Positions 1-64,000 of a DNA stretch of 64,000 nt are shown here, in pieces. The DNA is taken from assembly GCA_023953775.1 (NCBI GenBank), contig JAMLJD010000016.1, forward strand, positions 1 to 64,000, given 5' to 3'. The notes below the pieces were generated by a model. The model saw nothing but the letters and a program-made list of their open reading frames with translations, was not told where the DNA came from and searched no databases. The DNA comes from Rhizobiaceae bacterium (lineage in GTDB: Bacteria > Pseudomonadota > Alphaproteobacteria > Rhizobiales > Rhizobiaceae). Each line of letters opens with the position of its first letter. Positions within the stretch are counted from its first letter, which is position 1. The position numbers were made by a program, and so were the translations under genes.

Positions 1-318
1 GTCCTCGGGTGGCGGGCGCAGAAGGGGCAGGCGCATTACGCTGCCGCGAAGGCTGGCGTCATGGCGCTGACGCGTTGCAGCGCGCTGGAAGCCGCCGAGC
101 ACGGCATCCGCATCAACGCGGTGTCGCCGTCGATCGCGATGCACGACTTCCTCAAGAAGGCATCGCCGCAGGAGGAGCTCGACAAGCTCGCCAGCCTCGA
201 GGCCTTCGGCCGGGCCGCCGAGGTCTGGGAAGTGGCGAACGTCATGATGTTTCTCGCCAGCGACTATTCCGGCTACATGACCGGCGAGATCGTCTCCGTG
301 TCGAGCCAGCGCGCATGA
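1..318 (+). CDS. SDR family oxidoreductase, C-terminal part (5' end outside window)
   Basis: The reading frame is open from base 1, so the N-terminal Rossmann part lies upstream of the window; 105 residues are visible. They contain the catalytic YxxxK motif (YAAAK at visible residues 13-17), the usual helix after it (RCSALEAAEHGIRINAVSP) and a C-terminal MTGEIVSVSS strand, as in FabG-like short-chain dehydrogenases acting on 3-hydroxyacyl-CoA or cyclic alcohols. The stop overlaps the start of the MaoC hydratase gene (ATGA), so the two are translationally coupled, and a beta-oxidation role as hydroxyacyl dehydrogenase is likely by context. Substrate unknown. Confidence 0.85.
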   Translation, partial: VLGWRAQKGQAHYAAAKAGVMALTRCSALEAAEHGIRINAVSPSIAMHDFLKKASPQEELDKLASLEAFGRAAEVWEVANVMMFLASDYSGYMTGEIVSVSSQRA

Positions 319-779
319 CGACTGCGCTCGTCTTCTCCACGCCCGCGGAAGCCGCTGCGGCGGTGGGACGCCGGGTCGGGCCGAGTGAATGGCTCACCGT
401 CGAGCAGGACCGTATCGACCTGTTCGCGCGCGCGACCGGCGACCACCAGTGGATCCACGTCGACCCTGAACGAGCGAAGGACGGGCCATTCGGCAGGACG
501 ATCGCCCATGGCTACCTCACCTTCTCGCTGATCAACATGTTCCTGCCCCAGCTGTTCGAGGCGAAAGGCGCCCGCATGGGCGTCAATTACGGCGCCGAGC
601 GCCTGCGCTTTCCCGCACCGGTGCCGGTCGGCACGCGTGTCCGCGCAGTCGGCGAACTGATCAGCGCCGACCCGGTAGGCGACAACGCCGTGCAGACGAC
701 GGTGCGCATGACGATCGAAGTCGAAGGCTGCGACAAGCCCGGCTGCGTCGCCGACATCATCGGCCGCTACTATTTCTGA
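315..779 (+). CDS. MaoC family (R)-specific enoyl-CoA hydratase
   Basis: A 154-residue single-hotdog MaoC protein. The hydratase-2 signature ATGDHQWIHVDPERA is seen with the catalytic Asp (about D43) and His (about H48), followed by the GRTIAHGYLTFSL helix that lines the acyl tunnel. Family knowledge: such proteins add water to trans-2-enoyl-CoA to give (R)-3-hydroxyacyl-CoA. The ATG at 315 overlaps the stop of the upstream SDR gene, which could oxidise the product. A longer upstream reading of this frame is only the shadow of the SDR. Part of the catabolic island; acyl chain unknown. Confidence 0.88.
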   Translation: MTTALVFSTPAEAAAAVGRRVGPSEWLTVEQDRIDLFARATGDHQWIHVDPERAKDGPFGRTIAHGYLTFSLINMFLPQLFEAKGARMGVNYGAERLRFPAPVPVGTRVRAVGELISADPVGDNAVQTTVRMTIEVEGCDKPGCVADIIGRYYF

Positions 780-796
780 ACCGATCGAGCGCGCCG

Positions 797-1438
797 ATGA
801 CCACATCCGAATCCGCCCTGCTCACCGAAATTCGTGACCGGCTGGAGCGGATCGAATCGCGCGACGAAATCCGCCAGCTCGTCTCGAAATACGCGCTCGC
901 GCTCGACATGCGCGACATGGATGCCATGGCGAACCTGTTCGTGCCCGACGTTGCGGTTGGGAGCAAGGGCAGCGGCAGGCAGGTCCTTCGGGACTGGCTC
1001 GACGACACGATGCGCAGGCAATTCGATGGCACGTCGCATCATGTCGGCACGCAGATCATCGAGTTCGTCGACGCGGACAGCGCGGTCGGCATCGTCTACT
1101 CCAAGAACGAGCACGAGACGGGACCGGAATGGGTCATCATGCAGATGATGTATTACGACCACTATGTGCGCACCGGCGGACGCTGGCTGTTCCGGCGCCG
1201 GCAGCCTCTCTACTGGTATGCGACCGATCTCAACCGCCCGCCGATCGGCGAACGGAAGATGCGCTGGCCGGGCCGCGAGCCCTATCACGGCGCGTTCCAC
1301 GACCTGTTTCCGAGCTGGAGCACCTTCTGGGCCCGCGGCGGCCCATCCGAACTGCCGATCGCCGAGCCGGCACCGCTAGAGGGCTTTATCGAGACGATGC
1401 GGCAGGGACACGAGGTCGATGACAACCGCGTCCGTTGA
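797..1438 (+). CDS. SnoaL-like / NTF2-fold protein (BaiE-type)
   Basis: A 213-residue NTF2-fold (SnoaL_4) protein; the segment IESRDEIRQLVSKYALALDMRDMDAMANLF is typical of this family, whose members include bile-acid 7-alpha-dehydratase BaiE and ketosteroid-isomerase relatives. It has no signal peptide. In this context it may dehydrate or isomerise a cyclic intermediate, but the fold is used for many reactions and no substrate can be named. It follows maoC after 17 bases and overlaps the next gene (the OYE-like reductase) by 20 bases. A second member of the family lies at the far end of the island (22947-23441). Confidence 0.75.
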   Translation: MTTSESALLTEIRDRLERIESRDEIRQLVSKYALALDMRDMDAMANLFVPDVAVGSKGSGRQVLRDWLDDTMRRQFDGTSHHVGTQIIEFVDADSAVGIVYSKNEHETGPEWVIMQMMYYDHYVRTGGRWLFRRRQPLYWYATDLNRPPIGERKMRWPGREPYHGAFHDLFPSWSTFWARGGPSELPIAEPAPLEGFIETMRQGHEVDDNRVR

Positions 1439-2537
1439 CGCCGATATCGGTCGCGCGCTTCTTCGCCCGACGATGCTCGGCAATCTCGAACTGCCGTCGC
1501 GCGTCGCCATGGCTCCGATGTCGCGCTACAAATGCCCTGATGGCGTTCCGCACCAAGGCGTGGCGAACTATTATCGCCGCCGTGCCGAAAACGGTGTCGG
1601 CCTCATCATCACCGAAGCCACCTACATCGATCATCCGGCGGCGGCGAGCTACGAGGCGGTCCCGGTCTTTCACGGCGAACGCGCGCTTTCGGGCTGGAAC
1701 GCCGTGCGCTTGGCGGTGCAATCCGCGGGCGCACGCATATTCCCGCAGCTTTGGCATACGGGGTCGTTCCGACAATCCTGGATGGGTCCGATCAAGGGCG
1801 TTCCCGGCATCGGTCCCTCCGAAAATCACAACGCCTTCACCGGCCATGCCGAGCAGACGCGGGCGATGGACCAGAAGGATGTGGACGATGTCGTCGACGC
1901 CTATGCCCGCGCTGCGGTGGACGCACAGCGGCTCGGTTTCGACGGGATCGAAATCCACGGCGCACACGGCTATCTGATCGACGAATTCTTCTGGGATCGC
2001 ACCAACCGCCGTTCGGACCGCTATGGCGGCGATCGCCGCGAGCGTACGCGCTTCGCGGTCGAGATCATCGCGGAAGTTCGCCGCCGCGTTGGCCCTGACT
2101 TTCCAATCTCCTTTCGCTTTTCCCAATGGAAGCAGCAGGACTACAAGGTCCGGCTCGCCGAAACGCCGGCCGAGCTGGGCGAGGTCCTTGAGCCGCTGGT
2201 CGACGCGGGCGTGTCGATCCTCCATGCTTCGACGCGGCGCTTCTGGGAGGCTGCGTTCCCCGACGATGGCGAGCGCACGCTTGCCGGCTGGACCCGGGCG
2301 CTGACGGGTCTGCCGGTCATCATGGTCGGCGGCGCCGGCCTCGACCGGCCCGGACTGAAAGAGGCCCTGCCCGCCTCGCTCGACGTGCTCGAAGGCCCGC
2401 TACTCAGGAACGAGTTCGACGTTCTCGCCGTCGGGCGCGCGCTGCTCGCCGATGCCGAATGGTTCGTCAAGGTCGGCGGCGGACGTTTCGAGGAGTGCAG
2501 GCCCTACACGAAGGACCTGCTAGAGACGCTCGACTAG
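1419..2537 (+). CDS. NADH:flavin oxidoreductase, Old Yellow Enzyme family
   Basis: A 372-residue FMN-binding TIM barrel. It starts LLRPTMLGNLELPSRVAMAPMSRY, has the YYRRRAENGVGLIITEAT segment, the HGAHGYLIDEF motif and the TNRRSDRYGG loop, all characteristic of OYE / 2,4-dienoyl-CoA reductase-like enzymes. The length fits a single-domain OYE without the C-terminal iron-sulfur and FAD domains of FadH. Such enzymes reduce alpha,beta-unsaturated carbonyls, which fits a cyclic enone intermediate. It is the last gene of the first plus-strand unit and ends inside a strong hairpin (2534-2570). Confidence 0.88.
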   Translation: MTTASVDADIGRALLRPTMLGNLELPSRVAMAPMSRYKCPDGVPHQGVANYYRRRAENGVGLIITEATYIDHPAAASYEAVPVFHGERALSGWNAVRLAVQSAGARIFPQLWHTGSFRQSWMGPIKGVPGIGPSENHNAFTGHAEQTRAMDQKDVDDVVDAYARAAVDAQRLGFDGIEIHGAHGYLIDEFFWDRTNRRSDRYGGDRRERTRFAVEIIAEVRRRVGPDFPISFRFSQWKQQDYKVRLAETPAELGEVLEPLVDAGVSILHASTRRFWEAAFPDDGERTLAGWTRALTGLPVIMVGGAGLDRPGLKEALPASLDVLEGPLLRNEFDVLAVGRALLADAEWFVKVGGGRFEECRPYTKDLLETLD

Positions 2538-2570
2538 GTCACGGATCCATAAATGGTGTCCGTGACCTAG
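2534..2570. terminator. 12-bp perfect hairpin between convergent genes
   Basis: CTAGGTCACGGA and its exact complement TCCGTGACCTAG enclose a 13-base loop that can itself pair (CCAT/ATGG). The stop codon of the OYE-like gene is inside the left arm, and the convergent monooxygenase gene ends 7 bases beyond the right arm. There is no clear U-run on either strand, so it may act as a bidirectional transcription barrier or an mRNA 3'-end stabiliser rather than a textbook intrinsic terminator. Confidence 0.7.
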
Positions 2571-2576
2571 AGCATT

Positions 2577-4208
2577 TCAGGAACCGAAGACGAAACCGGG
2601 ATAGCCTTCTTCGCGCACCCGCTCGCAGTGACCGATATAGCCGGCAAAGCCACCGATATAGGGCATGAAAGTGCGCGTCTTGCCCTCGACATTGGCGCCC
2701 ATGTACCAGGATTTGGCCTGGGTGAAGAGCGTGCCGGCGGCGACCTCGTTGACATGCGCCGTCCATGCCTCGGCGGCGTCCCGTCGCGCCTCGACCATCG
2801 TATGGCCGTCGGCGCCAGCGTGCCGAACGAGTTCCATCGCCCAGTTCACATGCTGTTCCGCGCCGAGGATCATGTTGGCAAGCACGGATGGCGAGCCGGG
2901 GCCGGTAATGTTGAAGAGGTTGGGAAAGCCGGGGATCATCAGCCCGAGCATGGTCATGGGTCCGTCGGCCCAGGCCTCCGCCACGCTTTCGCCGCCCGGC
3001 CCGCGAATGTCCACGCGCGCGATCGTGCCGGTCATTGCGTCGAAGCCGGTTGCGAAGATCAGCATGTCGAAGTCGTGCGTCGCCTCTCGTGTCCGGATCC
3101 CGCTCGCCGTGATCTCTAGGATCGGGTCGCGGCGCAGATTGACGAGTTCGACATTGTCCCGGTTGAAGGTCTCGAAATAACCACTGTCGGTGCAGATGCG
3201 CTTGGTGCCGATCGGGTGGTCGGAAGGAACGAGGTCGTCCGCCACCGACGGGTCCTGGACGATCGCGCGAATCTTCCTTTCCGCGAAGTCGCGCGCCAGG
3301 GCGTTGACCCGGTCGTCGGAGGTCTGGTTCGGGAATATCTTCGCAAAGAGCACGCCGCCCTTCTTCCAGCCTTCCTCGAACAGCGCCTCGCGCTCAGGCT
3401 CGGGCACGTCCCAGATCTCTTTCGGATACATCTCGTGCGGCGAACCCCCGCCGCTGGCAAAAGCCATGCGCCGTCGCTCGGGATATGTCCTAATGGCCTC
3501 GCGCCATTCCTCGTCCGGTATCTCCCTGTTGAAGGCCGGCACGCTGTAGTTGGGCGAGCGCTGGAACACCGTCAGCTTGGCCGCGCTCGCCGCGATGATC
3601 GGAACGCTCTGCATTGCCGACGCGCCGGTGCCGATGACGCCGACGCGCTTGCCCTCGAAACTCACCGGTTCCCCGGGCCATCGCGCTGTGAACAGCATCT
3701 CGCCGGCAAAATCGTCGACGCCCGGAATGTCCGGCCGGATCGGCGTCGACAGGCTGCCGGCCGCGAAGATGATCCAGCGCGTACGCAGAAGCTCGCCATT
3801 GGCCAGCGTCGCCGTCCACGCGGCCGATGCCTCGTCGAAACTTGCTGCGGTGACGCGTTGGTTGAAACGGATATGCGGGCGGAGCCGGAAGCGATCCGCT
3901 ACGTGATTTGCATAGGCAAGGATCTCGGGCTGTGTCGCGTAGCGCTCGCTCCAGCGCCAATCGCGCTGCAGATCGGCATCGAACGAGTAGGAATAGTCGA
4001 TGCTTTCGACATCGCAGCGCGCACCGGGATAACGGTTCCAGTACCAGGTGCCGCCGACATCGCCCCCCGCCTCGATGCACGCCACCGAGAAGCCAAGGCG
4101 CCTGGCGGCATAGACGGCATAGAGGCCCGCAAAGCCCGCTCCGACAACGAGCACGTCGCAGTCGAGCGGGATGGCTGGCATCCCGGCGGTCATTTCAGAT
4201 CGTGTCAT
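2577..4208 (-). CDS. Baeyer-Villiger-type flavin monooxygenase
   Basis: A 543-residue protein with an N-terminal FAD-binding GxGxxG (residues 23-28), the GGTWYWNRYPGARCD segment typical of cyclohexanone/phenylacetone monooxygenases, and a second dinucleotide motif (VIGTGASAMQ) for NADPH. The BVMO fingerprint FxGxxxHxxxW is present as F167-A-G169-E-M-L-F173-T-A-R-W177: the signature His is Phe. Known reaction of the family: oxygen insertion next to a ketone to form an ester or lactone, using NADPH and O2. Its ATG overlaps the stop of the upstream esterase (ATGA), so a ketone-to-lactone-to-hydroxyacid pair is likely. The altered fingerprint leaves true Baeyer-Villiger activity uncertain. Confidence 0.85.
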   Translation of the reverse strand: MTRSEMTAGMPAIPLDCDVLVVGAGFAGLYAVYAARRLGFSVACIEAGGDVGGTWYWNRYPGARCDVESIDYSYSFDADLQRDWRWSERYATQPEILAYANHVADRFRLRPHIRFNQRVTAASFDEASAAWTATLANGELLRTRWIIFAAGSLSTPIRPDIPGVDDFAGEMLFTARWPGEPVSFEGKRVGVIGTGASAMQSVPIIAASAAKLTVFQRSPNYSVPAFNREIPDEEWREAIRTYPERRRMAFASGGGSPHEMYPKEIWDVPEPEREALFEEGWKKGGVLFAKIFPNQTSDDRVNALARDFAERKIRAIVQDPSVADDLVPSDHPIGTKRICTDSGYFETFNRDNVELVNLRRDPILEITASGIRTREATHDFDMLIFATGFDAMTGTIARVDIRGPGGESVAEAWADGPMTMLGLMIPGFPNLFNITGPGSPSVLANMILGAEQHVNWAMELVRHAGADGHTMVEARRDAAEAWTAHVNEVAAGTLFTQAKSWYMGANVEGKTRTFMPYIGGFAGYIGHCERVREEGYPGFVFGS

Positions 4209-5212
4209 GTCAGCGTCTTTGCCTCAGCCGGTCGAAAGAATGCGTCGATGTCCCGCCACATCAGGATCTGCGCCTGCGTCGCCGGCGCGAAGCCGGCGAT
4301 CGTGGCGAAGCCGTGGAACAGCTCGGGATAGTGACGGTGCCGCACCGGAACCCCGGCATCGCGCAGGGCGGCGGCGTAAAGTGCACCCTCACTGCAGAGC
4401 GGATCGCGGCCCGCGGTCACGACGATCGCCGGCGGCAGGCCTGCCAGCGATGCCGCGCGCAGCGGTACGGCGTATTCCGCCGGCCGGGGCAGATCGTCCC
4501 CACCCAGATAGTGCCGCCAGTACCATCGCATCGCGTCGCGCGTGTTGAAGTGGTTTGTTGCATAGCGCCGGTAGCTTTCCGTCTCGAAATCGGGGGAGAT
4601 CACGGGGTACAGCATGACCTGTCCCAACGGCCGCACGCCTCCCCGGTCGCGCGCCATCAGACAGGAAACGGCCGCGAGATTGCCGCCCGCGCTGTCGCCC
4701 ATGACCACGATACGCTCGGGGTCGATGCCTACCCGGCCGGCATTCGAAGTGAGCCAGTCCAGCGCCGTGTAGGCATCTTCGGCAGCGGTAGGCGCCGTCC
4801 GTTCCGGAGCCAGGCGGTAGTCGACGGAGACGACGACGCGGCCGGTGTTCTTGGACACCGTGCGACAGAACCCGTCATGGCTTTCGATGCTGCAGAAGAC
4901 GAAGCCACCACCATGCAGGAAGAGTATTGCCGGCATCGGTGCTGTCGTCTCGGTCCATGGACGATAGATGCGGACGCGCAGCCCGCCAGAGATCAGAACA
5001 TCCTCGACCTCGCGCACGTCGTCGGCATTGTCGATCGGCCGCAGCCGGGCCGCGACGGCGGCCCGCGCCTCGGCGGCGCTCATCTTCTCGACCGCCGGAA
5101 AGTTGGCGTTGAGCGTATCGAGCATCCGATCGACGTCGCCGAGCCAGCCGATGGGAACACCGTCGTTTCGCGAACTCATCAGATCTGAAAGCTCCTCGCG
5201 TTTCCTGAGCAT
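4205..5212 (-). CDS. alpha/beta hydrolase, HSL-family esterase/lactonase
   Basis: A 335-residue hydrolase of the hormone-sensitive-lipase group: HGGGF oxyanion motif, nucleophile elbow GDSAGG, acid in AGRDPLCSEG and catalytic His in LFHGF. No signal peptide, so it is cytoplasmic. It is first in a two-gene unit with the Baeyer-Villiger-type monooxygenase, which points to hydrolysis of the ester or lactone made by that enzyme. A downstream ATG at 5179 has a GAGGAG about 12 bases before it and is a possible alternative start. A copy of the island operator lies 98 bases upstream (5310-5321). Confidence 0.87.
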   Translation of the reverse strand: MLRKREELSDLMSSRNDGVPIGWLGDVDRMLDTLNANFPAVEKMSAAEARAAVAARLRPIDNADDVREVEDVLISGGLRVRIYRPWTETTAPMPAILFLHGGGFVFCSIESHDGFCRTVSKNTGRVVVSVDYRLAPERTAPTAAEDAYTALDWLTSNAGRVGIDPERIVVMGDSAGGNLAAVSCLMARDRGGVRPLGQVMLYPVISPDFETESYRRYATNHFNTRDAMRWYWRHYLGGDDLPRPAEYAVPLRAASLAGLPPAIVVTAGRDPLCSEGALYAAALRDAGVPVRHRHYPELFHGFATIAGFAPATQAQILMWRDIDAFFRPAEAKTLT

Positions 5213-5309
5213 GGAAGCCGCCCGACGGCCGTTTCATCGGCCCGCCGAAGCGGCCAGACCCTTGCCGGGATACTCCAGATGCTTGGGAGTTCTCGCCGTC
5301 CGGTGCATC

Positions 5310-5321
5310 GTCCGATCGGAC
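5310..5321 (-). promoter_or_regulatory. Island operator copy A (upstream of esterase-BVMO)
   Basis: Perfect palindrome GTCCGATCGGAC; read toward the esterase it is followed by GATGC, as in most other copies. The left TTA flank is missing here. Located 98 bases before the esterase start. Confidence 0.6.
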
Positions 5322-5341
5322 GGGCCGTGCACAGGGCAGAC

Positions 5342-5390
5342 GGCCCGCGCCGGAGCGCGGGCCGCCGTTCGCAAAGGGAGGATGCGAACG
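5342..5390 (-). terminator. Tandem hairpins after the luxR gene
   Basis: Two stem-loops follow the stop of the LuxR-type gene on the minus strand: CGTTCGCA/TGCGAACG (8 bp, 5366-5390) and then GGCCCGCGC-CGGA-GCGCGGGCC (9 bp, 5342-5363). There is no U-run, so termination is inferred only from the position and stem strength. Confidence 0.45.
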
Positions 5391-5398
5391 TAAGACCG

Positions 5399-6493
5399 TC
5401 AGGCCACCTGACGCGGCGCCTCGCCGAGCACGGCAGCGGAGTTCAGCATCAGCCGGACGAGTTCGGTCTGCCGGGTTATGCCGCTCTTGGAGAAGATTGA
5501 ACGCAGATGCGCCCGTGCGGTATTGCGCGAGATCGCCAGAGAAGCGGCCGCATCCTCCAGCGTCAGTCCCGATGTCAGCCGGCGCGCGACGGCGGCTTCT
5601 GCCGGCGTTAGATCGAAAAGCTGCCGCACCAACTCGCTCTCGACCTCGGTGTTGGCGTCGGGATCGCGAATGTAGACGGCGACCGAGGCTGCACCGGTCC
5701 TGCCGTTCGCGGGCACGACGGGCTGGACGATGACGCCCAGGCTGCGACCGCCGGAGAGCTTGGTGAGCGACAGGCCGCGCGAGACGGAAGCCTCGCCGTC
5801 CTCGATACCCTGCACCGCGGCTCGGATAGCTGCCTGAAGTTCGCGATCCTCCTTGACGCATGTGGCGCGGAGCCTGCCCGCCTGGAGCTGCAGCCCGTCC
5901 CGCAAGGACAGGGCCTTCTCGGCGGCGGCCGAACATCGGATTATGCGCCCCGTCACGTCGATGATGACGACGCCGACGGCAAACCTGTCCATCACGCTTG
6001 AATAGAGCGAGCGTTCCACCTCGCTGGCACCGATCCGCGCTGAAAGCTCCATGCCACGGCAAAGCTGCGAGACCACGACACCGCAGGCGGAAGCCTCCTC
6101 ATCGTCGAAACCCTGCGACCCGAAATCGCGGAAGAGATAGAGCGTGTAACGGGTTTCGGTGCCCTCGCTGACGACCGAAGCGGAAACATGCTGGCAATCG
6201 CGCAACAACGTCGTCAGCTTCGCATCATCCTGGCCTGCCGCGATGGTATCCGCCGCGGCATCCGGAGAGGAAGCGGAGGTCCTGGAGGGATCGGACCGGC
6301 CCTGTTCGACCAGGGTAACGAGACCTTGCCCACCCGACTGCCTGTCCTCCACGCGCACAGCGACCGCAGCCACGCCGAAACGCGCGCGGATCAGTTCCGC
6401 GCACACCGCCAACGGTTCACCCGACAGCAAGCTGTCGGCGATTCCTGTGACGAACTGGCCGAACTCGACAACCGAACGGGAATGGAAAGTCAT
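5399..6493 (-). CDS. LuxR-family transcriptional regulator (sensor-GerE)
   Basis: A 364-residue protein. The C-terminal ~65 residues form a GerE/LuxR helix-turn-helix (LTPAEAAVARRLTSGLTLEDAAASL, then SRNTARAHLRSIFSKSGITRQTELVRL). The N-terminal ~280 residues look like GAF/PAS-like sensory modules (FAVGVVIIDVTGRIIRCSAAAEKAL is PAS-like), with no phosphoreceiver signature. The start was set at ATG 6493 because TGCTGGAGG precedes it by 7-8 bases; an upstream in-frame extension is Arg/Gly-rich and non-coding in character. It is the only dedicated regulator in the catabolic island and thus the prime candidate to bind the repeated GTCC-N4-GGAC operator, but this is inference. Confidence 0.85.
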   Translation of the reverse strand: MTFHSRSVVEFGQFVTGIADSLLSGEPLAVCAELIRARFGVAAVAVRVEDRQSGGQGLVTLVEQGRSDPSRTSASSPDAAADTIAAGQDDAKLTTLLRDCQHVSASVVSEGTETRYTLYLFRDFGSQGFDDEEASACGVVVSQLCRGMELSARIGASEVERSLYSSVMDRFAVGVVIIDVTGRIIRCSAAAEKALSLRDGLQLQAGRLRATCVKEDRELQAAIRAAVQGIEDGEASVSRGLSLTKLSGGRSLGVIVQPVVPANGRTGAASVAVYIRDPDANTEVESELVRQLFDLTPAEAAVARRLTSGLTLEDAAASLAISRNTARAHLRSIFSKSGITRQTELVRLMLNSAAVLGEAPRQVA

Positions 6494-6899
6494 GCGCGTA
6501 TCCTCCAGCAACCAGCGAACAAGGCCGGAACGAACATGCGCGGAGCACAGTTTCCCGTGCCGCCCGCCCGGACACACTCCCGCACCCGTCCGCAATCTCA
6601 CATGCGAACGGCCGTTTGCAGCTTGTGTGATCGGGGCACGTCGGCGTCCTCCCGCGGCTGTGTCGCCCAGCCTGTGATTGACATTGTTGTCACCAATTCG
6701 ACGCAGTGTCAAATATTTTGACGCTTGCGCCGTTTTTTCGTCGTATGCGTCGAAAAATGCTGCGGTGCGGGATCATAGTGGCAGAAATAACGCTTTTGAA
6801 AGCAATGTGTTAAACGGCCTTTTGTGCACCGCAAGACGCACATAGGAAAAGGCCGGGCTTGTAGCCCGGCCTTGCAATTTTCGTCCTGTCGGAGGGAGG
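6494..6899. other. 406-bp intergenic region between luxR and the SBP gene
   Basis: No convincing gene. It holds the luxR promoter region (both flanking genes are on the minus strand) and the terminator of the substrate-binding-protein gene. Two inverted repeats are visible: TGACA-TTGT-TGTCA at 6679-6692 and GTCAAA-TAT-TTTGAC at 6708-6722, in an AT-richer patch. Neither matches the island operator, and no copy of that operator is seen here. They could be sites for a different regulator of luxR or for LuxR autoregulation. Confidence 0.5.
6845..6873 (-). terminator. Intrinsic terminator of the ABC binding-protein gene
   Basis: On the minus strand AAGGCCGGGCT-ACA-AGCCCGGCCTT forms an 11-bp stem with a 3-base loop and runs directly into TTTTCC. 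It lies 27 bases after the stop of the substrate-binding-protein gene. Confidence 0.88.
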
Positions 6900-8132
6900 C
6901 TACATGCCGCAATCGGCGCGCTGGGTGAGGCCGTCTTCGCGCACGTGATGCGGCTCCTTGACGACCTTGATCGCCTCTGCCGCCGGCATGAAATGGTTGG
7001 TGCCGCTGACCGAGATCGGGCCGATGATCGGCTCCACCTTGTCCGAGTTCTCTTCCAGCCATTTGGCGACAGCCGGGCCTTCGGCGGTGCCGGCCCCGTT
7101 GATCGCCGCGGCCAGGATCATCGGCTCGATATAGAACGGGGTCAGGGACGCCGGGCCACCGAGCTGATCGACATTCGCCACGCGCTCGCGCGCGCTGGTG
7201 ACGAACTTCGCGAACGGGCTCTCGCCGACCGGATCGCCGTCGCAATAGGTCATGCCGACGAACTGGGTCGAGTAGACGCCCTCAAAGGCCTCCTCGCCGG
7301 CAATCTTGGCGTTGCCGACCGCATAGTTGGTCATCGTCTGGTTGCCGAGGACCGGCACGTCCCATCCGATGTCGAGGCGGTTCTCGAGCAGCTTGCGCGC
7401 GTCGTCGCCCAGCGAGGCGAGGAACAGGACCGCATCGGCCCCGGCACTGCGCAGCGAGAAGAGCTGCGGCGTCATGTCCTCGGTGCGGAACGCGAACTCC
7501 TGGACCGCCGCCGGCTCGAGACCCTTCTTGTCCTTCAGATAGTCGATGATCTCCGAGACGCCGGCCTTCGACATGCCGCCATTGTCCGAGATGATGGCGA
7601 TGTGCTTCGCGCCCAGAACGTCGACGGCGTAGTCGACATTGGGGATCATCTGGTTGGCAGCCGTCACCGAGGTCGAGAAGTGGTAAGGGCCGACCTCAGG
7701 CGTGAGCGTCGACGACGCCGCCGTCGTGATCTGCATGATGCCTGCCTCGGTCGTCACGGCAACCACCGGGATCGTCTCCTGGCTGGTGACCGGGCCGACC
7801 ATGGCCCCGATGCCCTCATTCTCGATCAGCCGGCGCGCCTCGCTGACACCATGCGTCGGATCGGTCATCGAATCGGCGATGATGAGCTCGACGTTCTTGC
7901 CGAGAATTCCGCCATTGGCGTTGATGTCTTCGACCGCCAGCTTCCACGCCTCCGTCGACGACACGCCGACCGACGCACCGCCGCCGGTGACGGATGTCAG
8001 GCCACCCATCTTGAAGACTTCCTGCGTGTGCGCCGCGCCGGCGCCAAGACCCAGCGCCGCTGCCGTCGCCAATGCGATGGCGGACCGCCGGCTGATCACG
8101 CCTCGCGCTGCAGTTGCTCTCGAAAAGCTCAT
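6900..8132 (-). CDS. ABC transporter substrate-binding protein, branched-chain amino-acid (LivK) type
   Basis: A 410-residue periplasmic binding protein with an N-terminal signal containing a twin Arg and a hydrophobic stretch (SRRSAIALATAAALGLGAGAA), then a Leu/Ile/Val-binding fold (type I PBP; GGASVGVSSTEAWKLAVEDIN, MGPVTSQETIP-like region around residues 105-115). SD GGAGGAG precedes ATG 8132. Family members import amino acids but also aromatic acids, amides and other small organics. It lies divergent from an isomerase gene and close to the permease/ATPase genes 9255-12629, which have no other binding protein here. An operator copy is 60 bases upstream. Confidence 0.9.
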   Translation of the reverse strand: MSFSRATAARGVISRRSAIALATAAALGLGAGAAHTQEVFKMGGLTSVTGGGASVGVSSTEAWKLAVEDINANGGILGKNVELIIADSMTDPTHGVSEARRLIENEGIGAMVGPVTSQETIPVVAVTTEAGIMQITTAASSTLTPEVGPYHFSTSVTAANQMIPNVDYAVDVLGAKHIAIISDNGGMSKAGVSEIIDYLKDKKGLEPAAVQEFAFRTEDMTPQLFSLRSAGADAVLFLASLGDDARKLLENRLDIGWDVPVLGNQTMTNYAVGNAKIAGEEAFEGVYSTQFVGMTYCDGDPVGESPFAKFVTSARERVANVDQLGGPASLTPFYIEPMILAAAINGAGTAEGPAVAKWLEENSDKVEPIIGPISVSGTNHFMPAAEAIKVVKEPHHVREDGLTQRADCGM

Positions 8133-8191
8133 TGGTATCTCCTCCTGACAAGCTTGCCGAATTGAACGTCAGGGGATGCGGAGGTCACATC

Positions 8192-8203
8192 GTCCGTGTG
8201 GAC
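8192..8203 (-). promoter_or_regulatory. Island operator copy B (upstream of SBP gene)
   Basis: Read toward the binding-protein gene: CTTA-GTCCACACGGAC-GATG, matching both flanks of the consensus. 60 bases before the start codon, in the same divergent intergenic region as copy C. Confidence 0.68.
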
Positions 8204-8239
8204 TAAGATTTCCGGCCCGGTCGCCGCGCCTTCCTCTTA

Positions 8240-8251
8240 GTCTGTTCGGAC
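8240..8251 (+). promoter_or_regulatory. Island operator copy C (upstream of isomerase gene)
   Basis: CTTA-GTCTGTTCGGAC-GCATC. One mismatch in the left half of the palindrome, but the TTA flank and the right half are conserved. It lies 36 bases before the isomerase start and in the opposite orientation to copy B. Confidence 0.62.
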
Positions 8252-8287
8252 GCATCGCAGGCGGGCCGGCGGCGGCATATCGCTGCC

Positions 8288-9109
8288 ATGTCACGGAAGT
8301 TCATGTGCTCGTCCTATACGATAAGCGGCCTGATGCCCGGCGGCGACCGTGCCGCCCGTCATTCGCTCGCCGACCGGCTCACGGCATGCGGGCATGCCGG
8401 TTATGACGGTGCCTGGATGCATTTTCGCGACTATCGCGAACAGCGGTCGCAGGGGCTCGACGACGACGCGATACGCGCCGCATTCGACGAGAACGGCCTC
8501 GCGCTTCGCGGCATCGAGTTCCTCGCCAACTGGTTTCTCGCCGGCGAGGCGGCGCGGGACGATCTCGCCACGTGTCTGGCAGCCGCGAGGGCGATCGGCG
8601 CGGATGTGATCAGCGTCGGCGGCGATTTCGCCGATACCGGAATCGGGCGGGCGGCAATGGTTCGCAGCTTCCGCGACCTGTGTGCTCGCGCGGGCGAAAA
8701 CGGCATTTCCGTCGCGCTCGAATTCGTTCCATGGAGCAACATTCCCGACATCGCCGCGGCGCTCGAGTTTCTCGGCCCCGCGAATGCCGGGCTGATGGTC
8801 GATTGCTGGCATCTTTTCCGGGGCGGCATGAGCGTCGCCGACGTCGCAACAGTCCCTCCCGGCGGGATCCTCGGGATCCAGGTCAACGATGCCGCCCGCG
8901 TGCCGGCCGCGCCTCTCCCGGTCGATACGCAGAACCGGCGGCCATGCGGCGAGGGCGCGTTCGATCTGGAGGGGTTCGCGAAGGCCCTCGACCGGGCCGG
9001 GGCGACGGCGCCCTACAGCGTCGAGATCATATCGCCGGACTTCGTCGCACTGCCGGTCGAGATCGCAGCCCGCCGCAGCCTCGATACCGCGCGCGCCGTG
9101 TTCGGATAG
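8288..9109 (+). CDS. Sugar phosphate isomerase/epimerase-like TIM-barrel protein
   Basis: A 273-residue xylose-isomerase-like (AP endonuclease 2 family) barrel. Candidate metal ligands are in the expected strands: Glu in ISVALEF, Asp/His in LMVDCWHLF, Asp in IQVND and Glu in YSVEII. Family members include sugar isomerases, epimerases and IolE/IolI-like dehydratases or keto-enol isomerases. In this island it may isomerise or hydrolyse a polar intermediate; substrate unknown. No strong Shine-Dalgarno is seen before the ATG at 8288. Preceded by operator copy C. Confidence 0.75.
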   Translation: MSRKFMCSSYTISGLMPGGDRAARHSLADRLTACGHAGYDGAWMHFRDYREQRSQGLDDDAIRAAFDENGLALRGIEFLANWFLAGEAARDDLATCLAAARAIGADVISVGGDFADTGIGRAAMVRSFRDLCARAGENGISVALEFVPWSNIPDIAAALEFLGPANAGLMVDCWHLFRGGMSVADVATVPPGGILGIQVNDAARVPAAPLPVDTQNRRPCGEGAFDLEGFAKALDRAGATAPYSVEIISPDFVALPVEIAARRSLDTARAVFG

Positions 9110-9127
9110 AGCGACGCACCCTGCTTA

Positions 9128-9139
9128 GTCCGTTCGAAC
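9128..9139 (+). promoter_or_regulatory. Island operator copy D (upstream of liv permease genes)
   Basis: CTTA-GTCCGTTCGAAC-GATGAAATGC: both flanks match, with one mismatch in the right half. It is 115 bases before the chosen permease start, so the transport genes can have their own promoter rather than reading through from the isomerase gene. Confidence 0.65.
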
Positions 9140-9254
9140 GATGAAATGCGCCGGCCCGGATGCTGTGCTCAGGCTGCGGTGATGCATGCGCCGGACCGGC
9201 ACACATGAACCAGCAGCAGCGCCGCGTCGCGGGGTGTCAGCAAGGAAGATCGAC

Positions 9255-10133
9255 ATGCTTCTGGAAATTACGGTGATCGTCGTGCGCGGTATCGCCATCG
9301 GCTCGATATTCGCGATGATCGCGATGAGCTTCAACATCGTGCACGGCGCCACCGGCATTCTCAATTTCGCGCAAGGCAACATGCTCGTTCTCGGCGGATT
9401 CGCCGCCTACTTCCTGGCCAATGCTGCCGGCCTCGGCTGGTGGCTGCTGATGCTGCCGGTCGCCGGCATCCTCATAGCCATCCTCGTCGCATTTCAGGGC
9501 TGGGTGACACTGCTGCCGCTGCGGTCTTCGGTCGAGCAGGATTCATGGATCATCTCGACCGTTTCGGTCTCGGTGATCCTCGGGGCGGCCGTGTTGGTGA
9601 CTCAGGGACCATTCACCTACACGGTGCAGGGCGTGGTTCCATCCTTTCGCATCCTCGGCGTGCGCACGCCCGGCGCCTATGCGCTCGCGATCGGCTGCAT
9701 GCTGTTCTGGTTCTTCGCGATGCGCATCTTCCTGCGCAAGACGTTTCTCGGGCTCGCCATAAGCGCGCTCCGGCAGGATTTCGACGCCGCGCGCGCGGCA
9801 GGCCTGCCCGTCAGGCGTCTGCAGATCGTCGCCTTCGCCATCAGCGGCCTGATGATCGGCACGGCCGGCTTTCTCGTCGCTCCGGTGATTTCGGTAAGTT
9901 CGGATGCTGGCCTGCGCTACGTGCTCAACGGCTTCGTCGCGGCGGTCGTCGGCGGCATCGGCAGCAATCTCGGCACGCTCATCGGCGGGCCGCTGGTCGG
10001 CGTGGTCGGCATGCTCACCGCCTACAAGATCGGCGGTGCCTATCAGGACCTCGCCTCGCTGCTGCTTCTCATCGCGATCCTGATGCTGCGTCCGCAGGGC
10101 CTGTTCGGGCGCTCCTCGGCAAGGCGGGTATGA
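9255..10133 (+). CDS. Branched-chain-type ABC transporter permease (LivH-like)
   Basis: A 292-residue inner-membrane permease with about eight hydrophobic segments. The N-terminal GSIFAMIAMSFNIVHGATGILNFAQG motif is diagnostic of LivH-type subunits. ATG 9255 was chosen because AAGGA precedes it by 7 bases and the protein then begins with the first membrane helix; an upstream ATG at 9186 adds only a polar Arg/Pro-rich stretch. The stop overlaps the start of the fused LivM-LivG gene. It forms the translocation pore with the LivM domain and probably uses the binding protein encoded at 6900-8132. Confidence 0.9.
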   Translation: MLLEITVIVVRGIAIGSIFAMIAMSFNIVHGATGILNFAQGNMLVLGGFAAYFLANAAGLGWWLLMLPVAGILIAILVAFQGWVTLLPLRSSVEQDSWIISTVSVSVILGAAVLVTQGPFTYTVQGVVPSFRILGVRTPGAYALAIGCMLFWFFAMRIFLRKTFLGLAISALRQDFDAARAAGLPVRRLQIVAFAISGLMIGTAGFLVAPVISVSSDAGLRYVLNGFVAAVVGGIGSNLGTLIGGPLVGVVGMLTAYKIGGAYQDLASLLLLIAILMLRPQGLFGRSSARRV

Positions 10134-11926
10134 TCATGGCAGTTTCCGACACGGTCGCGGCCAGCGACGCGGGCGCCCCGCGCAAACAGCGCTTTTCCTC
10201 GGACCTGCCGCAGGTCTGGATCGGCATGGCGTTGATCGCCGTGACCGGTTTCCTGCCCTCCTTCCTCGGCAATTCCTACTGGGTCCACACCTTCCAGCTC
10301 GTCAACATTTACATCGCGGCTGCCATCTTCCAGAACTTCCTGTTCGTGGATGCGGGCCAGAAGTCATTCGGCCAGGGCGTGATTCTGGGCCTCGGCGCGT
10401 ATGTCACAGCCATTTTCTTCGGCCTGCACGACTACAGCTTCGCGATGGCCGCCGCGATCGGGCTCGGCGCGGCCGCGCTCGGCGGCTTGCTGTTCGCCTT
10501 GCCGGCACTCCGGGTGCAGTATTTCCACCTTGGCTTTGTGACCTTGTCGGCGGCGATCGTGTTTCCGCAGCTTCTCATGACGCTCGACCGTTGGACCAAC
10601 GGGATCAACGGCATCTCCGTCGAGATGCCGGAGCTGCATCACGAGATCGGCCTGGGCCTGTCACCGCTGACGATTTTGGTGGCGGTCTATCCGATGCTGG
10701 CATTGTGGGTTCACTATTTCATCCGGCGTTCGCGCCTCGGTCGGCAGATGCGCGTGGCCGCCATAAGTCCGGAAGGCGCCCGGTCGCTCGGCATCAAGCC
10801 CGGCTTGATGCGCTTCACCGCCTTCGTCATCGCGGCGATCGGCACCGGCATCTGCGGCATCCTCTATCTGCCGACGGTCGCGTTCGTGAGCCCGCAGGGC
10901 TTCAACGTCGAACTGTCCTTCGTCTTCTTCTTCGCCGTCGTGGTCGGCGGCCGCGGCCAGATGCTCGGACCCATCATCGGCATCTGGATCGTCTTCATCC
11001 TGCCGAACATCGCGCTGGCCGGCTTCGTCGAGTACCGGCTGCTGATCTACGGCTTCCTGACGCTCGTAACCGTCATACTGTTTCCCGACGGCGTCGTCGG
11101 CACGATCGAGCGCTGGCGCGCCAGGCGCGGCGTGGCCGGACGCGGCGAGCAGGCGTTCCGCGTCGACGCCTTCCTCGATCGCCTCAAGGGCGACCGGGTG
11201 GCGGAGCCAAGCGGCAACGTCGCCATCGAAGTTCGCGGCGGCACCAAGAAGTTCGGCGAGGTGATCGCGGTAAACGAAGTCGATCTGACGGTGCGCGAGG
11301 GCGAGATCCACGGGCTGATCGGCGCCAACGGATCCGGCAAGACCAGCCTGCTCAATGTGCTGTCGGGCCTCTCGCGCCTCGATTCCGGCTCCTTCGTGAT
11401 CAATGGCCGCGAGGCGACCCGCCTCGCGGCCGACCGGATCGCGAACATGGGTGTCGGCCGCACCTTCCAGACGCCGCGCATCTACCCGCAGTTCTCGCTG
11501 TGGGAGAACCTCAAGGTCGGCATGGATGCCCGCACCGGTGATACGGGCAGCGACATGGATGCGCTCGCCCGCGCGCTCGAGCAGGAGTTCAGCGAAGACA
11601 GCGCCGAGCTTCTTTCGCATGGTCAGCGCCGCCTCGTGGAAGTGATGCGCACCGTGCTCAAGGAAGCCTCGATCATCCTCTTCGACGAGCCGGCCGCCGG
11701 CCTGTCGCAGAGCGAGCGCGCCAACTTCTCCAGGCTGGTGAGATTTCTCTCGCGGCAGATGGGAAAGACGGTCATCCTGGTCGAGCACGATCTCGATCTC
11801 GTCTGGGGTATCGCCGACACCATCACGGTCATGGAGCAGGGTCGGATCGTTGCGTCCGGCAATCCCGAGGCGGTCGCCGAAGATCCCGCCGTCCAGCACA
11901 TGTTCATCGGAGGCCGCCGTGCTTGA
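10130..11926 (+). CDS. Fused LivM permease - LivG ATPase
   Basis: A 598-residue fusion. Residues ~25-340 are a LivM-like permease with multiple membrane segments (FVDAGQKSFGQGVILGLGAYVTAIF). Residues ~365-598 are an ABC ATPase with Walker A GANGSGKTS at about 398, signature LSHGQRRLVEV at about 494 and Walker B IILFDEPAAGLS at about 513. A second Met two codons in (10136) is an alternative start. Fusing LivM to LivG fixes one ATPase per pore; LivF at 11919 supplies the partner, giving an asymmetric ATPase pair as is normal for this family. It overlaps livH by 4 and livF by 8 bases. Confidence 0.9.
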   Translation: MIMAVSDTVAASDAGAPRKQRFSSDLPQVWIGMALIAVTGFLPSFLGNSYWVHTFQLVNIYIAAAIFQNFLFVDAGQKSFGQGVILGLGAYVTAIFFGLHDYSFAMAAAIGLGAAALGGLLFALPALRVQYFHLGFVTLSAAIVFPQLLMTLDRWTNGINGISVEMPELHHEIGLGLSPLTILVAVYPMLALWVHYFIRRSRLGRQMRVAAISPEGARSLGIKPGLMRFTAFVIAAIGTGICGILYLPTVAFVSPQGFNVELSFVFFFAVVVGGRGQMLGPIIGIWIVFILPNIALAGFVEYRLLIYGFLTLVTVILFPDGVVGTIERWRARRGVAGRGEQAFRVDAFLDRLKGDRVAEPSGNVAIEVRGGTKKFGEVIAVNEVDLTVREGEIHGLIGANGSGKTSLLNVLSGLSRLDSGSFVINGREATRLAADRIANMGVGRTFQTPRIYPQFSLWENLKVGMDARTGDTGSDMDALARALEQEFSEDSAELLSHGQRRLVEVMRTVLKEASIILFDEPAAGLSQSERANFSRLVRFLSRQMGKTVILVEHDLDLVWGIADTITVMEQGRIVASGNPEAVAEDPAVQHMFIGGRRA

Positions 11927-12629
11927 CGTCCGGAATCTCTATGCCGGCTACGGCATCGTCCCCGTCCTCGAGGATGTCTCACTGACTGCAAGCGGAGGTG
12001 AGATCCTGCTGATCGGCGGCGAGAACGGCGCCGGCAAATCGACCTTGATGCGCGCCATCGCCGGCTTCAACAAACCGACGGCGGGCGACGTACTGCTTGA
12101 CGGCAAACCATTGCAGGGCATGGCGCCCGAAGCGATCGCGCAGCAGGGCCTGCGGCTGGTGCTCGACGGTCATCGCGTCTTCCCGGAGCTCAGCGTCTAC
12201 GACAATCTGCGCATGGGAGCGGCAGCCCGCCGCGGCGACCGGGAAGGCTTCGGCAAGGCCGTTGAGGAAATCTACTCGGTCTTTCCAATCCTGAAGGAAC
12301 GGCATCGCCAGTATGCCCGCGACCTGTCGGGTGGCCAGCAGCAGATGCTGGCGCTCGGCCAGGCCTTCGTCGCGCAGCCCAAGGTTCTTCTGTGCGACGA
12401 ACCGTCGATGGGCCTCGCGCAAGCCCTGCTGCCTCCGATCCTGGCCTTTCTGCGCAAGTGGGCCGAGGCCGGCACCGCGATCGTCATCGTCGAACAGCAT
12501 CTGAGCGTCACGGCGCCCTATGCCGACCGGGCAATGATCATCGAACGCGGCAAGGTTCGCTTCTCGTGCCCTGCCTCCGAGCTGGACGACCGGCTGAAGG
12601 AGATGGAAACGGCGGAGACGGACGCCTGA
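11919..12629 (+). CDS. Branched-chain-type ABC transporter ATPase (LivF-like)
   Basis: A 236-residue ABC ATPase: Walker A GENGAGKST, signature LSGGQQQML, Walker B VLLCDEPSMGLA, and the short LivF-type C-terminus. The start is a GTG at 11919 inside the end of the previous gene, supported by GGAGG five bases upstream; the longer ATG reading at 11850 would add unrelated residues from the overlapping frame. It completes the importer encoded from 9255. Confidence 0.9.
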   Translation: MLDVRNLYAGYGIVPVLEDVSLTASGGEILLIGGENGAGKSTLMRAIAGFNKPTAGDVLLDGKPLQGMAPEAIAQQGLRLVLDGHRVFPELSVYDNLRMGAAARRGDREGFGKAVEEIYSVFPILKERHRQYARDLSGGQQQMLALGQAFVAQPKVLLCDEPSMGLAQALLPPILAFLRKWAEAGTAIVIVEQHLSVTAPYADRAMIIERGKVRFSCPASELDDRLKEMETAETDA

Positions 12630-12671
12630 GCCAGCGCCGTGCGGCCCCAGGGCGATCGACCCGCAGCGTTA

Positions 12672-12683
12672 GTCCCTTTGGAC
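12672..12683 (+). promoter_or_regulatory. Island operator copy E (upstream of crotonase operon)
   Basis: GTTA-GTCCCTTTGGAC-GATTGC: perfect half-sites and both flanks present, 56 bases before the crotonase start. It marks a promoter for the six-gene run 12740-18533. Confidence 0.7.
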
Positions 12684-12739
12684 GATTGCGGTGCACAATG
12701 GCACTCCTACGGTCGCAACCAATCTGAAAGGTCGCCGAG

Positions 12740-13636
12740 ATGGATGAACTCGTCCCGCCGCGCGAAGCGGACATCACATACGAAACCGAGACGCCGGTAC
12801 GCTACGAGACCAACGGCCCGGTCGCATGGATCGTGATGGACCGGCCGAAATACAACAATGCGCAGAACTCGCAGATGACCTATGCGCTCGACGACGCGTT
12901 CCGACGCGCGGTCGACGACGACGCAGTCAAGGTCATCGTGCTGGCCGGTGAGGGCAAGCACTTTTCGGCCGGACATGATATCGGCACGCCCGGCCGCGAC
13001 GTCGCCAAGTCCTTCGAACGCAGGCTGCTGTGGGCCGACCACGTCAACAAGCCCGCCGCGGAGATGCTCTATACGCGCGAGCAGGAGGTCTATCTCGGCA
13101 TGTGCCGGCGCTGGCGCGACGCGCCCAAGCCGACGATTGCCGCCGTGCAGGGCGCCTGCGTCGCCGGCGGGCTGATGCTTGCTTGGGTCTGCGACCTGAT
13201 CGTCGCGTCCGAAGACGCCTTCTTCCAGGATCCCGTCGTGCGCATGGGTATTCCCGGCGTCGAGTATTTCGCCCACGCATTCGAGCTGCCACCGCGCGTC
13301 GCCAAGGAATTTCTGCTTCTGGGCGAGCGCATGAGCGCGCAGCGCGCCGAGAGCTTCGGCATGGTCAACCGCACCGTCTCGCGCGAGGCGCTCAGGGACG
13401 AGGTCCAGGCGATGGCTTTGAAGCTCGCGGCGCAGCCACGCCTCGGCCTGTGGCTGACCAAGCAGGCGATCAACCATGTCGAGGAACTGCGCGGCAAACG
13501 GACCGCGATGGACGCGCAGTACCACATGCACCATTTCGCCCATGCCCAGAGCGACCTGACGTCGGGAAACTCGCTCGGCGGCCAGGATGCGAAGAGCATG
13601 GTGGCGGCGAACAAGAAGCAGGCCGGCGAAAGCTAG
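12740..13636 (+). CDS. Enoyl-CoA hydratase/isomerase (crotonase) family protein, atypical active site
   Basis: A 298-residue crotonase-fold protein: VAWIVMDRPKYNNAQNSQM at the N-terminus, the oxyanion segment HFSAGHDIG, a ~15-residue insert before AVQGACVAGG, and a typical C-terminal helical region. Aligned by eye with rat enoyl-CoA hydratase, the two catalytic glutamates (E144, E164) are replaced by M146 and V166, so simple water addition is unlikely. Crotonases lacking these residues include ring-opening or ring-forming enzymes such as BadI, MenB and 6-oxocamphor hydrolase. First gene of an operon with two acyl-CoA dehydrogenases and a thiolase. Confidence 0.85.
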   Translation: MDELVPPREADITYETETPVRYETNGPVAWIVMDRPKYNNAQNSQMTYALDDAFRRAVDDDAVKVIVLAGEGKHFSAGHDIGTPGRDVAKSFERRLLWADHVNKPAAEMLYTREQEVYLGMCRRWRDAPKPTIAAVQGACVAGGLMLAWVCDLIVASEDAFFQDPVVRMGIPGVEYFAHAFELPPRVAKEFLLLGERMSAQRAESFGMVNRTVSREALRDEVQAMALKLAAQPRLGLWLTKQAINHVEELRGKRTAMDAQYHMHHFAHAQSDLTSGNSLGGQDAKSMVAANKKQAGES

Positions 13637-13645
13637 GGCGACATC

Positions 13646-14809
13646 GTGGACCTGACCTATTCCCCCGACGAGACCGCCTTTCGCGCCGAGGTAAGGGCGT
13701 GGATGGAAGGCAGCGTGCCTTCCGACGCCCTGCCGTCCTTCGACGCGTCGCGCGAAGGGTTCGAGGCGCATCGCGACTGGGAGCGCAAGCTTGCCGAGGG
13801 CAACTGGGGCATGGTCACCTGGCCCGAGGAGTATGGCGGGCGGGGACTCGACCTGATCCGCTGGCTGATCTTCGAGGAAGAATACTGGCGCGCCGGCGCG
13901 CCGCTGCGCGTCAACCAGAACGGCATCTTCCTGCTCGGGCCGACGCTGATGGAATTCGGCACGGAGGAACAGAAGGCCCGCTTCCTGCCGAAGATGGCGT
14001 CCGGCGACGAGATCTGGGCACAGGCATGGTCGGAACCGCAGGCCGGAAGCGACCTTGCGGCTGTGCGCGCCTCGGCACGCCGCGACGGTGACGACTACAT
14101 TCTGTCGGGCCACAAGATCTGGTCGTCGCGCGCCGTCTTCGCCGACTGGGCGTTCGGCCTGTTCCGGACCGATCCCGGATCGGAACGGCACAAAGGCCTG
14201 TCGCTGATCTTCTTCCCGCTCGACGCGCCGGGCGTGAAACTGCAGCCGATCGCCCAGATCGACGGCGAGACCGGCTTTGCCGAGATCTTCCTCGAGGAGG
14301 TTCGCGTTCCCGCCTTCAACCGTCTCGGCGACGAGGGCCAGGGCTGGAAGATCTGCATGGCGACCGCCGGTTTCGAGCGCGGCCTGATGCTGCGCAGCCC
14401 GGCGCGCTTCCAGATGGCGGTAAAGCGGCTCGTCGAACTCTATCGGGAGAATGCCGAACGCTGCGGCGACGGCACGCTTGCGGCGGTCGTGCAGTCCGTC
14501 ATGGACGCGGATGCCTACGCGTTGTCGATCTACCGGACCGCCTCGCGCCTGATCGCAGGCGGCTCGATCGGCGCGGAAGCCTCCACGAACAAGATCTTCT
14601 GGTCGGAAATGGACATCGCCATGCACCGCACCGCGCTCTCCATTCTCGGTGCGCGCGCCGAGCTTCAGAAATCGGCGCCGGCCGGGCGCGGCACGGCAGG
14701 CTGGCTCGACGGCTTCTTCTTCTCGCTCGCCGGGCCGATCTACGCCGGATCGAACGAGATCCAGAAAAACATCATCGCCGAGCGCATGCTCGGCCTGCCG
14801 CGCGGATAG
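13646..14809 (+). CDS. Acyl-CoA dehydrogenase, catalytic-type subunit
   Basis: A 387-residue FAD-dependent acyl-CoA dehydrogenase starting at GTG 13646. It shows WSEPQAGSDLA (flavin loop), the GFERG segment that probably carries the base, and the C-terminal YAGSNEIQKNIIAERMLGLPR motif. The next gene, 5 bases downstream, encodes a second, shorter family member; such adjacent pairs form alpha2beta2 complexes in steroid side-chain degradation (ChsE1-ChsE2, FadE28-FadE29), and the same is inferred here. It would introduce the 2,3 double bond in the acyl-CoA intermediate. Preceded directly by the atypical crotonase. Confidence 0.9.
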   Translation: MDLTYSPDETAFRAEVRAWMEGSVPSDALPSFDASREGFEAHRDWERKLAEGNWGMVTWPEEYGGRGLDLIRWLIFEEEYWRAGAPLRVNQNGIFLLGPTLMEFGTEEQKARFLPKMASGDEIWAQAWSEPQAGSDLAAVRASARRDGDDYILSGHKIWSSRAVFADWAFGLFRTDPGSERHKGLSLIFFPLDAPGVKLQPIAQIDGETGFAEIFLEEVRVPAFNRLGDEGQGWKICMATAGFERGLMLRSPARFQMAVKRLVELYRENAERCGDGTLAAVVQSVMDADAYALSIYRTASRLIAGGSIGAEASTNKIFWSEMDIAMHRTALSILGARAELQKSAPAGRGTAGWLDGFFFSLAGPIYAGSNEIQKNIIAERMLGLPRG

Positions 14810-14814
14810 CCGCC

Positions 14815-15879
14815 ATGGATTTCAGCTTCACCGACGAGCAGCGCATGACGGCCGAAGCCGTCGGCAGCCTGCTTGACGATTTGTGCCAGCCATCCGATCT
14901 CCGGCGGCTCATGCAATCCGGCGAAGCCCGGGACGAGACCCGCTGGTCGGCGCTGACGGCGCTCGGGCTGCAGGGCGTTCTGGTACCCGAGGAGCGCGGC
15001 GGCCTTGGCCTCGCCGAAGCCGATTTGGTACTCGTCGCCGAGGCCTGCGGCAGTGCCTGCCTGCCCGAGCCGCTGGTCGAGAACGCCGGCATCGCCCTGC
15101 CGCTGCTCGCCGCCGTCGCCGACGACAAACGCAGCTTCACCATCCTCGATCGCGCGCTTTCGGGCGAAATCACGCTGGCGGTTGCGCATCCGGCCAATCC
15201 CTTCGTCGCAGACGCCGACACCGCCGCTGCCGTGCTGCGCATCCATGGCGACGAGCTGCACCTCCAGGATGCAGGCGACCTGTCGCTCGTGGAACAAAAG
15301 AGCATCGACCCGTTCCGGCGCCTGTTCGGCGTCGCCGACGCGCCATCGACCGCTACCGCCATCTGTAGCATCGCCGATGCTCAGCCTCATCTCGACATGG
15401 CGCTGGAGCGCGGCGCGCTGTTCGCCGCCGCCCAGCTCGTCGGCATCGCCCAGCGGGCCGTCGACCTCGCCGTCGCCTACGCCAAGGACCGCAACCAGTT
15501 CGGAAAGCCCATCGGCTCCTATCAGGCCGTCAAGCACATGCTGGCCGATGCGCAGGTGAAGATCGAGTTCGCCCGTCCCGTGGTCTGCGCCGCCGCCGCG
15601 GCCGTGGCCCATGCCGACATTTACGGCCGCTCCCGCGTCTCGCACGCCAAGCTGGCGGCGGCCGACGCCGCGAATGAGGCCTGCCGCACCGCGATACAGG
15701 TGCATGGCGCGATGGGCTATTCGTGGGAGGTCGACGTGCATCTCTATCTGAAGCGCGCGCTCGCGCTCACCGGGTGGTGGGGCGACGAGGCATTCCATCG
15801 CGCGCGCGTCGCCGAGCGTATCCGGTCCCGCCCGCTCGGCGCCGACATGCTTTTCGCCACGGAGGCAACACGTGCCTGA
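14815..15879 (+). CDS. Acyl-CoA dehydrogenase, short partner subunit
   Basis: A 354-residue family member with the C-terminal four-helix motif YAKDRNQFGKPIGSYQAVKHMLAD and IQVHGAMGYSWEVDVHLYLKR. The central region is more divergent than in its neighbour, and the EPQAGSD-type flavin loop is not recognisable. This fits the non-catalytic or FAD-sharing partner of a heterotetrameric acyl-CoA dehydrogenase. It follows its partner by 5 bases and overlaps the thiolase start by 8 bases. Confidence 0.88.
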   Translation: MDFSFTDEQRMTAEAVGSLLDDLCQPSDLRRLMQSGEARDETRWSALTALGLQGVLVPEERGGLGLAEADLVLVAEACGSACLPEPLVENAGIALPLLAAVADDKRSFTILDRALSGEITLAVAHPANPFVADADTAAAVLRIHGDELHLQDAGDLSLVEQKSIDPFRRLFGVADAPSTATAICSIADAQPHLDMALERGALFAAAQLVGIAQRAVDLAVAYAKDRNQFGKPIGSYQAVKHMLADAQVKIEFARPVVCAAAAAVAHADIYGRSRVSHAKLAAADAANEACRTAIQVHGAMGYSWEVDVHLYLKRALALTGWWGDEAFHRARVAERIRSRPLGADMLFATEATRA

Positions 15880-17023
15880 AGCCTATATCATCGACGCCGT
15901 CCGCACCCCGGTCGGGCGCAAGAAGGGATCGCTGGCGGCCATGCATTCGGCCGATCTCGGCGCGCATTCCATCAAGGCGCTCGTCGAGCGAACGGGCATC
16001 GATCCCGCCGCCGTCGACGATGTCGTCTTCGGGTGCGTGGAAACGCTCGGTCCGCAGGCGGGCGACATCGCGCGCACCTGCTGGCTGGTGGCCGGCATGC
16101 CCGAGCACGTGCCCGGCGTAACCGTGGACCGGCAGTGCGGCTCGGCCCAGCAGGCGATTCATTTCGCCGCGTTCGGGATCATGAGCGGTGTGCAGGATCT
16201 CGTCGTGGCAGGCGGGGTGCAGAACCTCAACCTGATCCCGATATCGGGCGCGATGATGGCCGGACAGCACTACGGCTTTCCCGATCCGTTTCGTACCTCT
16301 CCCGGCTGGCTGGCGCGCTATGGCGACCAGGAGGTGAGCCAGTTCCGGTCCGCCGAGATGATCGCCGAGAAATGGCAGGTCACCCGCGAAGAGATGGAGG
16401 GCTTCGCCCTGGAATCGCACCGCCGCGCCCTGGCGGCGATCGCGGAAGGCCGCTTCGACGGCGAGATCGCGCCGGTCGGGGAATTCACCACCGACGAGAC
16501 CCCGAGGCCCGACACCAGCCTCGAGCGGATGGCCTCGCTGCAGCCGCTCGTCGAGGGCGGCCGCGTGACGGCCGGGGTGTCGAGCCAGAACGCAGACGCG
16601 TCCGCCGCCCTGTTGATCGCATCGGAAAAGGCGGTCAGGGAGCATGGGCTGAAGCCGAGGGCGCGCATCCATCACATGAGCGTGCGGGCAGACGATCCGG
16701 TCTGGATGCTGACGGCGCCGATCCCGGCAACGCGCCACGCGCTCACGAAGGCCGGCATGTCGATCGACGACATCGACCTGTTCGAATGCAACGAGGCTTT
16801 CGCCTCGATCCCGATGGCCTGGATGAAGGAGCTGTCGATCCCGCACGACAAGGTCAACGTCAATGGTGGCGCGATCGCGCTCGGCCATCCGCTCGGCGCC
16901 ACGGGGGCGCGCATCATGACGACGATGCTCGCCGAGCTCGAGCGCCGGGGCGGGCGCTATGCGCTCCAGACGATGTGCGAGGGCGGCGGTCAGGCGAACG
17001 TCACCATCATCGAGAGGCTCTAG
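15872..17023 (+). CDS. Acetyl-CoA C-acyltransferase (thiolase)
   Basis: A 383-residue thiolase I/II family enzyme starting at GTG 15872. The nucleophilic Cys is in DRQCGSAQQ, the catalytic His in GGAIALGHPLGATG and the second Cys in MCEGGGQAN; ECNEAFA is also conserved. It cleaves a 3-ketoacyl-CoA with CoA to release acetyl- or propionyl-CoA. Sequence character resembles the FadA5/FadA6 group used for sterol side chains and rings, but this assignment is by eye only. Operon with both acyl-CoA dehydrogenases. Confidence 0.92.
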   Translation: MPEAYIIDAVRTPVGRKKGSLAAMHSADLGAHSIKALVERTGIDPAAVDDVVFGCVETLGPQAGDIARTCWLVAGMPEHVPGVTVDRQCGSAQQAIHFAAFGIMSGVQDLVVAGGVQNLNLIPISGAMMAGQHYGFPDPFRTSPGWLARYGDQEVSQFRSAEMIAEKWQVTREEMEGFALESHRRALAAIAEGRFDGEIAPVGEFTTDETPRPDTSLERMASLQPLVEGGRVTAGVSSQNADASAALLIASEKAVREHGLKPRARIHHMSVRADDPVWMLTAPIPATRHALTKAGMSIDDIDLFECNEAFASIPMAWMKELSIPHDKVNVNGGAIALGHPLGATGARIMTTMLAELERRGGRYALQTMCEGGGQANVTIIERL

Positions 17024-17025
17024 CC

Positions 17026-17628
17026 ATGCCCTGCTACTCGTTCGAGGGCATCAGGCCCGCCGTCCATCCCACCAGCTTCCTGCATCCCACTGCCTCGCTG
17101 ATCGGCGACGTGATCGTAGGCCCCGGCTGCTACATTGGCGCGGGCGCCTCGCTGCGCGGTGATTTCGGCCGCATCGTCGTCGAGGGAGACACCTCCATTC
17201 AGGACAATTGCACGCTGCACACCGGTGCGGGCTCGGATTGCGTGATCGGGCGCGGCGCGACAATCGGCCATGGCGCGATCGTTCACGGCGCGACGATCGG
17301 CGAAAACGCACTCGTGGGCATGAACGCGGTGGTGCTCGACGATGCCGACATCGGCGCCGAAAGCCTGGTCGGAGCGCTCAGCCTGGTCAAGTCCGACATG
17401 CGCGCGCCGAGCCGAAGCCTGATTGCAGGAAATCCCGCCAGGATCGTCCGCGAACTGCCGGCCGCGAGCATCGTGTGGAAGAACGATGGCGACGGCGAAT
17501 ATGAACGGCTCGCCCGCCAGTCGCACACCGATTTCGCCGAATGCGCGCCGCTTGCCGAACCGGAGCCGGACAGACGCCGTGTCTCCGGCGATGCGCGCGC
17601 CGTCCGGCTCGGCCTGAGCAAGGAGTAG
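17026..17628 (+). CDS. Gamma-carbonic-anhydrase-like hexapeptide-repeat protein (PaaY/CaiE type)
   Basis: A 200-residue left-handed beta-helix protein with repeated hexapeptides (LIGDVIVGPGCYIGAGASLRGD, IGRGATIGHGAIVHG, IGENALVGMNAVVLDDADIG) and candidate metal His residues in CTLHTG and GHGAIVHG. PaaY and CaiE in this family accompany CoA-dependent catabolic pathways; PaaY has thioesterase activity that rescues CoA from dead-end thioesters. A similar housekeeping role is inferred. Starts 2 bases after the thiolase stop. Confidence 0.85.
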   Translation: MPCYSFEGIRPAVHPTSFLHPTASLIGDVIVGPGCYIGAGASLRGDFGRIVVEGDTSIQDNCTLHTGAGSDCVIGRGATIGHGAIVHGATIGENALVGMNAVVLDDADIGAESLVGALSLVKSDMRAPSRSLIAGNPARIVRELPAASIVWKNDGDGEYERLARQSHTDFAECAPLAEPEPDRRRVSGDARAVRLGLSKE

Positions 17629-17630
17629 AC

Positions 17631-18533
17631 ATGGGTATCTGTCAGGATCGCGTCGCGATCGTCACTGGCGCCGGCCGTGGGCTCGGCCGCGCCTATGCGC
17701 TCGGTCTCGCGGCGGAAGGCGCGAAGGTCGTCGTCAATGATCTCGGCGTGGGCACGCATGGCGATGCCACCGCCGAGCGGCCGGCCGACGAGGTCGTCGC
17801 CGAGATTCGCAAGGCGGGTGGCGAAGCCGTCGCCAATTTTGATGACGTCGCAGACTGGGATGGCGGCGCGAACATCGTCGGGACGGCGCTCGACACATTC
17901 GGCAGACTTGACGTGGTCGTCAACAATGCCGGCTTCGTGCGCGATCGCATGTTCGTCTCCTGCACGCCGGACGAGTGGGATGCGGTGATCCGCGTTCACC
18001 TGCGCGGCCATTTCTGTGTCTCGCGCCATGCCGTCGACCACTGGCGCTCCGAGGTGAAGGCGGGACAGAAGGTCGACGCACGCATCATCAACACATCGTC
18101 GGGTGCCGGCCTCCAGGGGTCGGTGGGCCAGAGCGCCTATTCCGCTGCGAAGGCCGGCATCGCCACGCTCACGCTCGTTCAGGCCGCCGAGCTCGCCAGG
18201 TACGGCATCACGGTCAATGGCCTCGCACCCAACGCGCGCACCCGCATGACGGAGACCGCCTTCGCTGACGCGATGAAGGCGAAGGAGGGTGAGTTCGACA
18301 TCTTCGCACCCGAGAACACCGCACCGCTCGTCACCTGGCTGGCAAGCGAGCGGTCAGCGGATGTCACCGGCCAGATCTTCGAGCTGGTCGGCGGCACGAT
18401 CCGTGTCTGCCTGGGCTGGAACGATGGACCTGAATTCGACCTCGGCCGGTGCTGGGACGCCGCCGGTCTTGGCGACAAGATCATCGATCTGGTGGCGGCT
18501 CGACCAGCCGCCAAGAAGGTCTACGGCACTTAG
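17631..18533 (+). CDS. SDR oxidoreductase, MFE-2-like 3-hydroxyacyl-CoA dehydrogenase
   Basis: A 300-residue short-chain dehydrogenase: TGAGRGLGRAYAL cofactor motif near residue 12, NNAG, and catalytic Y-S-A-A-K in QSAYSAAKAGIA. The insert after the first beta strand (VVVNDLGVGTHGD) and the long C-terminus with LGWNDG resemble the dehydrogenase domain of peroxisomal multifunctional enzyme 2 and its bacterial single-domain relatives. It would supply 3-ketoacyl-CoA to the thiolase two genes upstream. Last gene of the 12740-18533 run; it converges with the acyl-CoA synthetase gene 21 bases further on. Confidence 0.9.
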   Translation: MGICQDRVAIVTGAGRGLGRAYALGLAAEGAKVVVNDLGVGTHGDATAERPADEVVAEIRKAGGEAVANFDDVADWDGGANIVGTALDTFGRLDVVVNNAGFVRDRMFVSCTPDEWDAVIRVHLRGHFCVSRHAVDHWRSEVKAGQKVDARIINTSSGAGLQGSVGQSAYSAAKAGIATLTLVQAAELARYGITVNGLAPNARTRMTETAFADAMKAKEGEFDIFAPENTAPLVTWLASERSADVTGQIFELVGGTIRVCLGWNDGPEFDLGRCWDAAGLGDKIIDLVAARPAAKKVYGT

Positions 18534-18554
18534 AGCAACATGTCCCGAGCGGCG

Positions 18555-20141
18555 CTACACCGCTCGTTCCTCATCTCGAAGCACGGTCTTCAGCACCTTG
18601 CCCTGCGGGCTCGTCGGCAGCGCGTCGCGGAACTCGACCGATCGCGGGACCTTGAAGTTGGCGATGTTGTCGCGCGCCCAGCCGATCAGTTCCTCCTCGG
18701 TCGCGCGGGCGTTGGGACGGAGCACCACGAAGGCTTTGCCGACCTCTCCCATGCGTTCGTCCGGGACGCCGATCACCGCGATCTGGCCGATTGCCGGATG
18801 CGCGCTCATCAACCGCTCGATCTCCGCCGGATAGCAGTTGAAACCACCGGTGATGAACATGTCCTTCAGGCGATCCTCGATCCGCAAATCGCCATTGTCG
18901 TCGAAATAGCCGATATCGCCGGTGTGCAGCCAGCCGGCCGCGTCGATCGTCTTGGCGGTCGACTCCTCGTCCTGGAAGTAGCCCTTCATGACGAGGTACC
19001 CGCGCACGACCACCTCGCCGGGCTGGCCCGGATCGACCGGTTCGCCATCCTCGCCCAAGATCGCCACTTCGGTGCCCGGAAAGGCCTTGCCGGCAGTGTT
19101 CGCGATCTGCTCGTCGGCATCGTCGGCGCTGCACATCGTACCGTAGCCGCCACATTCGGTCAGCCCGTAACCGTTGACGATGCCGGCAAAGCCCAACTCC
19201 TCGCGCATCCGCCGGATCAGGGTCGATGGCACCACGGCTCCCCCGGTGATGCCGAGGCGCAGGCTGGACCGGTCGAACGACGCCAGTTCGGGATGCTGCA
19301 GCATGCCGTGGAAGATCGCCGGCGGACCGGGAATGACACTCACCTTTTCCTGTTCGACACGATGCAGGATCTCGTCGGCGTCGTAGGTCAGGTGCGGGAT
19401 CAGGACCGCACCACGCATCATCGACACGATCGCGCCCGAGCGGTAGCCGAAGGCGTGGAAGAAGGGCGGAATGACCAGCACCCGGTCGCCGCGCCGGATA
19501 CCGACCCGCGTCGCCCAGGCGTCGATCACACGCAGGCACTGCAGGTGGCAGTACATCACGCCCTTTGGATATCCCGTCGTACCGGAGGTAAAGAGCAGGT
19601 CGCACAGGTCGTCAGGCACAACCGCTTCCTCTCGCACCCGTTGCTCGCCATCGCTTACGGCGTTTCCGGCATCGAGGAATGCATCGAACGTGGTCTCGCC
19701 GTCCCGTGCGCCGTCGAAGACGACGAGACGGGCAAGCCGCCGCTGTGCCGCGGCATCGAGCTGCGAGGGATAGTATCGACCGAGGAACGTTCCGCACGCA
19801 AACATGGCCGTCGCCCCGCTGCGCTCGATCAGGTCTCCGACCTCGGCGCCCTTGAACCGGGTGCTCACGGGCACGAGCACGGCGCCAACCGACACGATGC
19901 CGAGCGCGGTCACGAACCATTTCCACGAATTGGGCGCCCAGATCATCACCCGGTCGCCCTTGGCGATACCGGCAGCGATCATGGCCCGGGCCACCCGCCG
20001 GCGCATGGCGTCGAGTTCGGTGAATGTGAAACGCGTCTCGCCATCCTCGATCGCGGTCGCGTCGCCGTAGATCTCCGCCGCGCGCGCGCAGAGCGCGGGA
20101 ATGGTGCTGAATGTCCAGCCTGAATCGTGGATGCTGTTCAT
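18555..20141 (-). CDS. Acyl-CoA synthetase (FadD3-like)
   Basis: A 528-residue adenylate-forming enzyme: P-loop LLFTSGTTGYPKGV near residue 170, NGYGLTECGG, the hinge region GWLHTGDIGYFDDNGDLRIEDRLKDMF with the Arg-containing loop, and C-terminal catalytic Lys in SPQGKVLK. No transmembrane segment. It activates a carboxylic acid to its CoA thioester at the entry to the beta-oxidation genes of the island. The general pattern resembles FadD3 (which activates the HIP steroid ring remnant), but the family is broad. Divergent from the SDR at 20282 with an operator between them. Confidence 0.9.
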   Translation of the reverse strand: MNSIHDSGWTFSTIPALCARAAEIYGDATAIEDGETRFTFTELDAMRRRVARAMIAAGIAKGDRVMIWAPNSWKWFVTALGIVSVGAVLVPVSTRFKGAEVGDLIERSGATAMFACGTFLGRYYPSQLDAAAQRRLARLVVFDGARDGETTFDAFLDAGNAVSDGEQRVREEAVVPDDLCDLLFTSGTTGYPKGVMYCHLQCLRVIDAWATRVGIRRGDRVLVIPPFFHAFGYRSGAIVSMMRGAVLIPHLTYDADEILHRVEQEKVSVIPGPPAIFHGMLQHPELASFDRSSLRLGITGGAVVPSTLIRRMREELGFAGIVNGYGLTECGGYGTMCSADDADEQIANTAGKAFPGTEVAILGEDGEPVDPGQPGEVVVRGYLVMKGYFQDEESTAKTIDAAGWLHTGDIGYFDDNGDLRIEDRLKDMFITGGFNCYPAEIERLMSAHPAIGQIAVIGVPDERMGEVGKAFVVLRPNARATEEELIGWARDNIANFKVPRSVEFRDALPTSPQGKVLKTVLRDEERAV

Positions 20142-20218
20142 GATCGTCCGCTGATGGATCGACAGCCGCTCGAGGAGCCGATCGCAACAAGATTATGTCC
20201 GGAAGCCTGGAAGGCATC

Positions 20219-20230
20219 GTCCGAAAGGAC
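20219..20230. promoter_or_regulatory. Island operator copy F (between acyl-CoA synthetase and SDR)
   Basis: GTCCGAAAGGAC with perfect half-sites. Read toward the synthetase the 3' flank is GATGC, as in the other copies; toward the SDR it is GAATG. It is 77 bases from the synthetase start and 51 from the SDR start, so one site may serve both. Confidence 0.7.
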
Positions 20231-20281
20231 GAATGATATGATGGCTGCCGAAGCTACAGCCTTCGGAGCGGAAGGAACAGG

Positions 20282-21094
20282 ATGACGAAGGAAGACGATA
20301 CGGCTCCCATCATACAGCTGCCCGGCAAGGTCGCCCTGGTGACGGGCGGCACCAAGGGGATCGGCCACGCGATCGCGACAGCCCTGCTCGATGCCGGCGC
20401 GACTGTCATCATCTGCGCCCGCGGCGAACCTGAGGCCCTGCCGGCGGCGCGCGGCCGGACGGCCGAGTTTCTCGCCTGCGACGTCCGCAAGGCCGAGGAA
20501 TGCGGGCAGTTGGTCGAAACCATAGCCAAGCGGCACGGCCGGCTCGACATTCTGGTCAACAATGCGGGAGGATCGCCCCAAGTCGACGCCGCGACTGCGT
20601 CGCCGCGCTTTTCCGAGGCGATCGTCGCGCTGAATCTCCTCGCACCGATCCATATGTCGCAGGCTGCCCACAAGGTCATGTCGACCCAGGCCGAGGGTGG
20701 GTCGATCATCAACATCGCCAGCGTTTCTGCCGTCCGTCCCTCTCCAGGAACCGCCGCCTACGGCGCGGCAAAGGCCGGACTCGTCGGCCTGACGAGAAGC
20801 CTGGCACAGGAGTGGGGTCCGGCGGTGCGGGTCAATGTCATCATCGCGGGTCTGATGGAAACCGGGGACGGCGTCCGCACCTATGGCTCGGCGGCGGCGA
20901 TGGACGAGATCGCAACCCACACGCCGATGAAACGCATGGGGCATGGCTCGGACATCGCCGGCGCGGTGCTCTACTTCGCCAGTCCGCTGGCGGCCTGGAC
21001 CTCGGGTGCGACGCTCGAGGTCCATGGTGGCGGCGAGCGTCCGCATTTCCTCGACATCGTCCGGCGCAACATCGCGACCGGGTCCGACAGTTGA
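20282..21094 (+). CDS. SDR family oxidoreductase
   Basis: A 270-residue classical SDR: TGGTKGIGHAIA cofactor motif near residue 23, NNAGG, active-site Ser in ASVSA and YGAAK catalytic motif, with a C-terminal SGATLEVHGGGERP. It begins a four-gene run (SDR, gluconolactonase-like, epimerase-like, SnoaL-like) leading into a fourth SDR. It probably oxidises a cyclic alcohol or hydroxyacyl-CoA in the same pathway; substrate unknown. Its TGA overlaps the TTG start of the next gene. Confidence 0.9.
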   Translation: MTKEDDTAPIIQLPGKVALVTGGTKGIGHAIATALLDAGATVIICARGEPEALPAARGRTAEFLACDVRKAEECGQLVETIAKRHGRLDILVNNAGGSPQVDAATASPRFSEAIVALNLLAPIHMSQAAHKVMSTQAEGGSIINIASVSAVRPSPGTAAYGAAKAGLVGLTRSLAQEWGPAVRVNVIIAGLMETGDGVRTYGSAAAMDEIATHTPMKRMGHGSDIAGAVLYFASPLAAWTSGATLEVHGGGERPHFLDIVRRNIATGSDS

Positions 21095-21942
21095 AGACCT
21101 ACGCCGCGCGCACGCTGGCCGACGGTTTCGCCTATCCGGAGGGTCCGCGCTGGCGCGACGGGCTGCTGTGGTTCTCCGACCAGCACGACGGCATCGTTCA
21201 CGCACTGGATGACCGGGGGCATCGTATCGAGAGCTTCGCCGTCGAAGGCGGCCCGTCCGGAATCGGCTGGTTGCCCGGTGGCGACATGCTCGTCGTTTCC
21301 ATGGAGAGGCGGACGATCCTTCGTCGCAAGAGTGGCAAGCTTGGTCTCCATGTCGACCTGTCGGCGTGGCACTCCGCCCAGACGAACGACATGGTCGTCG
21401 ACGCCGTCGGCCGTGCCTATGTCGGCAATATCGGCTTCGACTTCGACAATGGCGAGCCTGCTGCCCCGACCATGTTGCTCGCGGTCGAACCGGACGGCTC
21501 GGTCAGGCAGGTGGCCAACGACCTTCTGTGTCCGAACGGGACCGTTCTGTCGCAGGATGGCAGGAAATTGATCGTCGCGGAATCGCTCGCCAACCGGCTT
21601 ACGGCCTTCGATGTCGCGCCGGACGGCGCGCTTTCCAACCGTCGCGTGTTCGCCGAGATGCCGGGCCATGTGCCCGACGGCATCTGCCTCGACGCCGAGG
21701 GACAGGTCTGGGCCGCCTCCCCGTTCACCGGCTCGGTCGTTCGCGTCGCCGAGGGCGGTGAGATCACCGCCACCGTTTTCGTCGAGGATGCGGGCGCCTT
21801 CGCCTGCATGCTTGGCGGACCGGGCCGAAAGACGCTCTTCATCTGCTGCGCGGCGGACCACAGCCGTTCGAATACGGCCGCGCTGCGCTCCGGCCGCATC
21901 GACGTCGCCGCGGTCGACGTACCTGGCGCGGGCCTGCCGTGA
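21091..21942 (+). CDS. SMP-30/gluconolactonase-like protein
   Basis: A 283-residue six-bladed beta-propeller of the SMP-30/gluconolactonase group. The metal-binding Glu is in FAYPEGPRW at residues ~14-22; further ligands are probably in the DMVVD and CPNGTVLS loops and in PDGICLDAEG. The family hydrolyses lactones with a divalent metal. The start is a TTG at 21091 overlapping the SDR stop (TTGA); no in-frame ATG fits. In an island with a Baeyer-Villiger-type enzyme, a second lactone-opening activity is plausible. Confidence 0.85.
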   Translation: MKTYAARTLADGFAYPEGPRWRDGLLWFSDQHDGIVHALDDRGHRIESFAVEGGPSGIGWLPGGDMLVVSMERRTILRRKSGKLGLHVDLSAWHSAQTNDMVVDAVGRAYVGNIGFDFDNGEPAAPTMLLAVEPDGSVRQVANDLLCPNGTVLSQDGRKLIVAESLANRLTAFDVAPDGALSNRRVFAEMPGHVPDGICLDAEGQVWAASPFTGSVVRVAEGGEITATVFVEDAGAFACMLGGPGRKTLFICCAADHSRSNTAALRSGRIDVAAVDVPGAGLP

Positions 21943-21955
21943 AGCGCCGGCCCTA

Positions 21956-21967
21956 GTCGATCCGGAC
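21956..21967 (+). promoter_or_regulatory. Island operator copy G (upstream of epimerase-like gene)
   Basis: CCTA-GTCGATCCGGAC-GATGC: one mismatch in the left half, right half and both flanks conserved. It lies 14 bases after the preceding stop and 62 before the next start, so it gives the downstream genes their own control. Confidence 0.65.
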
Positions 21968-22029
21968 GATGCTTCCCTGCGCGTCGCCGCACATTGTCGA
22001 CGCTACGCAACGACACCGGGAGCGCAATC

Positions 22030-22947
22030 GTGAAGATACTCATCGTCGGCGGCACCGGCATGATCGGCGGCCATGCCGCGGGCCACCTTGTGGCCGAGGG
22101 TCACGACGTCACGCTCGCGGCCCGCAAGCCGGCGCCGGCCGGCACGCCGATGGCAAGCATGCCGACGATCACCGGCGACTACACGAAGGGCGATTTCGGC
22201 GAAGCCGACCTGGCGCCCTTTGATGCGATCGTCTTCGCCGCAGGCAACGACATCCGCCACATCCCCAAGGACGCCGACCCCGCCGTATTCTGGCAGGAGA
22301 CGCAGATCGGCGGCGTCCCGGATTTCGTCGCCCGCGCCAAGCGGGCCGGCGTGAAGCGCGTCGTCCAGCTCGGCAGCTACTATCATCAGGTCATGCCGCA
22401 CCTGGCCGACACGGATGCCTACGTCCGCGCCCGCAAGCTGGCCGACGAGGGCGCACGGGCCCATGCTACCGCGGACTTCAACGTCACCACCCTCAATCCA
22501 CCGTCCATCGTCGGCGCGATCAGTGGCATCCCGGCAAAACGCTACGAGACGCTGACACGATGGGCGAAAGGCGAGCTTCCCGACATTCCCGACTTCGCCC
22601 CGGCCGGCGGCACGAACTACATGTCGGTGCGGTCCCTTTGCGAGGCGATCTCCGGCGCGCTGCGCAACGGCGAAAGCGGCAAGGCCTATCTGATCGGAGA
22701 CCAGAACCTGACCTTCCGCGACTTCTTCCAGATGATCTTCGACGTGGTGGGTGCCGGCCGAACGATCGAGGAGCGCGATCAGGAACATCCCATGCTGCCC
22801 GACGCCTTCATCGTTCCGGGGCGCGGCAACATCCTCGCCTACGAGCCCGACCCGGCGGAGACCGCGCTGCTCGGCTATCGCCGCAACGACGTGCGGCGTG
22901 CCGTAGAAGAGGTCGTTTCGCTCGTCGGGGGCGAGGCGTCCGCCTGA
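22030..22947 (+). CDS. NAD(P)-dependent epimerase/dehydratase-like protein
   Basis: A 305-residue extended-SDR protein starting at GTG 22030, chosen because MKILIVGGTGMIGGHAA then begins immediately with the first Rossmann strand (GGTGMIGG). The expected active-site YxxxK is not clean: the nearest sequence is AYVRARKLAD, where the Lys is one residue too far, so activity may be altered or lost. The central NPPSIVGA and C-terminal domain are otherwise typical. It precedes the second SnoaL-like gene with a TGATG overlap. Confidence 0.8.
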   Translation: MKILIVGGTGMIGGHAAGHLVAEGHDVTLAARKPAPAGTPMASMPTITGDYTKGDFGEADLAPFDAIVFAAGNDIRHIPKDADPAVFWQETQIGGVPDFVARAKRAGVKRVVQLGSYYHQVMPHLADTDAYVRARKLADEGARAHATADFNVTTLNPPSIVGAISGIPAKRYETLTRWAKGELPDIPDFAPAGGTNYMSVRSLCEAISGALRNGESGKAYLIGDQNLTFRDFFQMIFDVVGAGRTIEERDQEHPMLPDAFIVPGRGNILAYEPDPAETALLGYRRNDVRRAVEEVVSLVGGEASA

Positions 22948-23441
22948 TGGATGCCGGGGCGCTCGACCGGCTCCAACTGCGCGACCTGGCCGAGCGCTAT
23001 GCCTTCGCCGCCGACCGCCGGGACGGTACGGCGCTCGCCGCGACGTTCACCGAGGATGGCGTATTGGAAGCGCCGCGCGGCCGCTTCACCGGTCACGACG
23101 AGCTCGCCGGCGTCGCGCCGATGATGGAGCGCCTCTATCGCAAGACCTTTCATGCGGTGCTCGGCCAGCAGGCCGAAATCGACGGCGACCACGCCAGCGG
23201 CGAAACCTACTCGATCGCCCGCCACTATTTCGCCGGGGACGACGGCGAACCGCGCTGCTTCGAGATGACGATCCGCTACCAGGACCGTTTCCGGCGCACG
23301 CCGGCGGGCTGGCGTTTTGCGGCGCGTCGGCTGGTCGTCGACGCCACACACACATATCCGGTCCGTCATGTCGCGGATCCAGAACAGGCTGCGGGCCAAG
23401 CGGGAGGAACCGATGAACGACAGATCGATCCTGGGACTTGA
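22947..23441 (+). CDS. SnoaL-like / NTF2-fold protein (second copy)
   Basis: A 164-residue NTF2-fold protein; LQLRDLAERYAFAADRRDGTALAATFTEDGVLE is the family's N-terminal helix-strand pattern, as in the protein at 797-1438. It may catalyse a dehydration or isomerisation in the same pathway. The ATG shares bases with the upstream stop (TGATG). Its 3' end overlaps the start of the following SDR by 29 bases, so the SDR ribosome-binding site is inside this gene. Confidence 0.78.
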   Translation: MDAGALDRLQLRDLAERYAFAADRRDGTALAATFTEDGVLEAPRGRFTGHDELAGVAPMMERLYRKTFHAVLGQQAEIDGDHASGETYSIARHYFAGDDGEPRCFEMTIRYQDRFRRTPAGWRFAARRLVVDATHTYPVRHVADPEQAAGQAGGTDERQIDPGT

Positions 23442-24294
23442 CGGCAAGGTCGCACTGATCACCGGCGGCGGCGCGGGGATCGGACGCGCCACCGCCGAGC
23501 TGTTTGCGCGGGCCGGCATGCGTGTCGCGATCGCGGAGATCAACGAGGCCTTCGCCGGCGACGTGCGCGCCGCGCTCGATGCCGCCGGCTGCGACAACCT
23601 CGTCATCGAGGCGGACGTGCGCAGCAAGGACGATGTCGCCGACGTCGTGGCCCAGGTCGAGGAGCGGTTCGGCCGGCTCGACGTGCTGGTCAACAATGTC
23701 GGCGACTATCTCGGCTACAAGAGCTACTTCGTCGATTCGACCGAGGAGCAATGGGACGAACTCTACGCGATCAACCTGTTGCACATGTTCCACGTCACCA
23801 AGGCGGCGATCCCGCTGATGAAATCGAGCGGCGAGGGAGGCTCGATCATCAACCTGTCGACCGTCGAGGCGTTTCGCGGCATTCCGCTGACCGTGGTCTA
23901 CGCCGCCTTCAACTCCGCGATTACCGGCTTTACCCAGAGCCTCGCGGTCGAACTCGGTCAGGACAATGTCCGCGTCAACGCGGTCGCACCCGAGACGACC
24001 AACACCGCGCAGATCACGGCTACGGCGCGGGTGCCGTCCGAAAACCGCGACTACATCAAGCGATGGTTCCCGATCGGCCGCTTCGGCGAAGGCGAGGATT
24101 CGGCCGGCGCCGCGCTGTTTCTCGCTTCCGACAGGCTGTCCGGCTGGGTGACCGGACAGTCGATCATCGTCGATGGCGGTGCCTTCGCGGCCGGCGCGTG
24201 GATGCGACTGCCGGACGGCAGGAACTTCACCCACCTGCCCATCATCGTTGCAGACGGCTATACGCCGCGCCCCGACGCGACGGGCAAGAGCTGA
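23413..24294 (+). CDS. SDR family protein lacking the catalytic Lys
   Basis: A 293-residue classical SDR with an intact cofactor motif TGGGAGIGRATA near residue 18, NNVG and an active-site Ser in NLSTVE. In the catalytic YxxxK the Tyr is kept (Y163) but Lys is Asn (Y-A-A-F-N167), read directly from TAC GCC GCC TTC AAC. Lys loss usually cripples hydride transfer in classical SDRs, so this may be a dehydratase-like, isomerase-like or non-catalytic member. ATG 23413 has GGAGG 6 bases upstream. The C-terminal 40 residues after the IIVDGG strand are longer than usual. Confidence 0.85.
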   Translation: MNDRSILGLDGKVALITGGGAGIGRATAELFARAGMRVAIAEINEAFAGDVRAALDAAGCDNLVIEADVRSKDDVADVVAQVEERFGRLDVLVNNVGDYLGYKSYFVDSTEEQWDELYAINLLHMFHVTKAAIPLMKSSGEGGSIINLSTVEAFRGIPLTVVYAAFNSAITGFTQSLAVELGQDNVRVNAVAPETTNTAQITATARVPSENRDYIKRWFPIGRFGEGEDSAGAALFLASDRLSGWVTGQSIIVDGGAFAAGAWMRLPDGRNFTHLPIIVADGYTPRPDATGKS

Positions 24295-24304
24295 TCGCGA
24301 TCAG
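24291..24304. repeat. 14-bp palindrome between convergent SDR and hemN genes
   Basis: CTGATCGCGATCAG overlaps the SDR stop codon and can be extended by GAG/CTC with a one-base bulge. It may act as a weak bidirectional terminator; there is no U-run. Confidence 0.35.
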
Positions 24305-24359
24305 GCTCCGTCGCTACCGGTGCGCGCGAGGACATGCTGGTCGAAGCCGCGTCGACGCT

Positions 24360-25712
24360 TCAAACGGCCAACGAATGCCGCGCCGTGCCGCCGACGAGAT
24401 AGCGGTCGAATTCGGCCGCAACCACCCGCACATAGGTGCGTGCGGCGTCGGGGACGAAGAAGCAATCGCCCTTCCGGCACAACATAGTCGGCATGACCGT
24501 CCGCGACAGTTCCTCGGCCTTCGCGACGAGCGGTCGTGCCGCTGGGCCATGAAGCTCCGTCAAGGCGCTGACGGAGAAGCCGAAATCGCACATCAGGCGC
24601 TCGATGACCCAGCCGCGAATCAGGTCGTCCTCGTCGAACGCAATGCCCCGGGCGACCGGCAGTTGCCCATCCTTCACCGAGCGGACATAGGTCGGCGTGG
24701 CCGTTGTATTCTGCGCATATCCCTGCCTGTATCGACTGACAGATGACGGACCGAGGCCGATCAGGGTCTCGCACACCTCGTCCGAATAGCCCTGAAAATT
24801 CCGGCGCAGCCGGCCTTCCACCGCAGCCCGGGCGAGGCTGTCGGTCGGGCGTGCGAAATGGTCAATGCCGATCGCGGCATACCCCGCCTCGACGATGCAG
24901 GCCGCGGCCATCCGCGCCTGGTCGAGTCTGGCGGCCGGATCGGGCAGCCATTCCTCGTCGATCATCGTCTGATGTTTCTTGAACCAGGGCACATGCGCAT
25001 AGCCGAAGATGGCGAGACGGTCGGGAGTGAGCGAGAGCGCCTGATCGAGCGTCGAGCGCAATGTCGCCAGCGTTTGGTGCGGCAGCCCGTAGAGCAGATC
25101 GAGATTGACTGAGCCGATCCCCCTAGCGCGCAGACCTTCCACGACGCCGCGAGTGCGCTCGAAGCTCTGCTCGCGATTGATGGCAGCCTGAACCTTCGCA
25201 TCGAAATCCTGAATACCGAGGCTGGCCCGGGTAAGGCCGATATCGGCCAGTGCGTCGAGCCGCGCTTCGTCCATGTCGTTGGGGTCGATCTCTACGCTGA
25301 CGGACGCATCCGCGGCGATCGGCAGCGACGAGCGCAGTCGATTCATCAGGGCGCGCAGGTCGTCCGGGCGCAGCATGGTGGGCGATCCGCCGCCGAAATG
25401 AACGGCCCGGATAGTCGGCGCCCGCGCCTTCACGAGGCCGGCGAGCAGCTCGATCTCCACGCCGAGGGACTGGAGGAACGCCGATACAGGTTCGTAGCGC
25501 CGCGTCTGTTTGGTGTGACATGCGCAGAACCAGCAAAGCCGGTCGCAAAACGGCACGTGGAGATACAGCGAGACGGCGTCGCCCTGCGGCATCGAACGCA
25601 ACCAGCCGGCCACGGTGTCAGCGGTGATGCCATCATGGAAATGCGGCGCGGTCGGATAGCTTGTGTACCGTGGCGCGGTGTCACGAAAGGCCGTTGCGGG
25701 ACTTTGCTGCAC
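24360..25712 (-). CDS. hemN: Oxygen-independent coproporphyrinogen III dehydrogenase
   Basis: A 450-residue radical SAM enzyme that decarboxylates two propionates of coproporphyrinogen III without O2, supplying heme for microaerobic growth. The radical SAM cluster motif is in YLHVPFCDRLCWFCACHT (CxxxCxxC), with an RYTSYPTAP N-terminus and GGGSPT glycine motif typical of HemN. The start is GTG 25712, preceded by AAGGAGG at good spacing; a longer ATG reading from 25838 would run through the promoter and its FNR box. Divergent from fnrL with the FNR box between them. Confidence 0.93.
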   Translation of the reverse strand: MQQSPATAFRDTAPRYTSYPTAPHFHDGITADTVAGWLRSMPQGDAVSLYLHVPFCDRLCWFCACHTKQTRRYEPVSAFLQSLGVEIELLAGLVKARAPTIRAVHFGGGSPTMLRPDDLRALMNRLRSSLPIAADASVSVEIDPNDMDEARLDALADIGLTRASLGIQDFDAKVQAAINREQSFERTRGVVEGLRARGIGSVNLDLLYGLPHQTLATLRSTLDQALSLTPDRLAIFGYAHVPWFKKHQTMIDEEWLPDPAARLDQARMAAACIVEAGYAAIGIDHFARPTDSLARAAVEGRLRRNFQGYSDEVCETLIGLGPSSVSRYRQGYAQNTTATPTYVRSVKDGQLPVARGIAFDEDDLIRGWVIERLMCDFGFSVSALTELHGPAARPLVAKAEELSRTVMPTMLCRKGDCFFVPDAARTYVRVVAAEFDRYLVGGTARHSLAV

Positions 25713-25764
25713 TGCGAGCCTCCTTTGTCCGAGGTTCGTGTGCCCGAGCCGGCGGCGAGGGTCG

Positions 25765-25778
25765 TTGACATGAATCAA
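25765..25778. promoter_or_regulatory. FNR/FixK box between hemN and fnrL
   Basis: TTGAC-ATGA-ATCAA matches the TTGAY-N4-RTCAA dyad bound by alphaproteobacterial FnrL/FixK. It is 53 bases from the hemN start and 87 from the fnrL start. Positive control of hemN and autoregulation of fnrL are inferred. Confidence 0.85.
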
Positions 25779-25864
25779 GCTACCGCGACCAGACAACGTG
25801 ACGCGGCGACCCCACGTCCCTATAATGGTACCTGACACCGACTTCGATCGAAGGCCGACGACGC

Positions 25865-26587
25865 GTGCGTGAAGATATCCACTCTACCGGCATTCCCGTA
25901 CTGTGTGCTTCGTGCGAGGCTCGGCACAAGGGCGTCTGCGGCGCGCTTGGACCGGAGGACCTCGTTGCTCTGGCCAAAGTCTCCTACAAGCACAAGGCTC
26001 GCTCGGGTTCCGAGCTGGTCGGCGATGCCGAGGAGGTGGAGAGCTACTCCAATATTCTCTCCGGCGTTGTGAAGCTGTCCAAGACACTTTCGGACGGGCG
26101 TCAGCAGATCGTAGGTCTCCAATTCGCTCCGGACTTTCTCGGCCGACCTTTCAAGGTGGAGAGCGAGATCAATGCCGAGGCTGCGACCGACGTGTCGCTG
26201 TGTTCCTTCCCCAAGGCCGCGCTCGAGCGCATCATGAACCAGTCGCAGGGACTCGAGCATCGCCTTCTTCAGCAAACACTGAAGGAACTCGACGAGGCGC
26301 GCGAGTGGATGGTGACGCTCGGACGCAAGACGGCAGCCGAAAAAGTGGCAAGCTTCCTGCTGTTGATCGCGCGTAACATCGATCCCGCCGTCGGTCCGGA
26401 CAAAGCGGCAATCCAGTTCGAGTTGCCTCTCACCCGCACCGATATCGCGGATTTCCTCGGCCTGACGATCGAGACCGTCAGCCGGCAGCTAACCAAGCTG
26501 CGCACCGACGGGATCATCACGATCGAGCACAACAGGCTGGTGACTGTCGAGAATATGGACCGGCTGGTGGCTCGCTCGGGTGCCTAG
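25865..26587 (+). CDS. fnrL: Crp/Fnr-family oxygen-responsive regulator
   Basis: A 240-residue Fnr-type activator. N-terminal cysteines C14, C17 and C25 plus C113 in DVSLCSF match the four ligands of the oxygen-labile [4Fe-4S] cluster of FNR/FnrL; FixK proteins lack these. Then a cNMP-like beta roll and a C-terminal HTH with recognition helix ETVSRQLTKLR (E-x2-SR, the FNR-type base-contact residues). GTG start at 25865. Flanking FNR boxes and the hemN and cco neighbours show that it governs the microaerobic block. Confidence 0.92.
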   Translation: MREDIHSTGIPVLCASCEARHKGVCGALGPEDLVALAKVSYKHKARSGSELVGDAEEVESYSNILSGVVKLSKTLSDGRQQIVGLQFAPDFLGRPFKVESEINAEAATDVSLCSFPKAALERIMNQSQGLEHRLLQQTLKELDEAREWMVTLGRKTAAEKVASFLLLIARNIDPAVGPDKAAIQFELPLTRTDIADFLGLTIETVSRQLTKLRTDGIITIEHNRLVTVENMDRLVARSGA

Positions 26588-26622
26588 AACCCTTTCAGGC
26601 TAGACTCTTTCAGGTCGAGGAC

Positions 26623-27105
26623 TCATCGTTCCGGTCGGATTACCGGCAGGATGTGTTCCCGCTCGAACGCGATGTGCCGGCGCGTGGTGTCGAAGAACGC
26701 ACGAAGCATATAGCCGAGCGCCTCGGGATTATCGATCTTCCGGCCATGGCCGATGGCCATAAGGACCTCGGTGATCTCGTCCGCGGAACACTCGTCCTCG
26801 ACGTGTTCGGAACGCAACCGCTGGATGGTCTCGGCTGCCTCAGCGGTCGGCTGCGCCGCCTGGAACAGGCGAAAGACGACGCGCTCTTCGAAGTCGTGGA
26901 CGTTGCGTATCAACGGCACGAGGGTGTTGGCAACGTCGAGGCACGCGACCCTGTCGACACTGTCCGGAAGGGCGTCCGCGATCTCTTCCATTGCCGCGCA
27001 TAGCCGCAGCTTCTGGTCGGTCCTTTCCACGAATTCCCGTTCGATCCCCGAGGCGTCGGAATAAGGCGGCTCGATCTGATGAGGCTCCGGCAAATCACAC
27101 TCCAT
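26623..27105 (-). CDS. Hemerythrin-domain protein
   Basis: A 160-residue protein with a hemerythrin-like HHE arrangement: His/Glu-rich helices [25 protein letters not shown] and [20 protein letters not shown] supply the expected diiron ligands. Family members bind O2, NO or iron. ATG 27105 is preferred; a TTG-initiated extension to 27165 would start inside the FNR box. It is transcribed away from ccoN with a shared FNR box, so it is probably induced at low oxygen, perhaps to buffer O2 or NO near the oxidase. Convergent with fnrL, 35 bases apart. Confidence 0.8.
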
Positions 27106-27151
27106 CGGTGGTCTACCGAGATATCTCTGGCAAGGGCCGACTTCATCATCC

Positions 27152-27165
27152 TTGACCTGGATCAA
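27152..27165. promoter_or_regulatory. FNR/FixK box between the hemerythrin gene and ccoN
   Basis: TTGAC-CTGG-ATCAA, a close match to the anaerobox found before rhizobial ccoNOQP operons. It is 80 bases from the ccoN start and 47 from the hemerythrin-domain start. Confidence 0.9.
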
Positions 27166-27244
27166 GGCACTACTCTGCGCGACAATGGATGTGTGCGCGA
27201 CGGGCGGTCTACGCCCGGTTGCGAATTCGAAACGGGGATGTTCG

Positions 27245-28855
27245 ATGAAATACGGGCCCGAGACGATAGGCGTCGGTTTGTTCGCCTTTCTGGCACTTCT
27301 AGGTGCGGCGTTTGCCGCCGACGACCTTTTCGCTCAGCACATGTGGGTGCTGTTCTTTGTCCTGGCTGGCAGTACGATCGTACTGCTGCGCAAGGCCACA
27401 TTCGCACCGGCCGCGCCGGAGGACCCGGGCGCCTATATGGACGGGCCGATCCGCTATGGCTCGGTTGCGACGATGTTCTGGGGCATCGTCGGCTTCCTGG
27501 TCGGCGTCGTGGCCGCCCTTCAGCTCGCCTATCCCGACCTCAACATCGAACCATGGCTCAATTTCGGTCGCGTCCGGCCGCTCCACACCTCGGCGGTGAT
27601 CTTCGCCTTCGGTGGCAATGCCCTTATCGCCACATCGCTCTATGTCGTCCAGCGCACGTCGCGCGCGCGGCTGTTCGGCGGCAATCTCGTCTGGTTCGTA
27701 TTCTGGGGCTACCAGCTTTTCATCGTTATGGCCGCGACCGGCTATCTGCTGGGTATCACCCAGAGCCGCGAATATGCGGAGCCGGAATGGTATGTCGATC
27801 TGTGGCTGACGATCGTATGGGTTGCTTATCTGGTGGTGTTTCTCGGCACCATTATCAAGCGCAAGGAACCGCATATCTACGTCGCAAACTGGTTCTACCT
27901 CTCGTTCATCATCACCATCGCGATGCTGCACGTCGTCAACAATCTGGCGATGCCGGTCTCGTTCCTCGGCGTCAAGAGCTACTCCCTGTTCGCCGGCGTC
28001 CAGGACGCATTGACGCAGTGGTGGTACGGCCACAACGCGGTCGGTTTCTTCCTCACCGCCGGCTTCCTCGGAATGATGTACTATTTCGTGCCGAAGCAGG
28101 CCGAGCGTCCGGTCTATTCCTACCGGCTCTCGATCATCCACTTCTGGGCGCTGATCTTCCTCTATATCTGGGCCGGCCCGCATCACCTGCACTACACGGC
28201 GCTGCCCGACTGGGCGCAGACGCTGGGCATGGTGTTCTCCATCATGCTGTGGATGCCGTCCTGGGGCGGCATGATCAACGGCCTGATGACGCTGTCCGGC
28301 GCCTGGGACAAGATCCGCACCGACCCGATCATCCGCATGATGGTGCTCGCGATCGCCTTTTACGGCATGTCGACCTTCGAAGGCCCGATGATGTCGATCA
28401 AGGCGGTCAACTCGCTGTCGCACTACACGGACTGGACGATCGGCCACGTGCATTCCGGCGCGCTTGGATGGGTCGGCATGATCTCGTTCGGCGCGATCTA
28501 CTACATGGTGCCGAAGCTGTGGAACCGTCAGCGGCTCTACTCCCTGCGCCTCGTCACCTGGCACTTCTGGCTCGCCACCCTCGGCATCGTCGTCTACGCG
28601 GCCGTCATGTGGGTGTCGGGCATCATGCAGGGCCTGATGTGGCGCGAATACGACGACCAGGGCTTCCTGGTCTACTCCTTCGCAGAGTCGGTCGCCGCGA
28701 TGCATCCCTATTACGTGATGCGTGCGCTCGGCGGTCTGCTCTACCTGATCGGAGCCCTGGTGATGGCCTACAACATCGCCATGACCATCATGGGCCGGGT
28801 TCGCGAAGAACAGCCGATCGGCGCCGTCCAACCTGCAATTCAGGCCGCTGAGTAA
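27245..28855 (+). CDS. ccoN: cbb3-type cytochrome c oxidase subunit I
   Basis: A 536-residue, 12-helix catalytic subunit of the high-affinity cbb3 oxidase in the inner membrane. It binds heme b and the heme b3-CuB centre; ligand His residues are seen in [46 protein letters not shown] and [14 protein letters not shown]. The start is ATG 27245, directly preceding [12 protein letters not shown]; an upstream in-frame ATG at 27152 lies inside the FNR box and is rejected. First gene of ccoNOQP. Confidence 0.97.
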
Positions 28856-28866
28856 GGAACACAGAC

Positions 28867-29598
28867 ATGGCAATCCTGGACAAACACGCGGTACTTGAAC
28901 GCAACGCGACGTTGCTGCTCGTCGCCTCGCTTGGCGTGGTCACGATCGGCGGCATCGTCGAGATCGCACCGCTCTTCTATCTCGAGAACACGATCGAGAA
29001 GGTCGAGGGGATGCGGCCCTACTCGCCGCTCGAACTGGCCGGACGCAACATCTACGTCCGCGAAGGCTGCTACGTCTGCCACAGCCAGATGATCCGGCCG
29101 TTCCGCGACGAGGTCGAGCGCTACGGCCATTACAGCCTGGCCGCGGAATCGATGTACGACCACTCCTTCCAGTGGGGATCGAAGCGGACCGGGCCGGACC
29201 TGGCGCGGGTCGGCGCGCGCTATTCCAACGAATGGCACGTGCAGCACCTGATCGAACCGCGTTCGGTGGTGCCGGAATCGGTGATGCCTAGCTACTCCTT
29301 CCTCAAGGATACACCACTCGACGCGCGCGATTTCGAGCTTCAGCTCGTCGCCAACGCCAGGGTTGGCGTGCCCTACAGCGAGGAGATGATCGAGAACGCC
29401 GGAGCCGACCTCGTCGCGCAGGCCGATCCGGACGCCGACACGTCGGGGATCGAGCAGCGCTATCCGAAGGCGGTGCTGGGCGATTTCGACGGCAATCCCG
29501 GGGCCCTCACCGAGATGGACGCGCTGGTCGCCTATCTCCAGATGCTCGGCACGCTGGTCGACTTCTCGACCTATGACGAAGCCGCCGGCTACCGTTGA
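28867..29598 (+). CDS. ccoO: cbb3-type cytochrome c oxidase subunit II
   Basis: A 243-residue membrane-anchored monoheme cytochrome c. An N-terminal helix (residues ~15-32) is followed by the heme c motif C68-Y-V-C71-H72 and an axial Met, probably in SVMPSYSF. It passes electrons from CcoP to CcoN. Separated from ccoN by 11 bases. Confidence 0.96.
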
Positions 29599-29604
29599 GG
29601 AGGC

Positions 29605-29763
29605 ATGGGCATGGATTATCACACGATGCGCGAGTTCGCCGACAGCTGGATGCTGCTCGCCATGGCCATCTTCTTCGTTGGCGCGGTGATCTACGTGTTC
29701 CGGCCGGGCAGCCGGAAGACGGCCGACGACGCCGCACAGATACCATTCAAGGACGGTGAATGA
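29605..29763 (+). CDS. ccoQ: cbb3-type oxidase small subunit CcoQ
   Basis: A 52-residue protein with one membrane helix (WMLLAMAIFFVGAVIYVF) and a short basic/acidic tail. Position between ccoO and ccoP and size are those of CcoQ, which stabilises the oxidase complex. Start ATG 29605 follows GAGGAGG; the Met at 29611 is an alternative. The stop is one base before the ccoP ATG. Confidence 0.93.
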   Translation: MGMDYHTMREFADSWMLLAMAIFFVGAVIYVFRPGSRKTADDAAQIPFKDGE

Positions 29764-29764
29764 C

Positions 29765-30628
29765 ATGAGCAACGAACATATCGACGAGGTCTCCGGCGTC
29801 GCGACAACCGGCCATGAATGGGATGGCATCAAGGAGCTCAACAATCCGCTGCCGCGCTGGTGGGTGTGGACCTTCTACGCGACCATCGTCTGGTCGATCG
29901 GCTACGCGATCGCCTATCCGGCCTGGCCGCTGATCACGTCGGCAACGACTGGCGTGCTGGGTTATTCGAGCCGGCAGGAGCTCAGCGAAACGCTCGACCA
30001 GGCGGCGGCCGCGCAGGCGGACAAGGTCGCCGCTATCGGCGAGAAGCCGCTCGCCGACATCCTGGCCGACGAAGAGCTTCGCCGCTTCGCCACTTCGGCT
30101 GGCGCGGCCGCGTTCAAGGTCAACTGCAGCCAGTGCCACGGCTCCGGCGCGCAGGGATCACCCGGCTATCCGAACCTCAATGACGACGACTGGCTGTGGG
30201 GCGGGGACATCGAGGCGATCCACCAGACCATCGCGCACGGCATCCGCTTCGACGGCGACGACGAGACGCGCATCTCCGAGATGCCGGCGTTCGGCGAGAT
30301 CCTCGAGCCCGACCAGGTCAAGCAGGTCTCGGCCTATGTCGTATCGCTGTCCGGCACGCCGTCCGATGCCGGTCTCGCCGAGGAAGGCAAGCAGGTCTAT
30401 GCCGACAATTGCGCCGCCTGCCATGGCGACAACGCCGAAGGCAACCACGAGCTCGGCGCGCCGAACCTGACCGACGCGATCTGGTTCTACGGCGCGAGCG
30501 AAGCCGAGATCGCCGCGCAGGTACGCGCGCCAAAGCATGGCGTCATGCCTGCGTGGCAGGCACGGCTCGGCGACGCCGTCGTCAAGGAGCTCGCGGTCTA
30601 CGTCTATTCGCTGGGTGGAGGGCAGTAG
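29765..30628 (+). CDS. ccoP: cbb3-type cytochrome c oxidase subunit III (diheme)
   Basis: A 287-residue diheme cytochrome c anchored by a helix at residues ~32-55. The two heme c motifs are C121-S-Q-C124-H125 and C216-A-A-C219-H220. It accepts electrons from soluble or membrane cytochromes c and hands them to CcoO/CcoN. Last structural gene of the oxidase; followed by a terminator at 30673. Confidence 0.96.
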   Translation: MSNEHIDEVSGVATTGHEWDGIKELNNPLPRWWVWTFYATIVWSIGYAIAYPAWPLITSATTGVLGYSSRQELSETLDQAAAAQADKVAAIGEKPLADILADEELRRFATSAGAAAFKVNCSQCHGSGAQGSPGYPNLNDDDWLWGGDIEAIHQTIAHGIRFDGDDETRISEMPAFGEILEPDQVKQVSAYVVSLSGTPSDAGLAEEGKQVYADNCAACHGDNAEGNHELGAPNLTDAIWFYGASEAEIAAQVRAPKHGVMPAWQARLGDAVVKELAVYVYSLGGGQ

Positions 30629-30672
30629 CTTTTCAAGGGGTGGAGGCACTGCCCGCATTCCACGTCCAGCGC

Positions 30673-30703
30673 AAGGCCCGGCTCCACGAGCCGGGCCTTT
30701 TTT
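30673..30703 (+). terminator. Intrinsic terminator after ccoNOQP
   Basis: AAGGCCCGGCTC-CAC-GAGCCGGGCCTT, a perfect 12-bp stem with a 3-base loop, followed by TTTTT. It separates the structural operon from the assembly operon ccoGHIS, which has its own FNR box. Confidence 0.93.
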
Positions 30704-30802
30704 GTCCTGCGTCCGGTCGTCGCGTACCCGTGGCGGCAAGCAGCCGGCGCGGCAACTCATGCCGCGACGCGGCCGGACCGATCGTCGCGCGCGGCAATCA
30801 GT

Positions 30803-30816
30803 TTGATCCGTGTCAA
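30803..30816 (+). promoter_or_regulatory. FNR/FixK box upstream of ccoG
   Basis: TTGAT-CCGT-GTCAA fits the FnrL/FixK dyad. It lies 56 bases before the ccoG start and after the ccoP terminator, so the assembly genes are controlled independently but by the same signal. Confidence 0.87.
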
Positions 30817-30872
30817 CGAAACTGGTGTACAGTTGTGGGAGTGGACGCTCTGCGACCATCCTGCGAGCTATC

Positions 30873-32453
30873 ATGAACGAGACGATCAGACCCACCCTCG
30901 AAAGCGCGGACATCGAGAGACTCGACGCCGAGGCCGTGAACTCCGCCAAGATCCGGCAGCCGCTTTACGCGCCGCGCAGGAAGATCTTTCCGAAGCGGGC
31001 GTCAGGCGCCTTCCGACGCTTCAAATGGCTGGTCATGCTGATCACGCTCGGCATCTACTACCTGACCCCGTGGCTCAGGTGGGATCGCGGGCCCTACGCC
31101 CCGGACCAGGCCGTGCTGGTCGATCTCGCCAACCGGCGCTTCTATTTCTTCTTCATAGAGATCTGGCCGCAGGAATTCTTCTTCGTCGCCGGCCTGCTGG
31201 TCATGGCTGGCGTCGGCCTGTTCCTCGTTACCTCGACGGTCGGCAGGGCCTGGTGCGGCTACACCTGCCCGCAGACCGTGTGGGTCGACCTCTTCCTGGC
31301 CGTCGAACGCGCGGTCGAAGGCGACCGCAACGCGCGCATCAAACTCGACGTTGCACCCTGGTCGGCGCGCAAGCTCATCCTGCGGACGACCAAGCATCTC
31401 ATCTGGCTGGTGATCGCGGTCGCAACCGGCGGCGCCTGGATCTTCTACTTCGCCGACGCGCCGACCCTGCTGGTCGACGCGGTGACCGGCAATGCCGCGC
31501 CGATCGCCTACATCACCGTCGCCGTCCTGACGGCGACGACCTACACGTTCGGCGGACTGATGCGCGAGCAGGTCTGCACCTATATGTGCCCGTGGCCGCG
31601 CATCCAGGCTGCGATGCTCGACGAGAACTCGCTGACCGTCACCTACAATGACTGGCGCGGCGAGCCGCGCTCGCGCCATGCGAAGAAGGCGGCAGCCGCG
31701 GGTCAGGTCGTCGGCGACTGCGTCGACTGCAATGCCTGCGTCGCCGTCTGCCCGATGGGCATCGACATTCGCGATGGCCAGCAGCTCGAATGCATCACCT
31801 GCGCCTTGTGCATCGACGCCTGCGACTCGGTGATGGACAAGACCGGCAGGGAACGCGGTCTGATCTCCTACGCCACCTTGTCCGACTACAATGCCAACAT
31901 GGCGATCGCGACGGCCGGCGGGACCCAGACGATCAATCCCGCGCTGGTCAGGACGCCGCAAGGCAAGCTGTCGGAGGGGCTCGCCCATTTCCACCTCAGC
32001 AAGATCTTCCGGCCGCGCACCTTCATCTATTTCGGCGCCTGGGCGCTTGCCGGCCTCGTCATGCTCTACGCGCTGCTGTCGCGCGACCGCCTGGAGGTCA
32101 ACGTCCTTCACGACCGCAATCCGCAATTCGTCGTCCTGTCCGACGGGTCGATCCGCAACGGCTACACGGTCAAGCTGCTCAACATGATACCAGAGCCGCG
32201 GGTGATCTTCGTCTCCATCGAGGACCTGCCCGGCGCGGTGATGAGCGCGATCGGCATCGACCAGCCCGAGGGCCGGTCGCTGGCGATACCGGTGCACCCG
32301 GACCGGGCCGAGACGCTCAAAATCTTCGTCCGGCAGCCCCGGCGCGACATTGCCGGCGAGGCCCAGCATTTCCGGTTCGTGATCGAGGACAAGGCGAGCT
32401 TCGAACGCGACGAGTACACGGCCACATTCAACGCACCGGAGGCCAGCCGATGA
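30873..32453 (+). CDS. ccoG: Cytochrome oxidase accessory protein CcoG (RdxA/FixG)
   Basis: A 526-residue membrane protein with two ferredoxin-type clusters (CVDCNACVAVCPMGID and CITCALCIDACD, residues ~285-320), an early CGYTCPQTVW Cys pair and about five membrane helices. Known role: reduction of Cu(II) to Cu(I) for assembly of the CuB site of cbb3 oxidase. ATG 30873 is used; the upstream in-frame ATG at 30810 sits in the FNR box. It overlaps ccoH by 4 bases. Confidence 0.94.
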   Translation: MNETIRPTLESADIERLDAEAVNSAKIRQPLYAPRRKIFPKRASGAFRRFKWLVMLITLGIYYLTPWLRWDRGPYAPDQAVLVDLANRRFYFFFIEIWPQEFFFVAGLLVMAGVGLFLVTSTVGRAWCGYTCPQTVWVDLFLAVERAVEGDRNARIKLDVAPWSARKLILRTTKHLIWLVIAVATGGAWIFYFADAPTLLVDAVTGNAAPIAYITVAVLTATTYTFGGLMREQVCTYMCPWPRIQAAMLDENSLTVTYNDWRGEPRSRHAKKAAAAGQVVGDCVDCNACVAVCPMGIDIRDGQQLECITCALCIDACDSVMDKTGRERGLISYATLSDYNANMAIATAGGTQTINPALVRTPQGKLSEGLAHFHLSKIFRPRTFIYFGAWALAGLVMLYALLSRDRLEVNVLHDRNPQFVVLSDGSIRNGYTVKLLNMIPEPRVIFVSIEDLPGAVMSAIGIDQPEGRSLAIPVHPDRAETLKIFVRQPRRDIAGEAQHFRFVIEDKASFERDEYTATFNAPEASR

Positions 32454-32950
32454 GCGAAACGCATTCCCGCCGTTCCGGTGAATTCACCGGCGTCCACATG
32501 GCGCTCATGCTGGTGGCGTTCTTCTTCGTCATCATCGCGGTCAACCTGACCATGGCGATCTTCGCCAGCTCGAGCTGGACGGGGCTCGTGGTCAAGAACA
32601 CCTACGTCGCCAGCCAGGAATTCAATAACAAGGCGGAGGTCGGGCGCGCGCAGGCGGCGCTCGGCTGGAACGCTGCGCTCGACATCGGCGATGGCCGGAT
32701 CGCCTACCGGCTGACCCGCAAGGGCGGGTCGCCGGTGCACGCCGCGCATGCGACGGTGACGCTGCGCCGGCCGGTGACCGACACGCAGGACCGCACGCTC
32801 GAACTCCTGCCGGATGCCGCCGGAACGCTGATCGCGGAAACGCAGATCGCCGACGGATCATGGATCATCGAGATCGACACGGAAGCCGGCCTCGATCATC
32901 CCTATCGCGACGTACGCCGTATCTCGATCGCCGGCGGCAGGCTCAGATGA
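32450..32950 (+). CDS. ccoH: cbb3 oxidase assembly protein CcoH (FixH)
   Basis: A 166-residue protein with one N-terminal membrane helix (MALMLVAFFFVIIAVNLTMAIF) and a periplasmic beta-rich FixH domain (NTYVASQEFNNKAEVGRAQAALGW is the conserved stretch after the helix). It is needed for a stable cbb3 complex. The start overlaps the ccoG stop (ATGA) and the stop overlaps the ccoI start. Confidence 0.93.
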   Translation: MSETHSRRSGEFTGVHMALMLVAFFFVIIAVNLTMAIFASSSWTGLVVKNTYVASQEFNNKAEVGRAQAALGWNAALDIGDGRIAYRLTRKGGSPVHAAHATVTLRRPVTDTQDRTLELLPDAAGTLIAETQIADGSWIIEIDTEAGLDHPYRDVRRISIAGGRLR

Positions 32951-35220
32951 GCTGCTGCGCGCCCGGAACCGAGGCCGGATTGTCCGGCGGCACTGGCGGG
33001 GCTTCGCCCACGGCGGGCGAGCTGACGCTTGCCAGCCGCGATCTCGGTGACGGCATGCGGCAGGTCGACCTGTCGGTTCCCGATGCGCATTGCGGTGCCT
33101 GCATCGCCAAGATTGAGCGCGAATTGCGCGGGCTCCCGGGCGTCGTCTCCGCGCGGGTCAACCTTTCGACGCGTCGCGTCGCGGTGCGTTATCGTGGCGA
33201 AGCACCTCCGGTCGCAGACGTGCTCGGCCGCATCGGCTATCCCGCGCATCTGTTCGAGGCCGACGAAGCCGGCCGCGATCCTCTGCTTGCGGAACTCATC
33301 CGGGCTCTGGCGGTGTCGGGATTCGCCGCCGGGAACATCATGCTGCTGTCGGTCTCGGTGTGGTCGGGCGCGGACGATTCGACCCGCGACCTGTTCCACT
33401 GGCTTTCGGCGCTGATCGCCATTCCGGCCCTCATCTTCGCGGGCCGGATCTTCTTCCGCTCGGCGTGGAACGCGCTTCGCCACGGGCGCATGAACATGGA
33501 TGTGCCGATCGCGCTGGGGATTTCACTGGCCTACGGCCTGAGCCTCTACGAAACGATGATCCACGGGCCACACGCCTATTTCGACGCAGCGGTCTCGCTC
33601 CTGTTCTTCCTGCTCATCGGCAGGACGCTCGACCACGTCATGCGCGAAAAGGCGCGGTCCACCGTGGCGGGACTGGCGCGGCTCGCCCCGCGCGGTGCGC
33701 TCGCCCTGCGCGACGACGGCTCGCGTGACTTCGTGCCGATCGGCGAGATCGAGCCTGGAATGCGGCTGCAGATCGCCGCGGGCGACAGGATTCCCGTCGA
33801 CGGGATCATCCGTTCGGGATCGTCGAGCCTCGATATGTCGATCGTGACCGGCGAAAGCGCGCCCGTTGCCGCGCGTGCCGGCCAGGAGGTCAAGGCCGGT
33901 GCCCTCAATCTGGAGGGACCCGTGATGATCGAGGTCTCGGCCGCAGCGCGCGACTCCTTCCTGTCCGCGATGATACGGCTGATGGAAGCGGCCGAAGGAG
34001 GCCGCGCGCGCTATCGCCGCATCGCCGACCGTGCTTCCGCACTCTACTCACCGGTCGTCCATGTCGCCGCCCTGCTTACCTTCCTCGGCTGGATGGCGGC
34101 GACGGGCGACTGGCATCGGGCGATCACGATCGCGATCGCGGTGCTGATCATCACCTGCCCCTGCGCGCTGGGTCTGGCCGTTCCCATTGTCCAGGTTGTC
34201 GCCGCGCGGCGCCTGTTCGAGAACGGGATCATGGTCAAGGACGGATCGGCGATGGAACGTCTGGCCGAGATCGACACGGTCGTCTTCGACAAGACCGGCA
34301 CTCTGACCACCGGCGTTCCGGAGGCGGAGGTCGACTGCGACGCGGATGAAGAGGCCATCGCCGTCGCGGTGGTGCTGGCCGGCCATTCCCGCCACCCCTT
34401 CGCGCAGGCTATCGCACGGCTCGACACCGGCGGACTGGCCGCGCCCGGGATGATCTCCGATCTTCGGGAGATTCCGGGCCAGGGCATGGAGGGACGGTTC
34501 GGGGGATCGCTGTGGCGGCTGGGCCGGGCCGCATGGGCTCTGCCGACCACGCGCGAACCGACGAGCCCGGCTGTCGGAACGGTCCTGTCGCGCGACGGGC
34601 TTCAGGTCGCCAGGTTCGGCTTCGTCGAGACACTGCGCGCCGGCGCCGTCGACGCGGTGCGCCAGCTCAAGGGTGAGGGCTACGACGTCGAGTTGCTGTC
34701 CGGCGACCATGACCGCGCCGTGGAAGCCGTGGCGCAAAGAGCGGGTATCGAACGCTATCGGGGCGGCGTACTTCCGGCCGATAAGGTTGAACGGCTGCAC
34801 GACGTCGCCCGTGAAGGCCGCAAGGCGGCAATGATCGGCGACGGCCTCAACGACGCGCCGGCGCTCGGAGCGGCGCATGTGTCGCTGGCGCCCGCCACCG
34901 CCGCCGATGTCGGGCGCAACGTCGCCGATTTCGTGTTCCTGCGCGAAAGCCTTGCCGCGGTACCGCTTGCGATCGACGTTTCGAAGTCCGCGGGAAAGCT
35001 GATCCGGCAGAACTTCGCGCTGGCGATCGGATACAACGCGCTGGCGGTACCGGTCGCGGTCCTCGGTTACGTGACGCCCCTCGTGGCGGCCGTCGCGATG
35101 TCGCTGTCGTCCATCCTTGTCATTGCCAATGCGATGCGGCTCGGATCGGCCGCCCGCGCCGCGGCGGACCACGATCGCGCTGCCGATACCGACGCGTCAT
35201 CCCTGGTGGCGGCACGATGA
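32947..35220 (+). CDS. ccoI: Copper-transporting P-type ATPase CcoI (FixI)
   Basis: A 757-residue P1B-type ATPase that exports Cu for CuB-site assembly. An N-terminal metal-binding domain carries C49-G-A-C52, with an extra Cys pair at residues 3-4; transmembrane motif C404-P-C406; phosphorylation site D448-K-T-G-T; HP motif in SRHPFAQA; hinge GDGLNDAPAL. ATG 32947 overlaps the ccoH stop. The gene overlaps ccoS by 4 bases. Confidence 0.95.
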   Translation: MSCCAPGTEAGLSGGTGGASPTAGELTLASRDLGDGMRQVDLSVPDAHCGACIAKIERELRGLPGVVSARVNLSTRRVAVRYRGEAPPVADVLGRIGYPAHLFEADEAGRDPLLAELIRALAVSGFAAGNIMLLSVSVWSGADDSTRDLFHWLSALIAIPALIFAGRIFFRSAWNALRHGRMNMDVPIALGISLAYGLSLYETMIHGPHAYFDAAVSLLFFLLIGRTLDHVMREKARSTVAGLARLAPRGALALRDDGSRDFVPIGEIEPGMRLQIAAGDRIPVDGIIRSGSSSLDMSIVTGESAPVAARAGQEVKAGALNLEGPVMIEVSAAARDSFLSAMIRLMEAAEGGRARYRRIADRASALYSPVVHVAALLTFLGWMAATGDWHRAITIAIAVLIITCPCALGLAVPIVQVVAARRLFENGIMVKDGSAMERLAEIDTVVFDKTGTLTTGVPEAEVDCDADEEAIAVAVVLAGHSRHPFAQAIARLDTGGLAAPGMISDLREIPGQGMEGRFGGSLWRLGRAAWALPTTREPTSPAVGTVLSRDGLQVARFGFVETLRAGAVDAVRQLKGEGYDVELLSGDHDRAVEAVAQRAGIERYRGGVLPADKVERLHDVAREGRKAAMIGDGLNDAPALGAAHVSLAPATAADVGRNVADFVFLRESLAAVPLAIDVSKSAGKLIRQNFALAIGYNALAVPVAVLGYVTPLVAAVAMSLSSILVIANAMRLGSAARAAADHDRAADTDASSLVAAR

Positions 35221-35366
35221 CAAACCTCGTCTTTCTCATCCCCGTCGCGCTGTTTCTCGGCGGTCTCGGCCTCGGAGCGTTTCTCTGGTCGCTTCGCAAC
35301 GGACAGTACGAAGACCTCGACGGCGCCGCCGAGCGCATACTCCTGGACGACGACGAGCCGTCCTGA
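35217..35366 (+). CDS. ccoS: cbb3-type oxidase assembly protein CcoS
   Basis: A 49-residue single-helix protein (LVFLIPVALFLGGLGLGAFLWSLRNGQYEDLDGAAERIL). The helix followed by W-x2-R-N/S-GQ-[YF]-[ED]-D-x-[DE] and an acidic tail is the CcoS signature. It is required for cofactor insertion into cbb3 oxidase. It closes the ccoGHIS operon with an ATGA overlap to ccoI. Confidence 0.93.
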   Translation: MTNLVFLIPVALFLGGLGLGAFLWSLRNGQYEDLDGAAERILLDDDEPS

Positions 35367-35476
35367 CGACAGCATTCCGAGGCCGGTCGACATCACCCGG
35401 CGTTCGCAAAGCGCACGGCTTCGAGGCGAGGAAGCGTTCTGTGCGCGCCTCGCGAGCCGCGCGGCCGTCAAGCCAT

Positions 35477-36100
35477 TCAGCTGCTACCGTTGTCGGTGAT
35501 CCCGGCAGCCCGTGCGCAGACCACGAGGATGCGCGCATCCTCGGCGCCGGCCGACGCATAGAGGTGGCCGCGGCGGCTGTCGAAATAGATGCTCTCGCCC
35601 GCCTCCAGTGTCACCGGCGAATCATTCTCCAGGAGCACGGTCACACGGCCCTCCAGAACGAGCAGGAACTCCTCGCCCGGATGGGTGACGAAGCGATCGA
35701 AGCGCATCTTCTCGAAGGCGCGCAGTGTGCCCAGCATGGGCGTCATCGCCTTGTGCCAAAGCTCCGGGAACAGCATCTCGTAGCTGTAGTTCTCGGTTTC
35801 GTGGAGCATGAACTCGCCCCTGCGGGCGACCGCCACCTCGCCGGGCTTGAACTGGTCGCCCTGCGCCGTGAACAGCGCCGCCAGATCGACGCCCAAACCG
35901 TCGGCAAGCTGGCTGAAGCGATCATAGGTCAGTGCCATGCGGCCGCGCTCGACCTTGGAAACCGTGGAGATTGCCAGCCTGGCGCGTTCGGCGACCTCGG
36001 CCAGCGTCAGGCCCTTCTCGAGCCGGATCTGGCGCAGCCTTTCGCCCATGCGGACCCGACGGTCCTCCCGATCCGGTACGGCGTTGATGCTTTTGTCCAT
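35477..36100 (-). CDS. XRE-family regulator with C-terminal cupin domain
   Basis: A 207-residue regulator: an N-terminal HTH_XRE (LRQIRLEKGLTLAEVAERARLAISTVSKVERGRMALTYD, residues ~22-60) and a C-terminal cupin (FVTHPGEEFLLVLEGRVTVLLEN, then YFDSRRGHLYAS) that usually binds a small effector. Proteins of this build (PuuR/DdrA-like) repress or activate amino-acid and polyamine catabolism genes. It is divergent from the 36220-43490 operon, with two tandem operators in the gap, and is very probably its local regulator. Confidence 0.88.
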   Translation of the reverse strand: MDKSINAVPDREDRRVRMGERLRQIRLEKGLTLAEVAERARLAISTVSKVERGRMALTYDRFSQLADGLGVDLAALFTAQGDQFKPGEVAVARRGEFMLHETENYSYEMLFPELWHKAMTPMLGTLRAFEKMRFDRFVTHPGEEFLLVLEGRVTVLLENDSPVTLEAGESIYFDSRRGHLYASAGAEDARILVVCARAAGITDNGSS

Positions 36101-36142
36101 GCCCTGAGTCTAACCGTGTCGGCCTCGCGCGTCCATCGCACA

Positions 36143-36180
36143 TTTTCGCATCGGAAAATTTAAGTTTTCCAATCGGAAAA
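36143..36180. promoter_or_regulatory. Two tandem 16-bp operators for the XRE-cupin regulator
   Basis: TTTTCG-CATC-GGAAAA (36143-36158) and TTTTCC-AATC-GGAAAA (36165-36180) share the form TTTTCS-MATC-GGAAAA and are 22 bp apart centre to centre, i.e. two helical turns, so two dimers could bind the same face. They lie 42 bases from the regulator start and 39 from the first operon gene. Assignment to this regulator is inferred from position. Confidence 0.8.
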
Positions 36181-36219
36181 TCTTTGTTACGCTTCGGCAA
36201 AAGCGGGGGAAACAGGACC

Positions 36220-37356
36220 TTGGTTGCCGAAAGGTTCGACATCGCCGTCATCGGCGCGGGCATAGCCGGCGCCTCGGTCGCCAGCGAATTGTCGGCGCGC
36301 CACAAGGTGGTATTGATCGAGCGCGAGGCGCAACCGGGCTATCACACGACCGGCCGATCCGCCGCGCTGTTCTCCGAAACCTACGGGCCGGCGCCGATCC
36401 GGGCGCTGTCCCGCGCCTCGGCGGCGTTCTTTCGCAGCCCGCCGGACGGCTTCGCGGAGACCGCGCTTGTGTCGCCGCGCGGGGTGATGATGGTCGCCCG
36501 CGAGGATCAGATGGCGGCACTGGACCGGCTGGCGCGGGAATCGGCCGGGCACGACGGCAACAGGCTGGTCGACGGGCGGGCGGCGCGCGAACTGGTCCCG
36601 CTGCTGCGCGAGGGCTATGCCCGGGGCGCATTCGTCGAGGCCAACGCCGCTGACATCGACGTGCACGCGCTCCACCATGGCTATCTTCGCGGCTTTCGGC
36701 GCAATGGCGGAGCGCTCAGGACGGACGCCGGCGTGGTCGGCATCGACAGGAGCGGCGCGTCCTGGCGGATCGAGGCGCGCGGCGCGGCGTTCGACGTCGA
36801 CATCGTCGTCAACGCCGCCGGAGCCTGGGCGGACGAGATCGCTGCGCTTGCCGGCGCGGGAGTGGTCGGCCTGGTGCCGAAAAGGCGCACGGCGATGGTG
36901 GTCGATGCGCCGGCCGGCATCGATCCCGAGCCATGGCCGATGGTGGTCGATATCGACGAAGGCTTCTACCTGAAACCCGATGCCGGCCGCCTGCTCATCT
37001 CGCCGGCGGACGAGACGCCCTCGCCGCCCTGCGACGCACAGCCCGACGAGTACGACGTGGCGCTCTGCGTCGACCGCATCGAAACCGCCTTCGATCTCAG
37101 GATCGCACGCATCGACAACAAATGGGCCGGCCTGCGCAGCTTCGTGGCCGACAAGGTCCCGGTCGCCGGCTACGACATGGCCGCGCCCGGCTTCTTCTGG
37201 CTGGCCGGCCAAGGGGGCTACGGCATCCAGTCGGCGCCGGCCCTGGCGCGCGCCGCCGCGGCACTGGTCGACGGGCGCGGCCTTCCGGTCGACATCGCCG
37301 ATCAGGGCGTCCATGCCGACGCGCTCGCACCGGCCAGGCTGGAGCGCGCGGCATGA
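36220..37356 (+). CDS. FAD-dependent D-amino-acid dehydrogenase (DauA-like)
   Basis: A 378-residue DAO-family flavoprotein: FAD motif DIAVIGAGIAGASVASEL at the N-terminus, then REAQPGYHTTGRSAALFSETYG, which closely resembles D-arginine dehydrogenase DauA of Pseudomonas, and C-terminal FFWLAGQGGYGIQ. Such enzymes oxidise D-amino acids to 2-oxo acids via an imine. A TTG at 36220, 9 bases after GGGGGA, is the likely start; no suitable ATG exists. It leads an operon that ends with a DauB-like gene. Substrate could be another D-amino acid or secondary amine. Confidence 0.82.
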   Translation: MVAERFDIAVIGAGIAGASVASELSARHKVVLIEREAQPGYHTTGRSAALFSETYGPAPIRALSRASAAFFRSPPDGFAETALVSPRGVMMVAREDQMAALDRLARESAGHDGNRLVDGRAARELVPLLREGYARGAFVEANAADIDVHALHHGYLRGFRRNGGALRTDAGVVGIDRSGASWRIEARGAAFDVDIVVNAAGAWADEIAALAGAGVVGLVPKRRTAMVVDAPAGIDPEPWPMVVDIDEGFYLKPDAGRLLISPADETPSPPCDAQPDEYDVALCVDRIETAFDLRIARIDNKWAGLRSFVADKVPVAGYDMAAPGFFWLAGQGGYGIQSAPALARAAAALVDGRGLPVDIADQGVHADALAPARLERAA

Positions 37357-38639
37357 TCGCGCTCGTCCCCGTCGCGGCCGTCATCCTGCTCGTGTCGGGC
37401 CTGGCGCTCGCCTATGTCATCGGCGCCTCGGCGGTGCTCGCCTTCCTCGCCACCGACAATTCGCGCTATCTGGCCATCCTGCCGCAGCAGATCTTCTCGA
37501 AGATCGACGTCTTCGCACTGATGGCGATGCCGCTGTTCATTCTCGCCGGCGAGGTGATGAATCGCGGCGGCGTCACGCGCGCGCTGATCGACCTGTCGAT
37601 GGCGCTGGTCGGCCGCCTGCCCGGCGGGCTCGGCCACGTCAACATCATGACCAGCGTCTTCTTCGCCGGCATCTCGGGGTCGGCGGTCGCCGACGCGGCG
37701 GCGCTTTCCAACACGCTGGTGCCGGCGATGCGCGAGCGCGGCTACACCGAGGTCTATGCCGGCGCCGTCACGGCGGCCTCGTCGATCATCGGGCCGATCG
37801 TGCCGCCGTCGATCATCCTGATCTTCTACGGCGCGCTGATGGGAACGTCGGTCACCGCGCTGTTCCTGGCCGGCATCCTGCCGGGCCTTCTGCTGGCAGC
37901 GGCCCTGTTCGTGGTCAACGCCTTCTACGCCTGGAAGGACGACCACCCCCGGCTGGCGCGCGGCGAGACGCCGCCGCTGGTGCCCACCTTCCTGCGTTCC
38001 GCGCCCGCGCTCGTCCTGCCTCTGGTCATCGTCGGCGGCATCGTGCTCGGCTGGATGACGCCGACGGAAGCCGCGGCCGTCGCGGTGTTCGCGGCCCTTG
38101 CTGCCGGCTCCTTCTACGAAGGGCTGACCGTCGAGGGCGTCCTGGCCAGCCTCAAGCGGACCGCCACCCTGTCGGGGTCGATCTTCATGATCATCGCGGC
38201 GATCGCCGCGCTCGGCCATCTCGGCGCGCTGGAGCGCCTGCCCGAAGCGATCTCGGCGATCGTCGTCGATCTCGGGCTCTGCCCGATCGAGTTCATGATC
38301 CTTCTGAACATCATCCTGATCGTCGCCGGCATGGTGCTCGACGTCCCCGTCGCGCTGGCGCTGCTCGTACCGCTGCTCGCGCCGGTGGCGCTGGCGCAGG
38401 GCGCCGACCCGGTGCATCTCGGCATCGTGGTCTGCTTCAACCTGTGCATCGGGCTGGTGTCGCCGCCGCTCGGCGGCTGCCTGCTGGTGGTCTCGGCGGT
38501 GACCGGCACAAACTACTGGCGGCTGGCGCGGGCGGTCATCCCGTTCGTCGCAGTCGAAATCATCGTTCTCGGCATCCTCGTTTCCGTGCCCGAGATCAGC
38601 CTTTTCATTCCGCGCGCCTTCGGGCTCGGCGGCGGATAG
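37353..38639 (+). CDS. TRAP transporter large permease (DctM type)
   Basis: A 428-residue, roughly 12-helix membrane protein; MAMPLFILAGEVMNRGGVTRALIDL, the AGISGSAVADAAALSNTLVPAM loop and GPIVPPSIILIFYGALMG are DctM/YiaN hallmarks. It carries out sodium-driven solute uptake with DctQ and DctP. Unusually, the large permease gene precedes those for the binding protein and the small permease. The ATG overlaps the upstream dehydrogenase stop, coupling uptake to oxidation. Confidence 0.93.
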   Translation: MIALVPVAAVILLVSGLALAYVIGASAVLAFLATDNSRYLAILPQQIFSKIDVFALMAMPLFILAGEVMNRGGVTRALIDLSMALVGRLPGGLGHVNIMTSVFFAGISGSAVADAAALSNTLVPAMRERGYTEVYAGAVTAASSIIGPIVPPSIILIFYGALMGTSVTALFLAGILPGLLLAAALFVVNAFYAWKDDHPRLARGETPPLVPTFLRSAPALVLPLVIVGGIVLGWMTPTEAAAVAVFAALAAGSFYEGLTVEGVLASLKRTATLSGSIFMIIAAIAALGHLGALERLPEAISAIVVDLGLCPIEFMILLNIILIVAGMVLDVPVALALLVPLLAPVALAQGADPVHLGIVVCFNLCIGLVSPPLGGCLLVVSAVTGTNYWRLARAVIPFVAVEIIVLGILVSVPEISLFIPRAFGLGGG

Positions 38640-38687
38640 GAAACGCGCATTCATGGACCCGGAAGACAACAAACAGGAGGACGTGCA

Positions 38688-39662
38688 ATGAAACTCATCC
38701 AATTCGGTGCCGCGGCGGCCTTCGCCGTATCGCTGGCATTCGCCGTACCCGCGCAGGCGCAGGTCAAGGTGGCGCTCGACAGCCCGCCCGACCTTCAGGG
38801 CTCGGGCAGCTATGTCTGGGCGCACACCTTCGTCACGCACCTGAACGACAACGGCATGAAGGCCGAGGAATATCAGCGCGGCGCGCTCGGCGGCGACGAC
38901 GAGCTGTTCGACCAGGTCAGCCAGGGTCTGCTGGAAGTCTCGATGTCGCCGCTCGGCATCGTTGCCTCGCTCGACAAGATGATCTTCGGGCTCCGGCTGC
39001 CCTACTTCTTCGATGGCATGGCCGAGGTGGACAAGGCGCTCTACGCCGGCGGCATGCTCGAGAAGATCAACGAAAAGACGACCCCGAACGGCGTCCGCGT
39101 TCTCGGCGTGAACACGGTCGGACAGGGCAGCGGCATCTTCAACACCAAGCATCCGGTCGAGAAGGTCGCGGACATGGCCGACCTCAGAATGCGCGCGCTC
39201 GACGAGACCCAGATCGAGCTGTTCAAGGCCTGGGGCTCGACCGGCACCATCGTCAGCTGGGCCGAAGTGCCGAACGCACTTCAGACCGGCGTCGCCGACG
39301 GCTACCTCAACCCGCCGATCGTCCCGCTTCTGTTCGGCCATACCGACTTCATCAAGCATTTCACCGACGCCGAGATCTCGCCGTCGCTGCGCATCACCAT
39401 CGTCTCGGAAGACTGGTACCAGGGCTTGTCCGACGCCGACCGCGCGACGGTCGACGCCGCCGCCGAGGCCGCCAACAAGGCCAACCGCGACTGGCTCGGC
39501 TCGCAGGGCAGCGTCTACGACAAGCTCAAGGAGGCGGGCGTTTCGATCGTCGAACTCGGCGACGCCGAGCGCGAGGAATTCCGCAAGGCGTCCGAGACGA
39601 CCTATCTGAGCCTGCTGTCGCAGGAGCAGTTCGACATGTGGAAGGCCGCGAAGGGCAACTAG
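38688..39662 (+). CDS. TRAP transporter substrate-binding protein (DctP type)
   Basis: A 324-residue periplasmic binding protein with a Sec signal (FGAAAAFAVSLAFAVPAQA) and the DctP pattern: GGDDELFDQVSQGLLEVSMSPLG, then MRALDETQIELFKAWGSTGTIVSWAEVPNALQTGVADGY. The conserved Arg that pairs with a substrate carboxylate is probably in LRMRALDE. It therefore probably delivers an organic or amino acid to the DctM/DctQ pair. Preceded by GGAGG. Confidence 0.93.
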   Translation: MKLIQFGAAAAFAVSLAFAVPAQAQVKVALDSPPDLQGSGSYVWAHTFVTHLNDNGMKAEEYQRGALGGDDELFDQVSQGLLEVSMSPLGIVASLDKMIFGLRLPYFFDGMAEVDKALYAGGMLEKINEKTTPNGVRVLGVNTVGQGSGIFNTKHPVEKVADMADLRMRALDETQIELFKAWGSTGTIVSWAEVPNALQTGVADGYLNPPIVPLLFGHTDFIKHFTDAEISPSLRITIVSEDWYQGLSDADRATVDAAAEAANKANRDWLGSQGSVYDKLKEAGVSIVELGDAEREEFRKASETTYLSLLSQEQFDMWKAAKGN

Positions 39663-39665
39663 CCG

Positions 39666-40214
39666 GTGCGCGCCGCCTCGTTCCTGACCCGTCTGTCGGA
39701 CGGGCTCAACAGGATCGCGCTCGCGGGCGCGATCACGGCGGTCGTCGTCATGGCGGCCGCCGCGGCCTACCAGGTCGTGGCGCGCTACATCTTCGACGCG
39801 CCGCCGATCTGGACGGAGGAGCTCGCACGCCGCGCCATGGTCTGGGCCGGCATGCTCGGCGCCTCGGTGGCGTTCCACGAGCGCTCCGACCCGACGCTGT
39901 TTCCGCAGATGGCGGCGCGGGTCGGCCGCAGCGGAACATGGCTTGCCCTGATCCGCGTCGCAGGCGTCGCGGTCTTCGCCGCGCCGGTCCTCTATTATTC
40001 GCTGTTCGGCCCCGGCATGACCCTGGCGCGCGGCTTTCTCGGCCGCAGCCTGGAGCGCGAGGCCGAGATGCTCGGCGTGGCGATGGTCTGGTTCACCGCC
40101 GCTGTCCCGGTCGCCTTCGTCATCATCGTCGTCCATGCCGTCGCGGGGTTCGCACGCCATCTCTCCAACGCGCCCGAACCCGTCGACGCACCTCCCGAAG
40201 AAAGCCTTCCATGA
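39666..40214 (+). CDS. TRAP transporter small permease (DctQ type)
   Basis: A 182-residue protein with four hydrophobic segments and the DctQ-type PPIWTEELARRAMVWAGMLGASVAFHE motif. It starts at GTG 39666, three bases after the binding-protein stop, and overlaps the M81 peptidase start by 4 bases. It completes the tripartite transporter. Confidence 0.9.
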   Translation: MRAASFLTRLSDGLNRIALAGAITAVVVMAAAAAYQVVARYIFDAPPIWTEELARRAMVWAGMLGASVAFHERSDPTLFPQMAARVGRSGTWLALIRVAGVAVFAAPVLYYSLFGPGMTLARGFLGRSLEREAEMLGVAMVWFTAAVPVAFVIIVVHAVAGFARHLSNAPEPVDAPPEESLP

Positions 40215-41662
40215 AGCTGTTCATCGCCAGCCTGAGCACCGAAACCAATTCCTTCTCGCCGCTGCCGACCGGACGGCTGAGCTTCGAGGAAGGGGCGATC
40301 TCGCGCGAAGCGTCGCGCGGGCCGGTCCAGTACTGGTCGGCGCCGATGAAAATCTGGCGCGACGCCGCCGAGGCGAAGGGCTGGGACGTGGCCGAAAGCC
40401 TGACCGCGCACGCACAGCCCGCCGGTCCCACCGTGAGGCAGGTCTACGAGGAGTTCCGCGACGAGATCCTCGCCGATCTCGAGGCGGCGCTGCCGGTCGA
40501 CGCGATCCTCTTGTCGCTGCACGGCGCGATGATCGCCGACGGCTATGACGATTGCGAAGGCGATCTGATCAGCCATTGCCGCCGCATCGCCGGCCCCAAG
40601 GCCGTGATCGGCGGCCTGCTCGATCCGCATTGCCACCTGACGGAGGCGATGCTCGAGGACTCCACCCTGCTGGTGGCCTACAAGGAATACCCGCATGTCG
40701 ACATTCCCGAGAGGGCGCGCGACCTGTTCCGTCTCACCGCCGACGCGGCCGAGGGGAACACCACACCGGTGATGCGCGACTATGACTGCCACATGATCTG
40801 CGCCATGCACACGCCCTACGAGCCGATGCGTGGCTTCGTCGACATGCTGGCGGAACGCGAGCGCGAGGACGGCATCCTGTCGCTGTCGCTTGCCCACGGC
40901 TTTCCCTGGGGCGACCACGAACGGGTCGGCGCACGAATGCTGGTGATCACCGACGGCGATAGCGAGCGCGCTTCTTTGCTGGCTAAGGAAATCGGCGACC
41001 ACCTCTATTCGCTGCGCCGCGAGATCATGCGGCCCTATCCGGATATTTCGGGCGCGCTCGACCGTGCCACCGCCGCGAACAACGGCCCGGTGGTGCTGGC
41101 CGACGTTTCCGACAATGCCGGCGGCGGGGCACCCAGCGACGCGACGTTCCTGCTGGAAGCGATGCTGGAGCGCGGCGTCACCGACGCGGTGATCGGCATC
41201 TACTGGGATCCGGTCGCCGTGCGCATCTGCCGCGAGGCCGGCGAGGGCGCGACCCTCGACCTCAGGCTCGGTGGCAAATGCGGGCCGATGTCGGGCAATC
41301 CGCTCGATCTCACCGTCACCGTCCGCAGGATCGCGTCGGGGCTCACCCAGCGTTTCGGCGAGCTCGCCTCCGCGCTCGGCGAGATGGTCTGGCTGGAAGC
41401 CCACGGCATCGACATCGTCGTCAACGATCACCGCACCCAGACCTTTCACCCCGAGGCCTTCACCGGTCTCGGCATCGACCTTGCCGAGAAGCGCATCGTC
41501 TGCGTGAAGTCCTCGCAGCATTTCCACGCCGGTTTCGCGCCGATCGCCTCCGAGGTGATCCACGTCGCAACGCCCGGGTCGATTACGCCGGACTACGCAT
41601 CCATTCCGTATACGAAACGAAAGCCGAATTACTGGCCGCGCATGGAGAACCCGTTCCAATGA
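40211..41662 (+). CDS. M81 family metallopeptidase (MlrC-like)
   Basis: A 483-residue protein with an N-terminal DUF1485-type domain (FIASLSTETNSFSPLPT; LLSLHGAMIADGYDDCEGD; GLLDPHCHLTEAML with likely metal Asp and His) and a C-terminal MlrC_C domain (SDNAGGGAPSDATFLLEAML). MlrC of sphingomonads hydrolyses peptide bonds in linear, D-residue-containing microcystin fragments. Here it sits between a transporter and two amino-acid dehydrogenases, suggesting intracellular hydrolysis of an imported amide or D-amino-acid peptide. No signal peptide. Overlaps the next gene by 4 bases. Confidence 0.88.
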   Translation: MKLFIASLSTETNSFSPLPTGRLSFEEGAISREASRGPVQYWSAPMKIWRDAAEAKGWDVAESLTAHAQPAGPTVRQVYEEFRDEILADLEAALPVDAILLSLHGAMIADGYDDCEGDLISHCRRIAGPKAVIGGLLDPHCHLTEAMLEDSTLLVAYKEYPHVDIPERARDLFRLTADAAEGNTTPVMRDYDCHMICAMHTPYEPMRGFVDMLAEREREDGILSLSLAHGFPWGDHERVGARMLVITDGDSERASLLAKEIGDHLYSLRREIMRPYPDISGALDRATAANNGPVVLADVSDNAGGGAPSDATFLLEAMLERGVTDAVIGIYWDPVAVRICREAGEGATLDLRLGGKCGPMSGNPLDLTVTVRRIASGLTQRFGELASALGEMVWLEAHGIDIVVNDHRTQTFHPEAFTGLGIDLAEKRIVCVKSSQHFHAGFAPIASEVIHVATPGSITPDYASIPYTKRKPNYWPRMENPFQ

Positions 41663-42513
41663 CCAATCCTCTGATTGCCGACAGGGACCGCTTCGCGAAG
41701 GCATATCCGGAACGCCGCGAGATGGTATCGGGAAGGGAATGGGGCGTGATCGACGCCGGCGAAGCCGGCCCGGCGCTGGTCCTGATCCCCGGCACGCTTG
41801 GCCGCGCCGACATCTTCTGGCAGCAGATCGAGGCGCTGAAGGATCGCGCCCGCGTCATGGCGGTCGCCTATCCCGCGTCCGGCGGCGTGGAGGAATGGGC
41901 CGAAGACCTGGCCGGAATGATGGACCGGCGCGGCATCGCGAAGGCAACCGTGCTCGGTTCCTCGCTCGGCGGCTACCTCGTGCAGTATTTCGCCGCGAAG
42001 CATCCCGACAAGGTCGAACGGCTGATCGGCGCCAACACGCTGCACTCGGTCGCCGACGTGAGGACCCGTCCGCCCTACAGCTCCGACCTCGACGGCGGCC
42101 CGATCGAAGAGTTGCGCGCCGGCTTCGGCACCGGCCTCAAGGCCTGGGCGCAGGCCCACCCCGACCAGGCCGACCTCGTCGAGCTGCTTCTGGCCGAAGT
42201 CGGCGGACGCATTCCCGAACCGGAACTGCGCCAGCGTCTCGAGGCACTCAAGAACGGGCCGGAACTGCCGCCGGTCGGGATCGAGCCGGAGCGCATCGCG
42301 ACCATCGAGGGTGCGGACGACCCCCTGATCCCGCCGCCGATGCGCGAGGCGGTGCGGGCGCGGCTGAAGCCGGCGGTGTCCTACCGCTTCCTCTGGGGCG
42401 GCCATTTCCCCTATGTCGTTCGTCCCGCGCTCTACACGACGCTTCTCGAACAGCAGCTCGGCCTCGACGAGACCGGCGATCCGTGGCCAGCCGGTGCGGT
42501 GCGCGAGGCATGA
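41659..42513 (+). CDS. Alpha/beta-fold hydrolase
   Basis: A 284-residue hydrolase with nucleophile elbow GSSLGGY (Ser near residue 98), oxyanion region LIPGTLGRADIFWQ, Asp in GADDPLIPP and His in WGGHFPYV, so the catalytic triad is complete. Its lid-poor layout resembles maspardin-like or amide/ester hydrolases. It is embedded in the transport/dehydrogenase operon with 4-base overlaps on both sides, so it probably releases an amino acid from an ester, amide or N-acyl precursor. Substrate unknown. Confidence 0.85.
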   Translation: MTNPLIADRDRFAKAYPERREMVSGREWGVIDAGEAGPALVLIPGTLGRADIFWQQIEALKDRARVMAVAYPASGGVEEWAEDLAGMMDRRGIAKATVLGSSLGGYLVQYFAAKHPDKVERLIGANTLHSVADVRTRPPYSSDLDGGPIEELRAGFGTGLKAWAQAHPDQADLVELLLAEVGGRIPEPELRQRLEALKNGPELPPVGIEPERIATIEGADDPLIPPPMREAVRARLKPAVSYRFLWGGHFPYVVRPALYTTLLEQQLGLDETGDPWPAGAVREA

Positions 42514-43490
42514 TCGTCCTGTCGGAGCGCGATGTCGCCGCCCTGCTGCCGATGGACGTCGCCGTCGACGTCGTCGAGCAGGCGATGATCGCGGTGTCGC
42601 AGGGCAAGGCCGTGCTGCCGCTGCGCACCATCATGGGCGTCGGCGTATCGAACATGATGGGCATGATGCCGGGCTCGATGAGCGAACCGCCCTGCTACGG
42701 CATCAAGCTGGTCAGCCTTTTTCCCGGCAATCCCGAAGCCGGATACTCATCGCATCAGGGTGCGGTTGTGCTGTTCGAGGCCGCGCACGGCTCCGCAGTC
42801 GCGATGATGAATGCCGGCCTGCTCACGGCGGTGCGCACGGCAGCGGCGAGCGCGGTCGCCACGCGGCATCTCGCGCGTCCGGACTCGTCGATCCTGACGA
42901 TCATCGGAACCGGCGAGCAGGCCGAGCACCATATCGACGCGATGCTGGCCGTGCGGCCGATCCGCGAGGTCCGTATCGTCGGCCGTCGTGCCGAGAAGGC
43001 CCGGCAGTTCGCCGAGCACGCCGCCGCCCGCCGGCCCGAAATCTCGTTCTCGCACGGGACCGACGTCGCTTCGGCCGTCGCCGGCGCCGACATCGTCTGC
43101 ACGGTGACCAGTTCACCGACGCCGGTGCTCGCCGGCGCGCTGCTCGCGCCCGGCATGCACCTCAACATTGTCGGCGCCTCGATCCCGTCGAAGGTCGAGA
43201 TCGACGAAGAGGCGGTACTGCGGTCGGCTGTCTTCGTCGACTACCGGCCGTCGACCTTCGCCCAGGCGGGAGAGGTCGTCGAGGCCATCAAGGCCGGTTC
43301 CATCCGCGAGGACCATGTCCTGGCCGAGATCGGCGAGGTCGCGGCAGGCACGCATGCCGGCAGGACGGACGACGGCCAGATCACGCTCTACCGGTCGCTC
43401 GGCATCGCGGCGCAGGATCTCGCCTGCGCCTCGCATGTGGTCGACCTTGCGCGACAGCGCGGGCTCGGCGTCGACGCGCCGCTCGACTGA
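42510..43490 (+). CDS. Ornithine cyclodeaminase / mu-crystallin family protein (DauB-like)
   Basis: A 326-residue NAD(P)-binding enzyme: a substrate Lys/Arg region KAVLPLRTIM and YGIKLVSLFPGN at the N-terminal domain, Rossmann motif LTIIGTGEQAEHHIDAML near residue 130 and GADIVCTVTSS. The family includes ornithine cyclodeaminase, alanine and ketimine reductases and DauB, which aminates 2-ketoarginine to L-arginine in Pseudomonas. As the last gene of an operon that begins with a DauA-like D-amino-acid dehydrogenase, an L-amino-acid-forming or imine-reducing role is the best inference. Confidence 0.87.
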   Translation: MIVLSERDVAALLPMDVAVDVVEQAMIAVSQGKAVLPLRTIMGVGVSNMMGMMPGSMSEPPCYGIKLVSLFPGNPEAGYSSHQGAVVLFEAAHGSAVAMMNAGLLTAVRTAAASAVATRHLARPDSSILTIIGTGEQAEHHIDAMLAVRPIREVRIVGRRAEKARQFAEHAAARRPEISFSHGTDVASAVAGADIVCTVTSSPTPVLAGALLAPGMHLNIVGASIPSKVEIDEEAVLRSAVFVDYRPSTFAQAGEVVEAIKAGSIREDHVLAEIGEVAAGTHAGRTDDGQITLYRSLGIAAQDLACASHVVDLARQRGLGVDAPLD

Positions 43491-43494
43491 CGCG

Positions 43495-43761
43495 TCAGCC
43501 TTTCGAAGCCTTCGTGGCGGCATTCGCGCGCGCATTCGTCGGAGGCCCGAACCGCACCACGTTTCCCGGCAGGAACAACGGATCGCGGCGGGCCGACGAC
43601 GGGCCTGCCTGCATCATGCGGTCTTCGCGTATCGCGCTCAGTTCGACGATAGCCGGGTCGGCCTGGCGCGCTTCCCGATATTCAAGCAAGTCGCGCAGCT
43701 CCGGCAGCAAGCCGTCTCCCCGTGCCGCCGCGATGGCATGAAATGCAATCAGTCCAGACAT
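43495..43761 (-). CDS. Small protein of unknown function after tonB
   Basis: An 88-residue protein with no signal peptide or membrane helix and no family I recognise. It starts 25 bases after the tonB stop with CGGAGA before the ATG, and its codon use (GC-rich third positions) looks coding. The middle is charged (RDLLEYREARQADPAIVELSAIREDRMM) and the C-terminus Pro/Ala-rich. It may be the last gene of the receptor-TonB operon. It ends 4 bases from the convergent dehydrogenase gene. Confidence 0.5.
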   Translation of the reverse strand: MSGLIAFHAIAAARGDGLLPELRDLLEYREARQADPAIVELSAIREDRMMQAGPSSARRDPLFLPGNVVRFGPPTNARANAATKASKG

Positions 43762-43786
43762 GCAGTCTCCGTTCTCGTCGATGCGT

Positions 43787-44968
43787 TCAGCGCGTGAAGG
43801 CCAGCGGCACGGTAAAGGGCCAGTTCGACCGCCCTGCGCCCGCCGGTATGGCCGGGAAGGGTGCTGCGCGGCGCACCGTGTCGAGCGCGGCCTTGTCGAG
43901 GACCGGCGATCCCGAACTGCGCACGATGCTCACGCCGGCGACGCTGCCCGAGCGCGAGACGGTGAAGCGGACATGCACCTCGCCGCGAATGCGCTGGCGG
44001 CGCGCCTGCGACGGATAGCGCAGGTTGCGGCGCAGTCGCGAGACGACTTGTCCGGGGTAGTTCGAGACCGCGGCGTTTCCCGCCTCGCGCGACGATCCCG
44101 CCTTCTTGCCCGATCGCGCGGTGCGGCCGCGCTCCGATCCGTCGGCAGCGCCCCGGCGTGCATTGGCGTCGCTCCTGCCGCCTGCGCCCGCTCGCTGACG
44201 CGCCGGCTTTTTCTCCCGCCTGTCCGACCTCTCGGCCTTGCGCTGCGTCTTCTCGACCGGCTTTGCCGCCTTTTCGCGCGACGGGCGAACCTCCTTGCGG
44301 CGCGGCTCTTCCGCTGCCTTCGGTTCATGGTCGGGCCTTGGCGTCGGCAGCGGAACGTTGACGATCGCCGCCAGCGTCTGTTCGGTTTCGACGGGCTGTT
44401 GTGGTGTCTCGGCGGCCGACCTCGCGGCTTCGGTCGGCTCGGCCACTGGCGCATCGGCGGGCAACGCGACCGTGCCCTTCGAAGCCGGCGGAGCCACTGT
44501 GACCAATTCTACCGGTTCGGACGGGCGGGCACGGTCGGCCGGCGCCTTGTTCACCGGCTCAGCGGCACGTTCCGGCTGCGAGGTGGTGTTCACCGCAATC
44601 GCGGCGGTTTCCACGTCGACCGGCCTCTCCCGGGCAACCTCGGCGGTGTCTACCGGAACCGTTTCGACCGCCAGCGCCACCCGATTCTCGTTCACCGTGT
44701 CAGCGGCTTCGACGGTTTCCCTGGCTTCGGTCGCCTTCGCTTCAACGGGTGGCGTCGCTGTATCGGCGGTGTCGACCGGCTCGGTCACATCGGGCGAGGC
44801 TTCGCCGGCGGCAACCGCATCCTGGAAGGCATTGCCGGCAAGCGCGATCTCCATCGGACTGGATCCGGCGATCTGCACCTCGTCCCGGTTCGGCCCGAGC
44901 CAGATCGCCGCGCCGGCGTGAAGTACGGCGGACAGCAGAATGGCGATCGTCCAGCGTCCCGTCTTCAT
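43787..44968 (-). CDS. tonB: TonB energy transducer
   Basis: A 393-residue TonB: an N-terminal anchor helix (ILLSAVLHAGAAIWL), a very long Pro/Val/Glu/Thr-rich periplasmic spacer (residues ~40-300, including an Arg/Lys/Glu-rich stretch) and a C-terminal TonB domain (YPSQARRQRIRGEVHVRFTVSRSGSVAGVSIVRSSGSPVLDKAALDTVRRAAPFP). The spacer is longer than in E. coli TonB. It transmits proton-motive force from ExbB-ExbD to the heme receptor encoded in the same operon. Confidence 0.92.
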   Translation of the reverse strand: MKTGRWTIAILLSAVLHAGAAIWLGPNRDEVQIAGSSPMEIALAGNAFQDAVAAGEASPDVTEPVDTADTATPPVEAKATEARETVEAADTVNENRVALAVETVPVDTAEVARERPVDVETAAIAVNTTSQPERAAEPVNKAPADRARPSEPVELVTVAPPASKGTVALPADAPVAEPTEAARSAAETPQQPVETEQTLAAIVNVPLPTPRPDHEPKAAEEPRRKEVRPSREKAAKPVEKTQRKAERSDRREKKPARQRAGAGGRSDANARRGAADGSERGRTARSGKKAGSSREAGNAAVSNYPGQVVSRLRRNLRYPSQARRQRIRGEVHVRFTVSRSGSVAGVSIVRSSGSPVLDKAALDTVRRAAPFPAIPAGAGRSNWPFTVPLAFTR

Positions 44969-45360
44969 GGCTGGCTGTCGGCCCGTTCGGTGATGACGCT
45001 CACGGTTTCGACGCCGGCCGCCCGCAGTTCGCCGACGACCTCGATCAGACGGATCGCGGCCAGATGCCTGTCGGCGGCGAGCTTGACGGTTCCGCCCGCC
45101 GCCCCGCGCTCCGTGAGGAACCTCTCTACCGTGGTCTCGGCGCCACGTGCCCGCAGCGTTCCGTCGGCGGTGACGAACAGCGCGTCCGGCGGCTCCGCGG
45201 CATCCGCCTCCACGGTCGAGATCAGCGTCACCTCGCGATCGAGCGGCGGCGTGACGGTACCGGCGATCAGGAAGAAGATCAGCATCAGGAAGACGATGTT
45301 GATCAGCGCGATCGTCGTTTCGCGCTGCCGCGCCTCTCTCGGTCGGGGAAGCCTGATCAT
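44965..45360 (-). CDS. exbD: ExbD/TolR-family protein (second copy)
   Basis: A 131-residue ExbD-type protein with one membrane helix (TIALINIVFLMLIFFLIAGT) and the periplasmic DREVTLI segment. In ExbD/TolR the key Asp sits just before or within this helix; here the position reads I-N-I-V-F, so the proton-carrying Asp is apparently Asn, whereas the neighbouring copy has S-L-I-D-V-I-F-L. This may be a structural partner in a mixed ExbD dimer. It overlaps tonB by 4 bases. Confidence 0.88.
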   Translation of the reverse strand: MIRLPRPREARQRETTIALINIVFLMLIFFLIAGTVTPPLDREVTLISTVEADAAEPPDALFVTADGTLRARGAETTVERFLTERGAAGGTVKLAADRHLAAIRLIEVVGELRAAGVETVSVITERADSQP

Positions 45361-45363
45361 CGC

Positions 45364-45747
45364 CTACCTCGCAACACTGATCTCAAGACCCGTCTCGCGG
45401 CGGACGCGCTCCACCGCCGTCACGAGGGCCTGCGATGTCACGCCGTCGCGCACCAGGATCACGCCTGTCTTCGCGCCGGCTTCGACCAGCCGGCCGATCT
45501 CGACGACGGCGTGTTCCGGTTCGACCCCCACGCCGTTGACCGTCCACTGGCCTTCCTCGAGGCGGATCATCACATCCGGCGGTGTGGACGATGGCGCGGC
45601 GGATGCTGGTCCGCCGGTGATCTCGACCGAGGCGAAGCGCGTGAAGGTCGACGACAGCATGAAGAACAGCAGCAGCAGGAAGATGACGTCGATCAGCGAC
45701 GTCAGCGACAGCGGCCTGCGGCGGCGCAGCGCGGCCTCAATGCGCAT
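45364..45747 (-). CDS. exbD: ExbD/TolR-family protein (first copy)
   Basis: A 127-residue protein with PLSLTSLIDVIFLLLLFFMLSSTF: the membrane helix carries the conserved Asp needed for proton flow. The C-terminal periplasmic domain follows (EVGRL..GAKTGVILVRDGVTSQALVTAVERVR). ATG 45747 begins directly at RIEAALRRRRP; a longer reading to 45774 is unlikely. It overlaps the ExbB gene by 11 bases and is followed after 3 bases by the second exbD. Confidence 0.88.
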   Translation of the reverse strand: MRIEAALRRRRPLSLTSLIDVIFLLLLFFMLSSTFTRFASVEITGGPASAAPSSTPPDVMIRLEEGQWTVNGVGVEPEHAVVEIGRLVEAGAKTGVILVRDGVTSQALVTAVERVRRETGLEISVAR

Positions 45748-46435
45748 GGCCCCGCTCCGCGAGCGTCGTGGCAAAGCCGGTATCGGCCGCGTCCTGCCGG
45801 CTTTCCACGAAGAGGTGACCGAGGAAGCCGGACAGCGTCGTCTCGATCGCCACGCGTTCGTTCTCGACCCGAGTCTCGAGCCATGTCAAAAGCAGCGACA
45901 CCGGCATCGCGACGGCGAGGCCGACGGCGGTCGTCAGGAGCGCGACCCATATGCCACCCGCCAGCATGGACGGATCGACCGTGTTGCCGGCGCCCTGGAG
46001 CTGGCGGAACGCCTCGATCATGCCGAGCACCGTGCCGAACAGGCCGAGCAGCGGCGCGATCTGTGCGATGGCATCGAGTGCGCGGAAGCCGCGCTGCAGC
46101 CCGTGGAGGCGAACAAGTGCGATGCGCGCCACCTCCTCTTCGATAGCCGGCTTTGGCGCCCGCGCCTTTTCCATCCGCATCGCCGCGGCAAGCGCGAGCG
46201 AGACGGCGGAACGGTCGCCTGCCAGCGCCTTTTCCGCATCGGCGAAACGACCGTGGAGCCAGTGATGCAGGGCTTCGCGCGACGGCCCGTGCCGTCCGAC
46301 TCGCTCGACCCAGAACTGGTGCAGCTTGAGCAGGACCAGTGCGACCGCCACCACCGACAGGGCGAGCAGCACGGCCACGACCGGCCCGCCCTGGCCGATG
46401 AGGAAGCCGACGCTCTCACGAAGACTGTTCATCAT
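45737..46435 (-). CDS. exbB: MotA/TolQ/ExbB proton channel family protein
   Basis: A 232-residue protein with three membrane segments and the family core IAQIAPLLGLFGTVLGMIEAFRQLQ followed by ALLTTAVGLAVAMPVSLLLTWLETRVEN. It forms the ExbB pentamer that, with ExbD, energises TonB. The order exbB-exbD-exbD-tonB on the minus strand, next to a heme receptor, marks a dedicated energy module. Confidence 0.92.
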   Translation of the reverse strand: MMNSLRESVGFLIGQGGPVVAVLLALSVVAVALVLLKLHQFWVERVGRHGPSREALHHWLHGRFADAEKALAGDRSAVSLALAAAMRMEKARAPKPAIEEEVARIALVRLHGLQRGFRALDAIAQIAPLLGLFGTVLGMIEAFRQLQGAGNTVDPSMLAGGIWVALLTTAVGLAVAMPVSLLLTWLETRVENERVAIETTLSGFLGHLFVESRQDAADTGFATTLAERGHAH

Positions 46436-46441
46436 CGCCAG

Positions 46442-46882
46442 TCAGCTCCCGAATTTCGTCTGTGTGGTCGTCGAGGTCCTCAGCGCCGTGATACAGGCCT
46501 CGGGGTCGAGCCCCTCGCCCGCGCATTCGGTCGCATCGTTGACGAGGATCCGGCTCATCCCGCCGCACGAGGTGTCCGCCGCGTCGAACTGGCGGACCCG
46601 GGTGCGGCCTTTCGGCAGATCGCGGAAGTCGAGCACCATCAGGCGCTCGACCAGTCCCTTGGCGTCGAATAGCGCCACCTCGAACACCGCCTTGGTGATC
46701 GTCGCCGCGAGCGCGTTCTCGACTACGAAGGTCATGCGACAGGCCTTGTCGACCTGCTCGAGGCCGTTGAGCTCGACGTTCAGCGCCGCCTCGCCGTCCT
46801 GGGCCGTTACAGGTGCCGTTCCGACGGTCAGAAGGATCATTCCGGATACGAAACAGCGTATGCTTCGTGACGTGGTCACCAT
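46442..46882 (-). CDS. Small secreted protein of unknown function in the heme-receptor operon
   Basis: A 146-residue protein with an N-terminal signal peptide (RCFVSGMILLTVGTAPVTAQ) and a beta-rich mature part with four or so Cys (VDKACRMTF, DTSCGGMSR, ATECAGEGLDPEACITAL), suggesting disulfides in the periplasm. It overlaps the receptor stop by 7 bases and is 6 bases before exbB, so it is co-transcribed with the TonB system. Similar Tat/Sec-signal small proteins occur beside alphaproteobacterial TonB operons, but no function is known to me. Confidence 0.8.
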   Translation of the reverse strand: MVTTSRSIRCFVSGMILLTVGTAPVTAQDGEAALNVELNGLEQVDKACRMTFVVENALAATITKAVFEVALFDAKGLVERLMVLDFRDLPKGRTRVRQFDAADTSCGGMSRILVNDATECAGEGLDPEACITALRTSTTTQTKFGS

Positions 46883-48957
46883 ACGATCTCCTTGGCGAGC
46901 GACAGCTTGAAGGTCCGTCCCCTGCCGGGATCGCCGGCGAGATTGTTGCGGTACTGGGTATCGAACAGGTTCTCGACCGAGGCACGGGCTTCCCAGCCGC
47001 GGAATGTGCCGTCCTCAGGCTTCCACGACGCGAAGATGTCGTGGACGTTGTAGCCTGGCGTCGGCCCCGACGTTCCTGACGGGGCGTCGGCGGCGAAGAT
47101 CGACCGCCAGCCGAATTCGAGCCCGTATTGCGGCAGCCGCCCGGCCAGCGTCAGCGCCAGCGTGTGGGCGGGGATCGAGCTCAGCGGCGCGCCGGTCAGC
47201 CTGTCCTCGCCACGGATCGCGCTGTAGGCGGCGCGGGCGTACCAGTAGTCGGCCTCGTAGGCGCCCTCGACCTCGATGCCGTAGATCACCGCCCGGTCGA
47301 CATTGACGTAGTAGGGCACCAGCGCGGTGCTGCCGCGGTTCGGGTTGACGGTGATGAGGTCGTCGAGATCGTTGTAGAAGGCCGTCGTCTTGACCTGCGC
47401 GCTGTCACCGGCGCTCAGAAGGTCGTAGCCCGACACCGCGAAGCCGGCTTCATAATTGTTCGACTTCTCCTTGCCGAGGCCGAGGCTCGGCCCCCGCCCG
47501 CCGGGATAGTTGGCGTCGGGAAGGTTGCTGGCGAACATCTCATCGATGGTCGGGAAGCGCTCGGTATGGGCGATCGAGCCGAACACCGAGAGGTTGTCGC
47601 TGACCTCGTAGAGCGCGGCGATCTTCGGCGAGATCGCGGTGTCGGAGCGCTTCGAGGCTCCGGCGATCATGCCGGACGGTTCGGTCCAGATGCCGTCAAT
47701 GCGCACGCCCGGGATGATCGTCAGGCGTTGGTCGTAGACGAATTCGTCCTGCACGTAGACGCCGAGCCGCTTTTCCACGCCCTCGGGATGGAACGACAGC
47801 GGCACGCCCAGCGCGGTATCGGCGATGCGGGTCTGATGGCTCGCCTGCAGCCCGATGGTGAGGAAGTTTTCCCAGTCCGCGCCCGAATGCTCGATCGTGT
47901 TCTCGATCTTGGCCGACCAGGTCTTGTAGGCGTAGTCGGTATCGAAAAACAGCGGGCTCGGGATCGGTGACGATGCGTCGCTCTGTTCGTTCAGCGTGTC
48001 GGAAAACGCCAGGCTTATCCTGAGGTCGACCCAGGGGTTGTCGCTGGCCGGATTCTCGTAGCTCAGGATCGCGGTCTGGTCGGTCACGTCGCGGTCGACG
48101 GTACCGAAGGGCAGCGTGCCGGTCTGCGAGTAAGCCTGGTCGTCGGCCTTTCCCTGCCAGCGCTGGTAGGACAGCCGCAGCACCTGCTCGTTGCCGGCGC
48201 CGAAGCGGTAGGTGCGCTTGACCAGCCCGGAGAAGGCGGCAAACTCGGAGCCCTGGATCACGGCGCCGCTGCCGTCGACGAATTCGTCGGAGCGGCGATA
48301 GTTGCCGGAGAGCAGGAACTCGGCGTTGGGCGCCATGCGCACGGCGAGCGTCGTCGATCCCAGCGCGCCGTCGCCGTTGGAATCGTAGCCGCCCTTGAGG
48401 CGCAGCATGCCGGTCTCGCCGTCGGCGAGATAGTCGGAGGCATCCTTGGTGGTGAGATTGATGACACCGCCGAGCGCGCCCGACCCGTAGAGCGTGGACG
48501 AGGCCGGCCCGCGCAGCACCTCGACGCGCTTGTAGAGCTCCGGATCGGAGAAGAACGAGCCCATCCGGTACTGCTCGTAGAATTTCGGCACGCCGTCGAC
48601 ATTGACGATGATCTTCGATTCGTCGGCCGCCTGCAGCGCACCGATGCCGCGAATGTTGAAGGCCTCGCCGAAGATCCGGTCGCTGCCTACCGCGGTGACG
48701 CCCGGTATGGCGTCGAACACGTCGCCGATCGTCGTCGGCTGTTCCTGGTCGATATCTTCCTGATCGAGAACCGTCACCGCCTGCGGCGTGTCGATCGCGA
48801 CCTTCTCGGCGCCCGCGCCGACGACGAGACGCTGAAGCAGCGTCGTGTTGCCCGCGGCGACAGTCGTCGCATCTTCCTGCGCCCCTGCGGCACCCGCCGC
48901 GATCATCATCGCCGCGCCGCCCATAAGGACGACCCTGTTCCGTGACACCAGCCCCAT
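46876..48957 (-). CDS. hmuR: TonB-dependent heme/hemoglobin receptor
   Basis: A 693-residue outer-membrane receptor. Signal peptide VVLMGGAAMMIAAGAAGAQ; a plug domain (DTPQAVTVLDQEDIDQEQPTTIGDVFDAIPGVTAVG, then RGIGALQAADESKIIVNVDG and VEVLRGPASSTLYGSGALGGVI); then a beta barrel ending in a terminal aromatic (Trp). ATG 48957 has GGGAG at 7-base spacing; more upstream starts would extend before the signal peptide. Divergence from hmuPSTUV and the heme-type TonB operon identify the ligand as heme, by context. Confidence 0.92.
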   Translation of the reverse strand: MGLVSRNRVVLMGGAAMMIAAGAAGAQEDATTVAAGNTTLLQRLVVGAGAEKVAIDTPQAVTVLDQEDIDQEQPTTIGDVFDAIPGVTAVGSDRIFGEAFNIRGIGALQAADESKIIVNVDGVPKFYEQYRMGSFFSDPELYKRVEVLRGPASSTLYGSGALGGVINLTTKDASDYLADGETGMLRLKGGYDSNGDGALGSTTLAVRMAPNAEFLLSGNYRRSDEFVDGSGAVIQGSEFAAFSGLVKRTYRFGAGNEQVLRLSYQRWQGKADDQAYSQTGTLPFGTVDRDVTDQTAILSYENPASDNPWVDLRISLAFSDTLNEQSDASSPIPSPLFFDTDYAYKTWSAKIENTIEHSGADWENFLTIGLQASHQTRIADTALGVPLSFHPEGVEKRLGVYVQDEFVYDQRLTIIPGVRIDGIWTEPSGMIAGASKRSDTAISPKIAALYEVSDNLSVFGSIAHTERFPTIDEMFASNLPDANYPGGRGPSLGLGKEKSNNYEAGFAVSGYDLLSAGDSAQVKTTAFYNDLDDLITVNPNRGSTALVPYYVNVDRAVIYGIEVEGAYEADYWYARAAYSAIRGEDRLTGAPLSSIPAHTLALTLAGRLPQYGLEFGWRSIFAADAPSGTSGPTPGYNVHDIFASWKPEDGTFRGWEARASVENLFDTQYRNNLAGDPGRGRTFKLSLAKEIVW

Positions 48958-49061
48958 CTCCATACTCCCGGTCTTCGAGGAATGCTGGCTGGCCGCGGCT
49001 TGCTGGCATTGATTGCGTCCGGAGCGGTATAACTTGACTCTCATACTCCGGTATTGCACTC

Positions 49062-49087
49062 CCTATTAAACCTGATAATAGGTGTCA
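49062..49087. promoter_or_regulatory. Probable iron-responsive operator between hmuR and hmuP
   Basis: A perfect inverted repeat CCTATTA-N7-TAATAGG (49062-49082) overlaps a TGA-N9-TCA element (49073-49087), the form of the RirA iron-responsive operator in rhizobia. On the minus strand a TTGACA (49083-49088) abuts the repeat, placing it in the spacer of a likely hmuR promoter. Iron/heme-dependent repression is inferred. Confidence 0.6.
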
Positions 49088-49158
49088 ACAATTCAATTCG
49101 ACGATTCACGCGGTCGCCCAGCCAGCTTCGCAGCCAGGCGCGCATACGGGGTGAAGCT

Positions 49159-49359
49159 GTGAACACACATGACCGGATCGGCGACGCGTGGCGCGGCTCA
49201 CGCCGCGCCGGCGGGAATTCGGAGGCGGCCGACGCCGACATCCGCACCGTGGCGAGCGAGACGCTGTTTCGCGGATCGAAGGAGATCGCGATCGAGCACA
49301 ACGGCGCGCGCTACCTCCTGAAGATCACCCGCCAGGGCAAGCTCATTCTCAACAAATAG
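49159..49359 (+). CDS. hmuP: Hemin uptake protein HmuP (HemP family)
   Basis: A 66-residue protein whose last 40 residues are the HemP/HmuP domain (ASETLFRGSKEIAIEHNGARYLLKITRQGKLILNK). In Bradyrhizobium and Burkholderia this small protein is a transcriptional coactivator of the heme receptor gene. The start is GTG 49159; no in-frame ATG gives a sensible protein. It is divergent from hmuR, 201 bases away, and followed by hmuS after 9 bases. Confidence 0.88.
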   Translation: MNTHDRIGDAWRGSRRAGGNSEAADADIRTVASETLFRGSKEIAIEHNGARYLLKITRQGKLILNK

Positions 49360-49368
49360 GGGAACCAT

Positions 49369-50427
49369 ATGACCGACGCACCCAAGCCGGCGCCGGAAGA
49401 CATCCGGCGTGCCCGAACCGAAAACCCGGCCTTGCGCGAACGTGACCTGGCGCAAAAGCTGGGGGTATCGGAAGCCGACTATGTAGCGGCTCACTGCGGC
49501 CATGGCGCGACGCGGATCGAGGTCGATGTCGACACACTGCTTGCCGAGGCAGGGACGCTCGGCGAAGTGATGGCACTGACCCGCAACGAGAGCGCGGTCC
49601 ACGAGAAGATCGGCGTCTACGAGAATGCGAAGCCCGGCAGGCAGGCGGCGATGGTTCTCGGCAGCGATATCGACCTTCGCATCTTCTCCGGCGCCTGGGC
49701 GCACGGCTTCGCCGTCGAGAAGCATGGCGAGGACGGCGTCCGCCGGAGCCTGCAGTTCTTCGACGCCGCGGGCGATGCGGTGCACAAGATTCACCTCCGG
49801 CCGGCGTCCGACGTCAATGCCTACCTCGCCCTGGTCGAGCGGATGCGATCCGTCGATCAGGCGCAGGCGATCGAAACCACCGCCGGGCCCGCTTCCGGGA
49901 GCACGAGCGAGACGACGCCGGGCAGCCGCGACGAGCTGCGTGAAAAATGGGAAGCGATGACCGACGTGCACCAGTTCTTCGGCATCCTGCGCTCGCTCAA
50001 CCTCACCCGCCGTCAGGCGCTGTCGATGGTCGGCGACGACCTCGCCTGGCGGCTCGACCGCGACGCGGTGTCGGCGATGATGATGCAGGCCGCGCACGAG
50101 GAGATGCCGATCATGTGCTTCGTTGGCAACAAGGGCTGCATCCAGATCCATTCCGGCCCGGTCGTGAACATCAAGACGATGGGCCCGTGGCTGAACGTGA
50201 TGGACCCCGGCTTCCACCTCCATCTGAGGACGGACCGGATCGCCGAGTTGTGGGGTGTCCGCAAGCCGAATTCCGACGGCCACGTGACCTCGCTCGAAGC
50301 CTACGATGCCGACGGCACGATGGTAATCCAGTTCTTCGGCAAGCGCCACGAAGGCAAGGACGAACGGCCGGACTGGCGCAGGTTGGCAGAGCAGCTTCCC
50401 CGCCTTCCCGACCGCACCGCCGCATGA
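49369..50427 (+). CDS. hmuS: Hemin-degrading / heme-trafficking factor HmuS
   Basis: A 352-residue duplicated HemS/ChuS-fold protein: two related halves, residues ~30-165 and ~185-345, each with the RVEVDVDTLLAEAGTLGEVMALTRNESAVHEKIGVY / MTDVHQFFGILRSLNLTRRQALSM type pattern. It receives heme from the importer and releases iron or passes heme on in the cytoplasm. Preceded by GGGGA; overlaps hmuT by 4 bases. Confidence 0.93.
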   Translation: MTDAPKPAPEDIRRARTENPALRERDLAQKLGVSEADYVAAHCGHGATRIEVDVDTLLAEAGTLGEVMALTRNESAVHEKIGVYENAKPGRQAAMVLGSDIDLRIFSGAWAHGFAVEKHGEDGVRRSLQFFDAAGDAVHKIHLRPASDVNAYLALVERMRSVDQAQAIETTAGPASGSTSETTPGSRDELREKWEAMTDVHQFFGILRSLNLTRRQALSMVGDDLAWRLDRDAVSAMMMQAAHEEMPIMCFVGNKGCIQIHSGPVVNIKTMGPWLNVMDPGFHLHLRTDRIAELWGVRKPNSDGHVTSLEAYDADGTMVIQFFGKRHEGKDERPDWRRLAEQLPRLPDRTAA

Positions 50428-51308
50428 GGATCCACATGATGCGTTTCATCGCAGCCGCGGCCCTCGTGCTCGGCCTTTCCTGTCCCCCGGTGCAGGCAAA
50501 CGAGGTCGACACGCTGGGCAATGCCTCCCGGATCGTCGCGATCGGCGGGTCGATCACCGAGATCGTCTACGCGCTCGGCGAGGAACACCGGCTGGCGGGA
50601 CGCGATTCCACCAGCCTCTATCCCGATGCCGCGCTTGCCCTGCCCGATGTCGGCTACATGCGCCAGCTCTCGCCGGAGGGCGTCCTTTCGGTCGATCCCG
50701 ACGGAATGCTGGCGCTCGAGGGCAGCGGCCCGCCGGAAGCGCTGGATGTCCTGAAGAAGGCCAGCGTGCCGCTGGTCATGGTTCCCGAGACGTTCGACCG
50801 CGACGGCATCCTCGCCAAGATACGGGCCGTCGGAAAGGCGCTCGACGTCGAGGCCGAGGCGGACGGCCTGGCGCGCTCGGTCGGCGCCGAACTCGACGCC
50901 GCCACGGCGCTGACCGCCGGCATCGACGACCGTCGCCGCGTGCTCTTCGTCCTCAGCCTCCAGGGCGGCAAGGTACTCGCATCCGGCACCGGAACGGCGG
51001 CCGACGGCATGATCTCGCTTGCCGGCGGCGTCAACGCGGTCTCCGGCTTCTCGGGCTACAAGCAGTTGACCGACGAAGCGATCATTGAGGCGCGGCCCGA
51101 AATCATCATGATGATGGCGCGCGGCGGCGATCTCGATATCGCAGAAGCCGAACTCTTCGCCGTGCCCGCGCTGGCTGCGACCCCGGCCGCGCGGAACGGG
51201 AAGCTTGTGAAGATGAACGGCCTCTACCTCCTGGGCTTCGGTCCGCGCACGGCTTCGGCCGTCCGCGATCTCGCCCGGAGCCTCTATGGCGACGACATGG
51301 CGGACTGA
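50424..51308 (+). CDS. hmuT: Heme ABC transporter periplasmic binding protein
   Basis: A 294-residue cluster-type periplasmic binding protein with a signal peptide (MMRFIAAAALVLGLSCPPVQA) and the two-lobe TroA fold: RIVAIGGSITEIVYALGEEHRLAGRDSTSLYP and VGYMRQLSPEGVLSVDPDGM, the latter carrying a conserved Tyr as probable heme ligand. ATG 50424 overlaps the hmuS stop, but GAGGA at 50426-50430 suggests initiation at ATG 50436 or 50439. It delivers heme to HmuUV. Confidence 0.92.
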   Translation: MRIHMMRFIAAAALVLGLSCPPVQANEVDTLGNASRIVAIGGSITEIVYALGEEHRLAGRDSTSLYPDAALALPDVGYMRQLSPEGVLSVDPDGMLALEGSGPPEALDVLKKASVPLVMVPETFDRDGILAKIRAVGKALDVEAEADGLARSVGAELDAATALTAGIDDRRRVLFVLSLQGGKVLASGTGTAADGMISLAGGVNAVSGFSGYKQLTDEAIIEARPEIIMMMARGGDLDIAEAELFAVPALAATPAARNGKLVKMNGLYLLGFGPRTASAVRDLARSLYGDDMAD

Positions 51309-51311
51309 GCG

Positions 51312-52391
51312 ATGGCGGTGGCACAGGGTGTGACGACGCCGGCGCGGATGCGGCATGGCGAGGGCGACAGGTCCGGCCGGGCGCGGGTGGCAATCGCGCT
51401 GCTCGCCGTCCTGCTTGCCGCCACCGCGCTGTTCAGTCTCGGATACGGGGCTTCGGACGCTTCGGCCTGGACCTATCTGTTCGGCGATGCCGGCTCGCTG
51501 TCGGAAAGCGATCGCATCATCATTCACGATATCCGCGTCCCCCGCATCGTCATGGGCGTGCTGATTGGAGCGTCGCTCGCCGTTTCCGGCGCGGTGATGC
51601 AGGGCCTGTTCCGCAACCCGCTCGCCGATCCCGGCATCGTCGGTGTCGCGAGCGGCGCGAGCCTCGGCGCGGTTTCGGTCATCGTGCTCGGCCCGACCGT
51701 TCTCGCCGGCTTCGTCGCCGCCTTTGGCATCTTCGCGCTGCCTGCCGCCGCCTTCGTCGGCGGTCTCGCCGTCACCCTTGTGCTCTACCGTGTCTCGACC
51801 CGAAGCGGCCGTACGTCGGTCGCCACCATGCTGCTCGCCGGCATCGCGCTCGGCGCTTTGGCCATGGCGTTCACCGGCCTGCTTGTCTTCATGGCCGACG
51901 ACCGCCAGCTGCGCGATCTCACCTTCTGGAACCTCGGTTCGCTGGCCGGCGCGACGTGGAGCAAGATCGCCGCCTCCGGACCGATCATCTGCGCGGCCAT
52001 CGCCTGCGCGCCGTTCCTCGCGCGCGGCCTCAACGCGTTGACGCTCGGCGAGGCGACCGCGAGCCATCTCGGCATCCCCGTCCAGCTCTTCAAGCGCGTC
52101 GCGATCGTGGCCGTTGCCGCGTCAACCGGCGCATCCGTGGCCGTGTCCGGCGGCATCGGCTTCGTCGGCATCGTCGTCCCGCATCTGCTGCGCCTGATGA
52201 TCGGGCCCGACCACCGCTATCTTCTGCCGGCTTCCGCGCTTCTCGGCGCCACCCTGCTTCTGCTGGCCGACGCGGTCAGCCGGACCATCGTCGCGCCCGC
52301 GGAACTGCCGATCGGCATCGTCACCGCCGCGGTCGGCGCACCCTTCTTCCTGTGGATCCTGCTGCGCCGCCGCGGCATCCTCGATCTCTGA
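51312..52391 (+). CDS. hmuU: Heme ABC transporter permease (FecCD family)
   Basis: A 359-residue inner-membrane permease with about ten helices. IRVPRIVMGVLIGASLAVSGAVMQGLFRNPLADPGIVGVASGASLGAV is the FecCD/BtuC signature, and GGIGFVGIVVPHLLRLMIGPDHR the cytoplasmic coupling region. The N-terminus before the first helix is about 25 residues long and basic. It pairs with HmuV to import heme across the inner membrane. Confidence 0.94.
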   Translation: MAVAQGVTTPARMRHGEGDRSGRARVAIALLAVLLAATALFSLGYGASDASAWTYLFGDAGSLSESDRIIIHDIRVPRIVMGVLIGASLAVSGAVMQGLFRNPLADPGIVGVASGASLGAVSVIVLGPTVLAGFVAAFGIFALPAAAFVGGLAVTLVLYRVSTRSGRTSVATMLLAGIALGALAMAFTGLLVFMADDRQLRDLTFWNLGSLAGATWSKIAASGPIICAAIACAPFLARGLNALTLGEATASHLGIPVQLFKRVAIVAVAASTGASVAVSGGIGFVGIVVPHLLRLMIGPDHRYLLPASALLGATLLLLADAVSRTIVAPAELPIGIVTAAVGAPFFLWILLRRRGILDL

Positions 52392-52401
52392 GGCGGACGT
52401 C

Positions 52402-53193
52402 ATGATCGAAGCCCGGTCCATCTCGGTCGCCATCGGCCGCTCGCGCATCCTCGACGAAGTCGACTTCGCAGCCCGGCCGGGCGAGGTGACGGCGATCGTC
52501 GGACCCAACGGTTCCGGCAAGACGACGCTGATGCGCGCGCTTTCGGGCGATGTAGGCTATTCGGGTTCGGTCGCCATCAATGGTCGCGACCTGGCCGGCC
52601 TGAAGCCCTGGCAGGCAGCCGGGATACGCGCCGTGCTGCCTCAGGCGACGACGCTTTCGTTTCCCTTCACGGTGCGCGAGATCGTCCGGCTCGGCCTCAC
52701 CGGCGGCCGCTCCGGCGCCCCTGCCGGCGAACAAAGCCAGCTTCCCGAACGGGCGCTCGCCATGGTCGATCTCGACGGCTTTGCCGGTCGCTTCTATCAG
52801 GAGCTGTCGGGCGGTGAGCAGCAGCGGGTGCAACTCGCGCGCGTGCTGTGCCAGGTCTGGACGCCGGTGCTCGACGGCATGCCGCGCTATCTCCTGCTCG
52901 ACGAACCCGTTTCCAGCCTCGACATCCGGCACCAGCTCGTCATCATGCGGATCGCGCGCGACTTCGCGCGACGCGGCGGCGGGGTCGTCGCTATCCTCCA
53001 CGACCTCAATCTGACCGCCATGTTCGCCGACCGCGTCGCCATGATGTCGCAAGGCCGCCAGGTCGCCTTCGGAACGGTCGGCGAGGTTCTCGAAGATCAC
53101 CTGCTGAACCAGGTATTCGGCTGCGCGCTCAAGGTCGGGGCAACGCCTTCGGCCAGGATGCCCTTCGTCCTGCCGCAGTCCGCCGCGGGATAG
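52402..53193 (+). CDS. hmuV: Heme ABC transporter ATP-binding protein
   Basis: A 263-residue ATPase: Walker A GPNGSGKTTLM near residue 35, Q-loop VLPQATTLSFPF, signature LSGGEQQRVQLARVL and Walker B YLLLDEPVSSLD. WTPVLDGMPRYLLLDEP contains the insertion before Walker B that is typical of HmuV/BhuV rather than of siderophore ATPases. Last gene of the hmuPSTUV run. Confidence 0.95.
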   Translation: MIEARSISVAIGRSRILDEVDFAARPGEVTAIVGPNGSGKTTLMRALSGDVGYSGSVAINGRDLAGLKPWQAAGIRAVLPQATTLSFPFTVREIVRLGLTGGRSGAPAGEQSQLPERALAMVDLDGFAGRFYQELSGGEQQRVQLARVLCQVWTPVLDGMPRYLLLDEPVSSLDIRHQLVIMRIARDFARRGGGVVAILHDLNLTAMFADRVAMMSQGRQVAFGTVGEVLEDHLLNQVFGCALKVGATPSARMPFVLPQSAAG

Positions 53194-53208
53194 AACTGCC
53201 AAGAAAAT

Positions 53209-53229
53209 CTGCACTATAATTCCATGCAG
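53209..53229 (+). promoter_or_regulatory. Promoter -10 within a CTGCA/TGCAG inverted repeat
   Basis: A consensus -10 TATAAT (53215-53220) lies inside CTGCA-N11-TGCAG. TGCA half-sites are used by BoxR/BzdR-type benzoyl-CoA-responsive repressors, though with other spacings. No strong -35 is seen. It is 134 bases before the CoA ligase start. Confidence 0.45.
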
Positions 53230-53362
53230 GCTGCGGAATGGGGCTTGGGCGCTCCATGGAAGCGGCTTGCGCTGCGACCTGCTTGCCATAGCCGCCGCGA
53301 ATATGCATCATATCGCAGTTTCTGCGCCCGTTCGCTGCCGGCGCATCGCAGGGGAGGAGCCT

Positions 53363-54910
53363 ATGGCCAGCGCGAACGGCAATGCTGCGGTCTATTTCGT
53401 CGACCGTCACATCACCGAGGGGCGGGGCGCTAAACCGGCATTCGTGGAATGCGGCGAGGGCGGACGGTCGCTGACCTACGGTGCTCTTGCCGATCGCTCG
53501 TCGCGGATGGCCGGCCTCTATGCACGGTACGGCCTCCAGCCGGAGGACCGGGCGGCCATGATTCTGCTGGACGATGCCGATTTTCCCGTCATCTTCTGGG
53601 GCAGCATCAAGGCCGGAATCATACCCGTTCCGATCAACACGCTGCTTTCGGCCGACTATTACGAGATCATTCTCCAGGATTCGCGCGCCAAGGCGCTGTT
53701 CGTGTCGCCCGAACTCATGCCCGTGGTCACGCCGCTGCTGTCCCGCCTCGGTGACCTCAAGGTCGTCTTCGTCGTCGGCGGCGATGCGGGCGGGCATCTT
53801 GCCTTCGAAGACGAGCTGGTCCGCACCGAGCCGTCCGGCACGCGGGAAGCATCCGCCGACGAAAGTGCGTTCTGGCTCTACTCGTCCGGATCGACCGGCC
53901 GCCCCAAGGGTGTGCGCCACGTCCATGGCAGCCTGCAGGCGACGGCCGAGACCTTCGGCGACAAGGTGCTGGGAATCCGAGAGGACGACGTCGTCCTTTC
54001 GGCAGCGAAACTGTTCTTCGCCTACGGTCTCGGCAATGCGATGACCTTCCCAATGTCGGCCGGGGCCACCGCTGCCCTGTTCCGCACGCGGCCGACTCCG
54101 GACGGCATGGCAGGCGCCATCGCCCGGATACGCCCAACCATCTTTTGCGGCGTCCCGACCCTTTATGCCGCCATGCTGGCGCAGTCCGGCTCCGGCAAGC
54201 CGGAAGGCGCGGACCGGCTGCGGCTGTGCGTCTCGGCCGGCGAAGCGCTTCCCGCCGAGGTCGGAAACCGCTGGAAGAAGCTCTGGGGCGTCGACATCAT
54301 CGACGGCGTCGGCTCCACCGAGATGCTGCACATCTTCCTCTCCAACGCGCCCGGCGACATCGTCTACGGCACCTCCGGGGTAGCGGTCCCGGGCTACCGG
54401 GTCCGGCTCGTCGGTGACGACGGACGCGACATCGAGGGCGCGGGCGAGGTCGGCGAGTTGCTCGTCAACGGGCCTTCGGCGGCGGACGGCTACTGGAACC
54501 AGCGCGACAAGAGCCGCTCAACCTTCGAAGGCCACTGGACGCGGACCGGCGACAAGTACGAGCGTACCGCCGACGGCCGCTACGTCTATTGCGGGCGCAC
54601 CGACGACATGTTCAAGGTGTCCGGTATCTGGGTCTCGCCGTTCGAGGTCGAGCAGGCGCTGGTCAGCCACCCGGACGTGCTCGAGGCGGCGGTCGTGTCG
54701 CATCGCGACGGCGAAGGGCTCGAAAAGCCGCGCGCCTTCGTCGTCCTGAAGGACGGCGCCGATCCCGAGACGCTCGGCGACACCCTCAAGGCGCATGTGA
54801 AGGAACAGGTCGGGGCGTGGAAATATCCGCGCTGGATCGACTTCGTGTCCGACCTGCCCAAGACCGCCACCGGCAAGATCCAGCGCTTCAAGCTGCGCGA
54901 ACCGGGTTGA
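53363..54910 (+). CDS. Benzoate-CoA ligase family protein
   Basis: A 515-residue adenylate-forming enzyme: P-loop WLYSSGSTGRPKGVRHVH near residue 172, the AAKLFFAYGLGNAMTFP segment typical of benzoate/4-hydroxybenzoate-CoA ligases (BadA, HbaA), DGVGSTEMLHIFLSN, hinge YCGRTDDMFKVSGIWVSPFEVE and catalytic Lys in TATGKIQRFKL. It makes an aroyl-CoA from an aromatic or cyclic acid, ATP and CoA. ATG 53363 follows GGGGAGGAG. No ring-cleavage genes (box, bad, bzd) are near; a convergent 4HBT thioesterase gene is the only CoA enzyme beside it. Confidence 0.88.
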   Translation: MASANGNAAVYFVDRHITEGRGAKPAFVECGEGGRSLTYGALADRSSRMAGLYARYGLQPEDRAAMILLDDADFPVIFWGSIKAGIIPVPINTLLSADYYEIILQDSRAKALFVSPELMPVVTPLLSRLGDLKVVFVVGGDAGGHLAFEDELVRTEPSGTREASADESAFWLYSSGSTGRPKGVRHVHGSLQATAETFGDKVLGIREDDVVLSAAKLFFAYGLGNAMTFPMSAGATAALFRTRPTPDGMAGAIARIRPTIFCGVPTLYAAMLAQSGSGKPEGADRLRLCVSAGEALPAEVGNRWKKLWGVDIIDGVGSTEMLHIFLSNAPGDIVYGTSGVAVPGYRVRLVGDDGRDIEGAGEVGELLVNGPSAADGYWNQRDKSRSTFEGHWTRTGDKYERTADGRYVYCGRTDDMFKVSGIWVSPFEVEQALVSHPDVLEAAVVSHRDGEGLEKPRAFVVLKDGADPETLGDTLKAHVKEQVGAWKYPRWIDFVSDLPKTATGKIQRFKLREPG

Positions 54911-54934
54911 GCGGCGGGGGCCTGCTACCCGCCG

Positions 54935-55357
54935 TCACCTGGCCGTCATGTCCTCAAGCAGCGCACGCAGCGGCGCGAGCTCGGCGGCACGCAGACGGCC
55001 GTCCTTCCTGACGAACAGACCGCGCAGTTCGTGGCCCTCGATCACGTCGCGGCCGTCGCAGGTGCCGCGATAGTCGACCCGCAATGTCCTGGCCTTCCAG
55101 TCGAGGCCGGTCATCGTCAGCGTCAGCAGGTCGCCGTTCTCGACCGGCGAGAGAAAGCGTGCGCTCGTTTCGAGCAGGCCGAGCCCGATTGCACCAAAAC
55201 GGTCGCGAAAAAGCGCCTGATTTGCTCCGACCCCCTGCAAAAACCGCTGAAAAACGGCGTCGAAAAACCGGAAATGGTTCGGATAAAAGATGATCCCGGC
55301 GGGATCGCAGTCCCCCCAGCTCACCGGAATCGTCGCCTCGAAGATCATGCTCGACAT
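54935..55357 (-). CDS. Acyl-CoA thioesterase, 4-hydroxybenzoyl-CoA thioesterase family
   Basis: A 140-residue hotdog-fold thioesterase with VSWGDCDPAGIIFYPNHFRFFDAVFQRFL; the Asp in GDCDPAG is the catalytic residue of the Pseudomonas-type 4HBT family. ATG 55357 is preceded by GGAGG at 6 bases. It converges with the benzoate-CoA-ligase-like gene (24 bases apart), so it may hydrolyse the same aroyl-CoA, either as a pathway step or to relieve CoA trapping. Confidence 0.87.
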   Translation of the reverse strand: MSSMIFEATIPVSWGDCDPAGIIFYPNHFRFFDAVFQRFLQGVGANQALFRDRFGAIGLGLLETSARFLSPVENGDLLTLTMTGLDWKARTLRVDYRGTCDGRDVIEGHELRGLFVRKDGRLRAAELAPLRALLEDMTAR

Positions 55358-55565
55358 GAAGCCTCCATCGCCGCTGGCCCGCCTTCGCTGCGGTATGCGC
55401 CGGGCCTTGTCCAGTCGCCATGCATGAGCCCGAACCGGGGCCATATCGTCAAGCCCGGACGAGCGCCATGTGAGTCCACTTGGCTGCAAAATGCTGTAGT
55501 CTGTCGCCGGGCAAACGGGGCAGAAGGTGGCGGGTATTCACACCCTCCGCCATTCGCGGGGTATC

Positions 55566-56498
55566 ATGACAGAGGTCGTCATTGCCGAATTCATGGACGA
55601 GAAGGCGGTGCGCCGCCTCGCCGACCGGCACGAAACGATCTACGATCCGGAACTTGTCGACGCGCCGCGCGAGCTGCGGGAGCTCGTTTCGCAGGCGCGT
55701 GCGCTGATCGTGCGCAACCGTACACAGGTGCGGGGCGACCTCCTTGCCGGCAACCGGACGCTGGAATGCGTCGGCCGTCTCGGCGTCGGGCTCGACAATA
55801 TCGACATCACCGCCTGCAAGGCGCTGGGCATCACGGTCTATCCTGCCACCGGCGCCAACGACCTGCCGGTCGCCGAATATGTCGTCGCCAACGCGCTGAT
55901 GCTGATGCGCCGGGCCTACCGGGCCACCGCGCTCGTCGCCTCGGGCAAATGGCCGCGGCCGCAGCTCATCGGGCGCGAGATATCGGGCAAGGTGATCGGG
56001 CTGATCGGCTACGGTTCGATCGCGCGCGAGGTGGCGCGCCGCGCCGAGGCGCTCGGCATGAAGATCATTGCCTTCGATCCCTATCTCGACCCGCGCAGCC
56101 CGATCTGGCGCTCCACCGGACGGCGGACCCTTGACGATCTGCTCGGCGAGGCCGATGTCGTCAGCCTCCACGTCCCCCTCAATCGCGAGACACGCCACAT
56201 GATAGACACAGCCCGGATCGCGCTGATGAAGCCGGGCGCCATCGTGATCAATGCGGGGCGCGGCGGCGTGATCGACGAGCGCGCGCTCGTGGCCGCCCTG
56301 CGGACGGGACGGCTTGGCGGCGCCGCGCTCGACGTGTTCGAGACGGAGCCCCTCGACGAGGCTGCCGGCAGGATCTTTTCCGGTATTCCGAATCTGATCC
56401 TGACGCCGCATATTGCCGGCGTGACCCAGGAATCCAACATCCGTGTTTCCGAACTGATCGCCGACCGCGTCCTCGCCCATTTGAAGAGCGATTCGTGA
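55566..56498 (+). CDS. D-isomer-specific 2-hydroxyacid dehydrogenase (SlcC/SerA-like)
   Basis: A 310-residue NAD-dependent dehydrogenase: VGRLGVGLDNIDITACKALGITVYPATGAND, Rossmann motif IGLIGYGSIAREV near residue 150, catalytic Arg in NAGRGGVIDE, Glu in FETEPLDE and His in LTPHIAGVT. It is shorter than SerA and lacks an ACT domain. (S)-sulfolactate dehydrogenase SlcC belongs to this group and acts with ComC, whose relative is the next gene. The stop overlaps that gene's GTG. Alternative: a glycerate or other 2-hydroxyacid dehydrogenase. Confidence 0.85.
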   Translation: MTEVVIAEFMDEKAVRRLADRHETIYDPELVDAPRELRELVSQARALIVRNRTQVRGDLLAGNRTLECVGRLGVGLDNIDITACKALGITVYPATGANDLPVAEYVVANALMLMRRAYRATALVASGKWPRPQLIGREISGKVIGLIGYGSIAREVARRAEALGMKIIAFDPYLDPRSPIWRSTGRRTLDDLLGEADVVSLHVPLNRETRHMIDTARIALMKPGAIVINAGRGGVIDERALVAALRTGRLGGAALDVFETEPLDEAAGRIFSGIPNLILTPHIAGVTQESNIRVSELIADRVLAHLKSDS

Positions 56499-57496
56499 CC
56501 GAAACGAACCTTTCCATCAAGGACGCACACGATGTTGTCGTCGCGGCGCTCGTCGCGAGCAACACATCCACGGACAATGCCCGCTCGGTAGCCAATGCGC
56601 TGATAGCCGCCGAGTGCGCCGGACAAGGCGGCCACGGATTGCGGCGCGTGCCGGCCTACTCGGCCCAGGCTCTCGCGGGAAAGGTGGATGGCCGGGCGGT
56701 TCCGGCGATCGAACAGCCGCGGCCGGGCCTGTTGCGCGTCGACGCCGCGCACGGCTTCGCCTATCCCGCGCTCGACCTCTGCCACGACAATCTCCCGGCC
56801 ATGGCGCGCGCCTGCGGCATCGCCACTGGCGGCATCTTCCGCTCGCATCATGCCGGCGTGGCGGGCGTGCAGGTAGAACGTTATGCCCGGATGGGACTGG
56901 TCGCGCTGATGTTCGCCAACGCGCCGGCCTCGATGGCACCGTGGGGCGCGCGCCGGCCGCTGTTCGGTACGGACCCGATCGCCTTTGCAGCGCCGGTTCC
57001 GGCAGGCGATCCGATCGTCGTCGACGTGTCGCTGTCGCGCGTGGCACGTGGCAAGCTGATGGCGGCGGCGCAGAAGGGCGACACGATTCCGGAAGGCTGG
57101 GCGCTCGATCCCGACGGCAATCCGACCACCGATCCCAAGGCGGGTATGGCCGGGACGATGGTGCCGATGGGCGAGGTCAAGGGGACAGCGCTGGCGCTAA
57201 TGGTGGAACTGCTGGCGGCCGGCCTCACCGGCGGAAACTATGCCTATGAGGCATCTTCCTTCTTCGACGACCGCGGACCGCCGCCCGACACAGGACAGTT
57301 GATCATGGTGATCGACCCGCAGGGCTTCGGGCCGGGCGCGATCGACCGGTTCGGCGACATGGCCGCCATGGTCGAGGGCAGCGACGGCGCGCGGCTGCCG
57401 GGCAGCCGGAGGCACGAGACGCGCCGTCGGGTGGAGGCGGAAGGTATCGCTGTCGACGACAAACTTCTGGACGAGATCCATGCGCTTTACCGCTGA
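56495..57496 (+). CDS. Ldh/malate dehydrogenase-2 family oxidoreductase (ComC-like)
   Basis: A 333-residue NAD(P)-dependent enzyme of the malate/L-lactate dehydrogenase-2 (YlbC/ComC) family: HGLRRVPAYSAQAL, catalytic His in SHHAGVAGVQVERYARMGLV, and GTDPIAFAAP with the TDPKAGMAGTMVPMGEVKGTALALMVELLAAGLTGG cofactor region. ComC is (R)-sulfolactate dehydrogenase. It starts at GTG 56495 overlapping the stop of a D-hydroxyacid dehydrogenase gene; together the two could invert a 2-hydroxyacid via its 2-oxo form. Confidence 0.87.
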   Translation: MTETNLSIKDAHDVVVAALVASNTSTDNARSVANALIAAECAGQGGHGLRRVPAYSAQALAGKVDGRAVPAIEQPRPGLLRVDAAHGFAYPALDLCHDNLPAMARACGIATGGIFRSHHAGVAGVQVERYARMGLVALMFANAPASMAPWGARRPLFGTDPIAFAAPVPAGDPIVVDVSLSRVARGKLMAAAQKGDTIPEGWALDPDGNPTTDPKAGMAGTMVPMGEVKGTALALMVELLAAGLTGGNYAYEASSFFDDRGPPPDTGQLIMVIDPQGFGPGAIDRFGDMAAMVEGSDGARLPGSRRHETRRRVEAEGIAVDDKLLDEIHALYR

Positions 57497-57544
57497 GCGC
57501 AGGCGATTGCTTTGCATGCCGGATCGGAACGGAGCCGTTCCGAC

Positions 57545-58552
57545 ATGAGCGTGGAAACGTTTGGACGGACCGCCGAAGGCCACGACGTGTATCGCGTCCA
57601 AATCTCCGGAGGCGGACTCAAAGCGTCGGTCATCACCTTCGGGGCCGCTATCCAGGACCTGCGTATCGAGGACCACGGATTCCCCCTCGTTCTCGGCTTC
57701 GAAACATTCGAGCCCTATGAGACCCACGCGGCGTTCTTCGGAGCCATCGCCGGGCGCTACGCCAACCGGATCCGCGGCGGTCGCTTCACCATCGACGGCG
57801 AGCGATATCACGCCGACACCAATTTTCTCGGCAGGCATCTGCTGCATGGCGGCTCCCGGGGGTTCGACCGGCAGCTCTGGACGATCGATGGCTCGGACGC
57901 CCACAGCGTGACGCTGCGCCATATGTCGGAGCGCGGCGATATGGGTTTTCCGGGCGCGCTCGACGTGACATGCACATACCGCCTCCTGCCGGGCGGACGA
58001 CTGACCATGACGCTGTGTGCCGAAACCGATGCGCCGACATTGTGCAATCTCGCACATCACAGCTACTTCAACCTCGATGATGGCGGCCGCACGTCGATCC
58101 GCGATCACCGGCTCGAAATTCGCGGCGAAGCCTATCTTCCCGTCGACGACGACATGATCCCCACGGGCCATGTGGTCCCCGTCGAGGAGACGGCATTCGA
58201 CTTTCGTCTCGCGCGAACCGTGGAAAGCGACGAGGGTCAGCTCTACGACCATAATTTCTGCCTTTCCGCCGAACGCGGCGCGGCACGACGCGTGGCCTGG
58301 GCGCAGGGCGCGACCTCGGGACTGGAGATGGAGGTCTGGACCGGGGAGCCAGGGCTACAGTTCTATGACGGGGCCCATCTTGCAGGAGAAGGGCCGGGCC
58401 TCGGCGGTATCCGCTACCACGCCCATGCCGGCTTCTGCCTCGAGCCGCAGGTCTGGCCGGATTCGCCAAACCGGCCGTACTTCCCGCAGGCAGTGCTTCG
58501 ACCCGGGGAAACCTACCGGCAGAAAACGGAGTACCGTTTCAAGGTCGGTTGA
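57545..58552 (+). CDS. Aldose 1-epimerase (galactose mutarotase family)
   Basis: A 335-residue beta-sandwich mutarotase: FGAIAGRYANRIRGGRF, HLLHGGSRGFDRQLW, the catalytic His in CNLAHHSYFNLDD and the catalytic Glu in GFCLEPQVWPDSPN. It interconverts alpha and beta anomers of aldoses. ATG 57545 was chosen because the upstream extension to 57512 is not conserved in character. It follows the hydroxyacid dehydrogenase pair by 48 bases and suggests that locus handles a sugar or sugar-acid. Confidence 0.9.
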   Translation: MSVETFGRTAEGHDVYRVQISGGGLKASVITFGAAIQDLRIEDHGFPLVLGFETFEPYETHAAFFGAIAGRYANRIRGGRFTIDGERYHADTNFLGRHLLHGGSRGFDRQLWTIDGSDAHSVTLRHMSERGDMGFPGALDVTCTYRLLPGGRLTMTLCAETDAPTLCNLAHHSYFNLDDGGRTSIRDHRLEIRGEAYLPVDDDMIPTGHVVPVEETAFDFRLARTVESDEGQLYDHNFCLSAERGAARRVAWAQGATSGLEMEVWTGEPGLQFYDGAHLAGEGPGLGGIRYHAHAGFCLEPQVWPDSPNRPYFPQAVLRPGETYRQKTEYRFKVG

Positions 58553-58609
58553 CACGGCTGCCGAAAGGCCCTGCGACCATTGATCCTGACCGTCTTACTC
58601 ACCATTTCG

Positions 58610-58637
58610 TTGACAGCCGCATTCGCGACCGTATTTA
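58610..58637 (+). promoter_or_regulatory. Sigma-70-type promoter upstream of the putative RNA and bfd
   Basis: TTGACA (58610-58615), 16-base spacer, TATTTA (58632-58637). Predicted transcription start near 58644, about 165 bases before the bfd start codon. Confidence 0.6.
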
Positions 58638-58643
58638 TGAACT

Positions 58644-58792
58644 GTGCCTTTGATGGCTGGGCCTTGAACCCACCCGATTGGAGGAAGGTGTGAGAGTATC
58701 CGAACAGGCCGCTTCGCGCGGCGCAAGCTCTAACAGCCCTGGCCGCTGGCCCGTCGCCGCAGCGGCGGCCGATCCTGCCTGGCGCGTGGCAC
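58644..58792 (+). ncRNA. Putative structured RNA (6S-like or bfd leader)
   Basis: A ~149-base segment right after a sigma-70-type promoter with no ORF I trust. Ends can pair (GTGCC at 58644 with GGCAC at 58788). A central hairpin is formed by TGTGAGAG/CTCTAACA (one mismatch) closing over CCGC-TTCGC-GCGG, with unpaired stretches on both sides, giving a rod with a large bubble as in 6S RNA; CTTGAACC is also seen. This identification is tentative: it could equally be the 5' leader of bfd-bfr. Confidence 0.4.
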
Positions 58793-58809
58793 GGTAGCGG
58801 AAGACGGCA

Positions 58810-59121
58810 ATGCTCGTCTGTCACTGCAACCTGATCACCCAGCAGGAAATCGAGGAGACCATCGTGTCGCTCCTCGACAAGGACCCGTGGCAGCTCATCG
58901 TTCCCGCGAAGGTCTACCATGCACTCTCCAAGCGCGGGCGCTGTTGCGGCTGCTTTCCAAATGTGGTCGAAACAATTATTCGGGTGACCGAAGATTACCA
59001 TCGCCGCCTCGACACCGGCGGCACGGAACATGTTTCATTTCTCGACCGCGTCCACGAGTTGCGCGGTCAATTCGGGAGAGGCACTCATGAAAGGCGAAAA
59101 ACGGGTCATCGAGCGGCTTAA
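58810..59121 (+). CDS. bfd: Bacterioferritin-associated ferredoxin
   Basis: A 103-residue protein; residues 1-70 are a BFD-like [2Fe-2S] domain with ligands C4-H-C6 and C45-C-G-C48 (GRCCGC). Bfd reduces the iron core of bacterioferritin to release Fe(II). The C-terminal ~35 residues are an unusual charged extension that overlaps the start of bfr by 35 bases, implying translational coupling. Preceded by GGAAG. Confidence 0.9.
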
Positions 59122-59572
59122 CGAGGCGCTGTTTCTCGAACTCGGAGCAGTCAACCAGTACTGGCTGCACTACCGGCTTCTCGAAGACTGGGGCTATGCA
59201 AAGCTGGCCCAGAAGGAACGCGCCGAGTCGATCGAGGAAATGCACCACGCCGACAAGCTCGTCGAGCGGATCATCTTTCTGGAAGGCCATCCCAACCTTC
59301 AATCCGTCGCGCCGCTGCGCATCGGCCAGAATATCAAGGAAGTTCTCGAAGCCGACCTTGCCGGCGAGCATGAGGCCCGGACCTCGTACAAGAAGTCCCG
59401 CGAGATCTGCCAGGAACTCGGCGACTACGTGACGATGAAGCTGTTCGAGGAGCTTCTCGCCGACGAGGAAGGGCATATCGATTTCCTCGAGACGCAGCTT
59501 CAGCTTCTCGAAGAGCTGGGCGAGAAGAAGTACGGCCTACTCAACGCCTCATCCGCGGACAGCGCGGAATAG
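59087..59572 (+). CDS. bfr: Bacterioferritin
   Basis: A 161-residue 24-mer heme-ferritin. Ferroxidase ligands E18, E51 and H54 are seen, with later ones in [11 protein letters not shown] and [14 protein letters not shown]; the heme ligand M52 is in [24 protein letters not shown] 59087 is preceded by GGGAGAG and gives the normal family length; a longer in-frame reading is not supported. Co-transcribed with bfd for iron storage and release. Converges with phnN, 3 bases apart. Confidence 0.95.
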
Positions 59573-59575
59573 ACC

Positions 59576-60205
59576 TTACACCGTTTCGGACACCGCGGCG
59601 TAGGCGACCGCCTTGCGGACGATAGCGAGAAAACGCTCGCCGGCCATCTCGATCGTGCCGTCATTGTCGATCGTGACGGCACGGTCGTCCACCGCGAGAC
59701 GCCGTGCGCCACGCTCGAGACGGGCCCTGATCTCGGCTTCGTTCTCGCGACCCCTTGCCGCGAGACGCGACGCCAGGATGTCGGCCGGCGCACTGATCGA
59801 AACGACCATGCAATTGGCATAGCGGGCGCGCAGGTCGGCAACGGCCGAACGCGACAGGTTCGCCACGACCACCCTGCCGTCGCGCATCGCGTCGTCCGTG
59901 CCGAGCGGCAGACCGTAGCTCAGCCCGTTCGCCTGCCAGGACAGGGCGAGAGCGCCGGCCGCCTCCGCGGCGGCGAAGGCGACAGCATCCATCACGTCAT
60001 GGTCCTCGGCGGCGGGATTGGCAGTGCGGGTGATCACGCGGCGCGCGAACAGGACATCGTCTCCAGGGCCGAGCCGCTCGCGCGCATAGGCGATCAACGT
60101 GTCCTTGCCGGAGCCGCTCGGACCCGTCACGGCAACGAACACGCCGGTCCTGACCGGGAAAAGCCGGCTCGCGAGCTCGCGCTCGATCGATGCGGACACC
60201 ATCAT
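59576..60205 (-). CDS. phnN: Ribose 1,5-bisphosphate phosphokinase
   Basis: A 209-residue guanylate-kinase-like P-loop kinase: Walker A VTGPSGSGKDT near residue 27, RVITRTANPAAEDHD and the DDRAVTIDNDGTIE C-terminal segment typical of PhnN. It phosphorylates ribose 1,5-bisphosphate to PRPP, the last step of C-P lyase phosphonate use. The ATG overlaps the phnM stop. Confidence 0.93.
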   Translation of the reverse strand: MMVSASIERELASRLFPVRTGVFVAVTGPSGSGKDTLIAYARERLGPGDDVLFARRVITRTANPAAEDHDVMDAVAFAAAEAAGALALSWQANGLSYGLPLGTDDAMRDGRVVVANLSRSAVADLRARYANCMVVSISAPADILASRLAARGRENEAEIRARLERGARRLAVDDRAVTIDNDGTIEMAGERFLAIVRKAVAYAAVSETV

Positions 60206-61341
60206 GCGACGCGGCTGCCTTCGCGCCAGACCGCCCTGACCACCGGCACATGCTCGTCGACGCGGACGCGGACCAGGTCGGCCCTGCGGCCGGCTTCGAT
60301 CACGCCCCTGTCGTTCAGCCCCACGGCCTCGGCCGGGTTCTTCGACACCATGGCGACGGCTTCGGGCAAGGAGATCTCGTCCACGACGTCGCCGAGGAAG
60401 AATGCCGACTGGATGAGGCTGAACGGTATGTAGTCGGACGACAGGATATCCAGGCAGCCATTCTCTGCGAGCGTGCGGGCCGACACGTTGCCGGAATGCG
60501 AGCCGCCGCGGATGACGTTGGGCGCGCCCATGAGCACCGACATGCCCGATTCGCGCGACGCCCTGGCGGCCGCCACCGTGGTCGGGAACTCGGCCACGCG
60601 CACGCCGTCGGATGCCGCCTCGTCGACGTGATCGATGGTGGCGTCGTCATGGCTTGCGAGCACGATGCCGCGTTCGCGGCAGGCGCTGGAGATGGAGCGC
60701 CGGTTCGGTCCGGCAAAGCGCTCGGATTCGGCGATCCGCTTCTCGCAGAAGGTCGTGAACTGATCCTCGGTCATCTTCATCTTGCCGATGTAGTAGGCCC
60801 TGTAGGCATCGATCGAGGTAAATTGCCGCTGGCCGGGCGCATGATCCATGAGCGAGACCAGACGAACGCGGTCGCCATCGCCGTAGAGCTCGAAGCTCGA
60901 CAAGCAGTCCGGCGCGCAGACCTCGCATCGCAAGTGGATAAGATGATCGGCGCGAAGCCGCCCCACATCAACGCTGTGGTTCACGGCGGTGGCAAGCTCA
61001 CGCATGTCGGACGCGGTCATTTCGCCTTCCTCGATGAGGCCGATGCGCAGCGCGTCGAACACGGTGGTAATCCCGGAAGCCGCGACCTGCGCATCATGCG
61101 CGAGCACCGCGGCGATGGGATTCCAGCGCACCCTGGGGCGAGGCGCGTAGTGACCCTCTAGGTGGTCGGTATGAAGCTCGACAAGACCCGGAATGATGTA
61201 GTCGCCCTCCATATCCTCGCCGGTGTGGGCACGGCCGGTGGAAATGTCGGCTATCTTTCCGTCGCGGATCGCGATCGTACCCTCGACAACCTCGTCGGGC
61301 AGTACGATGCGCGCATTGTTGAGTATCGTCAGGGTGGACAT
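60202..61341 (-). CDS. phnM: Alpha-D-ribose 1-methylphosphonate 5-triphosphate diphosphatase
   Basis: A 379-residue amidohydrolase: ILNNARIVLPDEVVEGTIAIRDGKI, the PGLVELHTDHLEGHYAPRPRVRW metal site and LASHDDATIDHVDEA. PhnM removes pyrophosphate from the ribose 1-alkylphosphonate 5-triphosphate made by PhnGHIL, before C-P lyase (PhnJ). Those core genes are not in the window and may lie elsewhere. Start one base after the DUF1045 gene stop. Confidence 0.94.
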   Translation of the reverse strand: MSTLTILNNARIVLPDEVVEGTIAIRDGKIADISTGRAHTGEDMEGDYIIPGLVELHTDHLEGHYAPRPRVRWNPIAAVLAHDAQVAASGITTVFDALRIGLIEEGEMTASDMRELATAVNHSVDVGRLRADHLIHLRCEVCAPDCLSSFELYGDGDRVRLVSLMDHAPGQRQFTSIDAYRAYYIGKMKMTEDQFTTFCEKRIAESERFAGPNRRSISSACRERGIVLASHDDATIDHVDEAASDGVRVAEFPTTVAAARASRESGMSVLMGAPNVIRGGSHSGNVSARTLAENGCLDILSSDYIPFSLIQSAFFLGDVVDEISLPEAVAMVSKNPAEAVGLNDRGVIEAGRRADLVRVRVDEHVPVVRAVWREGSRVA

Positions 61342-61342
61342 C

Positions 61343-62050
61343 TCAGGCGGTCTTTCTGGCGGGCATGCGCCCTATTTCGTGGAACGAACTGACTGTGAAC
61401 GGAGCGCCGGCTTCGGTCTCGACAAACAGCGCAAGCGAATCGACGGCGAACGGTTCGAGAAGCATCGGGCCGAAGAATTCCTCGATCGCCCTTTCGACGC
61501 GGAGGCTCTCGTCACCCGACACGCGCCCGGTCAGGGTCATGTGGAAGCGGAAGTCCTCGAAAACGTAGGGATAGCCCCAGCGATGCAGGTTCTTGAGGTG
61601 CTGCGGCGACAGGTTGTCCGGGTTGCGCCGCGCGATATCGGCGTCCGACAGCGGCGCACGGAAGCGATCGAACGTCGTGACGACATCCGCGGCCAGCCGA
61701 TCGAGGGCCTCGCTTCGTGCATCGGGCACCAGCGCGAAGAACCCGCCCAGCCGGGCAAGCCGGACCCGGGGCAGGACCACCGGGTGGCGACTTGCGCAAA
61801 AATCCTCGAGCGCCGACACGAGTTCGGATTCGGTCACGTTCGCGGCGAGATGAAACGGCGCCTTGAGTGTCGCGTGAAATCCGTAGCGGCGCGCGGCGGC
61901 GGTATGGAACGCGATCTCGGCCGCGCCCAGGGGGCCGATCGCCGGCGGCGGCGCAACCTCGCGGCCATAGGCATCGCGACCGAGCCAGCTCGAGGCCAGC
62001 CTGGTCAACGGATCGTCCCTTCCGGGTGTGAAATAGATCGCGTAGCGCAT
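61343..62050 (-). CDS. DUF1045 phosphonate-operon protein (2H phosphoesterase fold)
   Basis: A 235-residue protein with two HxT motifs of the 2H phosphoesterase superfamily, GFHATLKAPFHL (near residue 58) and FHMTLTGRV (near residue 170), and the conserved MRYAIYFTPGRDDPLTRLASSWLGRDA N-terminus of the DUF1045 family found in phn operons. The 2H fold acts on cyclic phosphates, so it might open the 1,2-cyclic phosphate formed by C-P lyase in place of PhnP; this is inference. Lies between phnE and phnM. Confidence 0.88.
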   Translation of the reverse strand: MRYAIYFTPGRDDPLTRLASSWLGRDAYGREVAPPPAIGPLGAAEIAFHTAAARRYGFHATLKAPFHLAANVTESELVSALEDFCASRHPVVLPRVRLARLGGFFALVPDARSEALDRLAADVVTTFDRFRAPLSDADIARRNPDNLSPQHLKNLHRWGYPYVFEDFRFHMTLTGRVSGDESLRVERAIEEFFGPMLLEPFAVDSLALFVETEAGAPFTVSSFHEIGRMPARKTA

Positions 62051-62147
62051 GGTTCATCCTCGCCGATCGCGATTGCCTTAGGCGATTTGCATGACAGAAA
62101 AGCGAAACCCGCCGACCCGCCGCCGGTTTTTCGGGCTCGCTCTCGCC

Positions 62148-63713
62148 TCAGCCGCGTCCGCCGCCGCTGATCAGTTTCTTGCGCAGCGCACCGGAAACGG
62201 CATCGAACGCGAAAACGACGAGCAGGATCAGGATTACCATATAGGCGACGTTTTCCCAATCCTGGTTCGTACGCATCGCCTCCCACAGCTTCAGCCCGAT
62301 GCCGCCGGCGCCGACGGCACCGATGATCGTGGCCGAGCGCGTATTGGATTCCCAGAAATAGAGCGACTGACTCGCGAAGACGGGCAGGACCTGCGGGACG
62401 ATGCCGTAGCGCTGCACGACCACCGGATTGGCGCCAACCGATTTGACGCCCTCGCGCTGCTTGTCGTCGACATTCTCGAGCGCCTCGGAATAGAGCTTCC
62501 CCAGCGTCCCGGTATCGGTGAAGAAGATCGCGGAGATGCCGGCAAGCGGACCCGGGCCGAAGGCGCGCGTGAAGAACAGCGCCCAGATCAGCATGTCGAC
62601 GGAGCGCAGGAAGTCGAAGAAGCGCTTGCTGAACTGGTTGAGGAAGAAGTTCGGCGTGATGTTGCGGGCGGCCATGAAGGCCAGGGGAAAGGCCACGATC
62701 GACGCGAACAGCGTGCCGACGAAGGCCATGACGATAGTCTGGAGCAGCTTCGACCAGACGTCGAGATGCTGCCATTCTGCGTTGTAGAGGATGTTGTTCC
62801 AGGCCAGAGCGAGGTTGCTCCGCGCCGGGTCGAGCCGCTCGCCCGAGACGATCAGGCCGACGACCTCGCCAGCGCTCTTGCCCCAGAACGGCGACGCGGT
62901 GTCGAAGAGGAAATTCTCCCAGCCGAGGAAGCGCCGCCTGACCTTTACGGCGTCGTAGTCGATCTCGGCGCGCCCCTCGAAGCCGAACCATGCGACGATC
63001 TTGCGCCCGGCATATTTCTGCTCGGCCCAGGCAGGCAGGGCGCCGTCGATGCGGACGTCCTCGCCCGGACCCAGCCGGACGACGAGCGTCTCGTCGCCGC
63101 GCTTCACCGTCACCATGTCGGGGAGCACGGTGATGATCCCGGCATCGCCCATCGTCACCACGGCGCGGGTGACGACCTCCTCGGTGACGGTCCCGGCTGC
63201 CGGCGGCGCAGGGTCATTGCCGTCCCCGATCGGCGCGTCAGGCACCATGAAGGTGATCGTCGGGCCGCTGTCGGGCTTCGTGCCCTGCGCGCCCGGCACC
63301 ATGAAGCTGTTGGCGATCTTGTCCTCGACCGACGGCGCGGCCGCGCCCGTGCCAGCGTCGTGCTCGACGGCCCTGCTGACCTGCTTGCGCTCCGCCTCGA
63401 TCCAGTCCGGTCTGGGATCCTTGCCCAGCGGCGAGAAGCGGGGAAACCCGATGCGCATCGCGCCGTCACTGGCGATGTCGATGTCGGGGCGCGCCTCCCA
63501 GGAGATCCAGTCGGCGAGATAGGCGCCGACGATCTCGAGATTGGTCTTGCGGATCGCCTCGGGGATCGAGAAGAACCAGACGCAGTAGACGGTGTAGAGC
63601 GCGCATGCCGCCAGCACCAGAAGCGGCGCATAGCGGCGCAGCGGACGGTCGCGCAGCATCTCGGGGTAGCGCTGTTCGATGTCGGCGATGCGGGCGGCTT
63701 CAAGGGATGTCAT
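62148..63713 (-). CDS. phnE: Phosphonate ABC transporter permease PhnE, enlarged periplasmic domain
   Basis: A 521-residue permease. Residues ~30-50 form a first helix; ~51-315 are periplasmic, with a low-complexity Ala/Pro/Gly-rich insert at ~118-180 carrying FMVP twice (137-140 and 155-158); the C-terminal ~200 residues are the usual PhnE membrane domain (QTIVMAFVGTLFASIVAFPLAFMAARN; the coupling motif VQRYGIVPQVLPVF; GAVGAGGIGLKL). It imports phosphonates with the second PhnE and a PhnC ATPase outside the window. Much longer than the ~260-300 residues of E. coli-type PhnE. Confidence 0.92.
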   Translation of the reverse strand: MTSLEAARIADIEQRYPEMLRDRPLRRYAPLLVLAACALYTVYCVWFFSIPEAIRKTNLEIVGAYLADWISWEARPDIDIASDGAMRIGFPRFSPLGKDPRPDWIEAERKQVSRAVEHDAGTGAAAPSVEDKIANSFMVPGAQGTKPDSGPTITFMVPDAPIGDGNDPAPPAAGTVTEEVVTRAVVTMGDAGIITVLPDMVTVKRGDETLVVRLGPGEDVRIDGALPAWAEQKYAGRKIVAWFGFEGRAEIDYDAVKVRRRFLGWENFLFDTASPFWGKSAGEVVGLIVSGERLDPARSNLALAWNNILYNAEWQHLDVWSKLLQTIVMAFVGTLFASIVAFPLAFMAARNITPNFFLNQFSKRFFDFLRSVDMLIWALFFTRAFGPGPLAGISAIFFTDTGTLGKLYSEALENVDDKQREGVKSVGANPVVVQRYGIVPQVLPVFASQSLYFWESNTRSATIIGAVGAGGIGLKLWEAMRTNQDWENVAYMVILILLVVFAFDAVSGALRKKLISGGGRG

Positions 63714-63722
63714 GGCTTGACC

Positions 63723-64000
63723 TCACCGTCCGAACGCGAAGGCCTGCTCGCCGACCAGCCGGCGGCGCAGCCATGCCGACAGCTGGTCGACCGCGACGAT
63801 TGTCAGGAAGAGCAGGAAGATGATGGCGATCGTCTTGGCCTCGTGGCTACGGCTGATCGACAGGCGCAGCGCCTCGCCAATGCCGCCGCCGCCGACCGCG
63901 CCGATGATCGTCGAGGCGCGGACGTTGATCTCGAGGCGCAGGAGGAAGTAGCTGGTAAAGTTGGGCATGACCTGCGGAACGATGCCGAAGGCGACCCGCT
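63723..64000 (-). CDS. phnE: Phosphonate ABC transporter permease PhnE, C-terminal part (5' end outside window)
   Basis: The frame is open to the window end; 91 residues plus stop are visible. They show FGIVPQVMPNFTSYFLLRLEINVR (coupling region, parallel to that of the neighbouring PhnE) and ASTIIGAVGGGGIGEALRLSISRSHEAKTIAI, then a last helix. An internal Met at 63968 is not the start. It ends 9 bases before the next phnE on the minus strand, and both probably form a heterodimeric permease. Confidence 0.9.
   Translation of the reverse strand, partial: RVAFGIVPQVMPNFTSYFLLRLEINVRASTIIGAVGGGGIGEALRLSISRSHEAKTIAIIFLLFLTIVAVDQLSAWLRRRLVGEQAFAFGR

Follow-up and report, generated by a model that had tools for sequence, protein, structure and literature searches.

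The DNA ahead of a bfd-bfr iron-storage pair of a Rhizobiaceae bacterium carries a 41-nt hairpin which, judged by comparison with its copies in related genomes, is probably a cis-acting mRNA element placed at the ribosome-binding sites of iron genes and a regulatory RNA family of this order, undescribed within the limits of Rfam 15 and the open-licence literature. The window, that is the whole stretch of 64,000 nucleotides analyzed here, had been singled out in an earlier note for a promoter-led, non-coding piece of about 149 nt upstream of bfd-bfr, which was proposed to be 6S RNA or else a structured leader of the iron-storage operon. The real signal in this piece is the 41-nt hairpin at its 5′ end. 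The idea of a structured iron-operon leader that may act as a post-transcriptional switch thus stands in outline, with a structure of about 40 nt instead of 149 nt and with the switch itself inferred.

The hairpin and its locus

The features of the locus, with positions in the window and strand, are as follows.

58610..58615, +, -35 hexamer TTGACA (from sequence; TTGAC in relatives)
58632..58637, +, -10-like hexamer TATTTA (from sequence; 16-nt spacer)
58646..58686, +, conserved RNA hairpin element (covariance model R1, 60.1 bits)
58647..58655, +, P1 5′ strand CCTTTGATG, complementary to the Shine-Dalgarno strand
58657..58661, +, P2 5′ strand CTGGG (fold, covariation)
58662..58668, +, apical heptaloop CCTTGAA (CCUUKAA in most copies)
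58669..58673, +, P2 3′ strand CCCAC (fold, covariation)
58677..58684, +, P1 3′ strand ATTGGAGG, after the bulged base 58676
58680..58684, +, Shine-Dalgarno GGAGG, inside the P1 3′ strand (from sequence)
58690..58797, +, candidate leader ORF, GTG start, 35 codons, TAG stop, 12 nt before bfd
58810..59121, +, bfd-like [2Fe-2S] ferredoxin gene (Fer2_BFD match; position before bfr)
59087..59572, +, bfr, bacterioferritin (PF00210; TIGR00754, 181 bits)

In alignment columns the hairpin consists of P1 (2-10/30-39, with the bulge at 31), P2 (12-16/24-28) and the heptaloop CCUUKAA, and in the folded P1 the GGAGG is paired with CCUUU. The window copy has C58657 opposite C58673, unpaired. Folded alone, this copy takes the proposed fold at -14.8 kcal/mol (z -1.13); three of four other copies also take it (z -2.56, -2.20 and -3.32) and one takes another fold (z -0.53), two of the five folded copies being near the shuffle mean (z -0.53 and -1.13).

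The longer structure did not hold. The 149-nt fold has -59.5 kcal/mol; its shuffles average -64.2 (z +1.17), 183 of 200 being equally or more stable. A structure of the whole 149 nt or of 217 nt was rejected for want of excess stability (z +1.17 and +0.41). The complementary ends are present as a GUGCC/GGCAC pair in the predicted fold, which is itself no better than chance. The supposed central GC-rich hairpin is not conserved as such, since a DNA search of 60 relatives recovered, besides a few GC-rich scraps, only positions 58645-58687 of the window. The description of the piece as non-coding is doubtful in view of the GTG-started frame listed above.

The bfd-like product matches Fer2_BFD at E 0.0039, under Pfam's cut-off. 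Its gene overlaps bfr by 35 nt, and hence this pair may also be translationally coupled.

Conservation and distribution

The relatives' copies of 58645-58687 precede other iron genes. With one mismatch allowed, the pattern GGGCCTTNNMCCCNNNNGATTGGA occurs in 82 of 297 family genomes, representing 36 of 109 genera, and its backwards form gives 2 hits. The window's own genome has one exact hit; four others at 3 mismatches equal the four of the backwards pattern. In a set of 93 copies, the conserved part spans only -12 to +26 around the GGG, after which a start codon follows at about +31. This set was made from 96 copies by leaving out two without a stem by eye (L042, L074) and one duplicate (L032, of L003).

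The covariance model finds the element in 72 of 297 order genomes, and at class level in 2 of 289, namely the window's own genome and one with a partial match of 25.6 bits, near which none of the tested iron genes lies. The element hardly occurs outside the order. Carriers among the matches listed include Mesorhizobium, Phyllobacterium, Brucella (Ochrobactrum group), Pseudochrobactrum, Aminobacter and Methylobrevis. For the 179-copy set, the 96 model matches were reduced by three repeats or spurious matches and by six already in the family set, and L122 stands for the window copy; order-level loci were taken in as 30 plus 60 of the model matches, and the family hit G221 was left out.

Rfam 15 has no family match at the element in the window or at 13 other loci. 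In the open-licence literature, compared through the available portions of PMC9131926, PMC6800512, PMC1273637, PMC2864571, PMC3413700 and PMC3188799, no description of the element was met; a 2017 collection of 224 candidate RNAs and a 2006 paper on the alphaproteobacterial iron regulon lie outside this scope. A 'Rhizobiales-1' entry, known here by its listing alone, stands in the 2010 list of PMC2864571 without an Rfam number and apparently marked 'n' for cis-regulation.

Small inverted repeats were seen by eye on both sides of the element. A second one lies around the leader start, at about +24 to +40, in L078, L086, L092 and similar loci; it reads GACC..ATG..GGTC, or GAACC..GGTTC in some bfd copies, and may form another hairpin. 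A variable small hairpin at about -30 to -13 occurs in many family copies (L021, L059, L070 and similar loci) and is missing from the window copy.

Covariation of the hairpin

Alignment A1 holds 69 of 70 distinct copies (L031 left out), and alignment A5 adds 54 new distinct, gap-free, in-register copies from the 96 model matches. With the 69 copies, none of 500 shuffles reached the observed pairing, compensatory cells or covariation score, and the two measures which count pairs and pair types were unremarkable, so that support is moderate at this depth. With 123 distinct copies, 8 of the 14 pairs are altered on both sides, compensatory cells number 97 as compared with 31 in shuffles, and each of the five measures lies above all 500 shuffles, values that are inflated to the extent that the shuffles ignore relatedness.

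The proposed structure pairs 89.5% of cells, and structures slid by 1-3 columns pair 30-58%. Corrected mutual information over all column pairs ranks 13-27 at the top and 2-39 next, with 16-24 tenth. RNAalifold proposes P2 alone and not P1; the partner bases of P1 vary little, and its support therefore comes mostly from one-sided changes. Pairs of G-U type are kept at 13-27 (UG 18, GU 9), at 10-30 (GU 13) and in most of P1.

A conserved peptide FDVWALNPFDWR read from the element was also considered and rejected: in 42 of 93 copies its frame reaches a stop with no start codon ahead of it, and its third codon positions show about the same conservation as the first and second.

Downstream genes and leader frames

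Downstream genes of the 179 copies were scored by tblastn on the same strand within 1.7 kb. Imelysin, an FbpA-type binding protein, bfd or bfr follows 134 of them, and this conserved structure on the same strand before four types of iron gene is what is expected of a cis-regulatory leader RNA. A Cys-rich protein of the same loci is the sole downstream match in 30, and nine have FTR1 with cupredoxin, FeoA, SufA/HesB-like, ABM-domain or DUF2325 genes, the queries for these nine being drawn from the loci themselves and hence not independent. The six copies without any tested gene include two with DUF6746 and one with a histidine phosphatase. Linkage of the element to iron genes is near-exclusive. 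Named organisms contribute 115 copies, of which 60 have imelysin as the nearest tested gene, 37 the Cys-rich protein and 13 bfd; the remaining five have no match within less than 350 bases of downstream sequence. DUF2325 genes (L267, L307) and DUF6746 genes (L044, L105) stand directly behind the element and are candidates for iron-linked roles.

A start codon lies at +28 to +36 from the GGG in 176 of 179 copies; a stretch of the same length farther downstream holds one in 62 of 179. Where FbpA is nearest, the frame opened there runs for at least 800 nt in 34 of 36 copies and is the gene itself; where imelysin is nearest, 13 of 36 frames are of this length. At bfd loci the start codon opens a short ORF whose end lies no more than 20 nt from the bfd start in 20 of 27 cases (six outside, one running on), and none of 68 control ORFs in other frames does so; one further bfd locus has no start codon at +28 to +36. 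For the Cys-rich gene the ORF ends within 20 nt in 35 of 42 loci, is the same ORF in five and ends outside in two, and 9 of 83 control ORFs end within 20 nt, the choice of gene start being permissive in both sets. As these leader ORFs end at the start of the next gene, translational coupling is likely their reason. The window's own leader ORF is short and has a GTG start.

Promoter and upstream palindrome

The promoter claimed by the earlier note is there as the hexamer pair TTGACA/TATTTA, which falls short of a strong consensus match and is absent from the list of a simple promoter scan. Of the 179 copies, 151 have TTGAC at -90 to -40 of the element and 6 have the reversed word there, which makes a promoter in that place credible. 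In the window the -35 is nearer to the element than elsewhere.

Further upstream, 158 of 178 copies have a palindrome that departs from TTTAGAANNNTTCTAAA, the Irr box (ICE) consensus, at no more than 4 positions, mostly near -119 to -113; among shuffled stretches the count is 20 of 178, and among downstream ones 6 of 175. We take this palindrome to be an Irr box (ICE), or at least Irr-box-like. The window copy lacks it (6 mismatches at the best upstream site, and no site within 3 mismatches anywhere in the window) and may therefore be under different transcriptional control.

Candidate protein partners

The Cys-rich protein (L143:807-1313, minus strand, and relatives, in alignments A3 and A4) belongs to a family of about 170 residues, all-helical, whose genes in many genomes directly follow the element or neighbour FbpA/imelysin. 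It has no Pfam or NCBIfam family. Its predicted structure (mean pLDDT 87.1) retrieved nothing among solved folds at E <= 0.001, its sequence gave one match to solved structures, a designed protein at E 0.25, and plasmid records hold no relative at E 1e-5.

This protein is found in 100 of 297 order genomes and in 50 of the 72 with the element (Fisher p 6e-13, uncorrected for kinship), a co-occurrence which is partly trivial because its gene is itself a target. It is missing from 22 of the 72, including the window's own genome (90.5% complete) and near-complete relatives that bear the element, e.g. G240, and was on this account rejected as an obligate trans factor. HemP is also found in 100 of 297 order genomes, and in 30 of the 72 (p 0.12, no association). 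Genomes that bear the element include some that have and some that lack either candidate, and neither is its obligate partner.

Proposed mechanism and alternatives

In its folded state P1 would pair the GGAGG and hide the Shine-Dalgarno sequence from the ribosome, and the hairpin is therefore most simply an OFF state. Such an OFF switch may be read by iron status: when iron is scarce, the weak, wobble-rich P1 would open, and when it is plentiful, P1 would be locked by a ligand or by an RNA-binding protein recognising the CCUUKAA loop, adding a translational layer to the control by Irr/RirA. P1 retains wobble pairs at places that could hold stronger ones, as would suit a helix that has to open. 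The start codon so controlled would be that of the iron gene itself (FbpA type) or of a short leader ORF (bfd, Cys-rich protein), and since the end of the leader ORF meets the gene start, leader translation would carry over to the gene. Since uptake genes and bacterioferritin bear one and the same element, a single simple iron rule may not cover them all.

Taken further, we put forward tentatively, as a plausible picture short of a probable one, an RNA iron sensor in which one hairpin, read by a ligand or a protein, sets the translation of a regulon, partly through coupled leader ORFs, as a bacterial counterpart of the IRE. Its regulon, for which our confidence is equally guarded, may comprise ferric import, Feo, an EfeU-type permease, imelysin, the bacterioferritin pair and an Fe-S carrier across Hyphomicrobiales.

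As to how the hairpin would be read, it may be the operator of an RNA-binding protein, for instance the Cys-rich protein or aconitase, which represses or activates translation. This is a real possibility, if on balance a doubtful one. A small hairpin with an invariant apical loop at a ribosome-binding site would suit it, by analogy with the animal IRE/IRP pair, as would the 50 genomes shared with the Cys-rich protein and the element often carried by the gene of this protein; the absence of the protein from almost a third of the element genomes, the partly trivial co-occurrence and the lack of association with HemP/HmuP speak against it.

We consider somewhat unlikely, as a special case of the cis-acting switch proposed above, a riboswitch in which the hairpin alone binds a small molecule or metal tied to iron (Fe2+, heme or an iron chelate) with no protein. 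Covariation and the Shine-Dalgarno sequence inside P1 correspond to a conserved structured aptamer beside an expression platform, the occurrence of the element irrespective of both protein candidates is consistent with it, and THF-II, upstream of folE in the same order, is a precedent according to the available text of PMC6800512. The conserved bases, however, lie in the apical loop and one strand and not in a bulge region as in THF-II, and there is no conserved flank able to form a pseudoknot.

The fixed position at the ribosome-binding site would also agree with a constitutive element for translation or stability which senses nothing, an unlikely reading given that the restriction to iron genes and P1 over the Shine-Dalgarno sequence favour regulation. 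Iron genes are commonly controlled by small RNAs in other bacteria, and the invariant CCUU of the loop could be the target of a trans-acting small RNA pairing with CCUUKAA; we hold this to be improbable, as the fifth loop base is G or U even within one genome (G016, G212) and is thus ill suited to one complementary partner. A DNA-binding site in place of an RNA structure is very improbable: hairpins double as inverted repeats in DNA and iron regulators act nearby, but pairs of G-U type are kept and the element lies downstream of the promoter at a fixed distance before the start codon. That the stretch is 6S RNA can be practically dismissed, the promoter ahead and the pairing ends being its only points in common with RF00013, as this model has no match over the gathering threshold in the window (a permissive Rfam scan of 601 bases gave three matches, far below thresholds and all on the opposite strand), the 6S gene of the genome is located elsewhere, on contig C25 (G000:C25:23566-23721, 74.7 bits, above the RF00013 cut-off), and the 149-nt fold is no steadier than its shuffles.

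Significance

Accounts of iron control in this order centre on the DNA-binding regulators Irr and RirA. A hairpin at the ribosome sites of iron import, storage and Fe-S genes would give this network a translational arm. The compact 41-nt RNA can be used directly in tests for an iron-linked ligand or binding protein, and the covariance model provides a means of finding more members of the regulon, including genes of the Cys-rich protein, DUF2325 and DUF6746.

Comparison with known systems

The Irr box (ICE), named and assigned its role here after the available portions of PMC3413700, which also report that bfd and bfr of Rhodobacter rise under iron limitation, serves the same genes, and a similar palindrome stands about 100 nt upstream of most copies of the element. 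Irr binds this box as DNA, ahead of the promoter, whereas the hairpin lies downstream of the promoter, in the transcript.

The HmuP-responsive element (HPRE) is, in the portions available of PMC9131926, a conserved motif in the 5′ leader of iron-acquisition genes which is thought to act post-transcriptionally, and it resembles the element in being a leader motif of such genes in overlapping bacteria. Its sequence is GCCAGCCAG-like, in contrast to CCUUUGAU-GGGCCUUKAACCC-AUUGGAGG of the element, and it serves heme receptors only; the presence of HemP does not track the element. Identity with the HPRE/HmuP system was therefore rejected, as the sequence differs from the HPREs in those portions of PMC9131926 and HemP/HmuP does not co-occur. 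The window does hold a heme uptake cluster (46876-53193), with a TonB receptor (PF00593, minus strand), HemP (PF10636, 49249-49356) and genes resembling HmuS, HmuT, HmuU and HmuV by translation. On its minus strand, GCCAGCAAGCCGCGGCCAGCCAG (48985-49007), before the heme receptor ATG at 48963, resembles the published HmuP-responsive element, and this genome may accordingly hold two different iron leader motifs.

With the animal IRE the element shares a fixed apical loop, one bulge and a place in the leaders of iron uptake and storage genes, which is an analogy of working only. The animal IRE has a hexaloop CAGUGN and a bulged C. The element differs in its heptaloop CCUUKAA and in its bulge, no common descent being suggested, and it lies on a bacterial Shine-Dalgarno sequence, unlike the IRE, whose partner is IRP.

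In layout the element resembles THF-II, which in the available portions of PMC6800512 occurs only in Rhizobiales and consists of one hairpin whose P1 holds the ribosome-binding site in its right shoulder. The element is likewise a small hairpin of the same order with a start codon shortly after, and its GGAGG in the P1 3′ strand is the corresponding site. The two differ in that THF-II stands upstream of folE and has a conserved internal bulge, whereas the element stands upstream of iron genes and has a conserved apical loop, leader ORFs and no Rfam match. By analogy, and as far as those portions of PMC6800512 go, THF-II shows that a hairpin of about the size and layout of the element can be a riboswitch.
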